DNA of 64,000 bases from Klenkia soli (GTDB taxonomy: Bacteria; Actinomycetota; Actinomycetes; Mycobacteriales; Geodermatophilaceae). The stretch spans positions 62,001 to 126,000 of the forward strand of contig NZ_FNIR01000008.1 of the NCBI RefSeq assembly GCF_900103975.1, in the 5' to 3' direction. Positions 1-64,000 of the stretch are shown here, one piece after another (positions within the stretch are counted from its first letter, which is position 1; each line of letters opens with the position of its first letter). The notes under the pieces were generated by a model that saw nothing but the letters and a program-made list of their open reading frames with translations, searched no databases and was not told the DNA's origin. The translations under genes and the position numbers were made by a program.

Positions 1-2
1 CC

Positions 3-1202
3 GGCACGGTGGGCAACGCCCGCACCCAGCTCGCCGAGGCCTTCTCGATCCGCCAGCAGCTGGACGACGAGGTGCCCGAGGACGAGCCGACGCAGCGGCG
101 CATGCTGGCCCGGGTGCTGGAGCTGCTGCAGGCCGCCGACGACCAGCTCGACGCCCAGGCCACCGAGTTCGCGGCGCTGCGCGACCTCGAGGCCAACGCG
201 CCCCAGGTGCTGGCCGGGCTGGGGCCGCGGCTCACCGCGATGACCGGCCGGCTGCCCGCCGAGGAGGAGCGGCTGGCCCAGCTCGGCCGCCGGTGGGCCG
301 CCTCGGCCCTGGCGCCGGTGGCCGACGTCCCCGCGCGGGTGCGCGAGCAGCTGGCCGCCGCCGAGCAGGCGACGACCGCCGCGCAGACCGAGCTGCAGGC
401 CGGGCGCACCGGGCCAGCCGTGCCGTCGCTGCGCACCGCCGAGGACGCCGCCGCGGCGGCCCAGGCGAGCCTGGACTCCCTCGCCGCCCGGGCCCAGGAG
501 CTGAACACCGCGGCCGCCGCCGTGCCGGCGGCCCGGGCCGAGGTGGAGGCCGGGCTTGTCGCCGCCGGCCGGGTCGACCCCACCGACGCCGCGGGCATGG
601 CCGAGCCCGTGACCCAGGCGCGCGACTCCCTCGGGGTCGCCGACCAGCTGATGGCCGGCCCCACCCCGGACCCGATCGCCGCGCTGGCCCGGCTCGACGC
701 GGCCGACGACGCGCTGGACGCCGCCCTCGCCACCGCGCAGACCGCCGCCGTCGAGCGCCGGGCCGCCGTCGCCCGGGCCGAGCGGGCGCTGGTCTCCGCG
801 CGCAGCTCGGTCAGCTCGGCCGGCGCCGCGGTGGCCGGCGGGCGGGACTGGGCCGGCACCACGCCGCGCACCCGGCTCAGCGAGGCCGAGCGCCTGCTGG
901 CCGCCGCCGAGGCCGCCTTCGCCACCGACCCGGCGGGGTCCTCGCAGTCCGCGGCCCGGGCGAGCTCGCTGGCCGAGGAGGCGGTGTCGCTGGTCGACCG
1001 GGCGCGCCGGGAGCGCGAGTCCCGCTCCTCCTACTCCGGGGGCGGCGGGTTCTTCGGCGGCTCGGGCGGGGGCTGGTCGGGTGGGTCCTCCTACCGGGGC
1101 TCCTCGGGGCGGTCCTCAGGTCGGTCGTCGTCCTCGTCGGGCCGGCGGTCGGGGGGCGGCCGGTCCAGCGGTGCCCGCCGCAGCGGCGGCGGCCGCTTCT
1201 GA
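3..1202 (+). CDS. TPM-type coiled-coil surface protein, C-terminal part (5' end outside window)
   Basis: The reading frame is open from the window edge to a TGA at 1200-1202, so the true start lies upstream. A GTG at position 9 is only the first start-like codon. The visible part is Ala/Arg/Glu-rich, predicted helical or coiled-coil, and ends in a Gly/Ser/Arg-rich tail with several GGG and SSG runs. It closely parallels the middle and end of the next gene: QQLDDEVPEDEPTQRRM here matches QELDDEIPEDEPTQRRM there, so the two are tandem paralogues. By analogy the missing N-terminus should carry a signal peptide and a TPM domain (YgcG/TPM_phosphatase family). That part cannot be seen. Function unknown; an envelope-anchored protein is likely. 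Confidence 0.7.
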   Translation, partial: GTVGNARTQLAEAFSIRQQLDDEVPEDEPTQRRMLARVLELLQAADDQLDAQATEFAALRDLEANAPQVLAGLGPRLTAMTGRLPAEEERLAQLGRRWAASALAPVADVPARVREQLAAAEQATTAAQTELQAGRTGPAVPSLRTAEDAAAAAQASLDSLAARAQELNTAAAAVPAARAEVEAGLVAAGRVDPTDAAGMAEPVTQARDSLGVADQLMAGPTPDPIAALARLDAADDALDAALATAQTAAVERRAAVARAERALVSARSSVSSAGAAVAGGRDWAGTTPRTRLSEAERLLAAAEAAFATDPAGSSQSAARASSLAEEAVSLVDRARRERESRSSYSGGGGFFGGSGGGWSGGSSYRGSSGRSSGRSSSSSGRRSGGGRSSGARRSGGGRF

Positions 1203-1219
1203 CCTGGGAGGCTGGGGGC

Positions 1220-3232
1220 ATGCGTCTCGCGTCCCGACTGCTCGCCGGCTCCGCCCTCGGCCTCACCCTCGCGTTCACCGGGGCCGGGGTCGCCTCCGCC
1301 GAGGAGCCGTTCGCACCCACGGCCCAGGTGACCGACAACGCGGACGTGCTCTCGGGCAGCGAGGAGAGCACGGTCTCCGACGCACTCGACCAGCTGCAGG
1401 ACGACGACGGCACGCAGCTGTACGTGGTCTTCGTCGACTCCTTCGACGGCGCGTCCGCCGATCAGTGGGCGCAGGACGCCTACCAGTTGCGGGGCATGGG
1501 TGGCAGCGACGTGCTGTTCGCCGTCGCGACCGAGGACCGGAACTACAGCCTGGCCGGCAACGACGGCAGCGGCCGGACCGAGAGCGATCTGCAGTCCATC
1601 GTCACCAGCGACGTCGAGCCGCTGCTGGCCGACCAGCAGTGGGCCACGGCCGCCACGACGTTCGCCCAGGAGCTGCAGCCCAGCGACACCGGCACCTACG
1701 CGCTGGGCGGTCTGCTCGGGGTCGCCGTCCTGGGCGCCGGCGGGTACGCCGTCGTCCGCAACCGGCGGAGGAAGAAGGCCGTCGAGGCCTCGCGCGCCCG
1801 CGCCGCCGAGATCGCCGCCGCCGAGGAGGCCGCGCGGGATCCGCACCACGGCACCTCGACCCAGGACCTGCACTACCGGGCCAGCGGCGAGCTGCTCGCC
1901 CTCGACGAGGCGGTCAAGACCAGCCAGCTGGACGTCGACTACGCCCGCGCCCAGTACGGCGAGTCCACGGTCACGGGTTCGGCCGCCGCGCTGCGGGAGT
2001 CCCGCGACGAGCTGGGCCGGGCCTTCCAGATCCGGCAGGAGCTCGACGACGAGATCCCCGAGGACGAGCCCACCCAGCGCCGCATGCTCACCGAGCTGCT
2101 CGCGCTCACCGGGTCGGCCCGCACCCGGCTGGACGAGCAGGCCGCGGCGCACCGCGCGCTGCGCCACCTCGAGGACGACGCCCCTGCGGAGCTGGCCCGG
2201 CTGGACGGCGAGGTCGAGCGCGTGGCCGCCCGGCTGGACCCGGCCGGCCAGGTCCTCGCCGACCTGGAGGGCCGTTACGCACGGTCGACCTGGGCCGCCG
2301 TGGCGGACAACGTGACCGAGGCGGGGGAGCGGGTCGAGCTGGCCCGCCGGGCGATCGCGCACGGGCACCAGGAGCTCGCCGGCCAGCGACCGGCGGGTGC
2401 GGTCCCGGCGGTGCGTGCAGCCGAGGACGCGCTCGCCCAGGCCGACCGGCTGCTGTCCGCCGTGGACAAGCTGCGCACCGACCTGCACGCGGCACCCGAG
2501 CAGTTCCGCGCCGTGCGGGACGAGACAGGGCGCGACATCGCCGAGGCGCGGGCCCTGCTCGAGCGGGGGGTGGACACCCCCGGGCTCCGCGAGAACCTGG
2601 CCCGCGCCGAGGCCGCGCTGGTCACCGCCGACCGCCCGCCGACCGACGGCGAGCTGCCCGATCCGCTCGCGGTGACCCGGGCCCTGGACGACGCCGACCA
2701 GGCGCTGGAGTCCGCTCTGGAGCCGGCCCGCGACGCCCGGCAGCAGCAGGAGCGCGCACTGGCCCACCTGGGGCAGGCGTTGGCCGCAGCCGCCTCGACC
2801 ATCGACGCGACGAACGACTTCGTCGCCACCCGGCGCGGTGCGGTCGGGGCGCAGGCGCGCACCCGGCTCGCCGAGGCCGACCGGCACCTCGACGAGGCCA
2901 ACCGGCTGGCCGCGGCGAAGGACCCGGTCTCGGCCCTCCGCGAGGCCCAGCGCGCGACGACCCTGGCGCAGGAGGCGATGACCACCGCGCAGCAGGACGT
3001 CCAGCGCTACCGCCAGGACGACGGCTGGGGCCAGGGCGGCTACGGCGGTGGCTACGGACGGCGCGGTGGCGGGATGGGTGACGCGGTGGTCGGCGGCATC
3101 GCCGGTGCTGCGCTGGGCAACATCCTCTTCGGCGGCCTGGGCGGCGGCTTCGGGGGTGGCTTCGGCGGCGGCGGCGGTGACTTCGGCGGCGACTTCGGTG
3201 GGGGCGACTTCGGCGGCGGCGGCAGCTTCTGA
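1220..3232 (+). CDS. TPM domain-containing envelope protein with coiled coil and Gly-rich tail
   Basis: 670 aa, ATG start with a strong upstream GGGAGG-like ribosome site. A Sec signal peptide (cleavage likely after ASA at residue 27) is followed by a TPM domain (about 35-150), a transmembrane helix (about 158-178) ending in RNRRRKK, a long Ala/Arg/Glu-rich helical region (about 185-600) and a Gly-rich tail (about 605-670) built of GGF/GGD units. TPM-domain proteins in bacteria are mostly uncharacterised; some plant and bacterial relatives act as phosphatases or in photosystem repair, but nothing here proves an enzyme. The topology puts the TPM domain outside and the helical part inside the cell. 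It is a tandem paralogue of the preceding gene. Identification of the domain is firm; role unknown. Confidence 0.8.
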   Translation: MRLASRLLAGSALGLTLAFTGAGVASAEEPFAPTAQVTDNADVLSGSEESTVSDALDQLQDDDGTQLYVVFVDSFDGASADQWAQDAYQLRGMGGSDVLFAVATEDRNYSLAGNDGSGRTESDLQSIVTSDVEPLLADQQWATAATTFAQELQPSDTGTYALGGLLGVAVLGAGGYAVVRNRRRKKAVEASRARAAEIAAAEEAARDPHHGTSTQDLHYRASGELLALDEAVKTSQLDVDYARAQYGESTVTGSAAALRESRDELGRAFQIRQELDDEIPEDEPTQRRMLTELLALTGSARTRLDEQAAAHRALRHLEDDAPAELARLDGEVERVAARLDPAGQVLADLEGRYARSTWAAVADNVTEAGERVELARRAIAHGHQELAGQRPAGAVPAVRAAEDALAQADRLLSAVDKLRTDLHAAPEQFRAVRDETGRDIAEARALLERGVDTPGLRENLARAEAALVTADRPPTDGELPDPLAVTRALDDADQALESALEPARDARQQQERALAHLGQALAAAASTIDATNDFVATRRGAVGAQARTRLAEADRHLDEANRLAAAKDPVSALREAQRATTLAQEAMTTAQQDVQRYRQDDGWGQGGYGGGYGRRGGGMGDAVVGGIAGAALGNILFGGLGGGFGGGFGGGGGDFGGDFGGGDFGGGGSF

Positions 3233-3254
3233 CCCTCCGCGTCGGCGAGGGTCA
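3230..3254. terminator. Short hairpin between convergent genes
   Basis: An 8-bp inverted repeat, TGACCCTC ... GAGGGTCA with a 9-nt loop, begins at the stop codon of the TPM gene and lies between it and the oppositely oriented pirin gene. There is no T-run. A bidirectional terminator is the simplest reading. Confidence 0.5.
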
Positions 3255-3281
3255 CACGACGCCGGCGGGGGGACGCTGCGG

Positions 3282-4250
3282 CTAGCGCTCCCGGCCGCGG
3301 GGCTTCAGCGGGACCGGGGGCATCGGCGGGGCGGGCGTGCGTTCGCCGTCCTCGAATCCCTCGACGTGGCCGAAGCGTTCACCGGCCTCCCACTGCTCGC
3401 GGAACCCGGCCACCTCGTCGCCGGCGCGGCCGACGAAGTTCCACCACATGACGATCTGCTCCTCGAACGGCTCCCCGCCCAGGAGCAGCAGCCGCGAGGG
3501 GGCCTGCGCCGACAGCCGAAGGGTCGACCGGCCGGTGCCCAGGTACAGCATCGAGCCGTGCTCGACGGGTGCGCCCTCGACCACGGACGAGCCGGACGAC
3601 GCCAGCACCGCGTGCTCGAAGCCGGGCTCCAGCGGGATCTCGACGTCCGCGCCGGCTGCCAGCGCCAGGTCGACGCCGACCAGCGGGGAGTAGGCGGTGC
3701 CGGGCGAGGTGGCCCCGCCCAGCGAACCCATGAGCACCGTCGCGGTCACGCCGTCGACCTCGAACCCGGGCAGGGTCGCGTGGTGCTCGAAGGCCGGGGC
3801 GACGTCCCGCGAGCCGTCGGGCAGGGCGACCCAGAGCTGCGCGCCCTGCAGCAGCCGGGGGTGGTCGACCGGCGACTGCTCGGAGTGGCTGATCCCGTGC
3901 CCGGCGGTCATCAGCGCCAGCTCGCCGGGGGCGAAGGACACGTCGCTGCCCAGGGAGTCGCGGTGGTGCACCGAGCCCTCGAGCAGCCAGGACACCGTCT
4001 GCAGCCCGGTGTGCGGGTGCGGGATGACCTGCATGCCGTCGGTGCCCGCGATGTCGTCGGGGCCGTAGTGGTCGACGAACGCCCAGGCGCCGACCATGCG
4101 TCGTCCCAGGGTGGGCAGCAGGCGACGGACCTGCATCCGCTCGCCCAGGGTGACCGTCTTGCCCGGGAGGAGCTCCAGCGCCGGCCGGGGAGCCACGGCC
4201 CCCAGCCCGCCGAGCAGGTGCGGGGAGGGCCGTGGCTCCAGGTCGCTCAT
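3282..4250 (-). CDS. Pirin family protein (cupin), second gene of pair
   Basis: 322 aa bicupin of the pirin family, with N-terminal Pirin and C-terminal Pirin_C domains. The metal-binding pattern is present: HPHTG (about residue 75) and HSE in GHGISHSEQSP. These supply the three His and one Glu that bind iron in known pirins. Some pirins have quercetin 2,3-dioxygenase activity and others are redox-responsive regulators; which applies cannot be told. The ATG overlaps the stop of the upstream pirin gene by ATGA, so the two are translationally coupled. Start chosen from this overlap and the conserved N-terminus. Confidence 0.85.
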   Translation of the reverse strand: MSDLEPRPSPHLLGGLGAVAPRPALELLPGKTVTLGERMQVRRLLPTLGRRMVGAWAFVDHYGPDDIAGTDGMQVIPHPHTGLQTVSWLLEGSVHHRDSLGSDVSFAPGELALMTAGHGISHSEQSPVDHPRLLQGAQLWVALPDGSRDVAPAFEHHATLPGFEVDGVTATVLMGSLGGATSPGTAYSPLVGVDLALAAGADVEIPLEPGFEHAVLASSGSSVVEGAPVEHGSMLYLGTGRSTLRLSAQAPSRLLLLGGEPFEEQIVMWWNFVGRAGDEVAGFREQWEAGERFGHVEGFEDGERTPAPPMPPVPLKPRGRER

Positions 4251-5224
4251 GCCGAGAAGCCTCGCACCTCGGCGTGCGCCGCGGGGATCGATCCGAGGCG
4301 CCCGGCCTGGTGGTCGGTGAAGGCGTCCATGACCTCCTGCCGGGTGTTCATCACGAACGGCCCGTACATCGCGATCGGCTCGCGGATCGGCCGGCCGCCG
4401 AGGATGACGACCTCCAGCGAGGGGGTGCGGCTGTCCTGGTGCTCGGCGCCCTTGACCGTGATGGTGTCGCCGGGCCCGAAGACCGCCAGCTGACCCCCGG
4501 TGACCAGGTGGTCGTCGATGCCGACGCGGCCGTTGCCGGACAGGACGTAGACCAGGGCGTTGAACGAGGGGTCCCAGGGCAGGTCCAGCGTCGCCCCGGG
4601 CGCGACGGTCGCGTGCACCATGGCCATCGGGGTGTACGTCGTCCCCGGTCCGGCGTGGCCGCCGACGTCGCCGGCGATCACCCGCAGGAACGCCCCGGCG
4701 TCGGGGCTGGCCAGCAGCACCGACTGGTCGGCGCGCAGGTCCTGGTAGCGCGGCTCGACCCACTTCTGCGCCTTGGGCAGGTTCACCCACAGCTGCAGGC
4801 CGTGGAACAACCCGCCGCTGACCACCAGCGACTCCGGCGGCCGCTCGATGTGCAGCACGCCGCCGCCGGCGGTCATCCACTGCGTGTCGCCGTTGGTGAT
4901 CGACCCGCCGCCGCCGTGGCTGTCGGCGTGCTCGAAGGTGCCGTCGATGATGTAGGTGACGGTCTCGAAGCCGCGGTGCGGGTGCCACGAGGTGCCCTTG
5001 GGCTCACCCGGGGCGTACTCGACCTCGCCCATCTGGTCCATGTGGATGAACGGGTCCAGGTCGCGCAGGTCGACCCCGGCGAACGCCCGGCGGACGGGGA
5101 AGCCCTCGCCCTCGAAGCCGCGCGGTGCCGTGGTCACCGACCGCACCCGGCGCCGGACGGTCCGCGGCGCGGGCAGCGGGACCCGGGCCAGGGTGGTGGT
5201 GTCCTCGACGGTGATGGCGGGCAT
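4247..5224 (-). CDS. Pirin family protein (cupin), first gene of pair
   Basis: 325 aa. Pirin domain with HPHRG near residue 80 and the HxE pair in LHIERP, then a Pirin_C cupin, giving the full H/H/H/E iron site. It has the DLDPFIHMDQ motif typical of the family. The start at 5224 (MPAITVED) is preferred over an in-frame start at 5251 because AAGGAGG lies five bases ahead of it (5230-5236). The longer version would also run through the palindromic operator. It heads a two-gene operon with the next pirin. The upstream palindrome suggests control by a dimeric regulator not encoded in this window. The substrate is unknown. Confidence 0.87.
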   Translation of the reverse strand: MPAITVEDTTTLARVPLPAPRTVRRRVRSVTTAPRGFEGEGFPVRRAFAGVDLRDLDPFIHMDQMGEVEYAPGEPKGTSWHPHRGFETVTYIIDGTFEHADSHGGGGSITNGDTQWMTAGGGVLHIERPPESLVVSGGLFHGLQLWVNLPKAQKWVEPRYQDLRADQSVLLASPDAGAFLRVIAGDVGGHAGPGTTYTPMAMVHATVAPGATLDLPWDPSFNALVYVLSGNGRVGIDDHLVTGGQLAVFGPGDTITVKGAEHQDSRTPSLEVVILGGRPIREPIAMYGPFVMNTRQEVMDAFTDHQAGRLGSIPAAHAEVRGFSA

Positions 5225-5237
5225 CGCGTCCTCCTTG

Positions 5238-5253
5238 AGTTGAGTGCTCAACT
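5238..5253. promoter_or_regulatory. 16-bp palindromic operator ahead of the pirin operon
   Basis: AGTTGAG-TG-CTCAACT is a perfect inverted repeat with 7-bp arms and a 2-bp centre, placed just upstream of the ribosome site of the first pirin gene. The length and arm design fit a MarR-family dimer, and pirins are commonly controlled by redox-sensing regulators. The assignment to MarR is inference; no regulator gene is adjacent. Confidence 0.6.
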
Positions 5254-5267
5254 ACCTGTCGCCCACC

Positions 5268-5918
5268 CTAAGCCATGCGGGGCCGCCGGTGTTCCCAGGC
5301 GCGGACGGCGGGACCGCTGGCGAACTGGAGCAGCAGACCCCAGAACCCGATCGCGGGCACCAGCAACCCCAGCACGAGCGCGACGGCGAACAGCGCGGTC
5401 GCGGCCACCGAGGGGGCGGCGCTCGGCCACGGCACGAGCCCGGCCCGCTGCACAGCCGGCGTCCGGGCGACGTGCAGCACCAGCACGGTCAGCGCGAGCG
5501 AGCTCAGGGTCAGGTCGCCGACGTAGAGGGCGAACACGGTCCGGCCGCCGTCGGCCAGCGGCAGCAGCTCGGTGGGGAACGGCAGCACCACGATGGTGAA
5601 CACCCAGACCAGGCTGGTGCGCACGACCACCGGGTCGTAGGCGGCGACCCGCTCGAACACCGCGTGGTGCAGCAGCCACAGCCGGGCGATGACCACGAAG
5701 CTGAGCGCGAAGGCCCCGAACTGGCCCAGGTGGTCGCCGAGCAGCTCGCCGACGGACTGCCCGGGTTCCCGCTCGGTGGCGACGTCGACCAGCGGCAGCA
5801 CGAGCAGGGTGATCGCGATGGCCACCACGGCGTCGACGAAGGTGGCGAAGCGGTCGAGGCCGCGCTCGGTGCGGTGGGGGGCGGTCACCGGCAGACCGTG
5901 ACCCACCCCCGACCGCAC
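5268..5918 (-). CDS. TMEM175-like (DUF1211) potassium channel family membrane protein
   Basis: Up to 216 aa with about six hydrophobic helices. The first helix region, RFATFVDAVVAIAITLLVL, matches the TMEM175/DUF1211 signature (RxxxFSDG followed by AIAITLLVL). The highly conserved FSD is changed to FVD, so Ser is replaced by Val and only the Asp remains. Bacterial TMEM175 proteins form tetrameric K+ channels in which helix-1 residues line the gate. A GTG at 5918, one base after the bglC stop, begins the longest frame; a second in-frame GTG at 5888 gives a shorter N-terminus. Neither has a clear ribosome site. It sits at the end of the ceb operon and may be co-transcribed, but a functional link is not evident. 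Confidence 0.75.
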   Translation of the reverse strand: MRSGVGHGLPVTAPHRTERGLDRFATFVDAVVAIAITLLVLPLVDVATEREPGQSVGELLGDHLGQFGAFALSFVVIARLWLLHHAVFERVAAYDPVVVRTSLVWVFTIVVLPFPTELLPLADGGRTVFALYVGDLTLSSLALTVLVLHVARTPAVQRAGLVPWPSAAPSVAATALFAVALVLGLLVPAIGFWGLLLQFASGPAVRAWEHRRPRMA

Positions 5919-5919
5919 G

Positions 5920-7308
5920 TCAACGATGGCGGCGCAGCACCTCGGCGTAGGCCAGCGCGCTGTCCTTCGGCGTCCGCACCTGGGTGTCGTGGTCGACGTG
6001 CACGATGCCGAAGCGCTGGTCGTAGCCGCGGGCCCACTCGTAGTTGTCCAGCAGCGACCAGGCGAAGTACCCCCGGACGTCGGCCCCGAGCGCGATCGCG
6101 TCGGTCACCGCGGCCAGGTGGTCGTGCAGGTAGGCCACCCGCTCCGGGTCGTGCACGGCACCGTCGGGGGAGACCTCGTCGGGCCAGGCCGAGCCGTTCT
6201 CCGTGACCACCAGCGGCAGCCCGGGCGCGACCGACCCGATCCAGGTCAGCAGCGAGGTGAACGCCGGCGCGTCGATGCCCCAGCCCATCGTCGTCGTCGG
6301 GCCCACCGGGTCGACGTCCTCGATGCAGCCGGCGCCGATGAAGGACGACGCCGTCCCGGTGGGTGCGCCGGTGTCGCGCACGACCGAGCTGAAGTAGTAG
6401 TTCACGCCCAGCCAGTCCAGCGGCGCGGCGATCACCTCGAGGTCGCCGTCCTCGACCGGGAGCGGGGCGCCGGCCGCCGCCAGGTCCGCGACGACGTCGG
6501 CCGGGTAGGCGCCGGTCACCGCCGGCAGCAGGAACATCCGGTTCTGCTGGCCGTCGCAGCGGCGGGCCGCGTCGACGTCGGCGGGGGAGTCGGTGGCCGG
6601 CGTCATCGGGGTGAAGTTCAGCGTCAGGCCCAGCGAGGTCGCACCGCGGTCGCGCAGCACCCGGGTGCCCAGGCCGTGCGCGAGCAGCAGGTGGTGGGTG
6701 GCCCGCGCGGCGGCGACCGGGTCCTGCAGGCCCGGGGCGTGCTGGCCGGACAGGTGGCCCAGCAGCGCGCTGCACATCGGCTCGTTCAGCGTGGACCAGT
6801 GCGTGACCCGGTCGCCCAGCGCGCCGTGCAGCACGTCGGCGTACTCGGCGAACCGGTGCGCGGTGTCCCGGTCGGCCCAGCCGCCGCGGTCCTGCAGGGC
6901 CTGCGGCAGGTCCCAGTGGTACATCGTCAGCCACGGGTCGACGCCTGCGCCGAGCAGCTCGTCGACCAGCCGGCGGTAGAAGTCCAGCCCGCGCTGCTCC
7001 ACCCGCCCGGTGCCCTCGGGCAGCACCCGGGACCAGGAGACGGAGAACCGGTAGGCCGACAGGCCCAGCTCGCGCATCAGGGCGACGTCCTCGCGGTAGC
7101 GCGCGTGGTGCTCGACGGCGACGTCGCCGGTGTGCCCGAGGTGGGTGCGGCCGGGGGTGTGGCTGAAGATGTCCCAGATGGAGGGGCCGCGGCCGTCGAC
7201 GTCGACGGCCCCCTCGATCTGGTAGGCGGCGGTGGCCGCGCCGAACACGAAACCGGGCGGGAACGCCAGGTCGGTGCCGGTCTGCGGGCGGGTGTCGGTG
7301 CTCGTCAC
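5920..7308 (-). CDS. bglC: GH1 beta-glucosidase (cellobiase)
   Basis: 462 aa, the usual length for bacterial family 1 glycoside hydrolases. The N-terminal FVFGAATAAYQIEGA motif, the acid/base Glu in TLNEP (E176) and the nucleophile Glu in VTENG (E370) are all present, as is the C-terminal YFAWSLLDNYEW. There is no signal peptide, so it acts in the cytoplasm, splitting cellobiose and short cello-oligosaccharides to glucose. It is the last sugar gene of a cebE-cebF-cebG-bglC array, the same order as in Streptomyces, with an AAAGG-containing leader ahead of the GTG start. Regulation by the divergent CebR-like repressor is likely. Enzyme family is certain; cellobiose as the substrate is inferred from context. 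Confidence 0.93.
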   Translation of the reverse strand: MTSTDTRPQTGTDLAFPPGFVFGAATAAYQIEGAVDVDGRGPSIWDIFSHTPGRTHLGHTGDVAVEHHARYREDVALMRELGLSAYRFSVSWSRVLPEGTGRVEQRGLDFYRRLVDELLGAGVDPWLTMYHWDLPQALQDRGGWADRDTAHRFAEYADVLHGALGDRVTHWSTLNEPMCSALLGHLSGQHAPGLQDPVAAARATHHLLLAHGLGTRVLRDRGATSLGLTLNFTPMTPATDSPADVDAARRCDGQQNRMFLLPAVTGAYPADVVADLAAAGAPLPVEDGDLEVIAAPLDWLGVNYYFSSVVRDTGAPTGTASSFIGAGCIEDVDPVGPTTTMGWGIDAPAFTSLLTWIGSVAPGLPLVVTENGSAWPDEVSPDGAVHDPERVAYLHDHLAAVTDAIALGADVRGYFAWSLLDNYEWARGYDQRFGIVHVDHDTQVRTPKDSALAYAEVLRRHR

Positions 7309-7335
7309 GGGGAGGTGCCTTTCGGGTGGGAGGGG

Positions 7336-8202
7336 TCAGCCCTTGACGGCGCCGGACATGATGCCGCCGACGATCTGCTTGCCGAGGACGGCGAACACGG
7401 CCAGGACGGGCAGCGTGCCGAGCAGGGTGCCGGCCATGATCACCGCGCGCTGGGGCACGTAGCCCGAGCCCAGGTTGGCGATCGCGACCTGCACGGTGGG
7501 GTTGGCCGCGGTGAGCGCGATGATCGGCCAGAAGAACTCGTTCCAGGCGGTGAGGAACGTGAGCATGGCCAGCACCGCCATGGCCGGGCGGGCCACGGGC
7601 AGCACGATGGAGAAGAAGATGCGGTGCGTCGAGGCGCCGTCGACCCGGCCGGCCTCGAGCAGCTCGTCGGGCAGCGCGGTGATCAGGTACTGGCGCATGA
7701 AGAAGACGCCGAACGCGCTGACCAGCGTGGGCAGGATGACCGCCTGCAGCGTGTCGACCCACTGGAGCTGGGCGATCATCATGAACAGCGGGATCACCGC
7801 AAGCTGGGTGGGCACCATCATCGTGCCCACCACCAGCCCCAGCAGCGGGCCGCTGCCGCGGAAGCGCAGCTTGGCGAAGGCGAACCCGGCCAGCGTGCAG
7901 AACAGCACCGTGCCCACCGTGATGCTCCCGGCCACGACCACCGAGTTGAGGATCGCCAGCCCCAGGGGCGCCTGGTCCAGCGCCGCCGAGACGTTCTCGA
8001 AGAAGGTCGCGTTCGGCAGGAAGGGCGGCGGGGTGGCTGCGATGTCGGCGTTGGTGTGCGACCCGGCGACCAGCGTCCAGTACAGCGGGAACACCGACAC
8101 CAGGGCCGACAGCACCACCAGCGTGTACGTGATCGGCCCGGCGCGCCCGGCACGGGCCCGACGCGGACGACGGAGGGTCGGGCGGGGCAGGACGGCGGTC
8201 AT
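7336..8202 (-). CDS. cebG: Cello-oligosaccharide ABC transporter permease (MalG type)
   Basis: 288 aa with six predicted membrane helices. The EAA loop that docks the ATPase is visible as EAGRVDGASTHRIFFSIVLP. The start ATG overlaps the stop of the preceding permease (ATGA). It forms the second half of the membrane channel with the neighbouring CebF-like permease and takes sugar from the CebE-like lipoprotein. No ATP-binding subunit is encoded in the cluster. In Streptomyces the shared ATPase MsiK serves this role, and the same is likely here. The substrate is inferred from the locus and its operators. Confidence 0.88.
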   Translation of the reverse strand: MTAVLPRPTLRRPRRARAGRAGPITYTLVVLSALVSVFPLYWTLVAGSHTNADIAATPPPFLPNATFFENVSAALDQAPLGLAILNSVVVAGSITVGTVLFCTLAGFAFAKLRFRGSGPLLGLVVGTMMVPTQLAVIPLFMMIAQLQWVDTLQAVILPTLVSAFGVFFMRQYLITALPDELLEAGRVDGASTHRIFFSIVLPVARPAMAVLAMLTFLTAWNEFFWPIIALTAANPTVQVAIANLGSGYVPQRAVIMAGTLLGTLPVLAVFAVLGKQIVGGIMSGAVKG

Positions 8203-9200
8203 CGACGGGCCCCCTCGCGGCGGGTGCGGGAACGGCCGACCAGGAAGGCCGTCCCCACCACCAGCAGGATGATCAGGAACATGGCCCACGCCGTCGTGGC
8301 GGCCTGGCCGATGTTGAAGTTGGTCCAGCCCTGCTGGTACATCAGCAGCCCCAGGGTCTGGTACTGGTTGCGCCCGCCGCCGGTGGTCGACCCGTTGCCG
8401 CCGAACAGCAGCGGCTCGCCGAACAGCTGGACCGCCCCGATCGTCGAGACGACGACGGTGAACAGGATCGTGGGCCGCAGCGACGGGATCGTGATGTGGA
8501 CGAACTGCCGCCAGCGGTTGGCGCCGTCCATCTCGGCGGCCTCGTACAGCTCGCCGGGGATGGACTGCATGGCGGCCAGGTAGATCAGCGCGTTGTAGCC
8601 CGTCCAGCGCCAGGTGACGATCACCGCGATGGCGACCTGGCTGGACAGGGTGCCCGACTCCCAGTCGACGCGGTCCAGGCCCACGGCCTCCAGGCCGGTG
8701 TTGATGATCCCGTAGTCGCGGCCGAAGAGGGTGGCGAAGACCAGCGTGGCCGCGGCGATGCTGGTGGCGTAGGGCATCAGCATCACCGTGCGGAAGAAGG
8801 TGCGGCCGCGCAGCTTGTAGTGCAGCAGGTGCGCCAGGCCCAGGGCCAGGCCCAGCTGGGGGACCGTCGCGAGCAGCCCGATGGTGATCGTGTTGCGCAG
8901 CGCGTTCCAGAAGAAGTCGTTGCCCAGCAGCGCGACGTAGTTGTCCAGCCCGACGAAGGTGCCCCCGCTGATGTCCGACAGTCGGGCGTCGTGCAGCGAG
9001 ACCCACGCGGTGAACAGGAACGGGAAGAGGCTGAAGGCCCCGAAGACCAGGAAGAAGGGGGCGACGTAGGCGTACCCCCACCGGTTGCGCGACAGGGAGG
9101 GGCCGCGCCGGCGGGGCGGCCGGACGGCGGACGGCGGGTCGGTGACGGCGGGTGCGGTGCGCACGGGGAGGGTCCGGGGTAGGTTGTCGGCGATGGTCAC
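8199..9200 (-). CDS. cebF: Cello-oligosaccharide ABC transporter permease (MalF type)
   Basis: 333 aa, six membrane helices after a basic, Pro-rich cytoplasmic N-terminus (PPRRRGPSLSRNRWGY). The EAA loop reads EAAEMDGANRWRQFVHITIP. The GTG start at 9200 is supported by GGAG five bases upstream. It pairs with the CebG-like permease, whose start overlaps its stop. It lies 74 bases downstream of the binding-protein gene, so the three transporter genes are one transcript. Family assignment is firm; cello-oligosaccharide specificity rests on gene order and operator sequence. Confidence 0.88.
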   Translation of the reverse strand: MTIADNLPRTLPVRTAPAVTDPPSAVRPPRRRGPSLSRNRWGYAYVAPFFLVFGAFSLFPFLFTAWVSLHDARLSDISGGTFVGLDNYVALLGNDFFWNALRNTITIGLLATVPQLGLALGLAHLLHYKLRGRTFFRTVMLMPYATSIAAATLVFATLFGRDYGIINTGLEAVGLDRVDWESGTLSSQVAIAVIVTWRWTGYNALIYLAAMQSIPGELYEAAEMDGANRWRQFVHITIPSLRPTILFTVVVSTIGAVQLFGEPLLFGGNGSTTGGGRNQYQTLGLLMYQQGWTNFNIGQAATTAWAMFLIILLVVGTAFLVGRSRTRREGARR

Positions 9201-9274
9201 GAGGGCTCCAGGCGGGGTCGGCGGGGACGGCGGCACGCGGCGCCCGGGGGAGTGGCCCCCGGGCGCCGCGGCGG

Positions 9275-10582
9275 TCAGCCGGTGACCTGCTCGATCGCCG
9301 CCAGGGCGTCGTCGTAGGCCTGGTCGGGGCTGCGGCTGCCGTCGGCCACCGTGGTCAGGGCCTGCGAGAAGGCGTCCTGGATCTGGGTGTCGTACGGGCT
9401 GATCGGCGTGCGCCGGACGGCGTCGGCCGCCGTCCCGAAGATCTCCCCGATCGGCGCGCCGCTGAAGTACTCGCTGGTCGCGCCGGTGACCTCGGGGCTC
9501 TCGGCGGCCACCGAGCTCGACGGGAAGAACCCGGACGCGACGAACATCTTCACCTGCTGCTCGGGGGCGGTCAGCCACTCGACGAGCTGCTTGGCCTCCT
9601 CGACGTGCTCGCCGCTGCTCGGCACGCCGAGCCAGGAGCCGCCCCAGGTGCTGCCGGCCTCCGACTGGCCCGGCAGGGTCGCGATGTTCCACAGCCCGGC
9701 GCCCTCGTCGCCCAGCTGGGAGGTGATGTAGTCGAGCATCCAGGAGGGGCAGGCGATGGTGGCGAACGCGCCGTTGGCGAACGCGGCGTTCCACTCGTCG
9801 CCGAACTGGGCGAGCTCGGCGGTCAACCCGTCGCCGGCGGCCTGGCTGGCCAGCCCCCACGCCGTCTGCACGCCGTCGCTGTCCTCGACCACGGGGTTGC
9901 CGTCCTCGTCGGCGTAGGTGACCTCGCCCTGCCGGACAGCGGGGGCGAAGACGCTGTTGGGGCTGTCGACGAAGGCGCTGCCGTCCTGCCGGGTGGGCGA
10001 GGCCAGGTACTGCTCACCGGTGGCCAGGTAGTCGTCCCACGTGGGCCACAGCGCGCTGACCGCGGCCGGGTCGGTGGGCAGCCCGGCCTCGGCGAAGAGG
10101 TCCTGGCGATAGCACATGGCCTGCGGGCCGGCGTCCGTGCCGAGGCCGATGGTCCGGCCGTCGGTGGTGCTCGCCTGGTCCCACTTCCAGTCGTAGAAGG
10201 TGCTCTCGAGGTCCGCGGCGTCGTCCTCGGCCGCGAAGTCGACGAAGGCGTCGGCGTGGTTCTCCACGACGTCGGACACGAAGCCGATCTCGAGGCCCTG
10301 GACGTCGGCCATGCCCGAGCCGGCGGCCAGCCGGGTCTGCAGCGCCTGGTAGTACGGCCCGGACTGCGCGACCACGGACTGCTCGATGGTGATCTCGGGG
10401 TGCAGGTCCATGTACTCCTCGTACAGGCCCGCCTCCTCGTAGCCGAAGGTGCCGTAGAGCCCCATGGTCAGGGTGATCTGGCCGTCGTCGTCGCCGCTGT
10501 CGCCGCCGCCGCAGGCAGAGGTGAGCAGGGCCAGGGACACGGCTGCGGCAGCAGCCGCCCGGGCCCGCCGGGATACCAACAT
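9275..10582 (-). CDS. cebE: Cello-oligosaccharide-binding lipoprotein of ABC transporter
   Basis: 435 aa extracellular solute-binding protein (family 1). The N-terminal signal has a clear lipobox, LLTSAC, with the lipidated Cys at residue 24, so it is tethered to the outer face of the membrane. The mature protein starts with a Gly/Asp linker and has the usual two-lobed SBP pattern. The ATG start is preceded by CGGAGG at a good distance. It is the first gene of the ceb operon and is followed by the two permeases. The divergent promoter region carries two CebR-like operators, so expression should rise when cellobiose or cellotriose is present. Confidence 0.88.
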   Translation of the reverse strand: MLVSRRARAAAAAAVSLALLTSACGGGDSGDDDGQITLTMGLYGTFGYEEAGLYEEYMDLHPEITIEQSVVAQSGPYYQALQTRLAAGSGMADVQGLEIGFVSDVVENHADAFVDFAAEDDAADLESTFYDWKWDQASTTDGRTIGLGTDAGPQAMCYRQDLFAEAGLPTDPAAVSALWPTWDDYLATGEQYLASPTRQDGSAFVDSPNSVFAPAVRQGEVTYADEDGNPVVEDSDGVQTAWGLASQAAGDGLTAELAQFGDEWNAAFANGAFATIACPSWMLDYITSQLGDEGAGLWNIATLPGQSEAGSTWGGSWLGVPSSGEHVEEAKQLVEWLTAPEQQVKMFVASGFFPSSSVAAESPEVTGATSEYFSGAPIGEIFGTAADAVRRTPISPYDTQIQDAFSQALTTVADGSRSPDQAYDDALAAIEQVTG

Positions 10583-10636
10583 GTGAACCTCCGAGATAGC
10601 CGCCGGGTCGGTGCGCCGATGCCCTCCGGCGGGGCT

Positions 10637-10652
10637 GTGAGAACGCTCTCAC
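10637..10652. promoter_or_regulatory. LacI/CebR-type operator, cebE side
   Basis: GTGAGAACGCTCTCAC is an inverted repeat with 6-bp perfect arms and the central CG typical of LacI-family operators. Its core TGAGAACGCTCTCA resembles the Streptomyces CebR box TGGGAGCGCTCCCA, with differences at three positions. It lies 55 bases upstream of the cebE start, where bound repressor would block transcription. Confidence 0.75.
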
Positions 10653-10710
10653 GGCCTGCGTGGAGGAGAGTGGCTGCCGTCACAGCAGGCTGTCAAGCAC
10701 CTGGGAGGAA

Positions 10711-10732
10711 TTCGTGGAAGCGCTCCCACGAA
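10711..10732. promoter_or_regulatory. CebR box, cebR side
   Basis: A 22-bp near-perfect palindrome whose core TGGAAGCGCTCCCA (10715-10728) differs by one base from the CebR box TGGGAGCGCTCCCA known from Streptomyces. It lies about 40 bases before the chosen cebR start, so autoregulation is likely. Confidence 0.82.
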
Positions 10733-10770
10733 CCCTTCCCAGACCGGCCCCGGTGCCGCACCATGGCCCC

Positions 10771-11811
10771 GTGACCACCGACCTGACGGCGCACCCCCCG
10801 GTGACGGGGCCGCCGACCCTCGACGAGGTGGCGGTGCTCGCCGGGGTGTCCCGGGCCACGGTGTCGCGGGTGGTCAACGAGTCCCCGAAGGTCAGCCCCG
10901 AGGCCCGCGAGGCGGTGCAGGCGGCCATCGCCCAGCTGCGCTACGTGCCCAACCGCATGGCCCGCAGCCTGGTCACCCGGCGCACCGACACCATCGCGCT
11001 CGTGCTGTCCGAGCCCAACAGCCAGGTCTTCTCCGACCCGTTCTTCGCCAGCATCGTGCACGGGGTGTCGGCGGCCCTCGCCGAGACCGACCTGACGCTG
11101 GTGCTGCTCACCGCGCGCGACGCCCGCGAGCAGCAGAAGATCGCCCGCTACGCGCGGCAGGGCCACGTCGACGGCGTCGTCCTCATGTCCCTGCACAGCG
11201 AGGACCTGCTGCCCGACATCCTGAGCGACGCCGGGGTCCCCCTGGTGCTGTGCGGTCGGCCCTACGACGGCCGGTCGGTGGCCTACGTCGACGCCGACAA
11301 CCAGGGCGGTGCGCAGGTGGCCACCGAGCACCTGATCGGGCTGGGTCGTGCCCGGGTCGCCGTGCTGACCGGGCCGATGGACATGATCGCCGGGGTCGAC
11401 CGGCACGCCGGCTGGCTGCGGGCCACCACCGACGCCGGCCGCCGTCCCGACCCGGCGCTGGTCGCGCACGGCGACTTCACCGAGGCCGGCGGCGAGGCCG
11501 CGATGGCCCGGCTGCTGGACCAGGCCCCCGACCTCGACGCCGTCTTCGTCGCCTCCGACCCGATGGCCGTCGGCGCGCTGCGGGCGCTGCGGGCAGCCGG
11601 CCGGCGGGTCCCCGAGGACGTCGCCGTCGTGGGCTTCGACGACGCCGACGTCGCGCGCGTGTGCGACCCGCCGCTGACCACGGTGGCCCAGCCGCTGGAC
11701 GTCATGACCACCGAGCTGGTCGAGCTGCTCGGCCGCCAGATCGACGGCCGCGCCGCGCCGGCGGAGACCCGCACCTGCCCGACCCGGCTGGTCCGGCGCG
11801 CCTCGGCCTGA
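10771..11811 (+). CDS. cebR: LacI-family repressor of the cellobiose locus (CebR-like)
   Basis: 346 aa from the chosen GTG (VTTDLTAHPP). The N-terminal LacI helix-turn-helix is at about residues 16-40 (LDEVAVLAGVSRATVSRVVN), followed by the hinge YVPNRMARSL and a periplasmic-binding-protein-like sensor domain. Earlier in-frame starts at 10660 and 10714 would place coding sequence across the operator and lack family-like N-termini. It is transcribed away from cebE-cebF-cebG-bglC, with two CebR-like boxes between. By analogy with Streptomyces CebR, cellobiose or cellotriose should release it from DNA. Family certain; ligand inferred. Confidence 0.88.
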   Translation: MTTDLTAHPPVTGPPTLDEVAVLAGVSRATVSRVVNESPKVSPEAREAVQAAIAQLRYVPNRMARSLVTRRTDTIALVLSEPNSQVFSDPFFASIVHGVSAALAETDLTLVLLTARDAREQQKIARYARQGHVDGVVLMSLHSEDLLPDILSDAGVPLVLCGRPYDGRSVAYVDADNQGGAQVATEHLIGLGRARVAVLTGPMDMIAGVDRHAGWLRATTDAGRRPDPALVAHGDFTEAGGEAAMARLLDQAPDLDAVFVASDPMAVGALRALRAAGRRVPEDVAVVGFDDADVARVCDPPLTTVAQPLDVMTTELVELLGRQIDGRAAPAETRTCPTRLVRRASA

Positions 11812-11961
11812 CCCGCACGGTGCCCGCGGCGTGACGCGACGTCGCGACACCCGCCTGACCGGCACGTTCGCCCGTCCGGGCGGGTTCCGGCTCCTGGCGT
11901 TCCCGCTTACGGTGCCCGCACCCGGGTCGCCGCTGCGGCCTCGCACGCAGGAGAGGTCCCC

Positions 11962-13596
11962 ATGGGCCGCCACACCCCCGCCCGCACCGCGCGACCGGCC
12001 ACCGGCCGTCGTCGCGGGCCGGTGGTGGCCGTCGGGCTGGCCGCCCTCGTGGTCCTGGGTGCGGTGACCTGGGTGGTGACCCGGACGTCGGACGCCGCAC
12101 CGGCGGGCGCCGCACCCGCGGGCGCCGTCAGCGCGGGGTGCCGGGTGGACGTCGCGGTGCGGGTGGCGGTGGACCCGGCGGTCGGGGGGCTGGTCCGCGA
12201 GGCGCTGAGCGGGCCGATCCCGCTGGACGACGACCGGTGCGCGGTGGCCGAGGTGCGCACCGAGCCGCCGCTGCAGACGCTGGGTGCCCTGATCGGCGGC
12301 GATCCGGTGGACCCGGTGCAGGTCTGGGTGCCCGACGACGTCTCCTGGGTCACCCGGGCGGGGACGACGGTCGACCCGGCCGCCCCCGAGCTCGCCCGCA
12401 CCGCCCTCGTGCTGGCCACGAGCCGGGCGGTGGCCGACGGCCTCGGCTGGTCCACGACGCCCCCGACCTGGTCCGACGCGCTGCTGTCCGTGGGGGCCGT
12501 GCTCCCCGACCCGACGGCCACGGCCGCCGGTGTGCTCACCCTGGCCGCCCTGCAGACCAGCGCCGGCCCGGGGGAGCCGGGGGACGCCGCCGTCGCCCGG
12601 GCGGTGCTGGACGCCGGCCGCCCCGGTTCCAGCACCGACCAGGCGCTCGCCGCGGCCGTCGCCGGTGACCCGGGTGCGCCGGTCGTGGTGGCCACCGAGC
12701 AGCAGATCGCCGCGGCGTCGCCCGGCGGGGCGGGCCAGCTGGCCGTGGTCGTGCCCGTCGAGGGCACCCCCGTGCTGTCGGTCCCGGTCGTGCGCACGGC
12801 GGCCGGCCGCGACGACGTCGCCGTGGACGCGGTGGTCGACCTGCTGGCGGCCACCGCGTCCGACGGTGCCGCCGTGCGGGCGGCGGGCTGGCGGGACACC
12901 ACCGGCCGGGCCGGGGACGGCGCCGCCGGGCCGCGGTCCTGGGAGCTGGACGCCGACCTCGTGGCCGCGGTGCCCGCCCGCGTCGCCGAGCTCGCGGCCC
13001 GGAGCCGGTGGCTCGCCGTGGTCGACACCAGCACCTCCATGGGTGCCCCGGTCGGCGACGGCACCCGCGCCACGCTGGCCCGCGACGCGCTGACCACGGT
13101 CCTGGCCGTGCTGCCCGACCGCGCGGCCGGGGGGTTGTGGGTCGTCGCCGCCGGGCCGGAGGACGACCGGGCCGGGCGCGAGCTCGTCCCGCTGCGGCCG
13201 TTGGGCACCCAGGTCGGCGGGCGCAGCCAGCGCGAGCTCCTGGCCGAGCGGTTCGCCGAGCTGCCCGACCTGCCCACCACCGGTGGCACCGGCCTGGACG
13301 ACACCGTGCTGGCCGCCGTGCGCGCCGCCCGGGACGGGGCGGACCCGGCGGCGGTCACCACCGTCGTCCTCGTCACCGACGGCGCCTCCGGCACCGGCGA
13401 GCAGGAGCTGCTGGACACCCTCGCCGCCGAGGCGGACCCGGCCCGCCCGGTGCGGGTGGTGGCCGTCGGCATCGGGCCCGACGCCGACCAGGACGCGCTC
13501 GAGCGGATCGCGACGGCCACCGGCGGAGCGGCCTACGCAGCCGTGGACCGCGGGGACCTGCAGACCGTGCTGCTCGAGGCGCTCCGCGGCCGCTGA
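11962..13596 (+). CDS. Membrane-anchored von Willebrand factor A domain protein with SBP-like region
   Basis: 544 aa. A basic N-terminus and one helix (about 24-44) anchor it, leaving the rest outside. Residues about 60-330 look like an extracellular binding-protein fold (CRVDVAVRVAVDPAVGGLVREAL, then VQVWVPDDVSWV). Residues about 345-540 form a vWA domain with the metal-ion site DTSTSMG (D355, S357, S359), TGGTGLDD and TDGASG. This architecture recurs in actinobacterial proteins called substrate-binding and VWA domain-containing protein. It may bind peptides or other envelope ligands. A ribosome site GGAGAGG precedes the ATG. It is the gene before the ATP-grasp trio, from which it is separated by a promoter. 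Function not known. Confidence 0.75.
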   Translation: MGRHTPARTARPATGRRRGPVVAVGLAALVVLGAVTWVVTRTSDAAPAGAAPAGAVSAGCRVDVAVRVAVDPAVGGLVREALSGPIPLDDDRCAVAEVRTEPPLQTLGALIGGDPVDPVQVWVPDDVSWVTRAGTTVDPAAPELARTALVLATSRAVADGLGWSTTPPTWSDALLSVGAVLPDPTATAAGVLTLAALQTSAGPGEPGDAAVARAVLDAGRPGSSTDQALAAAVAGDPGAPVVVATEQQIAAASPGGAGQLAVVVPVEGTPVLSVPVVRTAAGRDDVAVDAVVDLLAATASDGAAVRAAGWRDTTGRAGDGAAGPRSWELDADLVAAVPARVAELAARSRWLAVVDTSTSMGAPVGDGTRATLARDALTTVLAVLPDRAAGGLWVVAAGPEDDRAGRELVPLRPLGTQVGGRSQRELLAERFAELPDLPTTGGTGLDDTVLAAVRAARDGADPAAVTTVVLVTDGASGTGEQELLDTLAAEADPARPVRVVAVGIGPDADQDALERIATATGGAAYAAVDRGDLQTVLLEALRGR

Positions 13597-13643
13597 CCGA
13601 CGCCGTCGCCGCGCGCCGAAACGCGCCGTTCACCGGGCCGAAC

Positions 13644-13649
13644 TAGGTT
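13644..13649 (+). promoter_or_regulatory. -10 box of a likely leaderless transcript
   Basis: TAGGTT lies six bases before the ATG at 13656, and no ribosome site is present. Transcription would start at or next to the start codon. No good -35 hexamer is visible. Confidence 0.6.
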
Positions 13650-13655
13650 CTGCGC

Positions 13656-15280
<1,625 letters not shown>

Positions 15281-15287
<7 letters not shown>

Positions 15288-16231
15288 GCCGGATCGCGGA
15301 GTCGCTGTTCTGGATCGGGCGCTACGTCGAGCGGGCCGACGACACCGCCCGCATCCTCGACGTGCACACCCAGCGGTTGGTCGAGGACCCGTGGATCGAC
15401 GAGCAGCGGGCCTGCCACAACCTGCTGGCGCTCATGGGTGTGCCGTGCGCGCTCGAGGAGGCCGACACCGAGCGGGTGCTCGCGACGCTGGCCTTCGACC
15501 GGGTCGCGCCCAGCTCGATCGTCGGGGCGCTGAGCGCGGCCCGCGAGAACGCCCGCGGCGCCCGCGAGGTCCTCTCGGCCGAGATCTGGGAGTCGCTCAA
15601 CGTCACGCACAACGCCCTGCCCCAGCAGCGCACGATGGCCCGCCGGTACGGGCCGCACTCCCTCTACCGGTTCGTCCGCGAGCGCTCGGCGATGGTGTTC
15701 GGCCTGGCCGACGCCACCATGAGCCGCGACGAGAGCTGGCTGTTCCTGATCCTCGGCCGCTCACTCGAGCGCGTCGACATGACCAGCCGCATGCTCTCCA
15801 CCCGGGTGCTGGCCGGTGACGCCGCACCGTCCTGGACCCTCGTGCTCCGCTCGACCGGCGCCTACGAGCCCTACCTGCGCACCTACCGCGGAGCGGTGAA
15901 CTCCAGCCGGGCCGCGGAGTTCCTGCTGCTGGACCGGCTCTTCCCGCGGTCGGTGTTCGCCGCGCTCGAGCAGGCCGAGGGCTGCCTGGCCGAGCTCGAG
16001 CGCTCGAACGTGCGCGACGGCCACCGCATCGGCGTCTCGGGCGAGGCGCACCGGATCGTCGGCCGGGCCCGCACGATGCTCGAGTTCATGGGCACCGACG
16101 AGATCCTGGCCAAGCTGCCCACCCGGCTCGACGAGCTCCAGCGCACGTGCTCGGCGGCCAGCGAGGCCGTCACCAGCAGGTTCTTCACCGAGCAGGCACC
16201 CCAGGTGTGGGTCCCGGAAGGCGTGGGGTGA
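15281..16231 (+). CDS. Alpha-E domain protein
   Basis: 316 aa, almost all helical. It shows the family N-terminus SRIAESLFWIGRYVERAD and the internal LGRSLERVDMTSR. The GTG start at 15281 overlaps the ATP-grasp stop and has GGAGGGA upstream. Alpha-E domains are found with ATP-grasp and transglutaminase partners. They may hold a peptide or act as a scaffold in the predicted ligase system, but no activity is established. It is followed by the transglutaminase with a GTGA overlap, so the three are one operon. Confidence 0.9.
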
Positions 16232-17190
16232 CCCCGGTGTCCCAGTCGCAGTCGCAGCGGTTGCCCGAACCGGTCACCGGCCCGATGCCCCGGTCGGCGG
16301 TGCCGCAGACGGGCCAGTTCCAGGCCCAGCCGGCGACCCCGTCGGTCGAGCGCTGGCGGTTGCAGGTCGTGCACCGCACGAAGTTCTCCTACGCCGGCCC
16401 GGTGCGCAGCTCCTACAACGAGGCGCGCATGACGCCGGAGAACACCACCCGGCAGACCACCCTGCGCTCCCGGGTCGAGGTCGAGCCGGCCGCGACCATG
16501 CACGCCTACCGCGACTACTGGGGCTCCACGGTCACCGCGTTCGACCTGCACGGCCCGCACCGCGAGCTCGCCGTCGTCGCCACGTCGGTGGTCGAGGCCG
16601 GGCCCGAGCCCGAGCAGGCCGCGGTCGTGAGCTGGGAGGCACTCGGCGACGCCGACGTCGTCGACCGGTTCGGCGAGATGCTGCGCCCGACCCGGTTGAC
16701 CGCCATGGACGCCCCCGTCGTCCGGGCCGCCCGTGACGTCGTCGGCGACGCCGACCCGCGCGAGGCCGGCCACCGCATCAGCCGCTTCGTGCACGACCAC
16801 ATGCAGTACCTGTCCGGCTCGACGAACGTGAAGACCAACGCCATGCAGGCCTGGACCTCGGGCAAGGGCGTCTGCCAGGACATGGCGCACGTGTCGGTGG
16901 GGCTGCTGCGCGCGCTGGGCATCCCGGCCCGCTACGTCTCGGGCTACCTGCACCCCAAGCCCGGCGCCCCGATCGGCGAGGCGGTGCGCGGCGAGAGCCA
17001 CGCCTGGGTCGAGTGGTGGGACGGCTCCTGGACCGGCTACGACCCCACGAACGTCGTCGAGATCGGCACCCGGCACGTGACCCTGGGGCGCGGCCGCGAC
17101 TACAAGGACGTCCCCCCGCTGAAGGGCATCTTCTCCGGCCCGCGCAGCGAGGGTCACTCCGTCGTCGTGGAGGTCACCCGCCTGGCCTGA
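16228..17190 (+). CDS. Transglutaminase-like cysteine protease of the ATP-grasp/alpha-E trio
   Basis: 320 aa. N-terminal bacterial transglutaminase domain (about 50-130) followed by a transglut_core domain with the triad Cys216 (GKGVCQD), His258 (ESHAWVEWW) and Asp272 (YDPTN). These proteins usually cut or transfer amide bonds rather than crosslink proteins. It has no signal peptide, so it works in the cytoplasm with its operon partners. The GTG start at 16228 overlaps the upstream stop (GTGA); a second in-frame GTG at 16237 is possible. The first 45 residues are Gln/Pro-rich and poorly conserved. Confidence 0.92.
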   Translation: MTPVSQSQSQRLPEPVTGPMPRSAVPQTGQFQAQPATPSVERWRLQVVHRTKFSYAGPVRSSYNEARMTPENTTRQTTLRSRVEVEPAATMHAYRDYWGSTVTAFDLHGPHRELAVVATSVVEAGPEPEQAAVVSWEALGDADVVDRFGEMLRPTRLTAMDAPVVRAARDVVGDADPREAGHRISRFVHDHMQYLSGSTNVKTNAMQAWTSGKGVCQDMAHVSVGLLRALGIPARYVSGYLHPKPGAPIGEAVRGESHAWVEWWDGSWTGYDPTNVVEIGTRHVTLGRGRDYKDVPPLKGIFSGPRSEGHSVVVEVTRLA

Positions 17191-17325
17191 TGCAGTGACC
17201 AACCACAGGGAGTGCACAACCACGGCACGAACTCTTGGTGGTCGTCGTCCCCTCGGGCGGTCCTCCGGCGGGGGAGGCTGCTCCCGGTCCGGCGCCGAGC
17301 GGCGCCGCGGGACGGGGAGACGCAC

Positions 17326-19233
17326 GTGCACAGCAGGTCGACGGTCCGGGCAGCTGCGGCTGCGCTCTCCCTGGGGCTGCTGGCCGCCGGCTGCTCCAGC
17401 GGTGACGTGGACGAGACGGCCACCGAGGAGGCCTCCGACGGCAGCTGGACCGTGCTCCTGTACTCGATGGCCGACACGAACCTCGAGGAGGCCATGCTCG
17501 GCGACGTCGCGGAGCTGGCCGGGGTGGGCTCGCGGGAGAACCTGCAGATCGAGGCGCTGGTCGACCGGGCCGCCGACGACCAGGACTCCGGCTACACCGG
17601 TGCCGACGTGCTGGACGCCGGCAGCTGGACCGGCGCGCGCACCTTCTCCGTGCAGCCCGACAGCCTGGGGCTGCGCGAGGACCTCGGGGACGTCGACACC
17701 GCCGACCCGCAGGTGCTGGCCGACTTCATCAGCAGCAGCGTGGCGGCCTCGCCGTCCGACCACTACGCGCTGATCATCTCCGACCACGGCGCCGGCTGGC
17801 CCGGCGTCGGCTCGGACGAGTCCGCCGGCCAGACCACGATGGACCTGGCCGGGCTGCAGGCCGGCATCGGCGACGGCCTGGCCGCCGCCGGGCTGGACGA
17901 GCTGGACCTGGTCGGCTTCGACGCCTGCCTGATGGCCACCTACGAGACCGCCGCGACGATGGCGCCGCTGGCCGACCGCATGGTCGCCAGCGAGGAGCTC
18001 GAGCCCGGGCACGGCTGGGACTACGGCTTGATCGGCGTGCTCACCGACCCGGCCACCGACGTCGACACCCTGGGCCGCTCGATCGTCGACGGGTTCCACG
18101 CCCAGGCCACCGAGCAGGACACCGTCGACCAGACCACGTTGGCGCTGCTGGACCTCACCCAGCTGCCGGCCCTCGACGAGGCGATGGGCTCGCTGGCCGG
18201 GGCGCTGGCCGACCGGGCCGGGGACCTGGCGCCGGCCGTGGGCCGGGCCCGGGCGACGACGCTGGCCTTCGGCACCGACCCCGACCCCGCCGACTCCACG
18301 GGCCAGGTCGACCTCGGCCAGCTGGCCGGCGAGATCAGCGTCTCGGCCCTCGACGTCGCCGACGAGGCCGACGCGGTCAGCCGCGCGCTGGGCGACGTCG
18401 TGACCTACCAGGTCGACGGCCAGGCCTACCTGGGGGCCACCGGGATGAGCGTCTACTTCCCGGAGGAGGCCGAGTACTACGACAGCGCGTACGCGCAGGT
18501 CGAGGCCGCGCAGTCGTGGTCGGCGTTCCTGGACGCCTACTACGGCGCCGGCCAGGACGTGCCCGCCGACGACCAGCCCGCCTTCGAGACCGGCGACGGT
18601 CTGTCGGTCGCCTTCGACGACGAGGGCCTCACGGTCTCCGCACCGCTGGCCGCCACCGGCGCCGACTCGGCGGCCGAGGCCCGCATCGTCTACGGCCAGC
18701 GGCAGGACGACGGGTCGCTGCTGCTGACCGGCGACGAGGAGGGCACCGTCGGCGACGACGGCACCGTCTCCGGGTTCTACGACCTGACCGGGTTCACCAT
18801 CACCGACGGCCAGGACACGATGGCCGCCTACCTCTCCCTGGACAGCGACGAGGGTTCTCCGCTGTTCACCGTCACCGTGCCGCTGGACTACGTCGCCCCG
18901 GGCGCCGACCGCGGGTCCGCCGAGCGGATCAGGCTGCAGATCACCGTCGACCAGGACGCCGGCGAGGTCACCTCCGAGACCTACTACGCCGACGCCGGCC
19001 AGGGTCTGCTGGCCGAGTTCACGCCGGACCCCGAGGGCCTGGTCTTCACCCTGCTGCAGGCCGAGGACGGCTCCTGGGTCTCCCCGGAGGGCCCCGGCCT
19101 GTTCGCCGGGCTGGAGGACCTGCAGTACGGCTTCGACCGGCTGCCCTCGGGGACGGCGCTGTACGTCGCCCTCCTGGTGTCCGACTTCGCCGGCAACCAG
19201 ACCGCGCTGGACGCCGAGGTCACGGTCCCCTGA
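17326..19233 (+). CDS. Clostripain-like (family C11) cysteine peptidase, lipoprotein
   Basis: 635 aa from a GTG with GGGGAGA upstream; a longer in-frame start at 17212 would bury the signal peptide and is rejected. The lipobox LLAAGCSS places the lipidated Cys at about residue 24. The catalytic His and Cys of clan CD are visible: His154 in SDHGAGW and Cys201 in FDACLMA. The N-terminal half (about 45-415) is the peptidase; the C-terminal half (about 430-635) is beta-rich and Asp/Glu-rich. C11 enzymes cut after Arg or Lys and are often self-activating. It would act on the outside of the cell. The target is unknown. It stands alone, downstream of the ATP-grasp trio. Confidence 0.85.
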   Translation: MHSRSTVRAAAAALSLGLLAAGCSSGDVDETATEEASDGSWTVLLYSMADTNLEEAMLGDVAELAGVGSRENLQIEALVDRAADDQDSGYTGADVLDAGSWTGARTFSVQPDSLGLREDLGDVDTADPQVLADFISSSVAASPSDHYALIISDHGAGWPGVGSDESAGQTTMDLAGLQAGIGDGLAAAGLDELDLVGFDACLMATYETAATMAPLADRMVASEELEPGHGWDYGLIGVLTDPATDVDTLGRSIVDGFHAQATEQDTVDQTTLALLDLTQLPALDEAMGSLAGALADRAGDLAPAVGRARATTLAFGTDPDPADSTGQVDLGQLAGEISVSALDVADEADAVSRALGDVVTYQVDGQAYLGATGMSVYFPEEAEYYDSAYAQVEAAQSWSAFLDAYYGAGQDVPADDQPAFETGDGLSVAFDDEGLTVSAPLAATGADSAAEARIVYGQRQDDGSLLLTGDEEGTVGDDGTVSGFYDLTGFTITDGQDTMAAYLSLDSDEGSPLFTVTVPLDYVAPGADRGSAERIRLQITVDQDAGEVTSETYYADAGQGLLAEFTPDPEGLVFTLLQAEDGSWVSPEGPGLFAGLEDLQYGFDRLPSGTALYVALLVSDFAGNQTALDAEVTVP

Positions 19234-19258
19234 TCGGACCTGGGACACTGGGGTCCTC

Positions 19259-21064
19259 ATGACGACTCCGCTCAACCTGGTCTCCCTCGAACGTGTCCAC
19301 AAGGCGCACGGCACGACGGTCCTGCTCGACGACGTGTCCCTCGGGATCGCGGCCGGCGAGCGGATCGGCGTCGTCGGCCGCAACGGGGGCGGCAAGTCCA
19401 CGCTGCTGTCGGTGCTCACCGGCCTCGAGCCCCCGGACTCCGGTCGGGTCACGATGCGCGGCGGCACGGCGATGGGCGTGCTCGACCAGAGCGGCACGCT
19501 GCCCGCGGGCACGACGGTGCACGACGTCGTCCTGGCCGGGTTCGGCGCCGAGCACGAGTGGGCCGCCGACGCCGCCGTCCGCTCGGTGCTCACCGGTCTG
19601 GAGCTGGACCGGCTCGGCCTCGACGCGCCCGTCGCCCCGATGTCCGGTGGCGAGCGCCGCCGGGTCGCGCTGGCCGCGCAGCTGGTCCGCCCGCTGGACC
19701 TGCTGGTCCTCGACGAGCCGACCAACCACCTGGACGTCGAGGGCGTCGCCTGGCTGGCCGAGTACGTCAAGGCGCGCACCGGCGGCATGGTGGTCGTCAC
19801 CCACGACCGCTGGTTCCTCGACGAGGTCTGCACCACGACGTGGGAGGTCGCCGACGGGTCGGTCTACGCCTACGACGGCGGCTACTCCGCGTACACGCTG
19901 GCCCGGGCCGAGCGTGCCCGGATCTCCAGCGTCACCGAGGAGCGTCGGCTCAACCTGGTGCGCAAGGAGCTGGCCTGGCTGCGGCGTGGCCCGCCGGCCC
20001 GCACCAGCAAGCCCAAGTTCCGGATCGAGGCCGCCCAGGCGCTGATCGCCGACGAGCCGCCGGCCCGCGACTCCATGCAGCTGGCCAACTTCGCCGCGCG
20101 CCGGCTGGGCAAGACCGTCTACGAGCTCTCGGACGTGTCGTACGCCGTCCCGACCGACGACGGCCCCCGGTCGCTGTTCCGCGACCTGGACTGGAACGTC
20201 GGCCCGGGCGACCGGATCGGCATCGTCGGCGTCAACGGCGCGGGCAAGACGTCGCTGCTGAAGATGCTGGTCGGGGAGAACGAGCCCGACTCCGGCGTGG
20301 TCAAGGTCGGCCAGACCGTCTCGGTCGCCTACCTGTCCCAGCACGTCACCGAGCTGCCGCCCAAGGCGCGCGTGCTCGAGGCCGTGCAGGACGTCGCCCG
20401 GGTCGCCCGGCTGGGCAACCAGGAGATCTCGGCGTCCACCCTGGCCGAGCGCTTCGGGTTCGCCGCCAACCGGCAGTGGACGCCGGTCGGCGACCTCTCG
20501 GGCGGTGAGCGGCGCCGGCTGCAGCTGCTCCGCCTGCTCATGGCCGAGCCCAACGTGCTGGTGCTCGACGAGCCGACCAACGACCTGGACATCGACACGC
20601 TCACCGCCCTGGAGGACCTGCTCGACGGGTTCCCCGGCACGGTGCTGGTGGTCAGCCACGACCGGTACTTCGTCGACCGGGTCTGCGACACCGTCGTCGC
20701 GCTGCTCGGCGACGGCTCGCTGGCCCAGCTGCCCGGTGGCGTCGAGGAGTACCTGCGCCGCCGCGCCGCCGGCGGTGCGCCGCTCTCGACGGCGGCCGGT
20801 GCCTCCGGCGGCGACCTGGGGACGACGGCCCGACCGGCCGTGTCGGCGGCCGATGCCCGGGCCGCCCGCAAGGAGGTGCAGAAGCTCGAGCGCCGCATGC
20901 TCAAGCTCGACGCCGACGAGAAGAAGCTGCACGCGCAGCTCCTGGACGCCGCCACCGACCACGCGAAGGTCGCCGAGCTGAACGCGCAGCTGATCGCCGT
21001 GCAGACCGAGAAGGAGCAGACCGAGACCGCCTGGCTGGAGGCCGCCGAGCTCGCCGAGGCCTGA
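19259..21064 (+). CDS. ABC-F family ATPase (Uup-like)
   Basis: 601 aa with two ATP-binding domains and no membrane segment. Domain 1: Walker A GRNGGGKSTLL, signature MSGGERRR, Walker B LLVLDEPTNHLD. Domain 2: GVNGAGKTSLL, LSGGERRR and LVLDEPTNDLD. A linker lies between them, and the C-terminus (about 535-601) is a charged coiled coil as in Uup. ABC-F proteins act on ribosomes (translation rescue, some antibiotic resistance), and Uup also on branched DNA. Housekeeping rather than resistance is more likely, given the Uup-like tail. It ends 16 bases before an exceptional hairpin terminator. Confidence 0.9.
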   Translation: MTTPLNLVSLERVHKAHGTTVLLDDVSLGIAAGERIGVVGRNGGGKSTLLSVLTGLEPPDSGRVTMRGGTAMGVLDQSGTLPAGTTVHDVVLAGFGAEHEWAADAAVRSVLTGLELDRLGLDAPVAPMSGGERRRVALAAQLVRPLDLLVLDEPTNHLDVEGVAWLAEYVKARTGGMVVVTHDRWFLDEVCTTTWEVADGSVYAYDGGYSAYTLARAERARISSVTEERRLNLVRKELAWLRRGPPARTSKPKFRIEAAQALIADEPPARDSMQLANFAARRLGKTVYELSDVSYAVPTDDGPRSLFRDLDWNVGPGDRIGIVGVNGAGKTSLLKMLVGENEPDSGVVKVGQTVSVAYLSQHVTELPPKARVLEAVQDVARVARLGNQEISASTLAERFGFAANRQWTPVGDLSGGERRRLQLLRLLMAEPNVLVLDEPTNDLDIDTLTALEDLLDGFPGTVLVVSHDRYFVDRVCDTVVALLGDGSLAQLPGGVEEYLRRRAAGGAPLSTAAGASGGDLGTTARPAVSAADARAARKEVQKLERRMLKLDADEKKLHAQLLDAATDHAKVAELNAQLIAVQTEKEQTETAWLEAAELAEA

Positions 21065-21080
21065 GGCCGCGCCCACCCCA

Positions 21081-21140
21081 GGCAAAGGAACCTCTGCACC
21101 CCCTTCTCGGCCCAGAAGGGGGTGCAGAGGTTCCTTTGCC
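21081..21140. terminator. 27-bp perfect hairpin between convergent genes
   Basis: Two 27-base arms (21081-21107 and 21114-21140) are exact reverse complements around the 6-base loop CGGCCC. The arms begin GGCAAAGGAACC and run into CACCCCC. There is no T-run. It lies between the ABC-F gene (+) and the excisionase-type regulator (-), so it can stop transcription from both sides. The length and lack of any mismatch are unusual for a terminator. Confidence 0.8.
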
Positions 21141-21158
21141 CGGCCGGGGGTGCGTGGG

Positions 21159-21536
21159 TCAGGTCTGCGGGGGGTCCTCGTGGTGGCAGCGGCGCTGGTG
21201 CTCGAGGACGTCGGCCAGCCGTAGCCGGCGGTGGCTGCCGGGCTGGTCGTAGGGGATCAGCCCGTGGTCGAGCATGCGGACCAGCGTCGGCCGGCTGACC
21301 CCGAGCAGGTCGGCGGCCTCCTGCGTGGTCACCATGCGCTCGTGCCGGCTCAGGGTGACCGAGGCGCCGTCGACGAAGGCGTCGGCGACGAACTCCAACG
21401 CCTCGCCGAGCGGCGCCGGTAGCGTGATCTCCGTCCCGTCCGAGCCGCGCACCACCCACGGCCCCGCCGGCAGGGCGGGCGGCGTCGGCGGCGGGTGCAC
21501 CGTCGACTCGCGCAGGTGGTGGTCCACGGGGCACAC
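21159..21536 (-). CDS. Excisionase-family helix-turn-helix DNA-binding protein
   Basis: 125 aa from a GTG at 21536. The C-terminal half carries a MerR/excisionase-type winged helix: TTQEAADLLGVSRPTLVRMLD followed by IPYDQPGSHRRLRLADVL. The N-terminal part has a short beta-rich region (VVRGSDGTEITLPAPLGEAL). Such proteins are often antitoxins or small regulators; no toxin gene is next to it. TACAGT (21535-21540, minus strand) sits seven bases before a second in-frame GTG at 21527, so a leaderless 122-aa product is a good alternative. It is divergent from the Mrp operon and may control it. Confidence 0.75.
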   Translation of the reverse strand: MCPVDHHLRESTVHPPPTPPALPAGPWVVRGSDGTEITLPAPLGEALEFVADAFVDGASVTLSRHERMVTTQEAADLLGVSRPTLVRMLDHGLIPYDQPGSHRRLRLADVLEHQRRCHHEDPPQT

Positions 21537-21540
21537 TGTA

Positions 21541-21558
21541 AATCGAACGAATCGAACG
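21541..21558. repeat. Tandem 9-bp direct repeat in divergent promoter region
   Basis: AATCGAACG occurs twice, back to back, in the 58-base gap between the small regulator and mrpA. The position next to a predicted -10 and the tandem arrangement suggest a protein-binding site, possibly for the regulator itself. Confidence 0.5.
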
Positions 21559-21594
21559 CGCGCGCCGATCGGCGTCCGGACCCCCTGGAGACTC

Positions 21595-24522
21595 GTGGGC
21601 CTGCTCCTCCTCGCACACCTGGCGGCCGCCTGCCTGGCGCCGCTGCTGGTGCGCTGGTGGGGTCGTTCGGCCTACTACGCGCTGGCGCTGGTGCCCGCGG
21701 CCGGGTTCGTGTGGCTGGGCACGCAGCTGTCCACCGTGCTGGCCGGCGGCACCGTCGACGAGCGCACCACGTGGATCCCGGCGCTGGACCTCGACGTCAC
21801 GTTGCGGCTGGACTCCCTCGCGCTGGCGGTCGCCGCGCTGGTCACCGGCGTGGGCGCGCTGGTCTTCGTCTACTGCGCCCGCTACTTCGAGCCCGGCGAC
21901 GAGGGCCTGGGCCGCTTCGCCGGCGTGCTCATGGCCTTCGCCGGCTCGATGCTCGGCCTCGTCGTCGCCGACGACATGCTCCTGCTCTACGTGTTCTGGG
22001 AGCTCACCACCGTCTTCTCCTTCCTGCTGATCGGCGGCAGCGGGGCCAAGGTCGCCGGCCGTCGCGCCGCCCAGCAGGCGCTGATCGTCACCACCGCGGG
22101 CGGGTTGGCGATGCTCGTCGGGCTGGTGATGATCGGCCAGGCCAGCGGCAGCTACCTGCTGTCCGAGGTCGTCGCGAACCCGGGCACCGGGCCCGCGGTG
22201 ACCGTCGGCGTCCTGCTGGTGCTGGCCGGCGCGGTCACCAAGTCGGCGATGGTCCCGTTCCACTTCTGGCTGCCCGCGGCCATGGAGGCACCCACCCCGA
22301 CCAGCGCGTACCTGCACGCCGCGGCCATGGTGAAGGCCGGCATCTACCTGGTCGCCCGGCTGGCCCCCGGCTTCGCCGACACCCCCGGCTGGAAGCCCGT
22401 CGTCATCGGCCTGGGGCTGGCCACCATGCTGCTGGGCGGCTACCGGGCGCTGCGGCAGTACGACCTCAAGCTGCTGCTGGCCTTCGGCACCGTCAGCCAG
22501 CTCGGCTTCCTCATGGTGCTGGTGGGCACCGGCAGCCGCGAGGCCGCCGCGGCCGGCATCGCGATGCTGCTGGCGCACGGCCTGTTCAAGTCCACCCTGT
22601 TCCTCACCGTCGGCGTCGTCGACCACACCTGCGGCACCCGCGACCTGCGCGAGATCAACGGCCTGGGCCGCCGCCTGCCGGTGCTCGCCGTCATCGCGGG
22701 GTTGGCCGGTGCCTCGATGGCCGGGCTGCCGCCGCTGCTGGGCTTCGTCGGCAAGGAGGCGGCGTTCACCGCGTTCCTGGACGGCGGGCTGGAGAGCCGG
22801 GTCTGGGCGCTGCTGACCCTCCTGGGGCTGCTGCTGGGATCGGTCCTCACCGTGGCGTACACCGCCCGCTTCCTCTGGGGCGCCTTCGGCACGGGCGGGT
22901 CGCTGCGGCACTGCGACGCCGACCGGCCCAGCCCTGAGCACCTGCACCGCCCCGGCCCGGCGTTCCTGGCCGCCCCGGCGGTGCTGGCCCTGCTCGGGCT
23001 GCTGGCCGGGCCGTTCTCCGGGCTGCTCGAGCCGCTGGTCGCGCCGTACGCCGACACGCTCCCGCTCGTCGCCGAGGAGGCGGAGAAGCTGGCGCTGTGG
23101 CACGGCTGGCAGCCGGCCCTGCTGCTGTCGCTGGTCACCCTCGGCGGCGGCCTCGCCCTGTTCGCCGCCCGCGACCCGGTCGCCCGGCTGCAGCGCCGGC
23201 TGGCCGTCGACCCCTCGGCCGACGAGGGCTACTGGCACACCATGCGCGGGCTGGACGTCGTCGCGCAGGTCGCCACCCGCACCACCCAGCGCGGTTCGCT
23301 GCCCACCTACCTCGGCGTCATCCTGGTCGTGCTCGTGGCGCTGCCCGGGTCGGTGCTGGTGTTCCGCGCCCCGTGGCCCGACGAGGTCCGGTTGTGGGAC
23401 ACCCCGGTGCAGGCGCTGATCGGCGTGGTCGTCCTCGGCGCGGCCGCGCTCGCCGTCCGCATCCGGCAGCGGTTGTCGGCGGTCCTCGTCGTCGGCGTCA
23501 CCGGCTACGGCGTCGGCGTGCTGTTCGCGCTGCAGGGCGCTCCCGACCTCGCGCTCACCCAGTTCCTGGTCGAGACGCTCACCCTGGTCACCTTCGTGCT
23601 GGTGCTGCGCAAGCTGCCCAAGGACATCTCCGACCGGCACCAGGCCAAGGAGCGCACCGCGCGCGGGCTGATCGCCGTCGCCGTCGGCCTGCTGATGGGC
23701 GGGGTGGGCATCGTGGCCCTCGGCGCCCGCACGGCGACCCCCGTCTCGGTCGACTACCCGGAGCAGGCCTACGACTTCGGCGGCGGCGAGAACATCGTCA
23801 ACGTGACCCTGGTCGACATCCGGGCCTGGGACACCATGCTCGAGGTCTCCCTGCTGGTCGTGGTCGCCACCGGCGTCGCCAGCCTGGTGTTCCTGCGCGA
23901 GCGCACCGGCTCGGTCGCCCGGGCCACCGGCGAGGCGGTCACGAGCGCGGCCGCCCGGCGGGCCCCCCGGGACCGGTGGCTGGCCGCCAGCGCCACGCTG
24001 GCCCCCCAGCGCCGGTCGGTCATCCTCGAGGTGATCACCCGGGTGCTGTTCCACACGATCGTGGTGCTGAGCGTCTACCTGCTCTTCAGCGGCCACAACG
24101 TGCCCGGCGGCGGGTTCGCCGGTGGCCTGGTCGCCGGGCTCGCGCTCGTGCTGCGCTACCTGGCCGGCGGGCGCTACGAGCTCGGCGAGGCCGCGCCGGT
24201 CGACCCGGGCAAGCTGCTGGGCGGTGGCCTCCTGCTGGCCGGTGCCACCGGCATCGCCGGCCTGGTGCTCGGCGCCGACGCGCTGCAGACCACGATCCTG
24301 CAGGCCACGGTCCCGGTGCTCGGCGACGTCAAGCTGGTCACCTCGCTGTTCTTCGACGTCGGGGTCTACCTGATCGTCATCGGCCTCGTCCTCGACGTGC
24401 TGCGCAGCCTCGGCGCGCAGATCGACGCCGACGACGAGGAGGACGAGGACGACCCGCTGTCCGAGGACGGCGACGGCGCGGGTTCCGGGGCCGTCGGCGC
24501 CGGGGTGGGGGGCACCCGATGA
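21595..24522 (+). CDS. mrpA: Mrp cation/proton antiporter subunit A fused to subunit B
   Basis: 975 aa, GTG start with GGAG upstream. The N-terminal part (to about 740) is the ND5-like MrpA proton channel: VFWELTTVFSFLLIG, PFHFWLPAAMEAPTPTSAYLHAA and HGLFKSTLFLTVG hold the expected charged residues. It is followed by a DUF4040 / MrpA C-terminal region. From about residue 805 (RRSVILEVITRVLFHT) the sequence is MnhB, with SGHNVPGGGFAGGL. A+B fusions occur in several actinobacteria. The complex exchanges Na+ or K+ for protons across the membrane and needs all subunits. The end of the protein is an acidic and Gly-rich cytoplasmic tail. The next gene starts in its stop codon (ATGA). Confidence 0.92.
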   Translation: MGLLLLAHLAAACLAPLLVRWWGRSAYYALALVPAAGFVWLGTQLSTVLAGGTVDERTTWIPALDLDVTLRLDSLALAVAALVTGVGALVFVYCARYFEPGDEGLGRFAGVLMAFAGSMLGLVVADDMLLLYVFWELTTVFSFLLIGGSGAKVAGRRAAQQALIVTTAGGLAMLVGLVMIGQASGSYLLSEVVANPGTGPAVTVGVLLVLAGAVTKSAMVPFHFWLPAAMEAPTPTSAYLHAAAMVKAGIYLVARLAPGFADTPGWKPVVIGLGLATMLLGGYRALRQYDLKLLLAFGTVSQLGFLMVLVGTGSREAAAAGIAMLLAHGLFKSTLFLTVGVVDHTCGTRDLREINGLGRRLPVLAVIAGLAGASMAGLPPLLGFVGKEAAFTAFLDGGLESRVWALLTLLGLLLGSVLTVAYTARFLWGAFGTGGSLRHCDADRPSPEHLHRPGPAFLAAPAVLALLGLLAGPFSGLLEPLVAPYADTLPLVAEEAEKLALWHGWQPALLLSLVTLGGGLALFAARDPVARLQRRLAVDPSADEGYWHTMRGLDVVAQVATRTTQRGSLPTYLGVILVVLVALPGSVLVFRAPWPDEVRLWDTPVQALIGVVVLGAAALAVRIRQRLSAVLVVGVTGYGVGVLFALQGAPDLALTQFLVETLTLVTFVLVLRKLPKDISDRHQAKERTARGLIAVAVGLLMGGVGIVALGARTATPVSVDYPEQAYDFGGGENIVNVTLVDIRAWDTMLEVSLLVVVATGVASLVFLRERTGSVARATGEAVTSAAARRAPRDRWLAASATLAPQRRSVILEVITRVLFHTIVVLSVYLLFSGHNVPGGGFAGGLVAGLALVLRYLAGGRYELGEAAPVDPGKLLGGGLLLAGATGIAGLVLGADALQTTILQATVPVLGDVKLVTSLFFDVGVYLIVIGLVLDVLRSLGAQIDADDEEDEDDPLSEDGDGAGSGAVGAGVGGTR

Positions 24523-25139
24523 CCCCCACCGTGGTGCTGCCGATCATCATCGCCGGGCTCTACGCCGCGGGCGTCTACCTGCTGCTGGACCGCAGCCTGA
24601 CCCGCGTGCTGCTGGGGTTCCTGCTGCTGGGCAACGCGACCAACGTGCTGCTGCTGTCCGCCGGCGGCGTGGCGGGGCTCGCCCCGATCCTGCCGGTGGA
24701 CGACGAGTCGGCGATCAACGACCCGCTCCCGCAGGCGCTGGTGCTCACCGCGATCGTCATCACCTTCGGCATCTCCGCGTTCGTCCTGGCGATGATCTAC
24801 CGCTCGTGGCGGCTGGTCCGCGACGAGGTCGTGCAGGACGACGCCGAGGACCTCCGGGTCGCCACCCGCGAGGAGATCGACGCCGACGAGCGCGACCCCG
24901 AGGAGATGGACCCCGCCGACCGCGGCCCCGGTGACGGGTTCACCGTCGAGGCCGGCCCGCACCACCCCGACGGCCGCGACACCGACACACCCTCCGACGA
25001 CGTGGGGCTGGGCCTGGCCGGTGCGGTCGAGGCCGAGAACGAGTCCGCCGAGGCCCGCGCGGTCGCCGACCCCGGCCAGCTGCGCGCCGGCAGCCAGCGC
25101 GACGAACCGGCCCACCACCGCAGGGAGGAGGAGCACTGA
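24519..25139 (+). CDS. mrpC: Mrp antiporter subunit C with long acidic tail
   Basis: 206 aa, whereas MrpC is usually about 110-125. Residues 1-95 form the three helices of the NuoK-like subunit (GLYAAGVYLLLDRSLTRVLLG, LPQALVLTAIVITFGISAF). The remaining 110 residues are a hydrophilic, strongly acidic extension (EEIDADERDPEEMDPAD and so on) ending in HHRREEEH. The start overlaps the mrpA stop (ATGA) and its own stop overlaps the mrpD start (TGATG). The tail presumably lies in the cytoplasm; its role is unknown. Confidence 0.92.
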   Translation: MTPTVVLPIIIAGLYAAGVYLLLDRSLTRVLLGFLLLGNATNVLLLSAGGVAGLAPILPVDDESAINDPLPQALVLTAIVITFGISAFVLAMIYRSWRLVRDEVVQDDAEDLRVATREEIDADERDPEEMDPADRGPGDGFTVEAGPHHPDGRDTDTPSDDVGLGLAGAVEAENESAEARAVADPGQLRAGSQRDEPAHHRREEEH

Positions 25140-26719
25140 TGGACGACCTGATCCGGGTGCTCACCCCGCTGCCGGTGCTGCTGCCGCTGCTGGGGGCCGC
25201 CGGCGCACTGCTGGTCGGACGCCACCCGCGGCTGCAGCGCACGCTGAGCATCGTCGTGCTCACCGGGGTGCTGGCGGTGTCGATCTCGCTGCTGGTGCTG
25301 GCCGACGACCAGGGCGCCACCTCGGTGTCGGTCGGCGGGTGGCCGGTGCCGCTGGGCATCGTGCTGGTGGTCGACCGGTTGAGCGCGCTGATGCTGGTCG
25401 TGGCCAACACCGTCACCCTCGGCGTGCTGGTGTTCGCCGTCGGGCAGGGTGTCGCCGACGGCGAGGAGACCGACACACCGCTGTCGATCTTCCACCCGAC
25501 CTACCTGATCCTGGTCGCGGGCGTCAGCAACGCGTTCCTGGCCGGTGACCTGTTCAACCTCTACGTCGGCTTCGAGGTGCTGCTGGCGGCCAGCTACGTG
25601 CTGCTGACCCTGGGCGGTACGGCCGGCCGGATCCGGGCGGGCATCACCTACGTGGTGGTCAGCCTGATGAGCTCGCTGGTGTTCCTGGCCGCGATCGGCC
25701 TGGTGTACGCCGCGACCGGCACGGTGAACATGGCCCAGCTCGCCGTCCGGCTGGGGGAGCTGCCCGCCGGCACCCAGCTGCTGCTGCAGTCGATGCTGCT
25801 GGTCGCCTTCGGCATCAAGGCGGCGGTCTTCCCGCTGTCGGCCTGGTTGCCCGACAGCTACCCGACCGCGCCGGCCCCGGTCACCGCGGTGTTCGCCGGG
25901 CTGCTCACCAAGGTCGGCGTCTACGCGATCATCCGCACCAACACGTTGCTGTTCCCCTCGGGGGCGCTGGACGACGTCCTGCTCTGGGCCGCCCTGGCCA
26001 CGATGGTCATCGGCATCCTCGGCGCGGTCGCCCAGACCGACGTCAAGCGCATGCTCTCGTTCACCCTGGTCAGCCACATCGGCTACATGGTGTTCGGCGT
26101 CGCCCTGGGGACGACGGCCGGCTTCGCCGGCGCGATCTTCTACGTGGTGCACCACATCGCCATCCAGACCACGTTGTTCCTGGCGACCGGCCTGGTCGAG
26201 CGCCGCGGGGGGACGACGAACACCGAGAAGCTGGGCGGGCTGGCCAAGGCATCGCCGCTGCTGGCCATCCTCTTCTTCGTCCCCGCGATGAACCTGGCCG
26301 GCATCCCGCCGCTGTCGGGCTTCATCGGCAAGCTCGGCCTGATCGAGGCCGGCGTCGCCATGGGGGGCGTCGGGCCGTACGTGCTGGTCGGCGGTGCCGT
26401 CGTCACCAGCCTGCTCACGCTGGTGGCCACCGCCCGGGTGTGGGGTCGCGCGTTCTGGCGGCCGCGCTCGGTGGACACCGCCGAGGAGGACGTCGCCGCC
26501 GTCCGGCCCGCCGCCGGCACCGCCACCACCACCGCGCAGCTCCAGGAGACCCGGCTGCCGCGCACGATGGTCGCCGCCACCGCCGGCTTCGTCGCCGTCA
26601 CGCTGGCCATCACCGTGTTCGGCGGGGTGCTCTACGGCGTCGCCGACCGGGCCGCCGTCGACCTGCTGGACCGCACCCCCTACCTCGAGTCGGTCTTCGG
26701 CGACCAGGTGATCCGCTGA
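25139..26719 (+). CDS. mrpD: Mrp antiporter subunit D
   Basis: 526 aa, NuoN/ND2-like proton-channel subunit with about 14 helices. Family landmarks include NLYVGFEVLLAASYVLLTLGG, AVFPLSAWLPDSYPTAPAPV (with a conserved Lys just before) and MNLAGIPPLSGFIGKL. It works with MrpA in proton movement. Start and stop both overlap the neighbouring genes by one base pair of TGATG, showing tight coupling. The part near residues 440-465 is a hydrophilic insert rich in Ala, Thr and Asp. Confidence 0.94.
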   Translation: MDDLIRVLTPLPVLLPLLGAAGALLVGRHPRLQRTLSIVVLTGVLAVSISLLVLADDQGATSVSVGGWPVPLGIVLVVDRLSALMLVVANTVTLGVLVFAVGQGVADGEETDTPLSIFHPTYLILVAGVSNAFLAGDLFNLYVGFEVLLAASYVLLTLGGTAGRIRAGITYVVVSLMSSLVFLAAIGLVYAATGTVNMAQLAVRLGELPAGTQLLLQSMLLVAFGIKAAVFPLSAWLPDSYPTAPAPVTAVFAGLLTKVGVYAIIRTNTLLFPSGALDDVLLWAALATMVIGILGAVAQTDVKRMLSFTLVSHIGYMVFGVALGTTAGFAGAIFYVVHHIAIQTTLFLATGLVERRGGTTNTEKLGGLAKASPLLAILFFVPAMNLAGIPPLSGFIGKLGLIEAGVAMGGVGPYVLVGGAVVTSLLTLVATARVWGRAFWRPRSVDTAEEDVAAVRPAAGTATTTAQLQETRLPRTMVAATAGFVAVTLAITVFGGVLYGVADRAAVDLLDRTPYLESVFGDQVIR

Positions 26720-27297
26720 TGGCCCGGGTCACCCGGCTGCGTCGCCAGCTGCCGCTGCTGGTGTGGCTGGTGCTGGTCTGGAACCTGCTCTGGGGCACGT
26801 TCTCCTGGGCCAACCTGATCAGCGGCACGCTCATCGCGCTGGTCGTCACCACGCTGCTCCCGCTGCCCACCGTGCAGACGACGGGTCGGTTCCGGCCGGT
26901 GGCCGCGCTCCGGTTCCTCGGCCGGTTCCTGGTGGACCTGCTGGTGTCCAGCGCCGAGGTGTCCTGGTTGGCGTTCCGGCCCGGCCGGCACCGCTCGGCG
27001 ATCATCACCGTTCAGCTGCGCACCGACTCCGACCTGCTGCTGACCGTCATCGCCGAGGCGCTGTCCTTGGTGCCCGGCTCGCTGGTGCTCGACCTCGACC
27101 GCGAGCACCAGGTCCTCGCGCTGCACCTGGTGCAGGTGCGCGACCAGGCGCACGTGGAGCGGCAGCGGGCCAACGTGCTGGGCATGGAGGACCGGGTGGT
27201 GCGCGCCTTCGGCTCCGCCGCCGACATCGCCGCACTGGACACCCCGGGCGCGCGCACCCCGGAGACCGAGGGGACCGAGAGGATGAGCCAGCGATGA
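26719..27297 (+). CDS. mrpE: Mrp antiporter subunit E
   Basis: 192 aa with two or three N-terminal helices (LLVWLVLVWNLLWGTFSWANLISG) and a cytoplasmic domain with the family sequence LRTDSDLLLTVIAEALSLVPGSLV. MrpE supports assembly and activity of the antiporter. Starts in the mrpD stop codon and ends four bases inside mrpF. Confidence 0.92.
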   Translation: MARVTRLRRQLPLLVWLVLVWNLLWGTFSWANLISGTLIALVVTTLLPLPTVQTTGRFRPVAALRFLGRFLVDLLVSSAEVSWLAFRPGRHRSAIITVQLRTDSDLLLTVIAEALSLVPGSLVLDLDREHQVLALHLVQVRDQAHVERQRANVLGMEDRVVRAFGSAADIAALDTPGARTPETEGTERMSQR

Positions 27298-27611
27298 GCG
27301 TGGTCGTCGTCGTGTGCTTCGCGCTGCTGGGTGCCGGGGCCGTGCTGATCCTGGCCCGGCTGGCGCTGGGCCCCTCCCTGCTGGACCGGGTGGTGGCCAC
27401 CGACGCCCTGCTGGTCACCATCGCCTGCGGCATCGCCGTCTACTGCGCCGTCTACCGGGACATCTCGCTGGAGCCGGTGCTCCTGGTGGTCGCGCTGCTG
27501 GCCTTCGTCGGCTCGGTGTCGGTGGCCCGGTACATCGGCGGCATGCTGGTCGCCGACCAGCCGACCGACGCCGATGCCGACCTCACCGGCCGGGCGGAGG
27601 AGGCACCGTGA
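27294..27611 (+). CDS. mrpF: Mrp antiporter subunit F
   Basis: 105 aa, three helices, with the family core LGPSLLDRVVATDALLV (conserved Arg-Asp pair) and FVGSVSVARYIGG. The ATG overlaps the mrpE stop. MrpF, with A and D, is part of the cation path in known Mrp structures. It has a short acidic tail. Confidence 0.93.
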   Translation: MSVVVVVCFALLGAGAVLILARLALGPSLLDRVVATDALLVTIACGIAVYCAVYRDISLEPVLLVVALLAFVGSVSVARYIGGMLVADQPTDADADLTGRAEEAP

Positions 27612-28039
27612 GCATCGCCGACGTCGTCGCCTCGGTCTGCCTCGTGGCCGGCTGCTTCCTGTGCCTGACCGCCGGGCTGGGCCTGGTGCGCTTCCCCGAC
27701 GTGCTCAACCGCATGCACGCGGCCACCAAGCCCCAGGTGCTGGGCGTGCTGCTGGTGATGACCGGTGCCGTGATCCGCCTGGTCGGCGAGCCGATCGTGT
27801 GGATGCTGGTGCTGGTGGCGGTGTTCCAGCTGCTCACCGCGCCGGTCAGCGCGCACATGGTCAGCCGGATCGCCTACCGCCGCCGGCACGTGCGCCGCGA
27901 CCTGCTGCTGGTCGACGAGCTCGGCACCCCGGCCGGTGCACCGCTGCCGACCCGCCCGCACCCCGAGCACCCCGAGGGCGACCCCGACGCCGACGAACCC
28001 GCCGACGGCCCCGAGGCCACCCCCCGAACCATCTCGTAG
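27608..28039 (+). CDS. mrpG: Mrp antiporter subunit G
   Basis: 143 aa. Three helices with the family motifs GLVRFPDVLNRMHAATKPQVLG and LLTAPVSAHMVSRIAYRR. A hydrophilic tail of about 45 residues, rich in Pro, Asp and Glu, follows. Last gene of the operon mrpA(B)-C-D-E-F-G. The GTG start overlaps the mrpF stop (GTGA). Confidence 0.93.
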   Translation: MSIADVVASVCLVAGCFLCLTAGLGLVRFPDVLNRMHAATKPQVLGVLLVMTGAVIRLVGEPIVWMLVLVAVFQLLTAPVSAHMVSRIAYRRRHVRRDLLLVDELGTPAGAPLPTRPHPEHPEGDPDADEPADGPEATPRTIS

Positions 28040-28055
28040 CCCGAGCGCCTTCGGC

Positions 28056-29028
28056 TCACCCCCGCGACGTGGCGGGCCGCAGTCGTCCAGTGGCACGCGG
28101 CACCGCGGTGAAGGGCTGCAGTGCGGGCACCGGCGCGCCGATCTCACGCACCGTCCTGGCCCGGAACGCCTCCCACCCCGAGCCGACATCGACCATGGTC
28201 GGCCGCAGCACACGGATGCCCAAGGCGCGCAGCGCATCCTCGGCACGCTTCTCCGCCCACAGCACCTCGGCGGGGTCCTTCCCGCCGTACGGATCGGTGA
28301 ACTTCACCTTCCCGTCGCCCTCGAACGCCATGGCCTGGGCGCCCAGCCAGCCGTCGACCACCTTGACGAGCTGTCCGCCGGCCCAGATCTCCACCTGCAG
28401 CTCGGGCTCCGGCAGACCCGCCGCGACGTGCCGGACCCGCCACGCGGTCTCGAGCCACGACTCGGACCGGCCGTCGGAGCGCTCGACGGCCCGTCCGGCC
28501 AGTGGGGTGCCCCGGACGAAGCGCGCCCGCTCGAGTGCGAGCTCCAGCTGTTCCCGGTCGACCTGCTGGCGGAGCAGCGCACGGTCCAGCGTGGCGACCG
28601 CGTCGAGCTCGGGCAGCTCGCGGCACAGGTCGACGAGGGTCCGGGCTGCGCTCGTCACCGGGAAGGGCCCGCGACGGGTGAGATCCACGGCGGGCAGGTC
28701 GGCCCGGGTCGACGAGCCGGTGCTCCCCGTCGTCGGTCCCGAAGGTGGTCGTCCCCGAGAGGCGGGCTGCCGTGCGGTGGCTGAACGCGGCCGTCGGCCG
28801 GTGCAGGTGGCGCAGGAGAGCGAGCAGCTCCAGGTGGTAGCGGCGCACGTCGGTGGCCCCGTCGAGGTCGGCGGTCACGCAGTAGAGCCCGCGGCGCAGC
28901 GTCGACCAGGCGCCCGAGGCCAGCCGGCTGCGCACCTCCGCGTCGGTCCAACCCGCGGCCCGCGCCTGCTCGCGGCTGAACACCTGGTCGGTCCAGGTGG
29001 CGGTGGGGCCGGGCTGCAGGGCGGTCAT
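28056..29028 (-). pseudogene. AbiEi/DUF559-type gene broken by a frameshift
   Basis: The N-terminal half is read from ATG 29028 in one frame: an AbiEi_4-like winged helix (FSREQARAAGWTDAEVRSRLASG, then LRRGLYC) up to about EHRLVDPG near 28700. The C-terminal half is in another frame, from about RADLPAVDLTRRG to the stop at 28056. It holds the conserved PVTSAARTLVDL linker and a DUF559, Vsr-like nuclease fold (LETAWRVR, QVEIWAG, VDGWLG, FEGDGKVKF, LRALGIRVLRPT). Compared with the intact paralogue at 58555-59604, about ten residues are also missing at the break, so a small deletion that shifts the frame fits best. A sequencing error alone would not explain the missing residues. It would be non-functional as a single protein. 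Confidence 0.75.
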
Positions 29029-29125
29029 GCCGCGAGGCTGCCCGCCCCCGGGCCGTGCGTGTGCCCCGTCGCGAGATCAGTGGACGGCGTCGGTGACTGT
29101 GGACGGCGAGGGGGAGCCACGCCCA

Positions 29126-29163
29126 GGTGGGGTGAGCCGCCGTCGACAGCGCCTCACCCCACC
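29126..29163. terminator. Hairpin downstream of leuA
   Basis: Perfect 11-bp arms GGTGGGGTGAG (29126-29136) and CTCACCCCACC (29153-29163) with a 16-nt loop, 26 bases beyond the leuA stop. No T-run. Likely leuA terminator. Confidence 0.7.
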
Positions 29164-29188
29164 GCAGCGTTGCTCATCCCCGGGCGGC

Positions 29189-31003
<1,815 letters not shown>

Positions 31004-31025
<22 letters not shown>

Positions 31026-31051
31026 CACGTAAGGAGGAGGCTGCCGCGCAC
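31004..31051 (-). CDS. leuL: leuA leader peptide
   Basis: A 15-codon frame, MRGSLLLTCRGEGLF then TAG, starts with GTG at 31051 and holds three adjacent Leu codons (CTC CTC CTT) plus one more Leu near the end. It lies 84 bases upstream of leuA in the same direction and overlaps the attenuator hairpin. TACGGT lies six bases before the GTG, so the transcript would be leaderless. Ribosome stalling at the Leu codons when leucyl-tRNA is scarce should change folding of the downstream hairpin and allow leuA expression. Attenuation of leuA has been proposed in actinobacteria from comparative work; this example is assigned from sequence alone. Confidence 0.8.
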
Positions 31052-31057
31052 CCGGCC

Positions 31058-31063
31058 ACCGTA
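31058..31063 (-). promoter_or_regulatory. -10 box of the leuA leader transcript
   Basis: TACGGT on the minus strand, six bases ahead of the leader-peptide GTG. Only 34 bases separate it from the divergent metalloprotease start. Confidence 0.6.
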
Positions 31064-31097
31064 GCAGCGCCCCGGGACCGCCGGGGATCTGCGGTCG

Positions 31098-33848
31098 GTG
31101 ACCGTCGGGGTGTATCAGGGGGTCGGCGGCGGCCTCTCCACCTGCATGACCCTCGACGAGAACCTCCCCGTTGCCGCCGCCTCCGCCTCCGCGGTGCGCC
31201 TGGTCCCGCCCACCGACCCGCTGTACGTGTCGGGGTGGGGCCGGTTCGCCGTCCACCTCGACGACACCGTCGACCTCGACGACCTGGTGTTCGCCGTCGA
31301 CCCGCCCGAGGGGGGCCTCGTGTCCCACTCCCGCGACGAGACCTTCGACGAGGACCACCCCGACGTGGTCGTGGCCGCCTGCGGCCTGCCCGGCACGTAC
31401 GAGCTGCACGCCTACGACCGGTGGTCCCGCGACCTGCTGGCCACCACCACCTTCCGGGTGGACGACGCCTGGGCCGGGCCCGACGGTCCGCCGGTGGCCT
31501 ACGTCGGCCGGGTCGGCGACCCCGCGGGCACCCCGGCCTGGGGCGGCGGCGACCCCTACCTGCCGCAGAACCTCGACGTGCACCCCACGGTGGGCCAGCG
31601 CCGGGTGGCGGTGGTCCTGGTGGAGACCACCGACCTCGACCCGCTCGCCGACGCCGACGCCGCGGTGCTGCGCGACACCTGGCGGGCGGAGGTCTTCGAC
31701 GGGGTGCTGCACGGCGGGGTGACCGAGAGCGCGGCGATCTACTGGCACGAGGTCTCGGACCACCAGCTCACCCTGGTGGACGCCGGGGTGGTCGGGCCGC
31801 TGCGGCTGGGCAGCGCCTGGGACGCCATCACCACCGCGGACTCCACCGGCAAGAGCGAGGGGGTGTTCCCGTTCGCCCGCGCCGGGATCGCCGCGGTGCG
31901 CGCGGAGAACGCCGCCCGGGCCGCCGACGGGCTGCCACCCCTGGTCGACCTGACGACCGTGGACACCGTCGTCGTGGTGCCGCGCAGCATCCCGGCGGAC
32001 CCCGTCACCGGGTTCCCCGGGCGCTTCCAGTGGCCCTACGCCACGGTGCGCGGCACCGACGACCAGGCCTTCGAGGTGGACCGGTTGGTCGTGGACGCCG
32101 GCTTCACCCAGATCTCCCTGCCGGTGATGCGCGTCATCCAGTGCAGCTCGATGCCGCACGACTGGGATGCCCGCGGCAGCCGCACCATCGCCGAGACCGC
32201 CTCGCACGAGCTGGGGCACACCTTCGGCCTGCCCGACGAGTACGCGATGGACGGCGACGCACCGACGTACCAGGCCCGCGACCTGGACGGGTGGACGCTG
32301 ATGTCGAGCGAGCGGAACGCCCCGGAGCCCACGGTGCCGGAGAAGATGAGGCTCGGCTGGGTGCGCGCCGGGAAGGTGCGCACGCTGAGCGCGGCGGTCT
32401 CCGGTCCGGTGGACGAGGAGGTCGTGCTGCACAACGCCGAGCACGGCCCGGCGCCGGCCGGGCGGTACGCCGCCGTCGAGCTCCGCATCCGGGACGGCGA
32501 GAACTACTACTTCGAGTACCGCCGGGACCGCCCCACCGAGGTCAGCGACCAGAGCCTCCCGGCCGACCTGACGGTGCTGGGCACCCACGTGCTCTCCGGT
32601 GACGTCCCCTCGGAGGAGCGGCGGCCGATCCTGCGGATCCGGGACGACGGGGACGGCGACCGCGGCGAGTTCCAGCGCGGCGACGACTACCGCGAGACCG
32701 ACACCACCGACCCGAGCTACCCGAACGACTTCGCGCTGCGGGTGCTGGAGACCAGGCCCGAGTACGCCCGGGTGAAGCTGACCTACGGGGACGCGAAGCC
32801 CGACCCGCAGATCCGGCCCTACGCGATGAGCACCCACTGGCAGAGCCCCGACGTCGAGGTGGCCAACGCCCGGTCGCAGACCCCGGGCCTGCGCAACGTG
32901 CCGTGGGCGGGCCACCCGAACACGGTGCTGGCCACGGTGCGCAACCCCGGCAAGGTCGACGCCCCGGGTGTGCGGGTGGAGTTCTCGTGGCTGGACATGA
33001 CCGTGGCCGGCGGCCCCGAGATGCCCCTGGGCAGCCAGACCCTGGACGTCCCCACGGACGCCGAGGTGGTCTTCACCGCGCCGACGACCTGGGTGCCGCC
33101 GACCAGCAGCTCGCCGCACTTCTGCGTGGTCGCCCGGATCGCCGAGTACACCGTGGCGGGGGCCCGGGAGATCATCGTCGACAACAACGTGGGGCGGTCC
33201 AACTACAGCCGGGTGGTCTCGGCCTCGGCGTCGCCGTCCACCCGCACCGGGGGCGTGGTGAAGGTGACCAACCCCTACCCGGTCGCCGCCGACTGCGTCG
33301 TCTCCGTGCTGCAGACGTCGCCGATCCAGCGCACGTACCTGGAGCACTCGTGGGTGCGCCTGGAGCCGCACGGCGAGCGGGACGTCGCCTTCCGCACCGA
33401 GTCGATGATCGGTGACCCGAACCTGCCCGACGCCCTCCTCTCGCAGTTCGTCGGCAGCCTGTACGAGCCGCGCGACGAGCTGCGGCTGACCGGCATCGCC
33501 CGGCTGGGCACCGGCTGCCACGGGCACGTCACCGGCGGCGCCGGGGTGCTGGTCACCTCCGGTCGCGCCACCCGGTTCGTGCGCTTCGAGGTCGTCGACG
33601 GCGTCGCCACGGGGCAGGTCGAGGAGGTCGGTGGCGGCCACCCGGCGAGCGGGTCGGTCCTGGTCACGCTCCGGCGGGACCCCGACGGCCCGGCCCGTGA
33701 GGTGGCCGTCGAGCTCCCCGTCCGGAACGGGACGTTCCGGGGCCAGGTGACCGAGGAGATCCGCCCCCAGGACATCCGCTGGGCCCAGGCGCACTTCGTC
33801 GGCGGCAACGGTCAGGCGCCCTGCGACTCGGACGAGCTGCTCCCGTGA
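31098..33848 (+). CDS. Large zinc metalloprotease-like protein (HExxH, gluzincin-like)
   Basis: 916 aa from a GTG at 31098; an ATG at 31146 (MTLDENLP) is an alternative, as neither has a ribosome site. Residues about 185-420 contain a zinc protease core with HELGHTFGLPDEY (His370, Glu371, His374), as in M6 and related secreted peptidases, followed by WTLMSSE, a Met-turn-like segment. The rest is beta-rich, with Ig-like stretches around 560-700 (NTVLATVRNPGKVDAPGVRV). No signal peptide or membrane helix is seen, which is odd for this class; it may stay inside or leave by another route. It is divergent from leuA and followed by a phospholipase D-like gene on the other strand. Substrate unknown. 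Confidence 0.7.
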   Translation: MTVGVYQGVGGGLSTCMTLDENLPVAAASASAVRLVPPTDPLYVSGWGRFAVHLDDTVDLDDLVFAVDPPEGGLVSHSRDETFDEDHPDVVVAACGLPGTYELHAYDRWSRDLLATTTFRVDDAWAGPDGPPVAYVGRVGDPAGTPAWGGGDPYLPQNLDVHPTVGQRRVAVVLVETTDLDPLADADAAVLRDTWRAEVFDGVLHGGVTESAAIYWHEVSDHQLTLVDAGVVGPLRLGSAWDAITTADSTGKSEGVFPFARAGIAAVRAENAARAADGLPPLVDLTTVDTVVVVPRSIPADPVTGFPGRFQWPYATVRGTDDQAFEVDRLVVDAGFTQISLPVMRVIQCSSMPHDWDARGSRTIAETASHELGHTFGLPDEYAMDGDAPTYQARDLDGWTLMSSERNAPEPTVPEKMRLGWVRAGKVRTLSAAVSGPVDEEVVLHNAEHGPAPAGRYAAVELRIRDGENYYFEYRRDRPTEVSDQSLPADLTVLGTHVLSGDVPSEERRPILRIRDDGDGDRGEFQRGDDYRETDTTDPSYPNDFALRVLETRPEYARVKLTYGDAKPDPQIRPYAMSTHWQSPDVEVANARSQTPGLRNVPWAGHPNTVLATVRNPGKVDAPGVRVEFSWLDMTVAGGPEMPLGSQTLDVPTDAEVVFTAPTTWVPPTSSSPHFCVVARIAEYTVAGAREIIVDNNVGRSNYSRVVSASASPSTRTGGVVKVTNPYPVAADCVVSVLQTSPIQRTYLEHSWVRLEPHGERDVAFRTESMIGDPNLPDALLSQFVGSLYEPRDELRLTGIARLGTGCHGHVTGGAGVLVTSGRATRFVRFEVVDGVATGQVEEVGGGHPASGSVLVTLRRDPDGPAREVAVELPVRNGTFRGQVTEEIRPQDIRWAQAHFVGGNGQAPCDSDELLP

Positions 33849-33849
33849 C

Positions 33850-35466
33850 TCAGTAGTCCCGGCTCAGGCGGAGGCGGAGCGGCCGGCCGTCGGGGTCGTG
33901 GACGAGCCGGTACAACGGGGTCGCCCAGACCTGCTCGAGGCGGGTCAGCTCGGGCCGGCGGTGCGGGCGGATCCGGCCCGGGGGCCGTGGTCCGACCCGG
34001 CCGCCGGCGTGCCAGGCCTCCAGCGCGTCCGCGGTCGCCACGCAGGCGGCGACGAACTCGTCGGGGTCCAGGAGGCCGGCGTCGTCGTCCCGGTCCAGGT
34101 GCTCGCGGGCCAGCTCCAGCCGCAGGTCGCGGGCGAAGGTGCGGGCGCCGTCGCCCAGGCCGGCGGGGTCGCGCGGCTCGCGCTCGTCCAGGGAGGTGTC
34201 CAGGACGGCGTTGGACAGCTCGCTGTCGTGGGTCCAGGAGCGGCGGTTCATGTTGTCGCTGCCGACCTCGGCCCAGACGTCGTCCACGACGCAGACCTTG
34301 GCGTGGACGTAGACCGGGGTGCCCTCGTGGTTCTCCAGGTCGAACACGTGCACCCGGCCGGGCGCGGCCTCCTGCAGCAGCCGCATGGCCTGGGCCTGCC
34401 CGTGCTGCTGGGGGCGCTCGGAGAAGGCGCCCTGCTGGTCGGGCACCTTGGGGACGACGACGACCAGCTGCAGGCCCTCGTGCTCGCGCAGCGAGGAGGC
34501 CAGGTGGTCGGCGACGTCGGAGGACCACAGGTACTGGTCCTCGAGGTAGACCAACCGGCGGGCCCGGGTCAGGGCCTTGGTGTAGCCCCGGGCGATGGAG
34601 CGCTCGCCCTCCGGGGCGAACGGGAACGCCGGCCACACCTTCGGGTAGGTGCGCAGCGTCTGCACCGTGTGCGGCCCGCACTCCGGCGGCGCGGGCGGCT
34701 GCTCGGGCAGCGGGGTGGGGTCCATCTGGTTGCGGCCCAGCCACTGCAGGGTCTTGTCGTGCACCCAGGCGAACGGGCTCTCCGACGCGGGGCTGGTCGG
34801 GTCGTCCCAGCGCTCGCGGAAGCAGTCGTCGAGCACCCCGACCACCGGGCCGCGCAGCTGCAGCTGGACGTCGTGCCAGGGCGGGGTGTCGCCGTAGGCG
34901 TCGGACATGTCCTGCGGCTGCGGGTCGCCGCGGTGCTCGGCGTCGTCCCGGCGGGTGTGCCCGAGGTCGATGCCGCCGGCGAAGGCGACGTCGCGGGACG
35001 GGTCGGCGGGGTGCCGGCAGAGCACGAGCTTCTGGTGGTGGCTGCCCATCCGGCGCACCCGCTGGTCCCGGACGACGACCGCGCCGTCCTCCTCCAGCTC
35101 GCGGTCCAGCGACGCGTTCTGCTCCTTGGAGAAGCTGAGCCCGTCCCAGTGCGAGCGCCAGACCAGCCCGCGGACGCACACCCCGCGGCGGGCCGCCCGG
35201 GAGAACAGCTCGTCGACGGTCGGGCCGTCGGGCCGCAGCTTCTGCCCCGGGTCGCCGCGCCAGTCGGTGAAGAACAGGTGGTCGCCCTCGGCGAGGTCCT
35301 CGACGGCGTCGACCAGGCGGTCGAAGTAGGCGGCGCCGTGCACCAGCGGCTCGGCCAGGTTGCCGGTCGTCCAGGTGGGGATCGCGGTGGCCGGGTTGTC
35401 GCGCTCGGCGGTGGTCAGCAGCCAGGCGGTGACGTCGTCCTCGGTGTCGGGCACACCGGTGATCAC
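33850..35466 (-). CDS. Phospholipase D-like protein with two HKD motifs
   Basis: 538 aa. Two HKD motifs are visible: SHHQKLVLC...[11 protein letters not shown] in the first half (about residues 140-170) and [20 protein letters not shown] in the second (about 380-400). The pair forms the active site of the PLD superfamily, which hydrolyses or transfers phosphodiester bonds. No signal peptide, so cytosolic. The closest overall pattern is to actinobacterial phosphatidylserine/phosphatidylglycerophosphate/cardiolipin synthase-type PLDs, but the exact substrate is not clear. GTG start, no ribosome site. Its end lies one base past the end of the metalloprotease gene, on the opposite strand. Confidence 0.85.
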
Positions 35467-35499
35467 ACCACCGCGGCGGGATTCCGGCTGCTCGGGCGG

Positions 35500-35505
35500 T
35501 AGTCT
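35500..35505 (+). promoter_or_regulatory. -10 box of leaderless lysC transcript
   Basis: TAGTCT ends eight bases before the lysC GTG at 35514. No ribosome site is present. Confidence 0.55.
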
Positions 35506-35513
35506 CGGGCCCC

Positions 35514-39001
<3,488 letters not shown>

Positions 39002-39012
<11 letters not shown>

Positions 39013-40822
39013 CGTGCCGCAGGGCGAAGTCCAGGGCCGTCTCGACCTGGCGGATGGTCTCCTCGATCACCAGCGACCCGTGGCCGGCGTCGAACCGGTA
39101 CACCTCGTGGGCCTTGCCGTTGGCGTCCAGGGCCCCCAGGTAGTTGTCGATCTGCCGGATGGGGCAGCGCGGGTCGTTGGCGCCCGCGACCACCAGCACG
39201 GGCGCGACGACGTCGTCGACGTAGGTCAGCGGCGACGAACGCCGGTAGACCTCGGGGACGTCGTCCGGCGAGCCGCCGAACAGGGCCCGGTCGTAGGCCC
39301 GCAGGCCCTCCATCTCGTCCTCGTAGGCGGCGAGGTAGTCCGCCACCGGCACCTCGGCGATGCCGGCGGCCCAGCGCCCGGGCTGCGTGCCCAGGCCGAG
39401 CAGGGTCAGGAACCCGCCCCACGAGCCACCGGAGAGCAGGCAGCGGGCCGGGTCGACGACCCCCTCGGCGACCAGGGCGTCCTGCACCGCGGCGACGTCC
39501 TCGAGCTCGGTGAGCCCGGGCCGGCCGGTGAGGGCGTCGCGCCAGGCCGAGCCGTAGCCGGAGGACCCGCGGTAGTTCACGTGGACGACGGCGTACCCGG
39601 CGTCGACGTAGGCGGCCCGGCGGGCCCGGTAGCCGTCGTCGTCGGCCGCCTCCGGCCCGCCGTGCACCAGGAACGCCGTGGCGTACGGGGCCTCGCCGGC
39701 CGGGCGGACCACCAGCGCGTGGATGTCGCCGCCGGGGCCGGGCACCCACCGGTCCTCGACCGGGTAGCCGGCCGGGGGCTCGTCACCCGGGGCGGCCAGC
39801 ACGACCGGCCCGTCGGCCCGGCGGATGACCGGCGGCCGCTCGGACGACGACCAGGCCAGCTCGACCGAGCCGTCGGGGCGCGCGGTGGCGCCGCGGACCA
39901 CCCCGGGCGGGGTGTCCAGCCGGGTCAGCGCGCCGGTGGCCAGCTCGTAGCGGTACAGCTCGCTGCGGGCGGCGTGGTCGTGGCCCACCAGCAGCGCCGA
40001 GCCGTCGGGGTACCAGCCCGCCGTCACGTCGCCGGGCAGGTCGAGGACGAGCTCGGTCTCGGTGTCGGCGGCGACGTCCCAGACCAGCAGCTCCTCGCGG
40101 CCGCGGCGCTCGTGGCCGACCAGCAGCCGCAGGTCGCCGGGCACGGGGGAGAAGCCCAGCGCGTGCAGGCCGAGCTCCTCGCCGTCCCACTTCTCGGCCA
40201 CGACCCACGGGCTGCCGGGCTCGGACTGCGCGTGCTCGGCCGGCAGGCCGGAGACGTCGAGCACCCGCAGCGCGGGGTAGCGGGGGTCGCCGTGCTCGGA
40301 GTGCGACATGACCAGCCGGTCCTCGTCGCGGGACAGCGCGTCGACCGAGGCGGTGTCGGGGGAGTGGTAGAAGACCCGGGGGGTGCCGTCGTGCGGGGCC
40401 AGCCACAGCTCGCTGCCGTCGTCGGTGGACCGGCCGATCGACACCAGGGTGCGGCCGATCTCCAGGCCGGCGGGGTAGGCGGGCTCGACCTCGGGCACCG
40501 CGACGACGTCCTCACCGCCGGCGAAGGGCTGCGTGCGCCAGACGCCGAACTCGTCGCCGTCGGTGTCGGCGAACCACCACACGGTCTCGCCGTCCGGGCT
40601 CAGCGTGGCCGCCAGCGTGCCGTTGGCCCGGTCGGTGACCTGGCGCTGCTCGCCGGTGTCGCGGTCCCAGGTGTACTGCTCGACCACGCCGGTGACGTCG
40701 GAGGCGAACAGGCAGCGCTGCGGGGCGTCCTCGGCCCAGTCGGGCAGCGAGACACGGGGTGCGCGGAAGCGGGCCTGCCAGCGTGCGGTCACGTCCTGCG
40801 GGAGGGGGTCCACGGCGCCCAT
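39002..40822 (-). CDS. S9 family prolyl oligopeptidase-like serine peptidase
   Basis: 606 aa. N-terminal beta-propeller (about 1-350) with repeated WD-like strands, then an alpha/beta-hydrolase domain. Catalytic Ser467 in GGSWGGF, Asp in GANDPRCP and His in DAGHGSL. No signal peptide, so cytoplasmic; such enzymes trim short peptides or acylated amino acids. ATG at 40822 is the longest start; GGGAGG touches it directly, so the GTG at 40813 (VDPLPQDV), nine bases further on, may be the true start. The gene overlaps the end of the convergent GT87 gene by 11 bases. Confidence 0.9.
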
Positions 40823-40835
40823 CCTCCCGCAGGGC

Positions 40836-41882
40836 TCAGCGGCCGGCGCTCGCCGGTTCGACCGAGGCGTCCCGGACGTCGCCGATGAGCTGCTCGAGCA
40901 CGTCCTCCAGCGCGACCACGCCGACGACGTCCTCGCCGTCCACGACCCGACCCAGGTGCACCCCGGCCTCGCGCATCGCGTGCAGCACCTCGGGCAGCGG
41001 TTCGTCGACGGCCACCTCGACGAAGTGCTCGACGGCGTCGGCGGGCAGCGGGCTGTCCCGGTCGGTGGCGCCCAGCACGTCCTTGACGTGCACGTACCCC
41101 TCCCACGTGCCGTCGGGGCCGGCGAGCGGGTAGCGGCTGAACCCGTGCTCGGCGACGACGGCCTCGAGCTCGCGCGGGGTGATCGAGCGGTCGACGGTGA
41201 CCAGGTCGGCCGAGGGCAGCAGGACCGAGCGGGCGTCGTGGGTCTCGAAGCTCAGCGCCCCGGCCGCGAGCTCGCCGACCTCGTCGCCGAGCAGGCCCTG
41301 GCTGCGGGACTGGGTGATCATCGAGCGGATCTCGGAGCTGTCGAAGCTGGCCGAGACCTCGTCGGTGGGGGTGACGCCGAACAACCGGACGAAGCCGTTG
41401 GCCGTGGTGTTGAAGAACCAGATCAACGGCTTGAGCACCGTCACGACCTTCACCATGGGCGGGCCCAGGGCGATCGCGGCGCGGTCGGGGCCGGCGATGG
41501 TGATGTTCTTGGGCACCATCTCGCCGAGCACCATGTGCAGCACGGTGACCAGGGCCAGCGCCACGACCAGCGCGATCGGGTGCAGGAGGCCGGCCGGCAC
41601 CCCGGCGGCCTCCAGCGGCACCTCGATCAGGTGCGCCACGGCGGGTTCGCCGACGGCACCGAGCCCCAGCGAGCACAGCGTGATGCCCAGCTGGGCGCCG
41701 GCCATCATCTGCGACACGTTCCGCATCGCGTCCAGGGTCTTCTGCGCCCGGGCCGAGCCGGCGGCGGCGCGCGGCTCGATCTGGTCCACCCGGGCCGAGA
41801 CCAGCGCGAACTCGGCGGCGACGAAGAAGGCGTTGCCCAGCAGCAGCGCCACCAGGACCGCCAGGGAGAGGACGTCGCTCAC
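40836..41882 (-). CDS. CNNM/CorC-type membrane protein with CBS pair
   Basis: 348 aa. Three or four helices of the DUF21/CNNM domain (about 1-140; AEFALVSARVDQIEPRAAAG, MVLGEMVPKNI) followed by two CBS domains (about 205-330; DGEDVVGVVALEDVLEQLIGD). Homologues transport Mg2+ or Co2+ or support membrane integrity and were once called hemolysins. Shorter than its partner because the C-terminal transporter-associated domain is missing. GTG start overlaps the stop of the upstream paralogue (GTGA). Confidence 0.9.
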   Translation of the reverse strand: MSDVLSLAVLVALLLGNAFFVAAEFALVSARVDQIEPRAAAGSARAQKTLDAMRNVSQMMAGAQLGITLCSLGLGAVGEPAVAHLIEVPLEAAGVPAGLLHPIALVVALALVTVLHMVLGEMVPKNITIAGPDRAAIALGPPMVKVVTVLKPLIWFFNTTANGFVRLFGVTPTDEVSASFDSSEIRSMITQSRSQGLLGDEVGELAAGALSFETHDARSVLLPSADLVTVDRSITPRELEAVVAEHGFSRYPLAGPDGTWEGYVHVKDVLGATDRDSPLPADAVEHFVEVAVDEPLPEVLHAMREAGVHLGRVVDGEDVVGVVALEDVLEQLIGDVRDASVEPASAGR

Positions 41883-43213
41883 GACTGCGCCACCTCGTGC
41901 CGGCGGGCCGCCGGCTCGTCGCCCCGGGGCACCGGGTCGGCGCGCAGCCCCGCCACCCGTCGTCCCTCGACGCGCACGACGGTGAGCCGGTGGCCCTCGA
42001 CGTCGACGGTGTCGCCCTCGACGGGGAGTCGGGCCAGCTGCTGGGTGACGAAGCCGGCCACCGTCTCGTAGCGGCCCTCGGGGACGGCGATACCGGTGCG
42101 CTCGCGGACCTCGTCGGGGCGCAGCAGGCCGGAGACCAGCCAGCCGTCGCCGTCGCGCCGCAGCTGGCGCAGCGGCCGGTCGGTCTCGTCGGCGATCTCG
42201 CCCACCAGCTCCTCGACGATGTCCTCCAGGGTCACGATGCCGTGCGTGGCGCCCCACTCGTCGACCACGAGCGCCAGCTGCAGGCCCTCGTCGCGCAGCA
42301 GGTCCAGCAGGGGGTCCAGGTGCAGCGAGCTGGGGACGGCGAGCACCGGGCGGGCCAGCTCGCCGGCGGTGCGGGTGCCCCGCTCGTCCTCGGGCACGGC
42401 GACGGCCTGCTTGACGTGCACCAACCCGGTGACGTCGTCCAGGTCGTCGTGCCACACGGGGAACCGGCTGTTGCCCGACCGGATCGCCGTCTCGATGACG
42501 TCGGCCGCGGTGGCGGTGTGCGGCAGGGCCACCAGCCGGGTGCGCGGGGTCATCACGTCGGTGGCGAACTTGTCGCGCAGGCCCAGCGAGCGGTCCAGCA
42601 GCCGGGCGGCGGTGGGGGACAGGTCGCCCTCCTCGGCGCTGCGCCGGGCGACCGCGGCCAGCTCACCGGCGCCGCGGGCGTCGTCCAGCTCCTCGCGGGG
42701 CTCGAACCCGAGCTTGCGCACGATCGCGTTGGCCAACCGCTGCAGGGCCCGGACGACGAACCCGAACACGGTGGTGAACGCCCGCATCCCGGGGGCCACC
42801 GCCGCGGCGACCGCCAGCGGGCTGGCGATGGCCAGGTTCTTGGGCCCCAGCTCGCCCAGCAGCATCTGCAGCGTGGTCGCCAGCGCGATGCCGACGACCA
42901 CGGCCACGGCGGTCGCGGTGCCGGCGTTGAGCCCAAGCGACTCCAGCGGACCGTCGAGCAGCCCGCCGATCGCCGGCTCGGCCAGGTAGCCCACCAGCAG
43001 CGTGGTGATCGTGATGCCCAGCTGGGCCGCCGAGAGCTGGGTGGACAGGCCCTGGAGCGCCTGCACCACGCCGCCGGCTCCCCGCCGTCCCTCCCGCTCG
43101 GCCTCCGCGGCCTGGCCGCGGTCGACCGTCGTGAACGAGAACTCTGCCGCCACGAAGAACCCGGTCAGCGCGGTGAGGACCACAGCGGCGAGCAGGAGGA
43201 GCCATTCGGTCAT
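41879..43213 (-). CDS. CNNM/CorC-type membrane protein with CBS pair and CorC_HlyC domain
   Basis: 444 aa. DUF21/CNNM membrane domain (about 1-190; TGFFVAAEFSFTTVDR, LLGELGPKNLAIA), CBS pair (about 215-345; VDEWGATHGIVTLEDIVEELVGEI) and a C-terminal CorC_HlyC domain (about 355-430). This is the full-length form of the family. First of two coupled paralogues, which may form a heteromeric Mg2+ or divalent-cation transporter. Only the family is certain. Confidence 0.92.
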   Translation of the reverse strand: MTEWLLLLAAVVLTALTGFFVAAEFSFTTVDRGQAAEAEREGRRGAGGVVQALQGLSTQLSAAQLGITITTLLVGYLAEPAIGGLLDGPLESLGLNAGTATAVAVVVGIALATTLQMLLGELGPKNLAIASPLAVAAAVAPGMRAFTTVFGFVVRALQRLANAIVRKLGFEPREELDDARGAGELAAVARRSAEEGDLSPTAARLLDRSLGLRDKFATDVMTPRTRLVALPHTATAADVIETAIRSGNSRFPVWHDDLDDVTGLVHVKQAVAVPEDERGTRTAGELARPVLAVPSSLHLDPLLDLLRDEGLQLALVVDEWGATHGIVTLEDIVEELVGEIADETDRPLRQLRRDGDGWLVSGLLRPDEVRERTGIAVPEGRYETVAGFVTQQLARLPVEGDTVDVEGHRLTVVRVEGRRVAGLRADPVPRGDEPAARRHEVAQS

Positions 43214-43268
43214 CAGCGGCCAGCGTGCGGGTTGCGCCGGGCAACCGCGCGCCGGGGCGGTGTGTCGT

Positions 43269-44618
43269 TCAGGACAGCAGCTGCTCCACCCGGCGGGCGA
43301 CGGCCAGCAGCTGGGCGTCCTGGCCGGGCAGCGTCTCCAGCGACAGGCCGACCGGCAGGCCGCCCGGGGCGGTGCCGCACGGCAGCGACACCGCGGGCAG
43401 GCCGGCGGTCGACCCGGGGCCGGTGTTCTGGATCGAGGTGCCGAACACCGGCACCTGCTCGCCGTCGAGGTCGGTGGTGTCGTCGTCCCCCAGCGGCGGG
43501 GCCAGCAGCGGGACCGTCGGGTAGACCAGGGCGTCGAGCCGGCCGCCGCCCTCGAGCTCGTGCGCGGTGGCGTAGGCCGCCCGCAGCTGCTCGCGCACCT
43601 CCAGGCACTCGGCGTAGGCGGCCCCGGACACCGGCGCGCCGATCGCGTGCTCGAGGGCACCGCGGACGTCGGGGCTGGCCACCCCGGCCACCAGCTCCTC
43701 GAAGGTGGGGCCGTCGTCCAGGCTGCCGAGGTAGGCCGGCAGGGTGCGCAGCACCTCGTGGAACACGATCGGGAAACCGCAGCGGGCATCCAGCTCGTGG
43801 GCGGCCACGACGTCGACCTCGACCAGGTCGACCCCGGCCGCGGCCAGCGTGTCCAGCGCCCGACCGACCGCGTCGGCGACCTCCTTCGCCAGCCCGTCGA
43901 AGAAGCCGGGCAGCGGCACGCCGAGCCGCAGCATGCGGGCGTGCGGCACGGTCGCCGGGGCCGCCCCGGCGACCACCTGGTCGAGCAGGACGACGTCGGC
44001 GACGGTGCTGGCCAGCGCGCCCACGGTGTCCCGCGTGGTCGAGAGGCCGACCAGCGCGTCGGCGCCGCCCCACCGGCCGACGGTGGGGCGGTAGCCGACG
44101 ATGCCGCAGTGCGCCGCCGGCACCCGCAGCGAACCGCCTGTGTCGGTGCCCAGCGCCACCGGCACGACCCCGGTGGCCACGGCGACCGCGGACCCGCCGG
44201 AGGAGCCACCGGCGGAGCGGGTCGGGTCGTGCGGGTTGCGGACCGGGCCGTAGGCGGCGTTGTTGCTGGTGATGCCGAAGGCGAGCTCGTGCAGGTTGGT
44301 CTTGCCGACCACGGTCGCCCCGGCCTGCCGCAGCCGGCCGACGGCGTGGTGGTCGCGGCCGGGGCGGGAGCCGTGCAGCGCGGGGGTGCCACCGCTGGTC
44401 GGGAGGTCGAGGGTGTCGACGTTGTCCTTCACCGCGATCGGCACACCGGCGAGGGCGCCCTCGGGGGCCAGGTCCGGGTCGATTCGCTCGGGGTCGACCA
44501 CGGCCAGGAACGCGCCCAGGTGGTCGACGGCGTGCGCCCGGGCCGCGGCGTCGGTCAGCCGCTCGGCAGCGGTGCCGCCGCGGGCGCGGGAGAGGTCGAG
44601 ACGATCCAGCCGAACCAT
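43269..44618 (-). CDS. Amidase family (amidase signature) hydrolase
   Basis: 449 aa. Amidase-signature Ser-cisSer-Lys triad: Lys64 (AVKDN), the cis-Ser in GGSSGGS (139/140) and the nucleophile Ser163 (TGGS). It hydrolyses an amide of unknown identity; members range from indoleacetamide to mandelamide amidases and GatA. It lacks partners for tRNA amidation, so a small-molecule amidase is more likely. ATG at 44618 has TAGGGT seven bases upstream and no ribosome site, suggesting a leaderless mRNA. It sits downstream of tRNA-Pro on the same strand. Confidence 0.88.
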   Translation of the reverse strand: MVRLDRLDLSRARGGTAAERLTDAAARAHAVDHLGAFLAVVDPERIDPDLAPEGALAGVPIAVKDNVDTLDLPTSGGTPALHGSRPGRDHHAVGRLRQAGATVVGKTNLHELAFGITSNNAAYGPVRNPHDPTRSAGGSSGGSAVAVATGVVPVALGTDTGGSLRVPAAHCGIVGYRPTVGRWGGADALVGLSTTRDTVGALASTVADVVLLDQVVAGAAPATVPHARMLRLGVPLPGFFDGLAKEVADAVGRALDTLAAAGVDLVEVDVVAAHELDARCGFPIVFHEVLRTLPAYLGSLDDGPTFEELVAGVASPDVRGALEHAIGAPVSGAAYAECLEVREQLRAAYATAHELEGGGRLDALVYPTVPLLAPPLGDDDTTDLDGEQVPVFGTSIQNTGPGSTAGLPAVSLPCGTAPGGLPVGLSLETLPGQDAQLLAVARRVEQLLS

Positions 44619-44625
44619 GACCGGA

Positions 44626-44631
44626 ACCCTA
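44626..44631 (-). promoter_or_regulatory. -10 box of leaderless amidase transcript
   Basis: TAGGGT on the minus strand, seven bases before the ATG at 44618. Confidence 0.55.
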
Positions 44632-44644
44632 GGACCCGGGTACG

Positions 44645-44676
44645 CAGAAGGCCCGCTCAGGAGAGCGGGCCTTCTG
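44645..44676 (-). terminator. Terminator of tRNA-Pro
   Basis: Perfect 14-bp arms CAGAAGGCCCGCTC (44645-44658) and GAGCGGGCCTTCTG (44663-44676) around the loop AGGA, seven bases past the tRNA 3' end. Confidence 0.8.
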
Positions 44677-44683
44677 ACCGTGG

Positions 44684-44760
44684 TGGTCGGGGTGACAGGA
44701 TTTGAACCTGCGGCCTCGTCGTCCCGAACGACGCGCGCTACCAAGCTGCGCCACACCCCG
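44684..44760 (-). tRNA. tRNA-Pro (anticodon CGG)
   Basis: 77 nt including an encoded CCA. The acceptor stem CGGGGTG/CACCCCG is perfect, with a D-arm GCGC...GCGC, anticodon stem CGTCG/CGACG around the loop TTCGGGA (anticodon CGG at 44724-44726) and T-loop TTCAAAT. It reads CCG proline codons, which are abundant in this GC-rich genome. A hairpin terminator follows directly. Confidence 0.97.
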
Positions 44761-44776
44761 AGAGCCGTCGTGAAGC

Positions 44777-45694
44777 CTAACGCACGGCCTCGTCGGCGCC
44801 GACGGCGGTGTCCCGGGCGACCAGCGTCAGCAGCGTGGCCTCGGGCGGGCAGCAGAACCGGTAGGGCGCGTAGGGGCTGGTGCCCATGCCCGCGGACACG
44901 TGCAGCCAGGTGTCGTCGGTCCAGCGGTGCAGCCAGCGGGCCTTGTCGCGGCTGATGCCGCAGTTGGTCACCAGCGCGCCGTAGAACGGCACCCGCAGCT
45001 GCCCGCCGTGGGTGTGCCCGGACAGCAGCAGGTCGTGCCCGTCGGCGGAGAACCGGTCGAGCACCCGGGGCTCGGGGGAGTGCACCAGGCCCAGCCGCAG
45101 GTCGGCGCCGGCGTCGGTGGGCCCGGCCACGGAGTCGTAGTCGTCGCGCTGCAGGTGCGGGTCGTCGACCCCGCGGACGGCGATCGTGCGGCCGTCGACC
45201 TCCACCGTCGCCGTCCCGTTGGTCACGTCGGCCCACCCGCGGGCGAGCATGCCGTCGCGCAGGTCGCGCCAGGGCAGCTCGTCCCCGTGCACCCGCTTGT
45301 GGTTGGTCTTGAAGTACTTCAGCGGGTTCTTCGGGCGCGGGGCGTAGTAGTCGTTGCTGGCCAGGCAGAACAGGCCGGGCCGGTCCAGCAACGGCTCCTG
45401 GGCGGCCAGCACGATCGGCACGGTGTCGTGGCCGGCCAGGTTGTCACCGGTGTTCACGACCAGGTCGGGGTCCAGGGCGTCCAGCGCCGCCACCCAGTCG
45501 CGCTTGGAGGTCTGGGCCGCCGTCATGTGCAGGTCCGACAGGTGCAGCACGGTCAGCGGTCGCTGGCCCGCGGGCAGGACCGGCACGGTGAACCGGCGCA
45601 GCGTCCAGTGCACGCGCTCGACCAGGGTGGCGTAGCCGACGGTGGCGAGACCGGCACCGACGAGGGCGGTGGGGACGGCGAGAGCGGGACGCAC
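44777..45694 (-). CDS. Metallophosphoesterase (YkuE/calcineurin-like), membrane-anchored
   Basis: 305 aa, GTG start. An N-terminal hydrophobic helix (about 5-25) anchors a metallophosphoesterase domain with the metal ligands in LSDLHM, NTGDNL, SNDYY and GHTHGGQ. The usual GNHD/E is replaced by SND. Family members hydrolyse phosphoesters such as UDP-diacylglucosamine or nucleotides; the substrate is not evident here. It commonly neighbours the PBP gene in related genomes. Confidence 0.88.
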   Translation of the reverse strand: MRPALAVPTALVGAGLATVGYATLVERVHWTLRRFTVPVLPAGQRPLTVLHLSDLHMTAAQTSKRDWVAALDALDPDLVVNTGDNLAGHDTVPIVLAAQEPLLDRPGLFCLASNDYYAPRPKNPLKYFKTNHKRVHGDELPWRDLRDGMLARGWADVTNGTATVEVDGRTIAVRGVDDPHLQRDDYDSVAGPTDAGADLRLGLVHSPEPRVLDRFSADGHDLLLSGHTHGGQLRVPFYGALVTNCGISRDKARWLHRWTDDTWLHVSAGMGTSPYAPYRFCCPPEATLLTLVARDTAVGADEAVR

Positions 45695-45746
45695 CGGGGG
45701 AGCTTAGGACGGAACCCCCTTGGCCGGTCGTGACAGGCTTCGGTCC

Positions 45747-46199
45747 ATGTCCGACCTCAAGCAGAAGCTCCGCGACGACCTCACCACGGCCATGAAGGCC
45801 CGCGACGAGCTGACCACCGCCACCCTGCGGATGGTGCTCGCCGCGGTCACCGCCGAGGAGGTGTCCGGCAAGGAGGCCCGCGAGCTCACCGACGACGAGG
45901 TGCAGGCCGTGCTCCGCCGCGAGGCGAAGAAGCGCCGCGAGGCGGCCGAGGCGTTCGGCGGCGCGGGCCGCACCGAGCAGGCCGAGCGCGAGCGGGCCGA
46001 GGGCGACGTCGTCGCCGGGTACCTGCCGCAGCAGCTCACCGACGCGGACCTCGTCGCGCTGGTCGCCGAGGTCGTGGCGGCCACCGGCGCCAGCGGCATG
46101 GGCGACATGGGCAAGGTCATGGGCCAGGCGAACGCGAAGGTGGCCGGCCGGGCCGAGGGCGGTCGGGTGGCCGCGGAGGTCCGCCGCCAGCTCGGCTGA
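45747..46199 (+). CDS. GatB/YqeY domain protein
   Basis: 150 aa. A YqeY-family protein: MKARDELTTATLRMVLAAV at the N-terminus and YLPQQLTDADLVALV, GMGDMGKVMG at the C-terminus, which resembles the tRNA-binding tail of GatB. The function is not proved; a tRNA-related role is assumed. ATG at 45747 fits the family start; an in-frame start at 45720 has no support. It converges on the PBP gene, with a hairpin between. Confidence 0.9.
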   Translation: MSDLKQKLRDDLTTAMKARDELTTATLRMVLAAVTAEEVSGKEARELTDDEVQAVLRREAKKRREAAEAFGGAGRTEQAERERAEGDVVAGYLPQQLTDADLVALVAEVVAATGASGMGDMGKVMGQANAKVAGRAEGGRVAAEVRRQLG

Positions 46200-46210
46200 T
46201 CCCCCTGCGC

Positions 46211-46257
46211 ACGACGAGGGCCGGTCGACCAGGTGGTCGACCGGCTCTCGCCGTCGT
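46211..46257. terminator. Bidirectional hairpin between convergent genes
   Basis: A stem of 15-16 bp, centred on GCCGGTCGACCA / TGGTCGACCGGC with one G-T wobble, extended by ACGACG/CGTCGT after a 3-nt bulge. It lies between the YqeY and PBP stops. Confidence 0.75.
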
Positions 46258-46290
46258 GGTGCGGGTGCCCCGGGTCGCGCCCGGGGCGGT

Positions 46291-48621
46291 TCAGCCGGGT
46301 TGGCCGTCGCCGTTGGTGTCGGGGGCGTTCGGATCGACCGCGGTGCCCGGGTCCGGTGCCGGTGCCGGTGCGACGTAGCCCGAACCGTTGCTGACCTGGA
46401 CCGACACCGACCCGCCCTGCTGGACGCGGGAGCCCTGGGCCGGGTTGGTGCCCACCAGCGTGCCGGCCGGTTCGGCGGAGTCGACGTCGGTCTGACCGGC
46501 GTAGCGCAGGCCGGCCGCGGTGATGGCCGACTGGCAGTCGCTGGCCGACCCGCAGGCGGGCACCAGGGCGGTGTTGCCGTTGGCGACCGTCGCGTCGGCG
46601 GCCGGGAACTCCTCGGCGGGCTCGTTGGCCAGGATCGGCGCCATCGCGTCGTTGAAGATCTCCGCGGGCTTGTTGCCGCCGAAGCCGCCGACGCTCTCGT
46701 TGCCGTCGGAGTTCCAGACCATGACGCTGGCGGTGTAGCTCGGCGTCGACCCGATGAAGCTGACCGAGACGTTGCCCTGCGCCGTACCGGTCTTGCCGGC
46801 GATCTGGTGACCCGGGATGGCGGCCCGCCGGGCCGTGCCGTAGGAGGCGGTGGTGTCGCCGATCATGATCTGGTTCATGGTCGAGGCGACCCCGGCCGGC
46901 ACCGCGCCGGGGTTGCAGGAGTCGGCGGTGTTGATCACCGTGCCGTCGGTCAGCGTGGCCGGCGAGCCGTCGCGGTTCGTGATCGCGATGACCGGGGTGG
47001 GGTCGCACTGCGTGCCGCCCGCGGCCAACGTGGAGTACGCCGAGGCCAGGTCCAGCGGGCTGGTGGCGTCGGGACCGAGGGTGAAGGACCCGCGGTTCTC
47101 GTCGATGATCGTGTCGGCCGGGGTCTGGTTGCTGCGGTCGAAGTGCATGCCCATGCGCTCGGCCATGCGCACCGGTGCCTCGACGGAGCCCAGGGCGTCC
47201 TCGAGGGCGAGGAAGTAGGTGTTGGACGAACGCACGAGGGCCTGCTCGAGGTCCAGGGTCGCCGGGTAGGTGCCGGCGTTGATCACGCAGTAGGGGGAGC
47301 TCGGGTTGCGGTTGCCCGTGGCGGTGCAGCCACCCTTGTAGACCCGGGAGACGTAGGGCACGGCGGTGGTGATCGTGTAGTACTGCGAGAAGCCCTGCTC
47401 CAGCGCGGCGGCGGCGGTGAACACCTTGTAGGTCGAGCCGGCACCGCGGCTGGCCACCTCGTTGTAGTTCACCGACTCGCACGCCGGGTTGTTCACGTCC
47501 GAGCAGAACTGGCGGTTGTTGCTCATCGCCAGCAGGTGACCGGTCCCCGGCTCCACCGCGGTGAAGGTGCCGACCAGGGGGTCGCCCATCGGCAGCGTGT
47601 TCAGCACGGCCTGGTCGCCCGAGGCCTGGATGTCGGGCCGCAGGGTCGTCTGGATCGTGTACCCGCCGTTGTCGAGCTGCTGCTGGGTCATGCCGAGCTT
47701 GCCGATGAGGTACCGCTGCAGGTAGTCGCAGAAGAACCCGCCGATGCTCGCCGCGACGCAGTTGCGGGCCGGGGGCTGGCCCTCGGCGGTGGCGATCGGC
47801 TGGGCGGTGGTGTCGGCCAGCTCCTGGTCGGTGATGTGGCCGAGCTGGTGCATGCGGTTGAGCACGACGTCACGGCGGGCCTGCGCTGCCTCGGGGTGGG
47901 CCAGCGGGTCGTCGTCGGTCGGGCTCTGCACCAGACCGGCCAGCACCGAGGCCTGCGGCAGGGTCAGGTCGATCGCGTTCATGGAGAAGTACCGCTGCGC
48001 GGCGGCCTGGATGCCGTAGGCACCGGCGCCGAAGTAGGCGATGTTCAGGTAGCGGGTGAGGATCTCGTCCTTGGAGTACGTCTCCTCCAGGGCGAGGGCC
48101 AGCCGGGCCTCGCGGAGCTTGCGGCCCACGGTCTGCTCGTCGGCGGCCTCCGCCTCCTCGGGGGTGTCCGCGGTCTGCAGCAGGGTCTGCTTCACCAGCT
48201 GCTGGGTCAGCGTCGAGCCGCCCTCGGCCACCCCACCGGCGGCGATGTTGGCCGCCAGCGCCCGCAGGGTGCCCTGCACGTCGAGACCGTTGTGCTCGTA
48301 GAAGCGGCTGTCCTCGATGTCGACGATCGCCTGCTTCATGACGTCGGAGATCTGGTCCGCGGTCACCGGCGTGCGGTTGTTCTCGTAGAAGTTCGTGATG
48401 GGGGAGCCGTCGGCGGCCAGCACGACCGTGTTGCCGTTGGGCGTCTGGTCGGTCAGCTCGACCGGGAGCGCGTCCAGCAGCGAGGCGGAGTTGCGGGCCA
48501 CCAGCCCGCTGCCGCCCACGAACGGCAGCATCATCCCGGCCACCAGGGCTCCGGCCACGACGACCGTCGCCACGAGCTTGAACAACGTGCCGATCTTGGA
48601 AACAGCATGGGTCTCGGACAT
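46291..48621 (-). CDS. Class A penicillin-binding protein with PASTA domain (PonA2-like)
   Basis: 776 aa. N-terminal membrane helix (about 12-32), a GT51 glycosyltransferase with catalytic Glu103 (DIEDSRFYEHNG) and EGGSTLTQQLVKQ, then a transpeptidase with Ser395-x-x-Lys398 (GAGSTYK), SSN (464-466) and KTGT (609-612). A PASTA repeat (about 690-755) and a Pro/Ala/Asp-rich tail end it. It polymerises and crosslinks peptidoglycan. The neighbouring ArsA-like pair and the order to crp match the ponA2 locus of Mycobacterium tuberculosis. TACCTT lies eight bases before the ATG with no ribosome site. Confidence 0.93.
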   Translation of the reverse strand: MSETHAVSKIGTLFKLVATVVVAGALVAGMMLPFVGGSGLVARNSASLLDALPVELTDQTPNGNTVVLAADGSPITNFYENNRTPVTADQISDVMKQAIVDIEDSRFYEHNGLDVQGTLRALAANIAAGGVAEGGSTLTQQLVKQTLLQTADTPEEAEAADEQTVGRKLREARLALALEETYSKDEILTRYLNIAYFGAGAYGIQAAAQRYFSMNAIDLTLPQASVLAGLVQSPTDDDPLAHPEAAQARRDVVLNRMHQLGHITDQELADTTAQPIATAEGQPPARNCVAASIGGFFCDYLQRYLIGKLGMTQQQLDNGGYTIQTTLRPDIQASGDQAVLNTLPMGDPLVGTFTAVEPGTGHLLAMSNNRQFCSDVNNPACESVNYNEVASRGAGSTYKVFTAAAALEQGFSQYYTITTAVPYVSRVYKGGCTATGNRNPSSPYCVINAGTYPATLDLEQALVRSSNTYFLALEDALGSVEAPVRMAERMGMHFDRSNQTPADTIIDENRGSFTLGPDATSPLDLASAYSTLAAGGTQCDPTPVIAITNRDGSPATLTDGTVINTADSCNPGAVPAGVASTMNQIMIGDTTASYGTARRAAIPGHQIAGKTGTAQGNVSVSFIGSTPSYTASVMVWNSDGNESVGGFGGNKPAEIFNDAMAPILANEPAEEFPAADATVANGNTALVPACGSASDCQSAITAAGLRYAGQTDVDSAEPAGTLVGTNPAQGSRVQQGGSVSVQVSNGSGYVAPAPAPDPGTAVDPNAPDTNGDGQPG

Positions 48622-48629
48622 CGCAGGCC

Positions 48630-48635
48630 AAGGTA
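48630..48635 (-). promoter_or_regulatory. -10 box of PBP transcript
   Basis: TACCTT on the minus strand, eight bases before the PBP ATG. Likely leaderless or nearly so. Confidence 0.45.
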
Positions 48636-48793
48636 CCTGCCGGATTCACCCGATCGGGCGTGTCGAGGGGAACTCGCGGGGGGCGTGGACCCGTGTCCCC
48701 CAGCTGTTCCACCGGTCACGTGCAGGCCCCGTCCAGGTGGTGCAGCCACCGTGCCGGCGGTCCGGACGACGGACCCGGGCGAGCGGGGGCAGC

Positions 48794-49333
48794 GTGGACC
48801 AGGTCGAGAGCGTGCCCGCGCGGGTGCGCCGGCAGCGTCGCGCGGTGCTGGCCACCGGCGCGCTCGCCGTCCTCGTCGTCGGCGCGGCCGGGGTGCTCGA
48901 CCCCGACCCCACGACGGCCGTGGTGGTGGCGGGGCTGATGGTGGTGGCGCTCGGGTACCCCTGGGTGGTGTCGGAGCTGCCCTCCCGACCTCGACCCGTC
49001 GGCCGGCAGGGGTGGCGGGTGATCGTGACCATCGGCGACATGACCCGGTGCGCGGCCTGGACGCCGCCCCGGCGGGCGTCGACCGCCGCGCTGGGCCGGC
49101 TGTCGTGGGCCCCGGCAGGGTGGAGCTGGGAGCCCGGTCCGGCCGGGCGGCGCCTGGGCTTCGGCCCGGTCGTGCTGCCGGGCACCTGGGAGGTCGTCGA
49201 CCGTGGCGTGGTCCGCTGGAGCGTGCTGAGCAGCCACGTCACGGTCAGCGGCCCCGGCGGCACGTGCCCGGTCACGTTCTGGGGCCGGGCCGGCACCGTC
49301 CGGGCGATCGAGGCCGCAGCGGGGCGTCCGTGA
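48794..49333 (+). CDS. Hypothetical membrane protein
   Basis: 179 aa from a GTG with GGGGG five bases upstream. Two adjacent helices at about 18-37 and 42-62 (AVLATGALAVLVVGAAGVL, VVVAGLMVVALGYPWVV), then a basic and beta-rich cytoplasmic part with several Trp (RWSVLSSHVTV, CPVTFWGR). I do not recognise a family. It is coupled to the next small membrane gene. It is divergent from the PBP and occupies the place where whiB4 stands in mycobacteria. Confidence 0.6.
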   Translation: MDQVESVPARVRRQRRAVLATGALAVLVVGAAGVLDPDPTTAVVVAGLMVVALGYPWVVSELPSRPRPVGRQGWRVIVTIGDMTRCAAWTPPRRASTAALGRLSWAPAGWSWEPGPAGRRLGFGPVVLPGTWEVVDRGVVRWSVLSSHVTVSGPGGTCPVTFWGRAGTVRAIEAAAGRP

Positions 49334-49539
49334 CCGGCGAGCTGTTCTGGCGGTTGGCCCTGGTCGTCGTCCCGCTGGGCATGGCCACGTGGGGGTTCGG
49401 CGGGGGATGGGCCCGGAGGCCGTTCGGGAGCATCGCCGAGCAGCAGCGCCAGGAGCGGGGGCGCAGGCAGGGGCGCGTGCTGTGCGTCGGCCTCGCGCTG
49501 CTGGGCGCCGCGCACCTCGCCCTGTACCTGGCCAGGTGA
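49330..49539 (+). CDS. Small hypothetical membrane protein
   Basis: 69 aa with two helices (FWRLALVVVPLGMATWGFGG and VLCVGLALLGAAHLALYL) joined by a basic loop. The GTG starts within the upstream stop (GTGA), which supports that both frames are real. No family recognised. Confidence 0.6.
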   Translation: MTGELFWRLALVVVPLGMATWGFGGGWARRPFGSIAEQQRQERGRRQGRVLCVGLALLGAAHLALYLAR

Positions 49540-49631
49540 GCCGGGCTCACCGGTCACGCCGCCCACCAACTGGTGAGGGTGGTGGCGAGGGAGTCGACGC
49601 TGCGGATCGGGCGGTCGAGGTCGGCGCCGAG

Positions 49632-49701
49632 GGTGGCCGGACATCCCCCACGGTGGCCGGGCATTGCCCGGTGCGTACACCGTGCAGGATGTCGGGCCAC
49701 C
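49632..49701. repeat. Nested palindrome able to form a 70-nt hairpin
   Basis: Three inverted repeats nest inside each other. The outer arms GGTGGCCGGACATCC (49632-49646) and GGATGTCGGGCCACC (49687-49701) have one mismatch. The middle pair is CACGGTG/CACCGTG (49649-49655, 49678-49684). The inner pair CCGGGCA/TGCCCGG lies at 49657-49671. It sits between convergent genes and may be a terminator, but its size and repeated GGTGGCCGG units also suggest a mobile palindromic element or a decayed insertion end. Confidence 0.6.
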
Positions 49702-49732
49702 CAGTGGGGGGTCTGCCCACCGGCCGGGGAGG

Positions 49733-50914
49733 TCAGCGGCGGGCGGGGAGGATGCGCGAGCGCGGGGTGCCCGTGCCGCTGTCGGCGTCGTCGGCGGTCA
49801 GGGCGGCAGCCATCACCTCGAGGTCGGCCAGGTCGTGCACGTCGCCGGCGGCGGCCGGGACCGTGCGGACGGCGACGTCGCCGTGCGCCTGGGCGAACCG
49901 GTCGGCCAGCCGCTGCTCCCGCGAGGCCTGGGCCATGCGCTCGGCGTGCACCCGCAGCGCGCCGGCCGCCAGCTTCGCGCCCTTGCCGCCGGCCTCGGCC
50001 ACCGCCTCCGCGGCGGCCGCGGCCCGGGTGGCGCTCAGCGCGGTCGTCGCCGGGGGGTGCGTGCGGTTGAGCACGAGACCGGCCAGCGGCATGCCCTCAG
50101 CCGACAGCCGGTCGACGAAGTAGGAGGCCTCGCGCAGGGCGTCGGGCTCGGGGGTGGCGACCACCACGAACGCCGTCCCCGGTTGCTTGAGCAGTTCGTA
50201 CGTCGCCGTCGCCCGCTCGCGGAAGCCGCCGAACATGGAGTCCAGCGCGGCGATGAAGGTGGCGATGTCACCGAGCAGCTGGCCGCCGAGGATCTTGGAG
50301 ATGATCCGGCTGAACAGGCCGAACCCGGCGCTCACCATGCGCAGCCCCGCCCGCCCGCCGGCCCGCGCGGGCGCGGTGAGCAGCCGGATCATGGTGCCGT
50401 CGAGGAAGCGGGCCAGCCGGTCGGGGGCGTCGAGGAAGTCCAGCGCCGACCGGGACGGCGGGGTGTCCACGATGATCAGGTCCCAGGTCTCGCGGGCCCG
50501 CAGCTGGCCCAGCTTCTCCATGGCCATGTACTCCTGCGTGCCGCCGAAGGAGGACGACAGGGCCTGGTAGAACGGGTTGGCCAGCACCTGCTCGGCCCGC
50601 TCGGGGGTCGAGTGCGCCACGACGACGTCGTCGAACGTGCGCTTCATGTCCAGCATCATCGCGTGCAGCTCGCCCGGCCCACCGGTCTCGATGCGGCGCG
50701 GTTCGTTGTCCAGCTCCTCGAGGCCGAGGGACTGCGCCAGCCGCTTGGCCGGGTCGATCGTGAGCACCACGACCGAGCGGCCGGCCGCGGCCGCGGCCAG
50801 GCCCAGCGCGGCCGACGTCGTGGTCTTGCCGACCCCGCCCGCGCCGCAGCAGACCACGATCCGGGTGGCCGGGTCGCGGACGAGGGTGTCCAGGTCGAGA
50901 GCGGGGGAGCTCAC
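49733..50914 (-). CDS. ArsA-like ATPase, second of pair (Rv3680/BagB-like)
   Basis: 393 aa GET3/ArsA-type P-loop ATPase. Walker A is GAGGVGKTT: the signature Lys of deviant Walker A motifs is Ala here, whereas the partner has GKGGTGKTT. VLTIDPAKRLAQSLG and VDTPPSRSALDFLDAP follow. The GTG overlaps the partner's stop (GTGA), as expected for a heterodimer in which one subunit supplies the signature Lys. The mycobacterial pair Rv3679-Rv3680 is linked to resistance to glycerol-related and oxidative stress; by gene order these are its orthologues. Cytoplasmic. Confidence 0.88.
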   Translation of the reverse strand: MSSPALDLDTLVRDPATRIVVCCGAGGVGKTTTSAALGLAAAAAGRSVVVLTIDPAKRLAQSLGLEELDNEPRRIETGGPGELHAMMLDMKRTFDDVVVAHSTPERAEQVLANPFYQALSSSFGGTQEYMAMEKLGQLRARETWDLIIVDTPPSRSALDFLDAPDRLARFLDGTMIRLLTAPARAGGRAGLRMVSAGFGLFSRIISKILGGQLLGDIATFIAALDSMFGGFRERATATYELLKQPGTAFVVVATPEPDALREASYFVDRLSAEGMPLAGLVLNRTHPPATTALSATRAAAAAEAVAEAGGKGAKLAAGALRVHAERMAQASREQRLADRFAQAHGDVAVRTVPAAAGDVHDLADLEVMAAALTADDADSGTGTPRSRILPARR

Positions 50915-51885
50915 CGGAGCACCTCCAGGCGGTCGGCCAGCTCGTGCAGGGCGCCCAGGTCGACCGGCCCGGTGAGCAGCGGCAGCTCGGTGGTGGGGCG
51001 GCCCAGCTCGGCGACCCGCCCGCGCAGCGCGTCCTGCGACTGCCAGCGGCGGGCGTGCTCGACGGCCTCCTCGGCCAGGCCCGCGGCGATCGCCGGGTCC
51101 GCGGGCAACCCGCCGGCGGCCAGCGCCGGGGCCAGCTCGGCCGCGGTCACCCGGCCCTGCGCCGCCCGGGCCAGGCTGGAGGCCGGCAGCAGCGGCTCGG
51201 TCGCCATGTTGACCAGCACCGATCCCACCGGCAGACCGGTCGCCTCCAGCTCGACGATCGCGTCGGCGGTCTCCTGCACGGGCATCTCCTCGAGCAGCGT
51301 GACCAGGTGCACCGCCGTCTGCGGTGAGCGGAGCACGGCCATCACGCCGTCGCTCTGGGTCTTGATGGGGCCCGACCGGGCGAGCCCGGCCACCTCGTCG
51401 GTGACGTTGAGGAACTTGGTGATCCGCCCGGTCGGGGGGGCGTCGACGACGACGGCGTCGTAGACGCGTCGGCCGTCGACGCGGCGGGTGACCGCCTCCT
51501 TGACCTTGCCGGTGAGCAGCACGTCGCGCAGACCCGGCGCGATGGTGGTGGCGAAGTCGATGGCCCCCATCTTGCGCAGCGCCCGGCCCGCCCGCTTCAT
51601 CGAGTAGAACAGCTCGAGGTACTCCAGCAGGGCCTCGTCCAGGTCGATGGCCAGCGCCTTCACCTCGCCACCGCCGCGGGCGACGGCCACGCGGCGCTCC
51701 TCGTAGGGCAGCGGCGGGGTGTCGAACAGCTGCGCGATGCCCTGCCGGCCCTCGGTCTCGACCAGGAGCGTGGTGTGCCCGTCGGCGGCCAGGGCCAGGG
51801 CCAGGGCGGCGGCGACGGTGGTCTTCCCGGTGCCGCCCTTGCCCGTCACGATGTGGCAGCGCACGTGCGGGGCGGGGGAGGTCAC
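50911..51885 (-). CDS. ArsA-like ATPase, first of pair (Rv3679/BagA-like)
   Basis: 324 aa. P-loop GKGGTGKTT near the N-terminus with the deviant-Walker signature Lys, VDAPPTGRITKFL as switch region, and a shorter C-terminus than its partner. The GTG start has TACGCT seven bases upstream and no ribosome site. It heads the two-gene operon. The upstream region is a divergent promoter shared with the DUF4177 gene. Family certain; role from mycobacterial synteny. Confidence 0.88.
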   Translation of the reverse strand: MTSPAPHVRCHIVTGKGGTGKTTVAAALALALAADGHTTLLVETEGRQGIAQLFDTPPLPYEERRVAVARGGGEVKALAIDLDEALLEYLELFYSMKRAGRALRKMGAIDFATTIAPGLRDVLLTGKVKEAVTRRVDGRRVYDAVVVDAPPTGRITKFLNVTDEVAGLARSGPIKTQSDGVMAVLRSPQTAVHLVTLLEEMPVQETADAIVELEATGLPVGSVLVNMATEPLLPASSLARAAQGRVTAAELAPALAAGGLPADPAIAAGLAEEAVEHARRWQSQDALRGRVAELGRPTTELPLLTGPVDLGALHELADRLEVLR

Positions 51886-51892
51886 GGTGTCG

Positions 51893-51898
51893 AGCGTA
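51893..51898 (-). promoter_or_regulatory. -10 box of the ArsA-like operon
   Basis: TACGCT on the minus strand, seven bases before the GTG at 51885. It faces away from TACCGT at 51911 on the plus strand. Confidence 0.55.
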
Positions 51899-51910
51899 GG
51901 GCTGGGCGGC

Positions 51911-51916
51911 TACCGT
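51911..51916 (+). promoter_or_regulatory. -10 box of DUF4177-ridA transcript
   Basis: TACCGT, eight bases before the ATG at 51925. TGTCGA 17 bases upstream (51888-51893) is an acceptable -35. Leaderless start likely. Confidence 0.6.
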
Positions 51917-51924
51917 CGCCGTCC

Positions 51925-52092
51925 ATGAGCCAACGGACCACCTGGGAATACGCGACCATCCCGCTGCTGACCCACAACACCAAGGCCATCCTCGACTCCT
52001 GGGGGGTCGACGGCTGGGAGCTGGTCACCGTGCTGCCCGGCCCCGGCGGCGGCGACCAGCTGGTGGCCTACCTGAAGCGGCCCGCGGCGTGA
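51925..52092 (+). CDS. DUF4177 small protein
   Basis: 55 aa. WEYATIPLLTHNTKAILDSWG and WELVTVLPGP are the conserved segments of the DUF4177 family. It corresponds to the small gene between Rv3679 and Rv3678c in mycobacteria. It overlaps the next gene by GTGA. Function unknown. Confidence 0.88.
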   Translation: MSQRTTWEYATIPLLTHNTKAILDSWGVDGWELVTVLPGPGGGDQLVAYLKRPAA

Positions 52093-52562
52093 CCTCGACC
52101 GAGGCGACCAGCTGGCACGCCCGCTTGGCCGAGCTGGGGCTGCGGCTCCCGCCGGTCGCGGCCCCGGTCGCCTCCTACGTCCCCGCCGTCCGCACCGGCA
52201 ACCTGGTGATGACCAGCGGGCAGCTGCCCTTCGTCGACGGCGGCCTGCGCCGCACCGGCAAGGTCGGCGGCTCGGTCGAGGCCGAGGACGCCGCCCACGA
52301 CGCCAAGGTCTGCGCGCTGAACGCGCTCGCCGCGATCGACGACCTGGTCGGGCTGGACTCCGTGGCCCGGGTCGTCCGGGTCGTGGGCTACGTGGCGTCG
52401 GCCGAGGGCTTCACCGGTCAGCCGCGGGTGATCAACGGGGCCTCCGAGCTGATCGGCAAGGTGTTCGGCAAGGCCGGCGAGCACGCCCGCTCCGCCGTCG
52501 GGGTGGCCGAGCTGCCGCTGGGCGCGCCGGTCGAGGTCGAGCTCACCGTCGAGCTGCGCTGA
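52089..52562 (+). CDS. RidA/YjgF family protein (Rv3678c-like)
   Basis: 157 aa. RidA fold with YVPAVRTGNLVMTSGQLPF and the C-terminal VGVAELPLGAPVEVELTVE. Classical RidA enzymes hydrolyse reactive enamines; this subgroup lacks the usual catalytic Arg context, so activity is uncertain. GTG start overlaps the DUF4177 stop. Confidence 0.9.
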   Translation: MTSTEATSWHARLAELGLRLPPVAAPVASYVPAVRTGNLVMTSGQLPFVDGGLRRTGKVGGSVEAEDAAHDAKVCALNALAAIDDLVGLDSVARVVRVVGYVASAEGFTGQPRVINGASELIGKVFGKAGEHARSAVGVAELPLGAPVEVELTVELR

Positions 52563-52569
52563 CGCCGCG

Positions 52570-53376
52570 GTGACCCCGGCTCCGGCGCAGCCCCGTCAGG
52601 CCGCCACCGTGCTGCTGCTGCGGGACGGGCCCGACGGTGTCGAGGTGCACCTGCAGCGCCGCACCCGCGGCATGCCGTTCGCCGGGGGCATGACCGCCTA
52701 CATCGGTGGGGGCGTCGACCCGCGCGACGGCGGCGCCGACCTGGACTGGGTGGGCCCGGGGTCGACCGACTGGGCCGCCACGTGGGGCTGCGACGAGTCG
52801 ACCGCCCGTCAGCTCGTGTGCGCCGCCGTCCGGGAGACCTTCGAGGAGGCCGGGGTGCTGCTGGCCGGGCCGGCGTCCGGCGGGGTGGTGCCCGACGTCT
52901 CCGGACCCGAGTGGGAGGCCCAGCGGCAGGCGCTGCTCACCCGTGAGCTGGCGCTGTCCGACCTGCTCGCCGCCCGGGGCCTGGCGCTCCGCTCGGACCT
53001 CCTGCGCCCCTTCGCGCACTGGATCACCCCGCCGGTCGAGCCGCGGCGCTACGACACCAAGTTCTTCGCCGCCGCCCTGCCGGTCGGCCAAGAGGCCCAG
53101 GACGTCTCGGGCGAGGCCGACGAGGCCGGCTGGTCCACCCCGGGGGCGGCGCTGGCCGAGCACGAGGCCGGCACCCGCCCGATGCTGCCGCCCACCATCC
53201 ACACCCTGGGCCAGCTCGCGGCCTTCCCCGACGTGGCCGCGGTGCTCGCCGGCTGCCCGCCGGCACCGCTCGAGCCGATCAGCCCGACGTTCGCCGAGGA
53301 CGCCGACGGCCAGAGGTGGGCGGTGCTCCCCGACGGCACGAGGATCCGCATCGTCGTCCCGCTGCCCGGGGTCTGA
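52570..53376 (+). CDS. Nudix hydrolase with expanded Nudix box (NUDT19-like)
   Basis: 268 aa from GTG 52570, seven bases past ridA. The Nudix box is split: GGGVDPRDGG, then about 25 extra residues, then AAVRETFEEAGVLL. This insertion resembles that of NUDT19-type CoA diphosphatases. The sequence WITPPVEPRRYDTKFFAA also matches that group. It may cleave CoA derivatives or another nucleotide diphosphate. Last gene of the DUF4177-ridA-nudix set. In many relatives an MBL-fold hydrolase follows before crp; none is present here. Confidence 0.88.
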   Translation: MTPAPAQPRQAATVLLLRDGPDGVEVHLQRRTRGMPFAGGMTAYIGGGVDPRDGGADLDWVGPGSTDWAATWGCDESTARQLVCAAVRETFEEAGVLLAGPASGGVVPDVSGPEWEAQRQALLTRELALSDLLAARGLALRSDLLRPFAHWITPPVEPRRYDTKFFAAALPVGQEAQDVSGEADEAGWSTPGAALAEHEAGTRPMLPPTIHTLGQLAAFPDVAAVLAGCPPAPLEPISPTFAEDADGQRWAVLPDGTRIRIVVPLPGV

Positions 53377-53393
53377 GAGCCGGCCACGCAGTG

Positions 53394-53439
53394 CCGGGCG
53401 CCCGTCGCGGGGGTCGAAGACCTCCCGACGGGCACCCGG
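53394..53439. terminator. Bidirectional hairpin between nudix and crp
   Basis: Arms CCGGGCGCCCGTCG (53394-53407) and CGACGGGCACCCGG (53426-53439) pair with one mismatch around an 18-nt loop. Lies between convergent genes. Confidence 0.7.
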
Positions 53440-53500
53440 GCAACGGCTCAGCGCAGCCGGGACGGCACCTGGCCGCGGTGCGATCCGGAGGATCGCGATG

Positions 53501-54175
53501 TCAGCGCGCTCGGCGGCGGAGGCGCTCCTCGTCGAGGACGACGACGGACTTGCCCTGCAGCTGGATCCAGCCGCGGTGCACGAAGTCGGCCAGGGCCTTG
53601 TTCACCGTCTCGCGGGAGGCGCCGACGAGCTGGGCGAGCTCCTCCTGGGTCAGGTCGTGCTTGACGCGCAGGCCGTCGCTCTCGCGGGAGCCGAACCGGT
53701 CGGCCATCTGCAGCAGCGCCTTGGCCACGCGGCCGGGGACGTCGGTGAAGATGAGGTCGGCGACCGAGTCGTTGGTCCGCCGCAGCCGACGGGCCAGCAC
53801 CTGGAGCAGCCGCTCGCCCACCTCGGGGTGCGCCTCGATCCACGGGCGCAGCATCTGCTGGGGCATCTTGGCCAGGCGCACGTCGGTCACCGCGGTGGCG
53901 GTGGCGGTGCGGGGGCCCGGGTCGAACACCGACAGCTCGCCGAACTGGTCGGAGGGGCCCATGACGGCCAGCACGTTCTCGCGGCCGTCGGGGGAGCGCC
54001 GGGAGAGCTTGATCTTGCCGGACAGCACCACGTACAGGCTGTCACCGGGCTCGCCCTCGTTGAAGACCACCCGCCCGCGGGGCAGGTTGACCGTCTCCAG
54101 GCCGCTCGCCGTGGGCTCCGCCGCTTCCGGCGACAGCCCCTGGAACAGACCCGACTGGGCAAGGACCTCGTCCAC
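53501..54175 (-). CDS. crp: Crp/Fnr family cAMP-responsive regulator
   Basis: 224 aa, identical in length to Mycobacterium tuberculosis Crp (Rv3676). The start GTG at 54175 ([14 protein letters not shown]) matches that protein and has AGAGG seven bases upstream; a longer frame to 54286 is rejected. cAMP pocket [18 protein letters not shown], then the hinge [15 protein letters not shown] and helix-turn-helix [23 protein letters not shown] global regulator of carbon and stress genes; also called GlxR in corynebacteria. Position between nudix and nth fits the family neighbourhood. Confidence 0.95.
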
Positions 54176-54301
54176 CAGTGCACCTCTCGTACTTGCGTCA
54201 TAGCGGGTGCGGTGAGCACCCACGTCCGGAGGCAGTCTAGGGCCTGTGGGTGTTCTCACCGTGCGGAGCGTCACCACGCTGCCCACGAAGGGTGGGACCG
54301 G

Positions 54302-54559
54302 TCAGTCCGAGGAGCGGTGCGCCGTCACGGCCTCGGTGCCCCGGGTGGTCCGTCCCGTGCGCCGACCGCGCCAGCGGTCCATGGCGCGGCGGATGCCCGA
54401 GGAGGCCAGGGCGTCGACGTCGGCCGGGGTGGCGGAGGCCAGGAACTCCTCGACCTGGCGCTGCGAGGTCGGCCGCCGCAACGGCTCCTCGACCCGCTCC
54501 ATGATCAGCAGGAACGCGATCACGAGCGGGGGGAACAGGATGACGACGAGGGCGACCAC
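54302..54559 (-). CDS. Small membrane protein (Rv3675-like position)
   Basis: 85 aa. GTG start with GAGGAGG six bases upstream. One helix at the N-terminus ([23 protein letters not shown]) and a charged cytoplasmic part with [22 protein letters not shown]. It lies between crp and nth, as a small membrane gene does in mycobacteria. Function unknown. Confidence 0.75.
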
Positions 54560-54686
54560 CCAGCACCTCCTCGGATCGCGTGCGGTCGGGGCCGGTCGTG
54601 CCCCGCGGCGGCGGCCCCGACACGTGCTGTGACGAATGGGCCTGGTGGTACGAGCATGACAGGTCCGACCTGTCGGTGCCCCCGCC

Positions 54687-54692
54687 TACCCT
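54687..54692 (+). promoter_or_regulatory. Promoter of leaderless nth operon
   Basis: TACCCT lies seven bases before the GTG at 54700, with TCCGAC 17 bases further upstream (54664-54669) as a plausible -35. No ribosome site. Confidence 0.6.
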
Positions 54693-54699
54693 CGACCGC

Positions 54700-55479
54700 G
54701 TGTCCGCACCTGCGTCGTCCACCCCCGTCCGCCCGGCCCGCGCGGTGCGGCTGGGGCTCTCGCCGTACGACACCGGCGAGACCCCGCTGGGGCGCACCCG
54801 GCGGGCCCGGCGCATGGCCCGCGAGCTCGCCCTGATCCACCCCGACGCGCACTGCGAGCTCGACTTCACCACCCCGCTCGAGCTGCTGGTGGCCACCGTC
54901 CTGTCGGCGCAGACCACCGACCGCACGGTCAACACCGTCACGCCCACGCTGTTCGCCCGGTACCCGACGGCGGCCGCCTACGCCGGGGCCGACCGCGACG
55001 AGCTCGAGACGATCCTCCGGCCCACCGGCTTCTTCCGGGCCAAGGCCACGTCGGTGCTGGGCCTGGGGCGGGCGCTCGTCGAGCAGTTCGACGGCGAGGT
55101 CCCCGGCCGGCTCGAGGAGCTGGTCACGCTGCCCGGGGTGGGGCGGAAGACGGCGAACGTCGTCCTGGGCAACGCGTTCGGGGTGCCGGGGCTGACCGTG
55201 GACACCCACTTCGGGCGGCTGGTCCGCCGCTTCGGGTGGACCGCCGAGGAGGACCCGGTCAAGGTCGAGGCCGTGGTGTCCGAGCTGATCCCGAAGAAGG
55301 AGTGGACCGAGTTCTCCCACCGGGTGATCTTCCACGGCCGTCGGGTCTGCCACGCCAAGAAGCCGGCGTGCGGGGCGTGCGGGCTGGCCCGTTCGTGCCC
55401 GTCGTTCGGCACCGGCCCGGTCGACCCGCTGCTGGCCGCGAAGCTCGTGAAGAGCCCGGCCGCCTCGGACACGCTGTGA
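54700..55479 (+). CDS. nth: Endonuclease III
   Basis: 259 aa. Removes oxidised pyrimidines from DNA and cuts the abasic site. Helix-hairpin-helix [14 protein letters not shown] with catalytic Lys150, Asp168 in VDTHFGRL, and the C-terminal [4Fe-4S] cysteines [17 protein letters not shown]. The GTG at 54700 is chosen over a longer frame from 54580, because that extension is not family-like and crosses the promoter. First gene of nth-tlpA-nudix-cupredoxin, joined by GTGA overlaps. Confidence 0.95.
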
Positions 55480-56057
55480 GGCGGCTGCTGGTCGCCCTGG
55501 TCGCGGCGGCCGCGCTGCTGGCCGGCTGCACCGCCGACACCCCGGACGCCGCAACCCCCACCTCCGACCCGGCGGTGCAGGACGTCGACACCGCGCTCGC
55601 GTCCTGCCCCGAGCAGACCGGCGACACGATCGAGGCCGCCGACGCCCTCCCGCCGCTGACCTTCGACTGCATCGGCGGCGGCACCCTCGACCTCTCCCGC
55701 GCCCCGGGCGTGCCCACGGTGATCAACGTGTGGGGGTCCTGGTGCGGGCCGTGCCGCGCGGAGCTGCCGCTGGTGCAGGAGCTCGCCGAGGCCGCGGGGG
55801 AGAAGGTGCAGGTGCTCGGCGTGGTCACGACCGACACGCTCACCGCGGCCGACTCCTTCGCCGCCGATGCCGGGGTCACCTTCCCGAACGCGTTCGACCA
55901 GCAGGACGACCTGCTCGCCGAGCAGGGTCTGCGGGGTGCCCCGTACACCTTCTTCGTGACCGCCGACGGCACCGTGGCCCACACCGAGTCCGGCGCGGTG
56001 TCCTCCTACGACGAGCTCCGGCAGCTGGTGGCCGACCACCTCGGCGTCGACCTGTGA
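55476..56057 (+). CDS. TlpA-like thioredoxin-fold lipoprotein (Rv3673c-like)
   Basis: 193 aa. Lipobox LLAGC with Cys18; redox motif WCGPC (Cys90, Cys93) and [12 protein letters not shown] (cis-Pro). Two extra Cys at 44 and 65 may form a disulfide. Acts outside the membrane as a thiol-disulfide reductase. Its GTG overlaps the nth stop. Confidence 0.92.
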
Positions 56058-56803
56058 CCGTCGACCTCGCCGGGGTGCCCGCGCACGTGCGGGCGTTGCT
56101 GGACTCCGCCGACGCCCTGCCGCTGCGGCACCGCATGGGCGACGCGACCGAGACGGCCCGGCGGTCGGCGGTGCTGGTGCTGTTCGGGGAGACCGAGCAC
56201 GGTCACGACGTCCTGCTGATCGAGAAGTCGACCCGGCTGCGCACCCACGCCGGCCAACCCGCGTTCCCGGGCGGCGGTGCCGAGCCCGGCGAGGACTACC
56301 CGGTGGGGACGGCGCTGCGCGAGGCGTGGGAGGAGGCCGGTGTCGAGCCGTCCTCGGTCCGGGTGCTCGGCGAGCTGCCCGAGCTGTTCCTGGGGCCCAG
56401 CGACAACCTCGTCGTCCCGGTCGTGGGGTGGTGGGACGACCCGCGGCAGACCGTCACCGGCGACCCGTTCGAGGTGGCCCAGGTGGCGCGGGTGCCGCTC
56501 GCGCAGCTGGTCGACCCGCGACGCCGGTTCCGGGTGCGGCACCCCTCCGGGTACACGGGGCCGGCCTTCGAGGTGGCCGGCATGGTCGTGTGGGGCTTCA
56601 CCGCGGGTGTGCTGGACGCCGTGCTCACCGCTGCCGGGCTGGCCCGGCCCTGGGACACCGACGACGTGCGCGACCTGGCCGGTGAGCAGGAGCGGGTCCG
56701 CGGCAGCGCCGCCGCGGACGAGGAACCGGCCGACCGCGCCGCGCCGACGGTCGCCGAGGCCCCGTCGTCCCCAGGTCCGCCGCGTACGGTCCCTGGGCGA
56801 TGA
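56054..56803 (+). CDS. CoA-type Nudix hydrolase (Rv3672c-like)
   Basis: 249 aa. Nudix box GGGAEPGEDYPVGTALREAWEEAG preceded by the CoA-pyrophosphatase signature LLIEKSTRLRTHAGQPAFPGG. Likely splits CoA or CoA esters to 4'-phosphopantetheine and 3',5'-ADP. The GTG overlaps the upstream stop. About 40 C-terminal residues are a disordered Ala/Pro-rich tail. Confidence 0.9.
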   Translation: MTVDLAGVPAHVRALLDSADALPLRHRMGDATETARRSAVLVLFGETEHGHDVLLIEKSTRLRTHAGQPAFPGGGAEPGEDYPVGTALREAWEEAGVEPSSVRVLGELPELFLGPSDNLVVPVVGWWDDPRQTVTGDPFEVAQVARVPLAQLVDPRRRFRVRHPSGYTGPAFEVAGMVVWGFTAGVLDAVLTAAGLARPWDTDDVRDLAGEQERVRGSAAADEEPADRAAPTVAEAPSSPGPPRTVPGR

Positions 56804-57264
56804 CGTCGAACCGAACGCGGGTCCTGCTGGCCGCGCTGCTGCTGGCGCTGGGCCTCGTCGGCTGCAGCAACCGCACCCCGGCCACCCCCGATGCGACCCG
56901 CACCCCCGACTCCGGGGTGGGCGAGGTGACCACCGACGCGGCCGGCGTGCAGGAGATCACGCTGGAGACCGGGGACGACTACGTCTTCACCCCGGACACG
57001 TTCACCGTGGCACCGGGCCAGGTCCGGCTGACCGTCACGAACACCGCGGCGCAGCTGACCCACAACTTCATGTTCACCACCGGCGCGGGCCCGGTGGACA
57101 TCACCGAGCAGATCCCGCTGCTGGCCCCCGGTCAGAGCGAGACGATCGAGTTCACCGTGACCCAGCCGGGCGACTACCCCTTCGAGTGCACGTTCCACAC
57201 CGCGCTTGGCCAGGTCGGCACGATGACCGTCACCGGCGCCACCGCGGCCACGACGAGCGGGTGA
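56800..57264 (+). CDS. Cupredoxin-like lipoprotein
   Basis: 154 aa. Lipobox LGLVGCS, then a single blue-copper-like domain. Possible copper ligands: His in LTHNFMF and Cys, His, Met in FECTFHTALGQVGTM. It has the YVFTPDTFTVAPGQ start of plastocyanin-type domains. An extracellular electron carrier or copper-binding protein. The ATG overlaps the Nudix stop. Not part of the mycobacterial set as I recall it. Confidence 0.85.
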   Translation: MTSNRTRVLLAALLLALGLVGCSNRTPATPDATRTPDSGVGEVTTDAAGVQEITLETGDDYVFTPDTFTVAPGQVRLTVTNTAAQLTHNFMFTTGAGPVDITEQIPLLAPGQSETIEFTVTQPGDYPFECTFHTALGQVGTMTVTGATAATTSG

Positions 57265-57268
57265 CCCG

Positions 57269-58450
57269 GTGTCCCTCGTCGACCTGGTGCTCATCGCCCT
57301 GGCCCTGCTGTTCGCCCTCTCCGGCTTCCGGCAGGGCCTGATCGTCTCGGCCGCCTCGTTCATCGGCTTCTTCGGCGGTGCGGTGGCCGGCGCCCAGCTG
57401 TCCGGGCCGGTCGCCGACGAGCTGGGCGGTTCGACGCTGTCGCGGGTGTTCGTCGCCCTCGTGGTGGTGCTGGCCGGCGCCCTCCTGGGCCAGCTGGTGG
57501 CGGGCTACGTGGGGCGGGCCGTCCGGAAGAAGGTCACCTGGGAGCCGGCGAAGATCGTCGACGCCGTGGCCGGTGCGGTGATCTCCGCGGTCGCCGTCCT
57601 GCTGGTGGCCTGGATGGTGGCCACCCCGCTGGCGAACTCGGCGTTCCCGGCGGTGGCCAGCCAGGTCCGCCAGTCGACGCTGGTGCAGGCGGTCGACGAG
57701 GGGGTGCCCGACGGCGTCCGGTCGCTGTACGACTCCCTGCGCGAGGCGATCGACCGGCGGGGCCTGCCCGACGTCCTCGACCCGCTCACGCCCACCCAGG
57801 TGCGGGACGTCCCGGTACCCGACCAGGCGCTGGCGCAGAGCGCGGTGGTCGCCCAGGTGCAGGGGTCGGTGGTCAAGATCAGCGGCGTCGCGGCCTCGTG
57901 CTCCCGGCAGATCGACGGCTCGGGGTTCGTGTTCGCCGACGAGCGGGTGATGACCAACGCGCACGTGCTGGCCGGGGTCTCCGAGCCCACCGTGCTCGCC
58001 GAGGGCGAGACCTACGACGCGATCCCGGTGTACGTGGACGAGGAGACCGACGTCGCGGTGCTCTACGTGCCCGACCTCCCGCAGGTGCCGCTGCAGTTCA
58101 ACCCGAACCCGGTCGACTCCGGCGCCGACGCGATCATCATGGGCTACCCCGGCGGCGGTGGGCTGTACGTCGGTGCGGCCCGGGTGCGGGACCGCGGGGC
58201 GATCAGCGGGCCGGACTTCCGCGCCGAGCAGACCGTCGTCCGCGACGTGTACGCGCTGTACGGGCAGGTGCGGGCGGGCAACTCCGGTGGGCCGCTGCTG
58301 GCCTCCGACGGCACGGTGCTGGGCGTCGTGTTCGCCTCCGCGGTCGACGACCCCGACACCGGCTACGCCCTCACCGACGCCGAGGTCGCCGACGCCGCCT
58401 CCCAGGGCGACACCGCCACCGCCCAGGTCGACACCGGCCCCTGCGAGTAG
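57269..58450 (+). CDS. marP: MarP-type periplasmic serine protease with CvpA-like membrane domain
   Basis: 393 aa, close to the 397 of mycobacterial MarP (Rv3671c). Four membrane helices of CvpA type (about 5-22, 30-48, 58-80, 98-118), then a chymotrypsin-like protease facing outward with His232 (TNAHVLAG), Asp261 (ETDVAVL) and Ser339 (AGNSGGPL). Cys211 and Cys392 match the pair that forms the regulatory disulfide in MarP. The protein is needed for acid and oxidative stress survival in mycobacteria, where it activates the peptidoglycan hydrolase RipA. GTG start, four bases past the cupredoxin stop. The next genes are displaced from it by an inserted cassette. Confidence 0.93.
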   Translation: MSLVDLVLIALALLFALSGFRQGLIVSAASFIGFFGGAVAGAQLSGPVADELGGSTLSRVFVALVVVLAGALLGQLVAGYVGRAVRKKVTWEPAKIVDAVAGAVISAVAVLLVAWMVATPLANSAFPAVASQVRQSTLVQAVDEGVPDGVRSLYDSLREAIDRRGLPDVLDPLTPTQVRDVPVPDQALAQSAVVAQVQGSVVKISGVAASCSRQIDGSGFVFADERVMTNAHVLAGVSEPTVLAEGETYDAIPVYVDEETDVAVLYVPDLPQVPLQFNPNPVDSGADAIIMGYPGGGGLYVGAARVRDRGAISGPDFRAEQTVVRDVYALYGQVRAGNSGGPLLASDGTVLGVVFASAVDDPDTGYALTDAEVADAASQGDTATAQVDTGPCE

Positions 58451-58499
58451 TCAGCGCGCCCCCTGGTTCCGCCGGCGTGGATCAGCTCCGACGACCGAT

Positions 58500-58539
58500 G
58501 TGCATCCTCACCAGTGGACGTCGGGAGCGGAGGATGCAC
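58500..58539. repeat. 40-nt palindromic repeat, left copy
   Basis: Begins GTGCATCCT and ends AGGATGCAC, a 9-bp inverted repeat around a 22-nt centre that contains GACGTCGGG. A second 40-nt copy in the same orientation is at 59739-59778. Between them lies only the AbiEi/DUF559 gene. Confidence 0.75.
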
Positions 58540-58554
58540 GCTGGCGGCGGAGGA

Positions 58555-59604
58555 TCACACGACCCCGAGCGATCGCTCGAGGAACGGGGTGCTCCAGGGG
58601 CGTGACCGCGGTTCCCGGCGCAGTCCGGCGCGCCAGGGCACGATGCGGACACCGGCCGGCAGCTCCAGGGGTGCGGCCAGGAGCGACCGGATGCGCTCTG
58701 CCTTGGCGGTGAGTCCGGGGCCCAGGTCGGCCGCGGCGATGCGGGTTCCCACCAGGCCGAGGTCGACCAGTTCGTCGTGTCGGCGCTTCTCGTCCCACCC
58801 GACCTCGGACGGCGATCGGCCGCGCCAGGGATCGGTCCACTTCACCCGACCGTCCACCTCACCGAACGCAGGCGTGCCCGGGAACCACAGGTCCAGGACG
58901 GCGACGAGGCGTTCGTCGCGCAGGACGGCGGCCTGCAGGACCGGCTCGGGGAGTCCTCCGGCCAGTAGCCCCAGACGGGCCCGGGTCTCCAACGGGGAGT
59001 GCGCCCCGACGCGGGCCAACCGGACGGCGCCGGCGAGGGCACCCACGCCGACCCAGTGGGCCTGGGTCAGGACCCCGGCCGTCAGTTCCTCCACGGTGAT
59101 GCGACCGTCGGCCAGGGCGTCGTCCAGCGCGATGACCGCGTCCGTGACGTCCCACTCCCGGCCGACGTCGAGCAGGGTGCGTCGCAGGGTCGTGACCGGC
59201 AGGGGCGGGAAGGTCTCGACGTCTCCCGAGGGCAGGCCGGCGGCGAGCACCCGGTAGTCGCGACCGGTGCGGAAGCGGCGGGGGTCGGTCGCTGTCACCT
59301 GGTGGCCCACGCCGCCGGGGAGGACGAGGTCGTGCAGGCGGGCCGCCGTGACGTGGCTGAGCACCGTGGTCGACCGGCCCAGGCGGGCCAGCACGGCTGC
59401 CGCCTCCAACCCGTGCCCCCGTCCGGCAGCAGCGTGCTGCCGCCAGAGCTCGTCGGTGGTGTGGACGCCGTACCGCACGGTCCGCCATCGACCTCCCCGG
59501 ACGAGGGCCGCGATCCCGTGGCGGGTGTGGCCGACAGCCACGGCATCGGCGGTGGTGAAGACGCCGCCGCGGCGGGTCAGGGCAGTGAGCAGGAGCGGGT
59601 GCAC
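58555..59604 (-). CDS. AbiEi/DUF559-type protein (winged helix plus Vsr-like nuclease fold)
   Basis: 349 aa, GTG start. N-terminal AbiEi_4-like winged helix (FTTADAVAVGHTRHGIAALVRGG, VRYGVH), a middle region with SHVTAARLHDLVL and PVTTLRRTLLDVGRE, and a C-terminal DUF559 fold (SPLETRARLGLLAGGLPEPVLQ, VLDLWFPGTPAFGEVDGRVKW, EKRRHDELVDLG). DUF559 resembles Vsr endonucleases and restriction-type folds; the acidic pair around FGEVDGRVKW would be the active site. Such genes are common and often mobile in actinobacteria, with unknown targets. It breaks the marP-ephE neighbourhood and is flanked by two matching palindromic repeats. A decayed paralogue is at 28056-29028. Confidence 0.8.
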   Translation of the reverse strand: MHPLLLTALTRRGGVFTTADAVAVGHTRHGIAALVRGGRWRTVRYGVHTTDELWRQHAAAGRGHGLEAAAVLARLGRSTTVLSHVTAARLHDLVLPGGVGHQVTATDPRRFRTGRDYRVLAAGLPSGDVETFPPLPVTTLRRTLLDVGREWDVTDAVIALDDALADGRITVEELTAGVLTQAHWVGVGALAGAVRLARVGAHSPLETRARLGLLAGGLPEPVLQAAVLRDERLVAVLDLWFPGTPAFGEVDGRVKWTDPWRGRSPSEVGWDEKRRHDELVDLGLVGTRIAAADLGPGLTAKAERIRSLLAAPLELPAGVRIVPWRAGLRREPRSRPWSTPFLERSLGVV

Positions 59605-59738
59605 GTCCGCAGGTTGCCGACGGCGGACACCGATGGAGCGGCGTCGGCGGATCTGTGGACGGGCACGCCAGATGTGGACGGGGACGCCCGCCGCACCAGG
59701 TCGTGCGCTATGAGCTCACCTCGTCGTCCAGCACCTGT

Positions 59739-59778
59739 GTGCATCCTGCGCACCCGACATCGGGGGCGGAGGATGCAC
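59739..59778. repeat. 40-nt palindromic repeat, right copy
   Basis: Same 9-bp ends GTGCATCCT / AGGATGCAC and the same length as the copy at 58500. The inside also pairs, CCCGA-CA-TCGGG, so it can fold almost completely. The two copies share the last 21 bases with only two differences and differ mostly in the left half of the centre. Confidence 0.75.
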
Positions 59779-59818
59779 AGTGCTCGTCGCACCTGATCCA
59801 CGCCGGGGTGACGGCCGG

Positions 59819-60730
59819 TCAGCGCGCCCAGGTGGCGATGGCCTCGCTGACCAGGTCGGGGGTCTCCTCGTGCGGGAAGTGGCCGATGCCGGCCAGTTCA
59901 CGCCACTCGTAGGCGCCGGCGACGTAGCGGCCCGAGCCCTCGGCGGTGCGCGGCAGCACGCAGGGGTCCAGCGCGCCGTGCAGCTGCAGGGTCGGCGCGG
60001 TCACCGGCGCGGCCATGCGGCGGGCGTAGCGCAGGCCGTCGGGGCGCAGCTGCGAGCGGAACGCCCACCGGTGGAACTCCATCGCCCCGTAGGCGGCCTG
60101 CGGGATGCGGGCGGCGTCGCGGTACCGGGCGACGGCGTCGGCGAAGTCGGCGGTGTGCACCCAGCCCGGCCCGGCCCAGCGGCGCAGCAGCTCGGCGACC
60201 GGGTCGTCGTCGGCGCGGGTCAGCCGGCGCTCGGGCAGCCGCGGCAGCTGGTAGCGCAGCGCGTAGCGGGAGGCACGGCGCTGGGCGGCGTCGGCCATGC
60301 CCGAGCGCAGCTCCCGGGGGTGGGCCGACGACAGGACGACGAGGCCGCGGACGGTGCGCGGGTGCAGCGCGGCCATCGTCCACCCGACGAGCCCGCCCCA
60401 GTCGTGCCCGACGACGACGGCGTCGGGCTCGCCCAGCGCCCGGACGACGGCGGCGACGTCGGCGGACAGCGTGGGCAGGTCGTAGCCGCGCGGGGGCTTG
60501 TCGCTGCCGCCGTAGCCGCGCAGGTCGACCGCGACCGCCCGGTAGCCGGCCTCGGCCAGCGCGACGAGCTGGTGCCGCCAGGCCCACCAGAACTGCGGGT
60601 AGCCGTGCACCAGCAGGACCAGCGGCCCCTCACCGGCCTCGGCGGCGTGCAGCCGGACCCCGTTGGCGGAGATGTCCCGGTGCTGCCAGGGGCCCGGGAC
60701 CAGTGCGCTGGTGGCGTCGGGTGCGGTCAC
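59819..60730 (-). CDS. Epoxide hydrolase-like alpha/beta hydrolase (EphE-like)
   Basis: 303 aa. HGYPQ oxyanion motif (His42), nucleophile Asp110 in VGHDWGG, and a terminal HFPHEE that supplies the catalytic His. These are the marks of soluble epoxide hydrolases. It corresponds in position to EphE (Rv3670) of mycobacteria. GTG start overlaps the stop of the upstream membrane gene (GTGA), so both share one transcript. Substrate unknown. Confidence 0.9.
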   Translation of the reverse strand: MTAPDATSALVPGPWQHRDISANGVRLHAAEAGEGPLVLLVHGYPQFWWAWRHQLVALAEAGYRAVAVDLRGYGGSDKPPRGYDLPTLSADVAAVVRALGEPDAVVVGHDWGGLVGWTMAALHPRTVRGLVVLSSAHPRELRSGMADAAQRRASRYALRYQLPRLPERRLTRADDDPVAELLRRWAGPGWVHTADFADAVARYRDAARIPQAAYGAMEFHRWAFRSQLRPDGLRYARRMAAPVTAPTLQLHGALDPCVLPRTAEGSGRYVAGAYEWRELAGIGHFPHEETPDLVSEAIATWAR

Positions 60731-61230
60731 CCCAGCCGGGCGTGCGCGTCGGCCTTCACCACGTGCCCGTCGCGGACGACGGGCAGGTCGTGCTGGCGCT
60801 GGCCCGGGGCCTCGCGGCGCATGACGTCGGGCAGGTCCTTCAGCGTCTCGATGGTGCGCGCGGGCTTGCGGAACTTCTTCGTGAACTTGATGCCGACCAG
60901 GACCAGGAGCCCCGCCAGCAGCAGCAGGACGCCGAACACGACGAAGTAGCAGACGAAGCGCGGCAGGCCCAACCAGGTGAGCAGCTCGGCGATGCCGATG
61001 AACAGGAAGATCGAGCAGTACAGCGCCATGACGCCGCCGACGGCGATCAGGCCACCGCCGATGCCGACCTTCTTCACCGAGGCGCCGACCTCGGCCTTGG
61101 CCAGCTCGACCTCGCTGCGGATCAGGGTCGAGACGTCGGCCATGGCGCTCTGCACCAGCGAGCCGATCGAGGGCTCGACGGGACCGGCCGGTTCTCCGGA
61201 CAGTCGGGTGCTGGGCGCGCTGTGGGCCAC
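60727..61230 (-). CDS. Phage holin family (PF07332) membrane protein (Rv3669-like)
   Basis: 167 aa from a GTG at 61230 with GAGGAG five bases upstream; the longer frame to 61314 enters the acs terminator and is rejected. SIGSLVQSAMADVSTLIRSEVELAKAEV is the conserved N-terminal amphipathic region, followed by two helices (GGLIAVGGVMALYCSIFLFIGIAELL and FVCYFVVFGVLLLLAGLLVLVGI). Despite the family name it is a chromosomal gene, not a phage gene. It precedes ephE as in mycobacteria. Confidence 0.88.
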   Translation of the reverse strand: MAHSAPSTRLSGEPAGPVEPSIGSLVQSAMADVSTLIRSEVELAKAEVGASVKKVGIGGGLIAVGGVMALYCSIFLFIGIAELLTWLGLPRFVCYFVVFGVLLLLAGLLVLVGIKFTKKFRKPARTIETLKDLPDVMRREAPGQRQHDLPVVRDGHVVKADAHARLG

Positions 61231-61297
61231 GGGTTCTCCTCGGTGGAACGGTGTGTCGAGAGTTGATCGTGCCTCATCCACCCCACCGCGGCCCGCC

Positions 61298-61339
61298 GTG
61301 GAGTCGCAGCGCATCGTTTTCCGAGCGCTGCGACTCCAC
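61298..61339. terminator. 15-bp perfect hairpin after acs
   Basis: Arms GTGGAGTCGCAGCGC (61298-61312) and GCGCTGCGACTCCAC (61325-61339) are exact complements; the 12-nt loop contains TTTT. It starts two bases beyond the acs stop on the minus strand. Likely the acs terminator. Confidence 0.75.
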
Positions 61340-61341
61340 CG

Positions 61342-63309
<1,968 letters not shown>

Positions 63310-63442
63310 GCCGCCTCCTGGTGCTGGGCGTCGCGCAGGGAGCCGGCGACGCTGCCTCGCCGTCGACCCTAGGGGAGGCCGCCCGCCCCGTCAGGTCGGC
63401 CGCAACGCCTCCGGCAACCACCGGCCCGGGGAGACTGGGGCC

Positions 63443-64000
63443 GTGACCCCGCCCGACGACGCCCAGGCCCGGGTGGCCGCCGTGCTGCCCGGTGCCGCGA
63501 TGCTCGGGCTGCTGGTGCCGCCGGGTTCCCGGCCGGTGCCGGCGACCGCGTTGGCAGACGAGGCGTGGACCGCCGAGTTGCTGGAGCTGCGGGCGCTCAC
63601 CGCCCGCACCGACGACCGCCGCGTGCTGGCCACGCTCTGGTGGTACTCGGCGTCGCTGGTGCTCGTCGGCCCGGCCCTGGCGGGGTTGGTGGCCGGGCGC
63701 CGGCTGTCGGCGCGGTTGGCCGACACCACGCTGCACCTGGTCGGTGACCTGCCCTACGCGGCCACGTCGCGCTCGGCCACGGGGGACGTCGCCGCCGACC
63801 TGGGGGAGTCCCTCGCCGCGGTCGTGGCGGTCGTGGCCCGGGCGGGCGGTGTGCGCGAGGCGCCGCTGCGGGCCATCGCCACCGATTCGTTGGCCAACAA
63901 GCTGCTCGCGCTGGGCCGGGCGCGGGGGGACGTCGCCGCGGTGACGTCGTTGGCGGCCCCGCTGGCCCGGGCGGCCGGGCTGCCGGCCCCGCGCTGGGTC
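63443..64000 (+). CDS. FhuF-like (2Fe-2S) iron-reductase protein, N-terminal part (truncated by window)
   Basis: 186 codons are visible from GTG 63443 and the frame runs off the window with no stop. TLWWYSASLVLVGPALAGLVAGR and AIATDSLANKLLALGRARGD are typical of FhuF-like ferric-siderophore reductase proteins in actinobacteria, which carry a C-terminal cysteine cluster for a [2Fe-2S] centre. That cluster lies beyond the end of this window. GAGACT six bases before the GTG may be a -10 for a leaderless start. Divergent from acs. Confidence 0.65.
   Translation, partial: MTPPDDAQARVAAVLPGAAMLGLLVPPGSRPVPATALADEAWTAELLELRALTARTDDRRVLATLWWYSASLVLVGPALAGLVAGRRLSARLADTTLHLVGDLPYAATSRSATGDVAADLGESLAAVVAVVARAGGVREAPLRAIATDSLANKLLALGRARGDVAAVTSLAAPLARAAGLPAPRWV

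Follow-up and report, generated by a model that had tools for sequence, protein, structure and literature searches.

A gene lying between two palindromic elements in the 64,000-nt stretch of Klenkia soli DNA analysed here (hereafter the window) belongs to a nuclease-like gene family that is widely associated with extragenic palindromes of its own. The anatomy of this unit, its recurrence across the class and the dispersed copies that match the ends of the genes are direct observations. The locus is probably a REPtron-like unit built on an unrelated enzyme, whose protein would bind and cut the palindromes and bring about their spread.

In the window, the marP-like and ephE-like genes are convergent and a single minus-strand gene lies between them (Table 1); both names are those of the original prediction, and what was tested for the two flanking genes is their Pfam domains. 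The two 40-nt elements, with ends GTGCATCCT...AGGATGCAC, lie where they had been reported, one on each side of the single gene, and are 78% identical in a 46-nt register that takes in both of them. Genome-wide, the pattern GTGCATCCTN{10,30}AGGATGCAC is found in three places, namely at both window elements and once on contig C6, whereas the reversed control pattern is found nowhere. The 40-nt palindromes are the middle of two ends of approximately 80 nt, which are inverted to each other: the 83-nt arms, beginning with GGCGTGGATCAG... on the left and ending with ...CTGATCCACGCC on the right, are 76% complementary. The elements had been said to share the same orientation, which is formally correct; each, however, approximates its own reverse complement, and the arms that surround them are inverted. 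The whole unit, of the form A-P-i-gene-i'-P'-A', occupies 58474-59804 and measures 1331 nt in the window genome (G000) and 1327-1339 nt in the three relatives with an orthologous locus. A consensus scan of 58300-60000 found no T-run terminator, and neither GTAG nor CTAC lies within 12 nt of either window palindrome.

Table 1. The unit and its flanking genes, in window coordinates.
Feature	Position	Strand	Remarks
marP-like flanking gene	57269-58450	+	Colicin_V 1.3e-21, Trypsin_2 7.6e-23
12-nt direct repeat GTCAGCGCGCCC, left copy	58450-58461	+	at the marP stop
Outer arm A, left, GGCGTGGATCAGCTCCGACGACCGAT	58474-58499	+	inverted to 59779-59804; kept in three orthologous loci and in solo copies
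Palindrome P, left, 40 nt, downstream side of the gene	58500-58539	.	hairpin -18.0 kcal/mol, z -2.3
Inner half-repeat i, left, GCTGGCGGCGGAGGATC	58540-58556	+	overlaps the stop codon of the gene; common form GGTGGCTGAGGAC (aligned with the inner sides of other ends)
Protein gene, 349 aa	58555-59604	minus	AbiEi-type N-terminal half (~8-188) and PD-(D/E)XK/DUF559-like C-terminal half
Inner half-repeat i', right, upstream side of the gene	59724-59738	minus	by alignment, weak match in the window genome, clearer in three relatives
Palindrome P', right, 40 nt	59739-59778	.	hairpin -30.3 kcal/mol, z -7.3
Outer arm A', right, GGCGTGGATCAGGTGCGACGAGCACT on the minus strand	59779-59804	minus	inverted to left arm A
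12-nt direct repeat GTCAGCGCGCCC, right copy	59818-59829	+	at the ephE stop codon
ephE-like alpha/beta hydrolase, flanking gene	59819-60730	minus	Abhydrolase_1 7e-31

The product of the enclosed gene is predicted to be a PD-(D/E)XK-type nuclease on the basis of a motif and of a link to DUF559. Its N-terminal half matches the PADLOC AbiEi models (2.1e-18, residues 11-183), as do 26 of 26 members of the family. The window protein falls below the Pfam cut-offs (AbiEi_4, E 0.018), AbiEi_4 being found in 20 of the 26 members at E up to 0.01, and its assignment to AbiEi rests on the PADLOC models and on its relatives. The C-terminal half contains D238...E249-x-D251-G-x-x-K255, in which D238, D251 and G252 are invariant and E249 and K255 nearly so among 26 sequences; we take this motif to be a PD-(D/E)XK nuclease signature, and its conservation bears out, at the level of sequence, the description of a nuclease-type gene. 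The likeness to DUF559 / REase_MTES_1575 lies in this conserved D...E-x-D-G-x-x-K and in the paralogue L009, which passes the DUF559 cut-off (22.8 versus 20.6 bits) and whose place is matched by the family profile at 3.8e-33; DUF559 gives no match to the window protein itself at E up to 1, and the putative link of this protein to DUF559 is transitive, via L009. The motif E-x-D-G-x-x-[KHT] is present in 68 of 72 gene copies with ends and in 20 of 23 copies without clear ends, so that ends and motif are not tied; in four end-bearing copies, one of them in G000, the motif E is replaced (by N, D, N and A). Some gene copies match in two pieces or with an internal stop (L029 in G089, G092:C3:151317-152320, and L117 in G067). 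Structure prediction gave a model of mean pLDDT 34, a search of the PDB by sequence returned nothing meaningful, and NCBIfam has no match to the protein. The gene is, as had been claimed, no known transposase. Spread on plasmids or phages was considered and set aside, since the window protein has no match in the plasmid and phage collections. The neighbours of the gene are the marP-like protease and the hydrolase, with no partner toxin gene (AbiEii nucleotidyltransferase) adjoining. The window also holds a distant paralogue at ~28065-28730 (G000:C9:90065-90730, L007), which is 38% identical over query residues 113-334 and is without clear paired ends (score 25).

A marP match was found in 94 of the 96 genomes of the family, and 30 marP loci were fetched for comparison. 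The gene is present at marP-ephE in four of these (G000, G045, G040 and G022) and absent in 26, where 7 to 174 nt separate the end of the marP match from the end of the ephE match; in G003 and G029 the stop codons of marP and ephE abut. In line with the original prediction, the gene thus interrupts a pair of neighbours, the two adjoining each other directly at 26 of the 30 loci; presence of the gene at this site in all relatives, which would have told against the prediction, is not what the comparison shows. A locus whose protein is 80% identical is found in Klenkia terrae (NZ_UEXK01000004.1). Identity to the window sequence is 81, 72 and 71% for the orthologous proteins, against 94, 91 and 86% for marP. 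Among the four orthologues dN/dS is 0.23-0.39, versus 0.14-0.27 for marP, which indicates that the gene is under purifying selection and yet evolves faster than marP; at 0.62-0.75 its dS is likewise higher, about double the marP value (0.28-0.41), so that an older split or independent gains are conceivable. In other genera (several of the loci L048-L068) the marP-ephE interval often contains a different hairpin-like repeat, AAGGACCCCGCTGCCCC...CTGCAGCGGGGCC and variants, and the site therefore seems to collect hairpins of several families. At a second chromosomal site, whose gene context appears by eye to be the same, several genera have another copy of the gene with palindrome ends of its own (L005, L013-L025).

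Paired inverted ends are a recurrent property of the gene family. The sample consists of 95 fetched gene loci (not every gene copy) from 64 of the 96 family genomes, and in each we scored how well the upstream flank matches the downstream flank in reverse complement, 45 being the threshold. An inverted end match of at least 45 is present in 72 of the 95 loci and one of at least 60 in 61, against 11.8% and 8.3% of 3000 random cross pairs; as these cross-locus controls are inflated at the top by loci with neighbours in inverted order, thresholds rather than maxima were used. In the 72 loci, the median start of the upstream end lies 164 nt ahead of the start codon, and the downstream end extends to a median of 93 nt beyond the stop. 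Three blocks recur at many loci: an arm like GATCAGGTGACCTGATC, a palindrome of 32-40 nt and, towards the gene, a half palindrome. The ends match better in inverted than in direct orientation in 61 of the 72 loci, and the best match of the left end is its own right end in 36 and lies within the top three in 56; at the window locus, the left and right ends are specially matched within species in only one of four genomes. The brackets had been expected to fold, and they can, both at the window palindromes (Table 1) and in the family, with hairpin z < -3 for 57 of the 72 upstream ends and as many of the downstream ones. According to a simple codon-position gene caller, the neighbours of the gene-bearing units are convergent in 47, divergent in 16 and tandem in nine of the 72 loci.

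The association extends to the class: at E up to 1e-30 the family profile matches 87 of 148 genomes, G000 among them. Outside the family the 29 best-scoring loci were fetched, and a score of at least 45 is reached by 20 of them, versus 30 of 812 cross pairs. Most of these ends lie at distances from the gene similar to those in the family, and in five of the 20 the downstream match starts 145-490 nt past the stop. Hairpin z values below -3 are reached by 10 of 20 upstream and eight of 20 downstream ends; only about half of the class ends being hairpin-forming, some are plain inverted repeats. Clear ends are missing in 23 of the 95 family loci and nine of the 29 class loci. Target-site duplications were sought at the 72 loci, and as a class there are none; the longest shared word averages 5.65 nt within and 5.84 nt across loci. 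Among these loci a 12-nt shared word at the unit edges occurs at the window locus only, and this direct repeat flanking the window unit, as a possible target duplication, is only suggestive.

Across the genomes, short copies that lack the gene are found behind genes, in the form A-P-A' or A-P-i. The palindrome type GTCCTGGCTCA...TGAGCCAGGAC occurs in 37 of 96 genomes, with up to 26 copies per genome, and its reversed control in none of the 96. Of the 64 genomes with fetched genes, 15 have it at one of those gene ends, and at least three copies are present in 14 of these 15 genomes but in six of the 49 others, at least one of which (G090) has a further gene copy with a GTCCTGGCTCA-type end (L212). 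For a second type, GTCCCCCYGCACCA, which occurs in 13 of 96 genomes, 10 of them of the genus g6, the test of whether type tracks gene is weaker: at least one copy is present in six of seven genomes with the type at a gene end versus five of 57 without, and by hand count four of seven versus five of 57 when the genes' own ends are subtracted, the gene's own end being the only copy in G002 and G066. In Klenkia the window type has, among the matches listed and with gene ends included, 36 places in G040, 21 in G022, 12 in G045, five in G000 and one in G050, the first four being the genomes that hold the gene at marP-ephE. The five places in G000 include the gene's own two ends and a weak cross-match to another type (type b). 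No window-type place is among the matches listed (to near E 1e-10) for G003, G014, G029 and G036, which have 12, 20, 7 and 12 whole-query matches in all, most of them beyond those listed, under a scoring that was capped for each genome. Seven type-b places are present in G000, yet its six gene loci showed no end of type b, an exception that speaks against type tracking gene as a strict rule. In the types examined, the palindrome type thus tracks the ends of the resident gene, with exceptions. In a genome from another family, the 400 kb read around the gene contain one solo copy that matches its ends, at a distance of 44 kb.

The 46 solo copies of the GTCCTGGCTCA type, a set that leaves out two gene ends (L185 and L212) and two repeats of other entries (L159 and L160, of L208 and L197), comprise 23 A-P-A', 19 A-P-i and four others. 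Gene calls around them, made with the simple caller checked on the window only, place 30 between convergent and 16 between tandem genes, and none between divergent genes or inside a called gene; GTAG or CTAC lies within 12 nt of the palindrome in none of the 46. The solo on C6 of G000 forms a near-perfect 92-nt hairpin (-78 kcal/mol, z -13). On C8 of the same genome, two window-type A-P-i half-elements lie in the same orientation (G000:C8:34710 and 36521, L088), flanking what to the eye resemble genes for an EamA transporter and a GntR regulator.

In the REPtron-like reading, a protein with an AbiEi winged-helix half and a PD-(D/E)XK-type half is encoded between inverted palindrome-bearing ends, A-P-i ... 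i'-P'-A'. The winged-helix half would most likely bind these ends and the nuclease half would most likely cut or nick the cognate hairpins, so that the gene-less short copies (A-P-A' and A-P-i) would either be copied to intergenic sites behind genes or be kept alike there. Such spread and homogenisation we infer from the distribution of the short copies, which is itself observed. Possibly, terminator or autoregulation roles are part of what the palindromes do. The gene is present or absent at this site among close relatives, and movement of the whole cassette, as in the original prediction, is hypothetical: target duplications are lacking as a class, a second copy stands in one conserved gene context across several genera, and the window protein has no match in the plasmid and phage collections.

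Comparison of fixed sites indicates that copies come, go or change type. At the glyS site, a window-type solo is present in only G000 and G040 of eight genomes compared, and the six relatives have, by eye, other hairpin-like sequences or none. At C9:135017 one site is occupied by type b in three genomes (G000, G014 and G045) and by type c in three others (G029, G003 and G040). The second-locus gene of G029 and G003 likewise has ends of type c, and the gene ends of G014 and G045 include type b. At C18:283063 type b is found in G000 and G014, the window type in G040, and neither in G029, G003, G045, G036 and G022, where the next genes differ. A type-b solo at C18:284455 is common to G000 and G014 and lacking in G045 and G022, for which the left flank only is comparable. 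For a solo with both neighbours conserved, no clean pair of empty and filled sites was obtained, and the turnover data do not tell transposition from conversion. The alternation of types b and c at C9:135017 may reflect replacement in place rather than transposition, as would be expected of a gene-conversion drive, in which the nuclease cuts palindromes of its own type and repair from another copy leaves them homogenised and type-switched at fixed sites. Such a drive, acting without transposition, would agree with the correspondence between local type and gene ends in G029, G003, G014 and G045, with the window-type solo of G040 where G000 and G014 have type b, and with the match between the left and right ends of the gene. 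It is nevertheless rather unlikely to be the explanation, as conversion alone gives no account of how copies reached new sites, for example the glyS solo or the gene at marP-ephE; moreover, types b and c could also be independent insertions, and type b stands at C9:135017 in G000, where no type-b gene end was seen.

The palindromes might instead be transcription terminators, those adjoining the gene serving also as operators, and the gene an AbiEi-like autorepressor, with nothing moving at all. The position of all 46 solos behind genes and the other hairpin-like sequences at the glyS site in relatives would suit terminators, and AbiEi is known to bind inverted repeats in its own promoter (PMC3985639). 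This explanation is improbable, since it accounts neither for a matched inverted end downstream of the gene, nor for the polarity of A outside and i inside, nor for palindrome types that track gene types between genomes. The scan of 58300-60000, which took in the window unit, also found no T-run terminator, and a generic terminator as the sole reading was rejected as not sufficient alone. Actinobacterial terminators need not have a T-run. The original prediction had set ordinary terminators behind many unrelated genes against itself: repeats are indeed found behind such genes, yet they make up a set cognate to the gene family, and the scan found no T-run terminator in its interval. It is highly improbable that a defence or toxin-antitoxin gene, acting on its own, has landed here between two convergent genes and that the palindromes are incidental, as paired ends recur in 72 of 95 family loci, no partner toxin gene lies beside it and the window protein has no match in the phage and plasmid collections, even though all 26 members scanned match PADLOC AbiEi models. 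Scarcely credible is a remnant of an insertion sequence or transposon, or a MITE family whose ends are used by a DDE transposase unrelated to the gene; the inverted ends and short non-autonomous copies have a MITE-like look, and target duplications are lacking as a class. As the end-bearing loci were picked via the nuclease-like gene and the transposase search was for Y1_Tnp, a DDE element sharing these ends may have escaped notice.

If the REPtron-like reading is extended to the whole family, AbiEi-fused PD-(D/E)XK nucleases, widespread in Actinomycetes, would constitute a second, independently evolved REP system that recognises, spreads and homogenises its own extragenic palindromes, a proposal put forward tentatively, at odds a little below even. 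So far HUH Y1 is the one class of enzyme to which REP repeats have been linked, and the dispersed palindromes described here have a linked gene of another enzyme class, class-wide and as cognate pairs. On this proposal many genes labelled as AbiEi-family antitoxins would be palindrome-propagating enzymes, and single 'AbiEi' genes without a toxin partner would gain a concrete candidate function. Searches of the open literature (subscription papers and preprints lying outside) on DUF559 or AbiEi with palindromes or inverted repeats, on RAYT in Actinobacteria and on Geodermatophilaceae palindromes showed, among the papers listed, no description of such a system.

Several known systems share part of this arrangement. 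AbiE type IV toxin-antitoxin systems resemble it in that the N-terminal half of the protein matches AbiEi models and that AbiEi binds paired inverted repeats (PMC3985639), which by analogy makes binding of the ends by the window protein plausible; they differ in that the protein here has an additional nuclease-like C-terminal half and no adjoining AbiEii partner, and in that the repeats lie also downstream of the gene and elsewhere in the genome. TIRtrons (PMC3733652) have a TIRYT gene flanked by long inverted repeats, some of which belong to moderately abundant dispersed families, but their enzyme is of the Y1 type. Insertion sequences and MITEs have inverted ends, as do the window unit and 72 of 95 family loci, but target-site duplication is absent here as a class, and intrinsic terminators likewise form a hairpin behind genes but no T-run follows a stem in 58300-60000.

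The closest likeness is to REP/RAYT systems, and in this the original prediction, which had excluded REP-tyrosine-transposase types, was not borne out, the arrangement being closely similar and the enzyme a different one. As in REPtrons (PMC2817692 and PMC3733652), a gene lies between two inverted palindromic repeats, cognate repeats are dispersed, the repeat type tracks the gene and the gene evolves faster than its neighbours; the repeats lie behind genes, between convergent or tandem genes, which is also where PMC3733652 mainly places REPs. The CGTC repeats of that paper have no known enzyme. A RAYT acting in trans was rejected, as a Y1_Tnp (RAYT-type) transposase was found in none of the 96 family genomes by a search whose control was positive in five of 14. 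The differences are that the enzyme is AbiEi-like and PD-(D/E)XK-like rather than an HUH Y1 transposase, that the ends are compound (A-P-i), that copies number tens rather than the more than 100 given as usual in PMC2817692, and that there is no GTAG head at the solos or at the window palindromes. With the features of a REPtron present except for the enzyme and the GTAG head, the unit would work like a REPtron without being one by membership.
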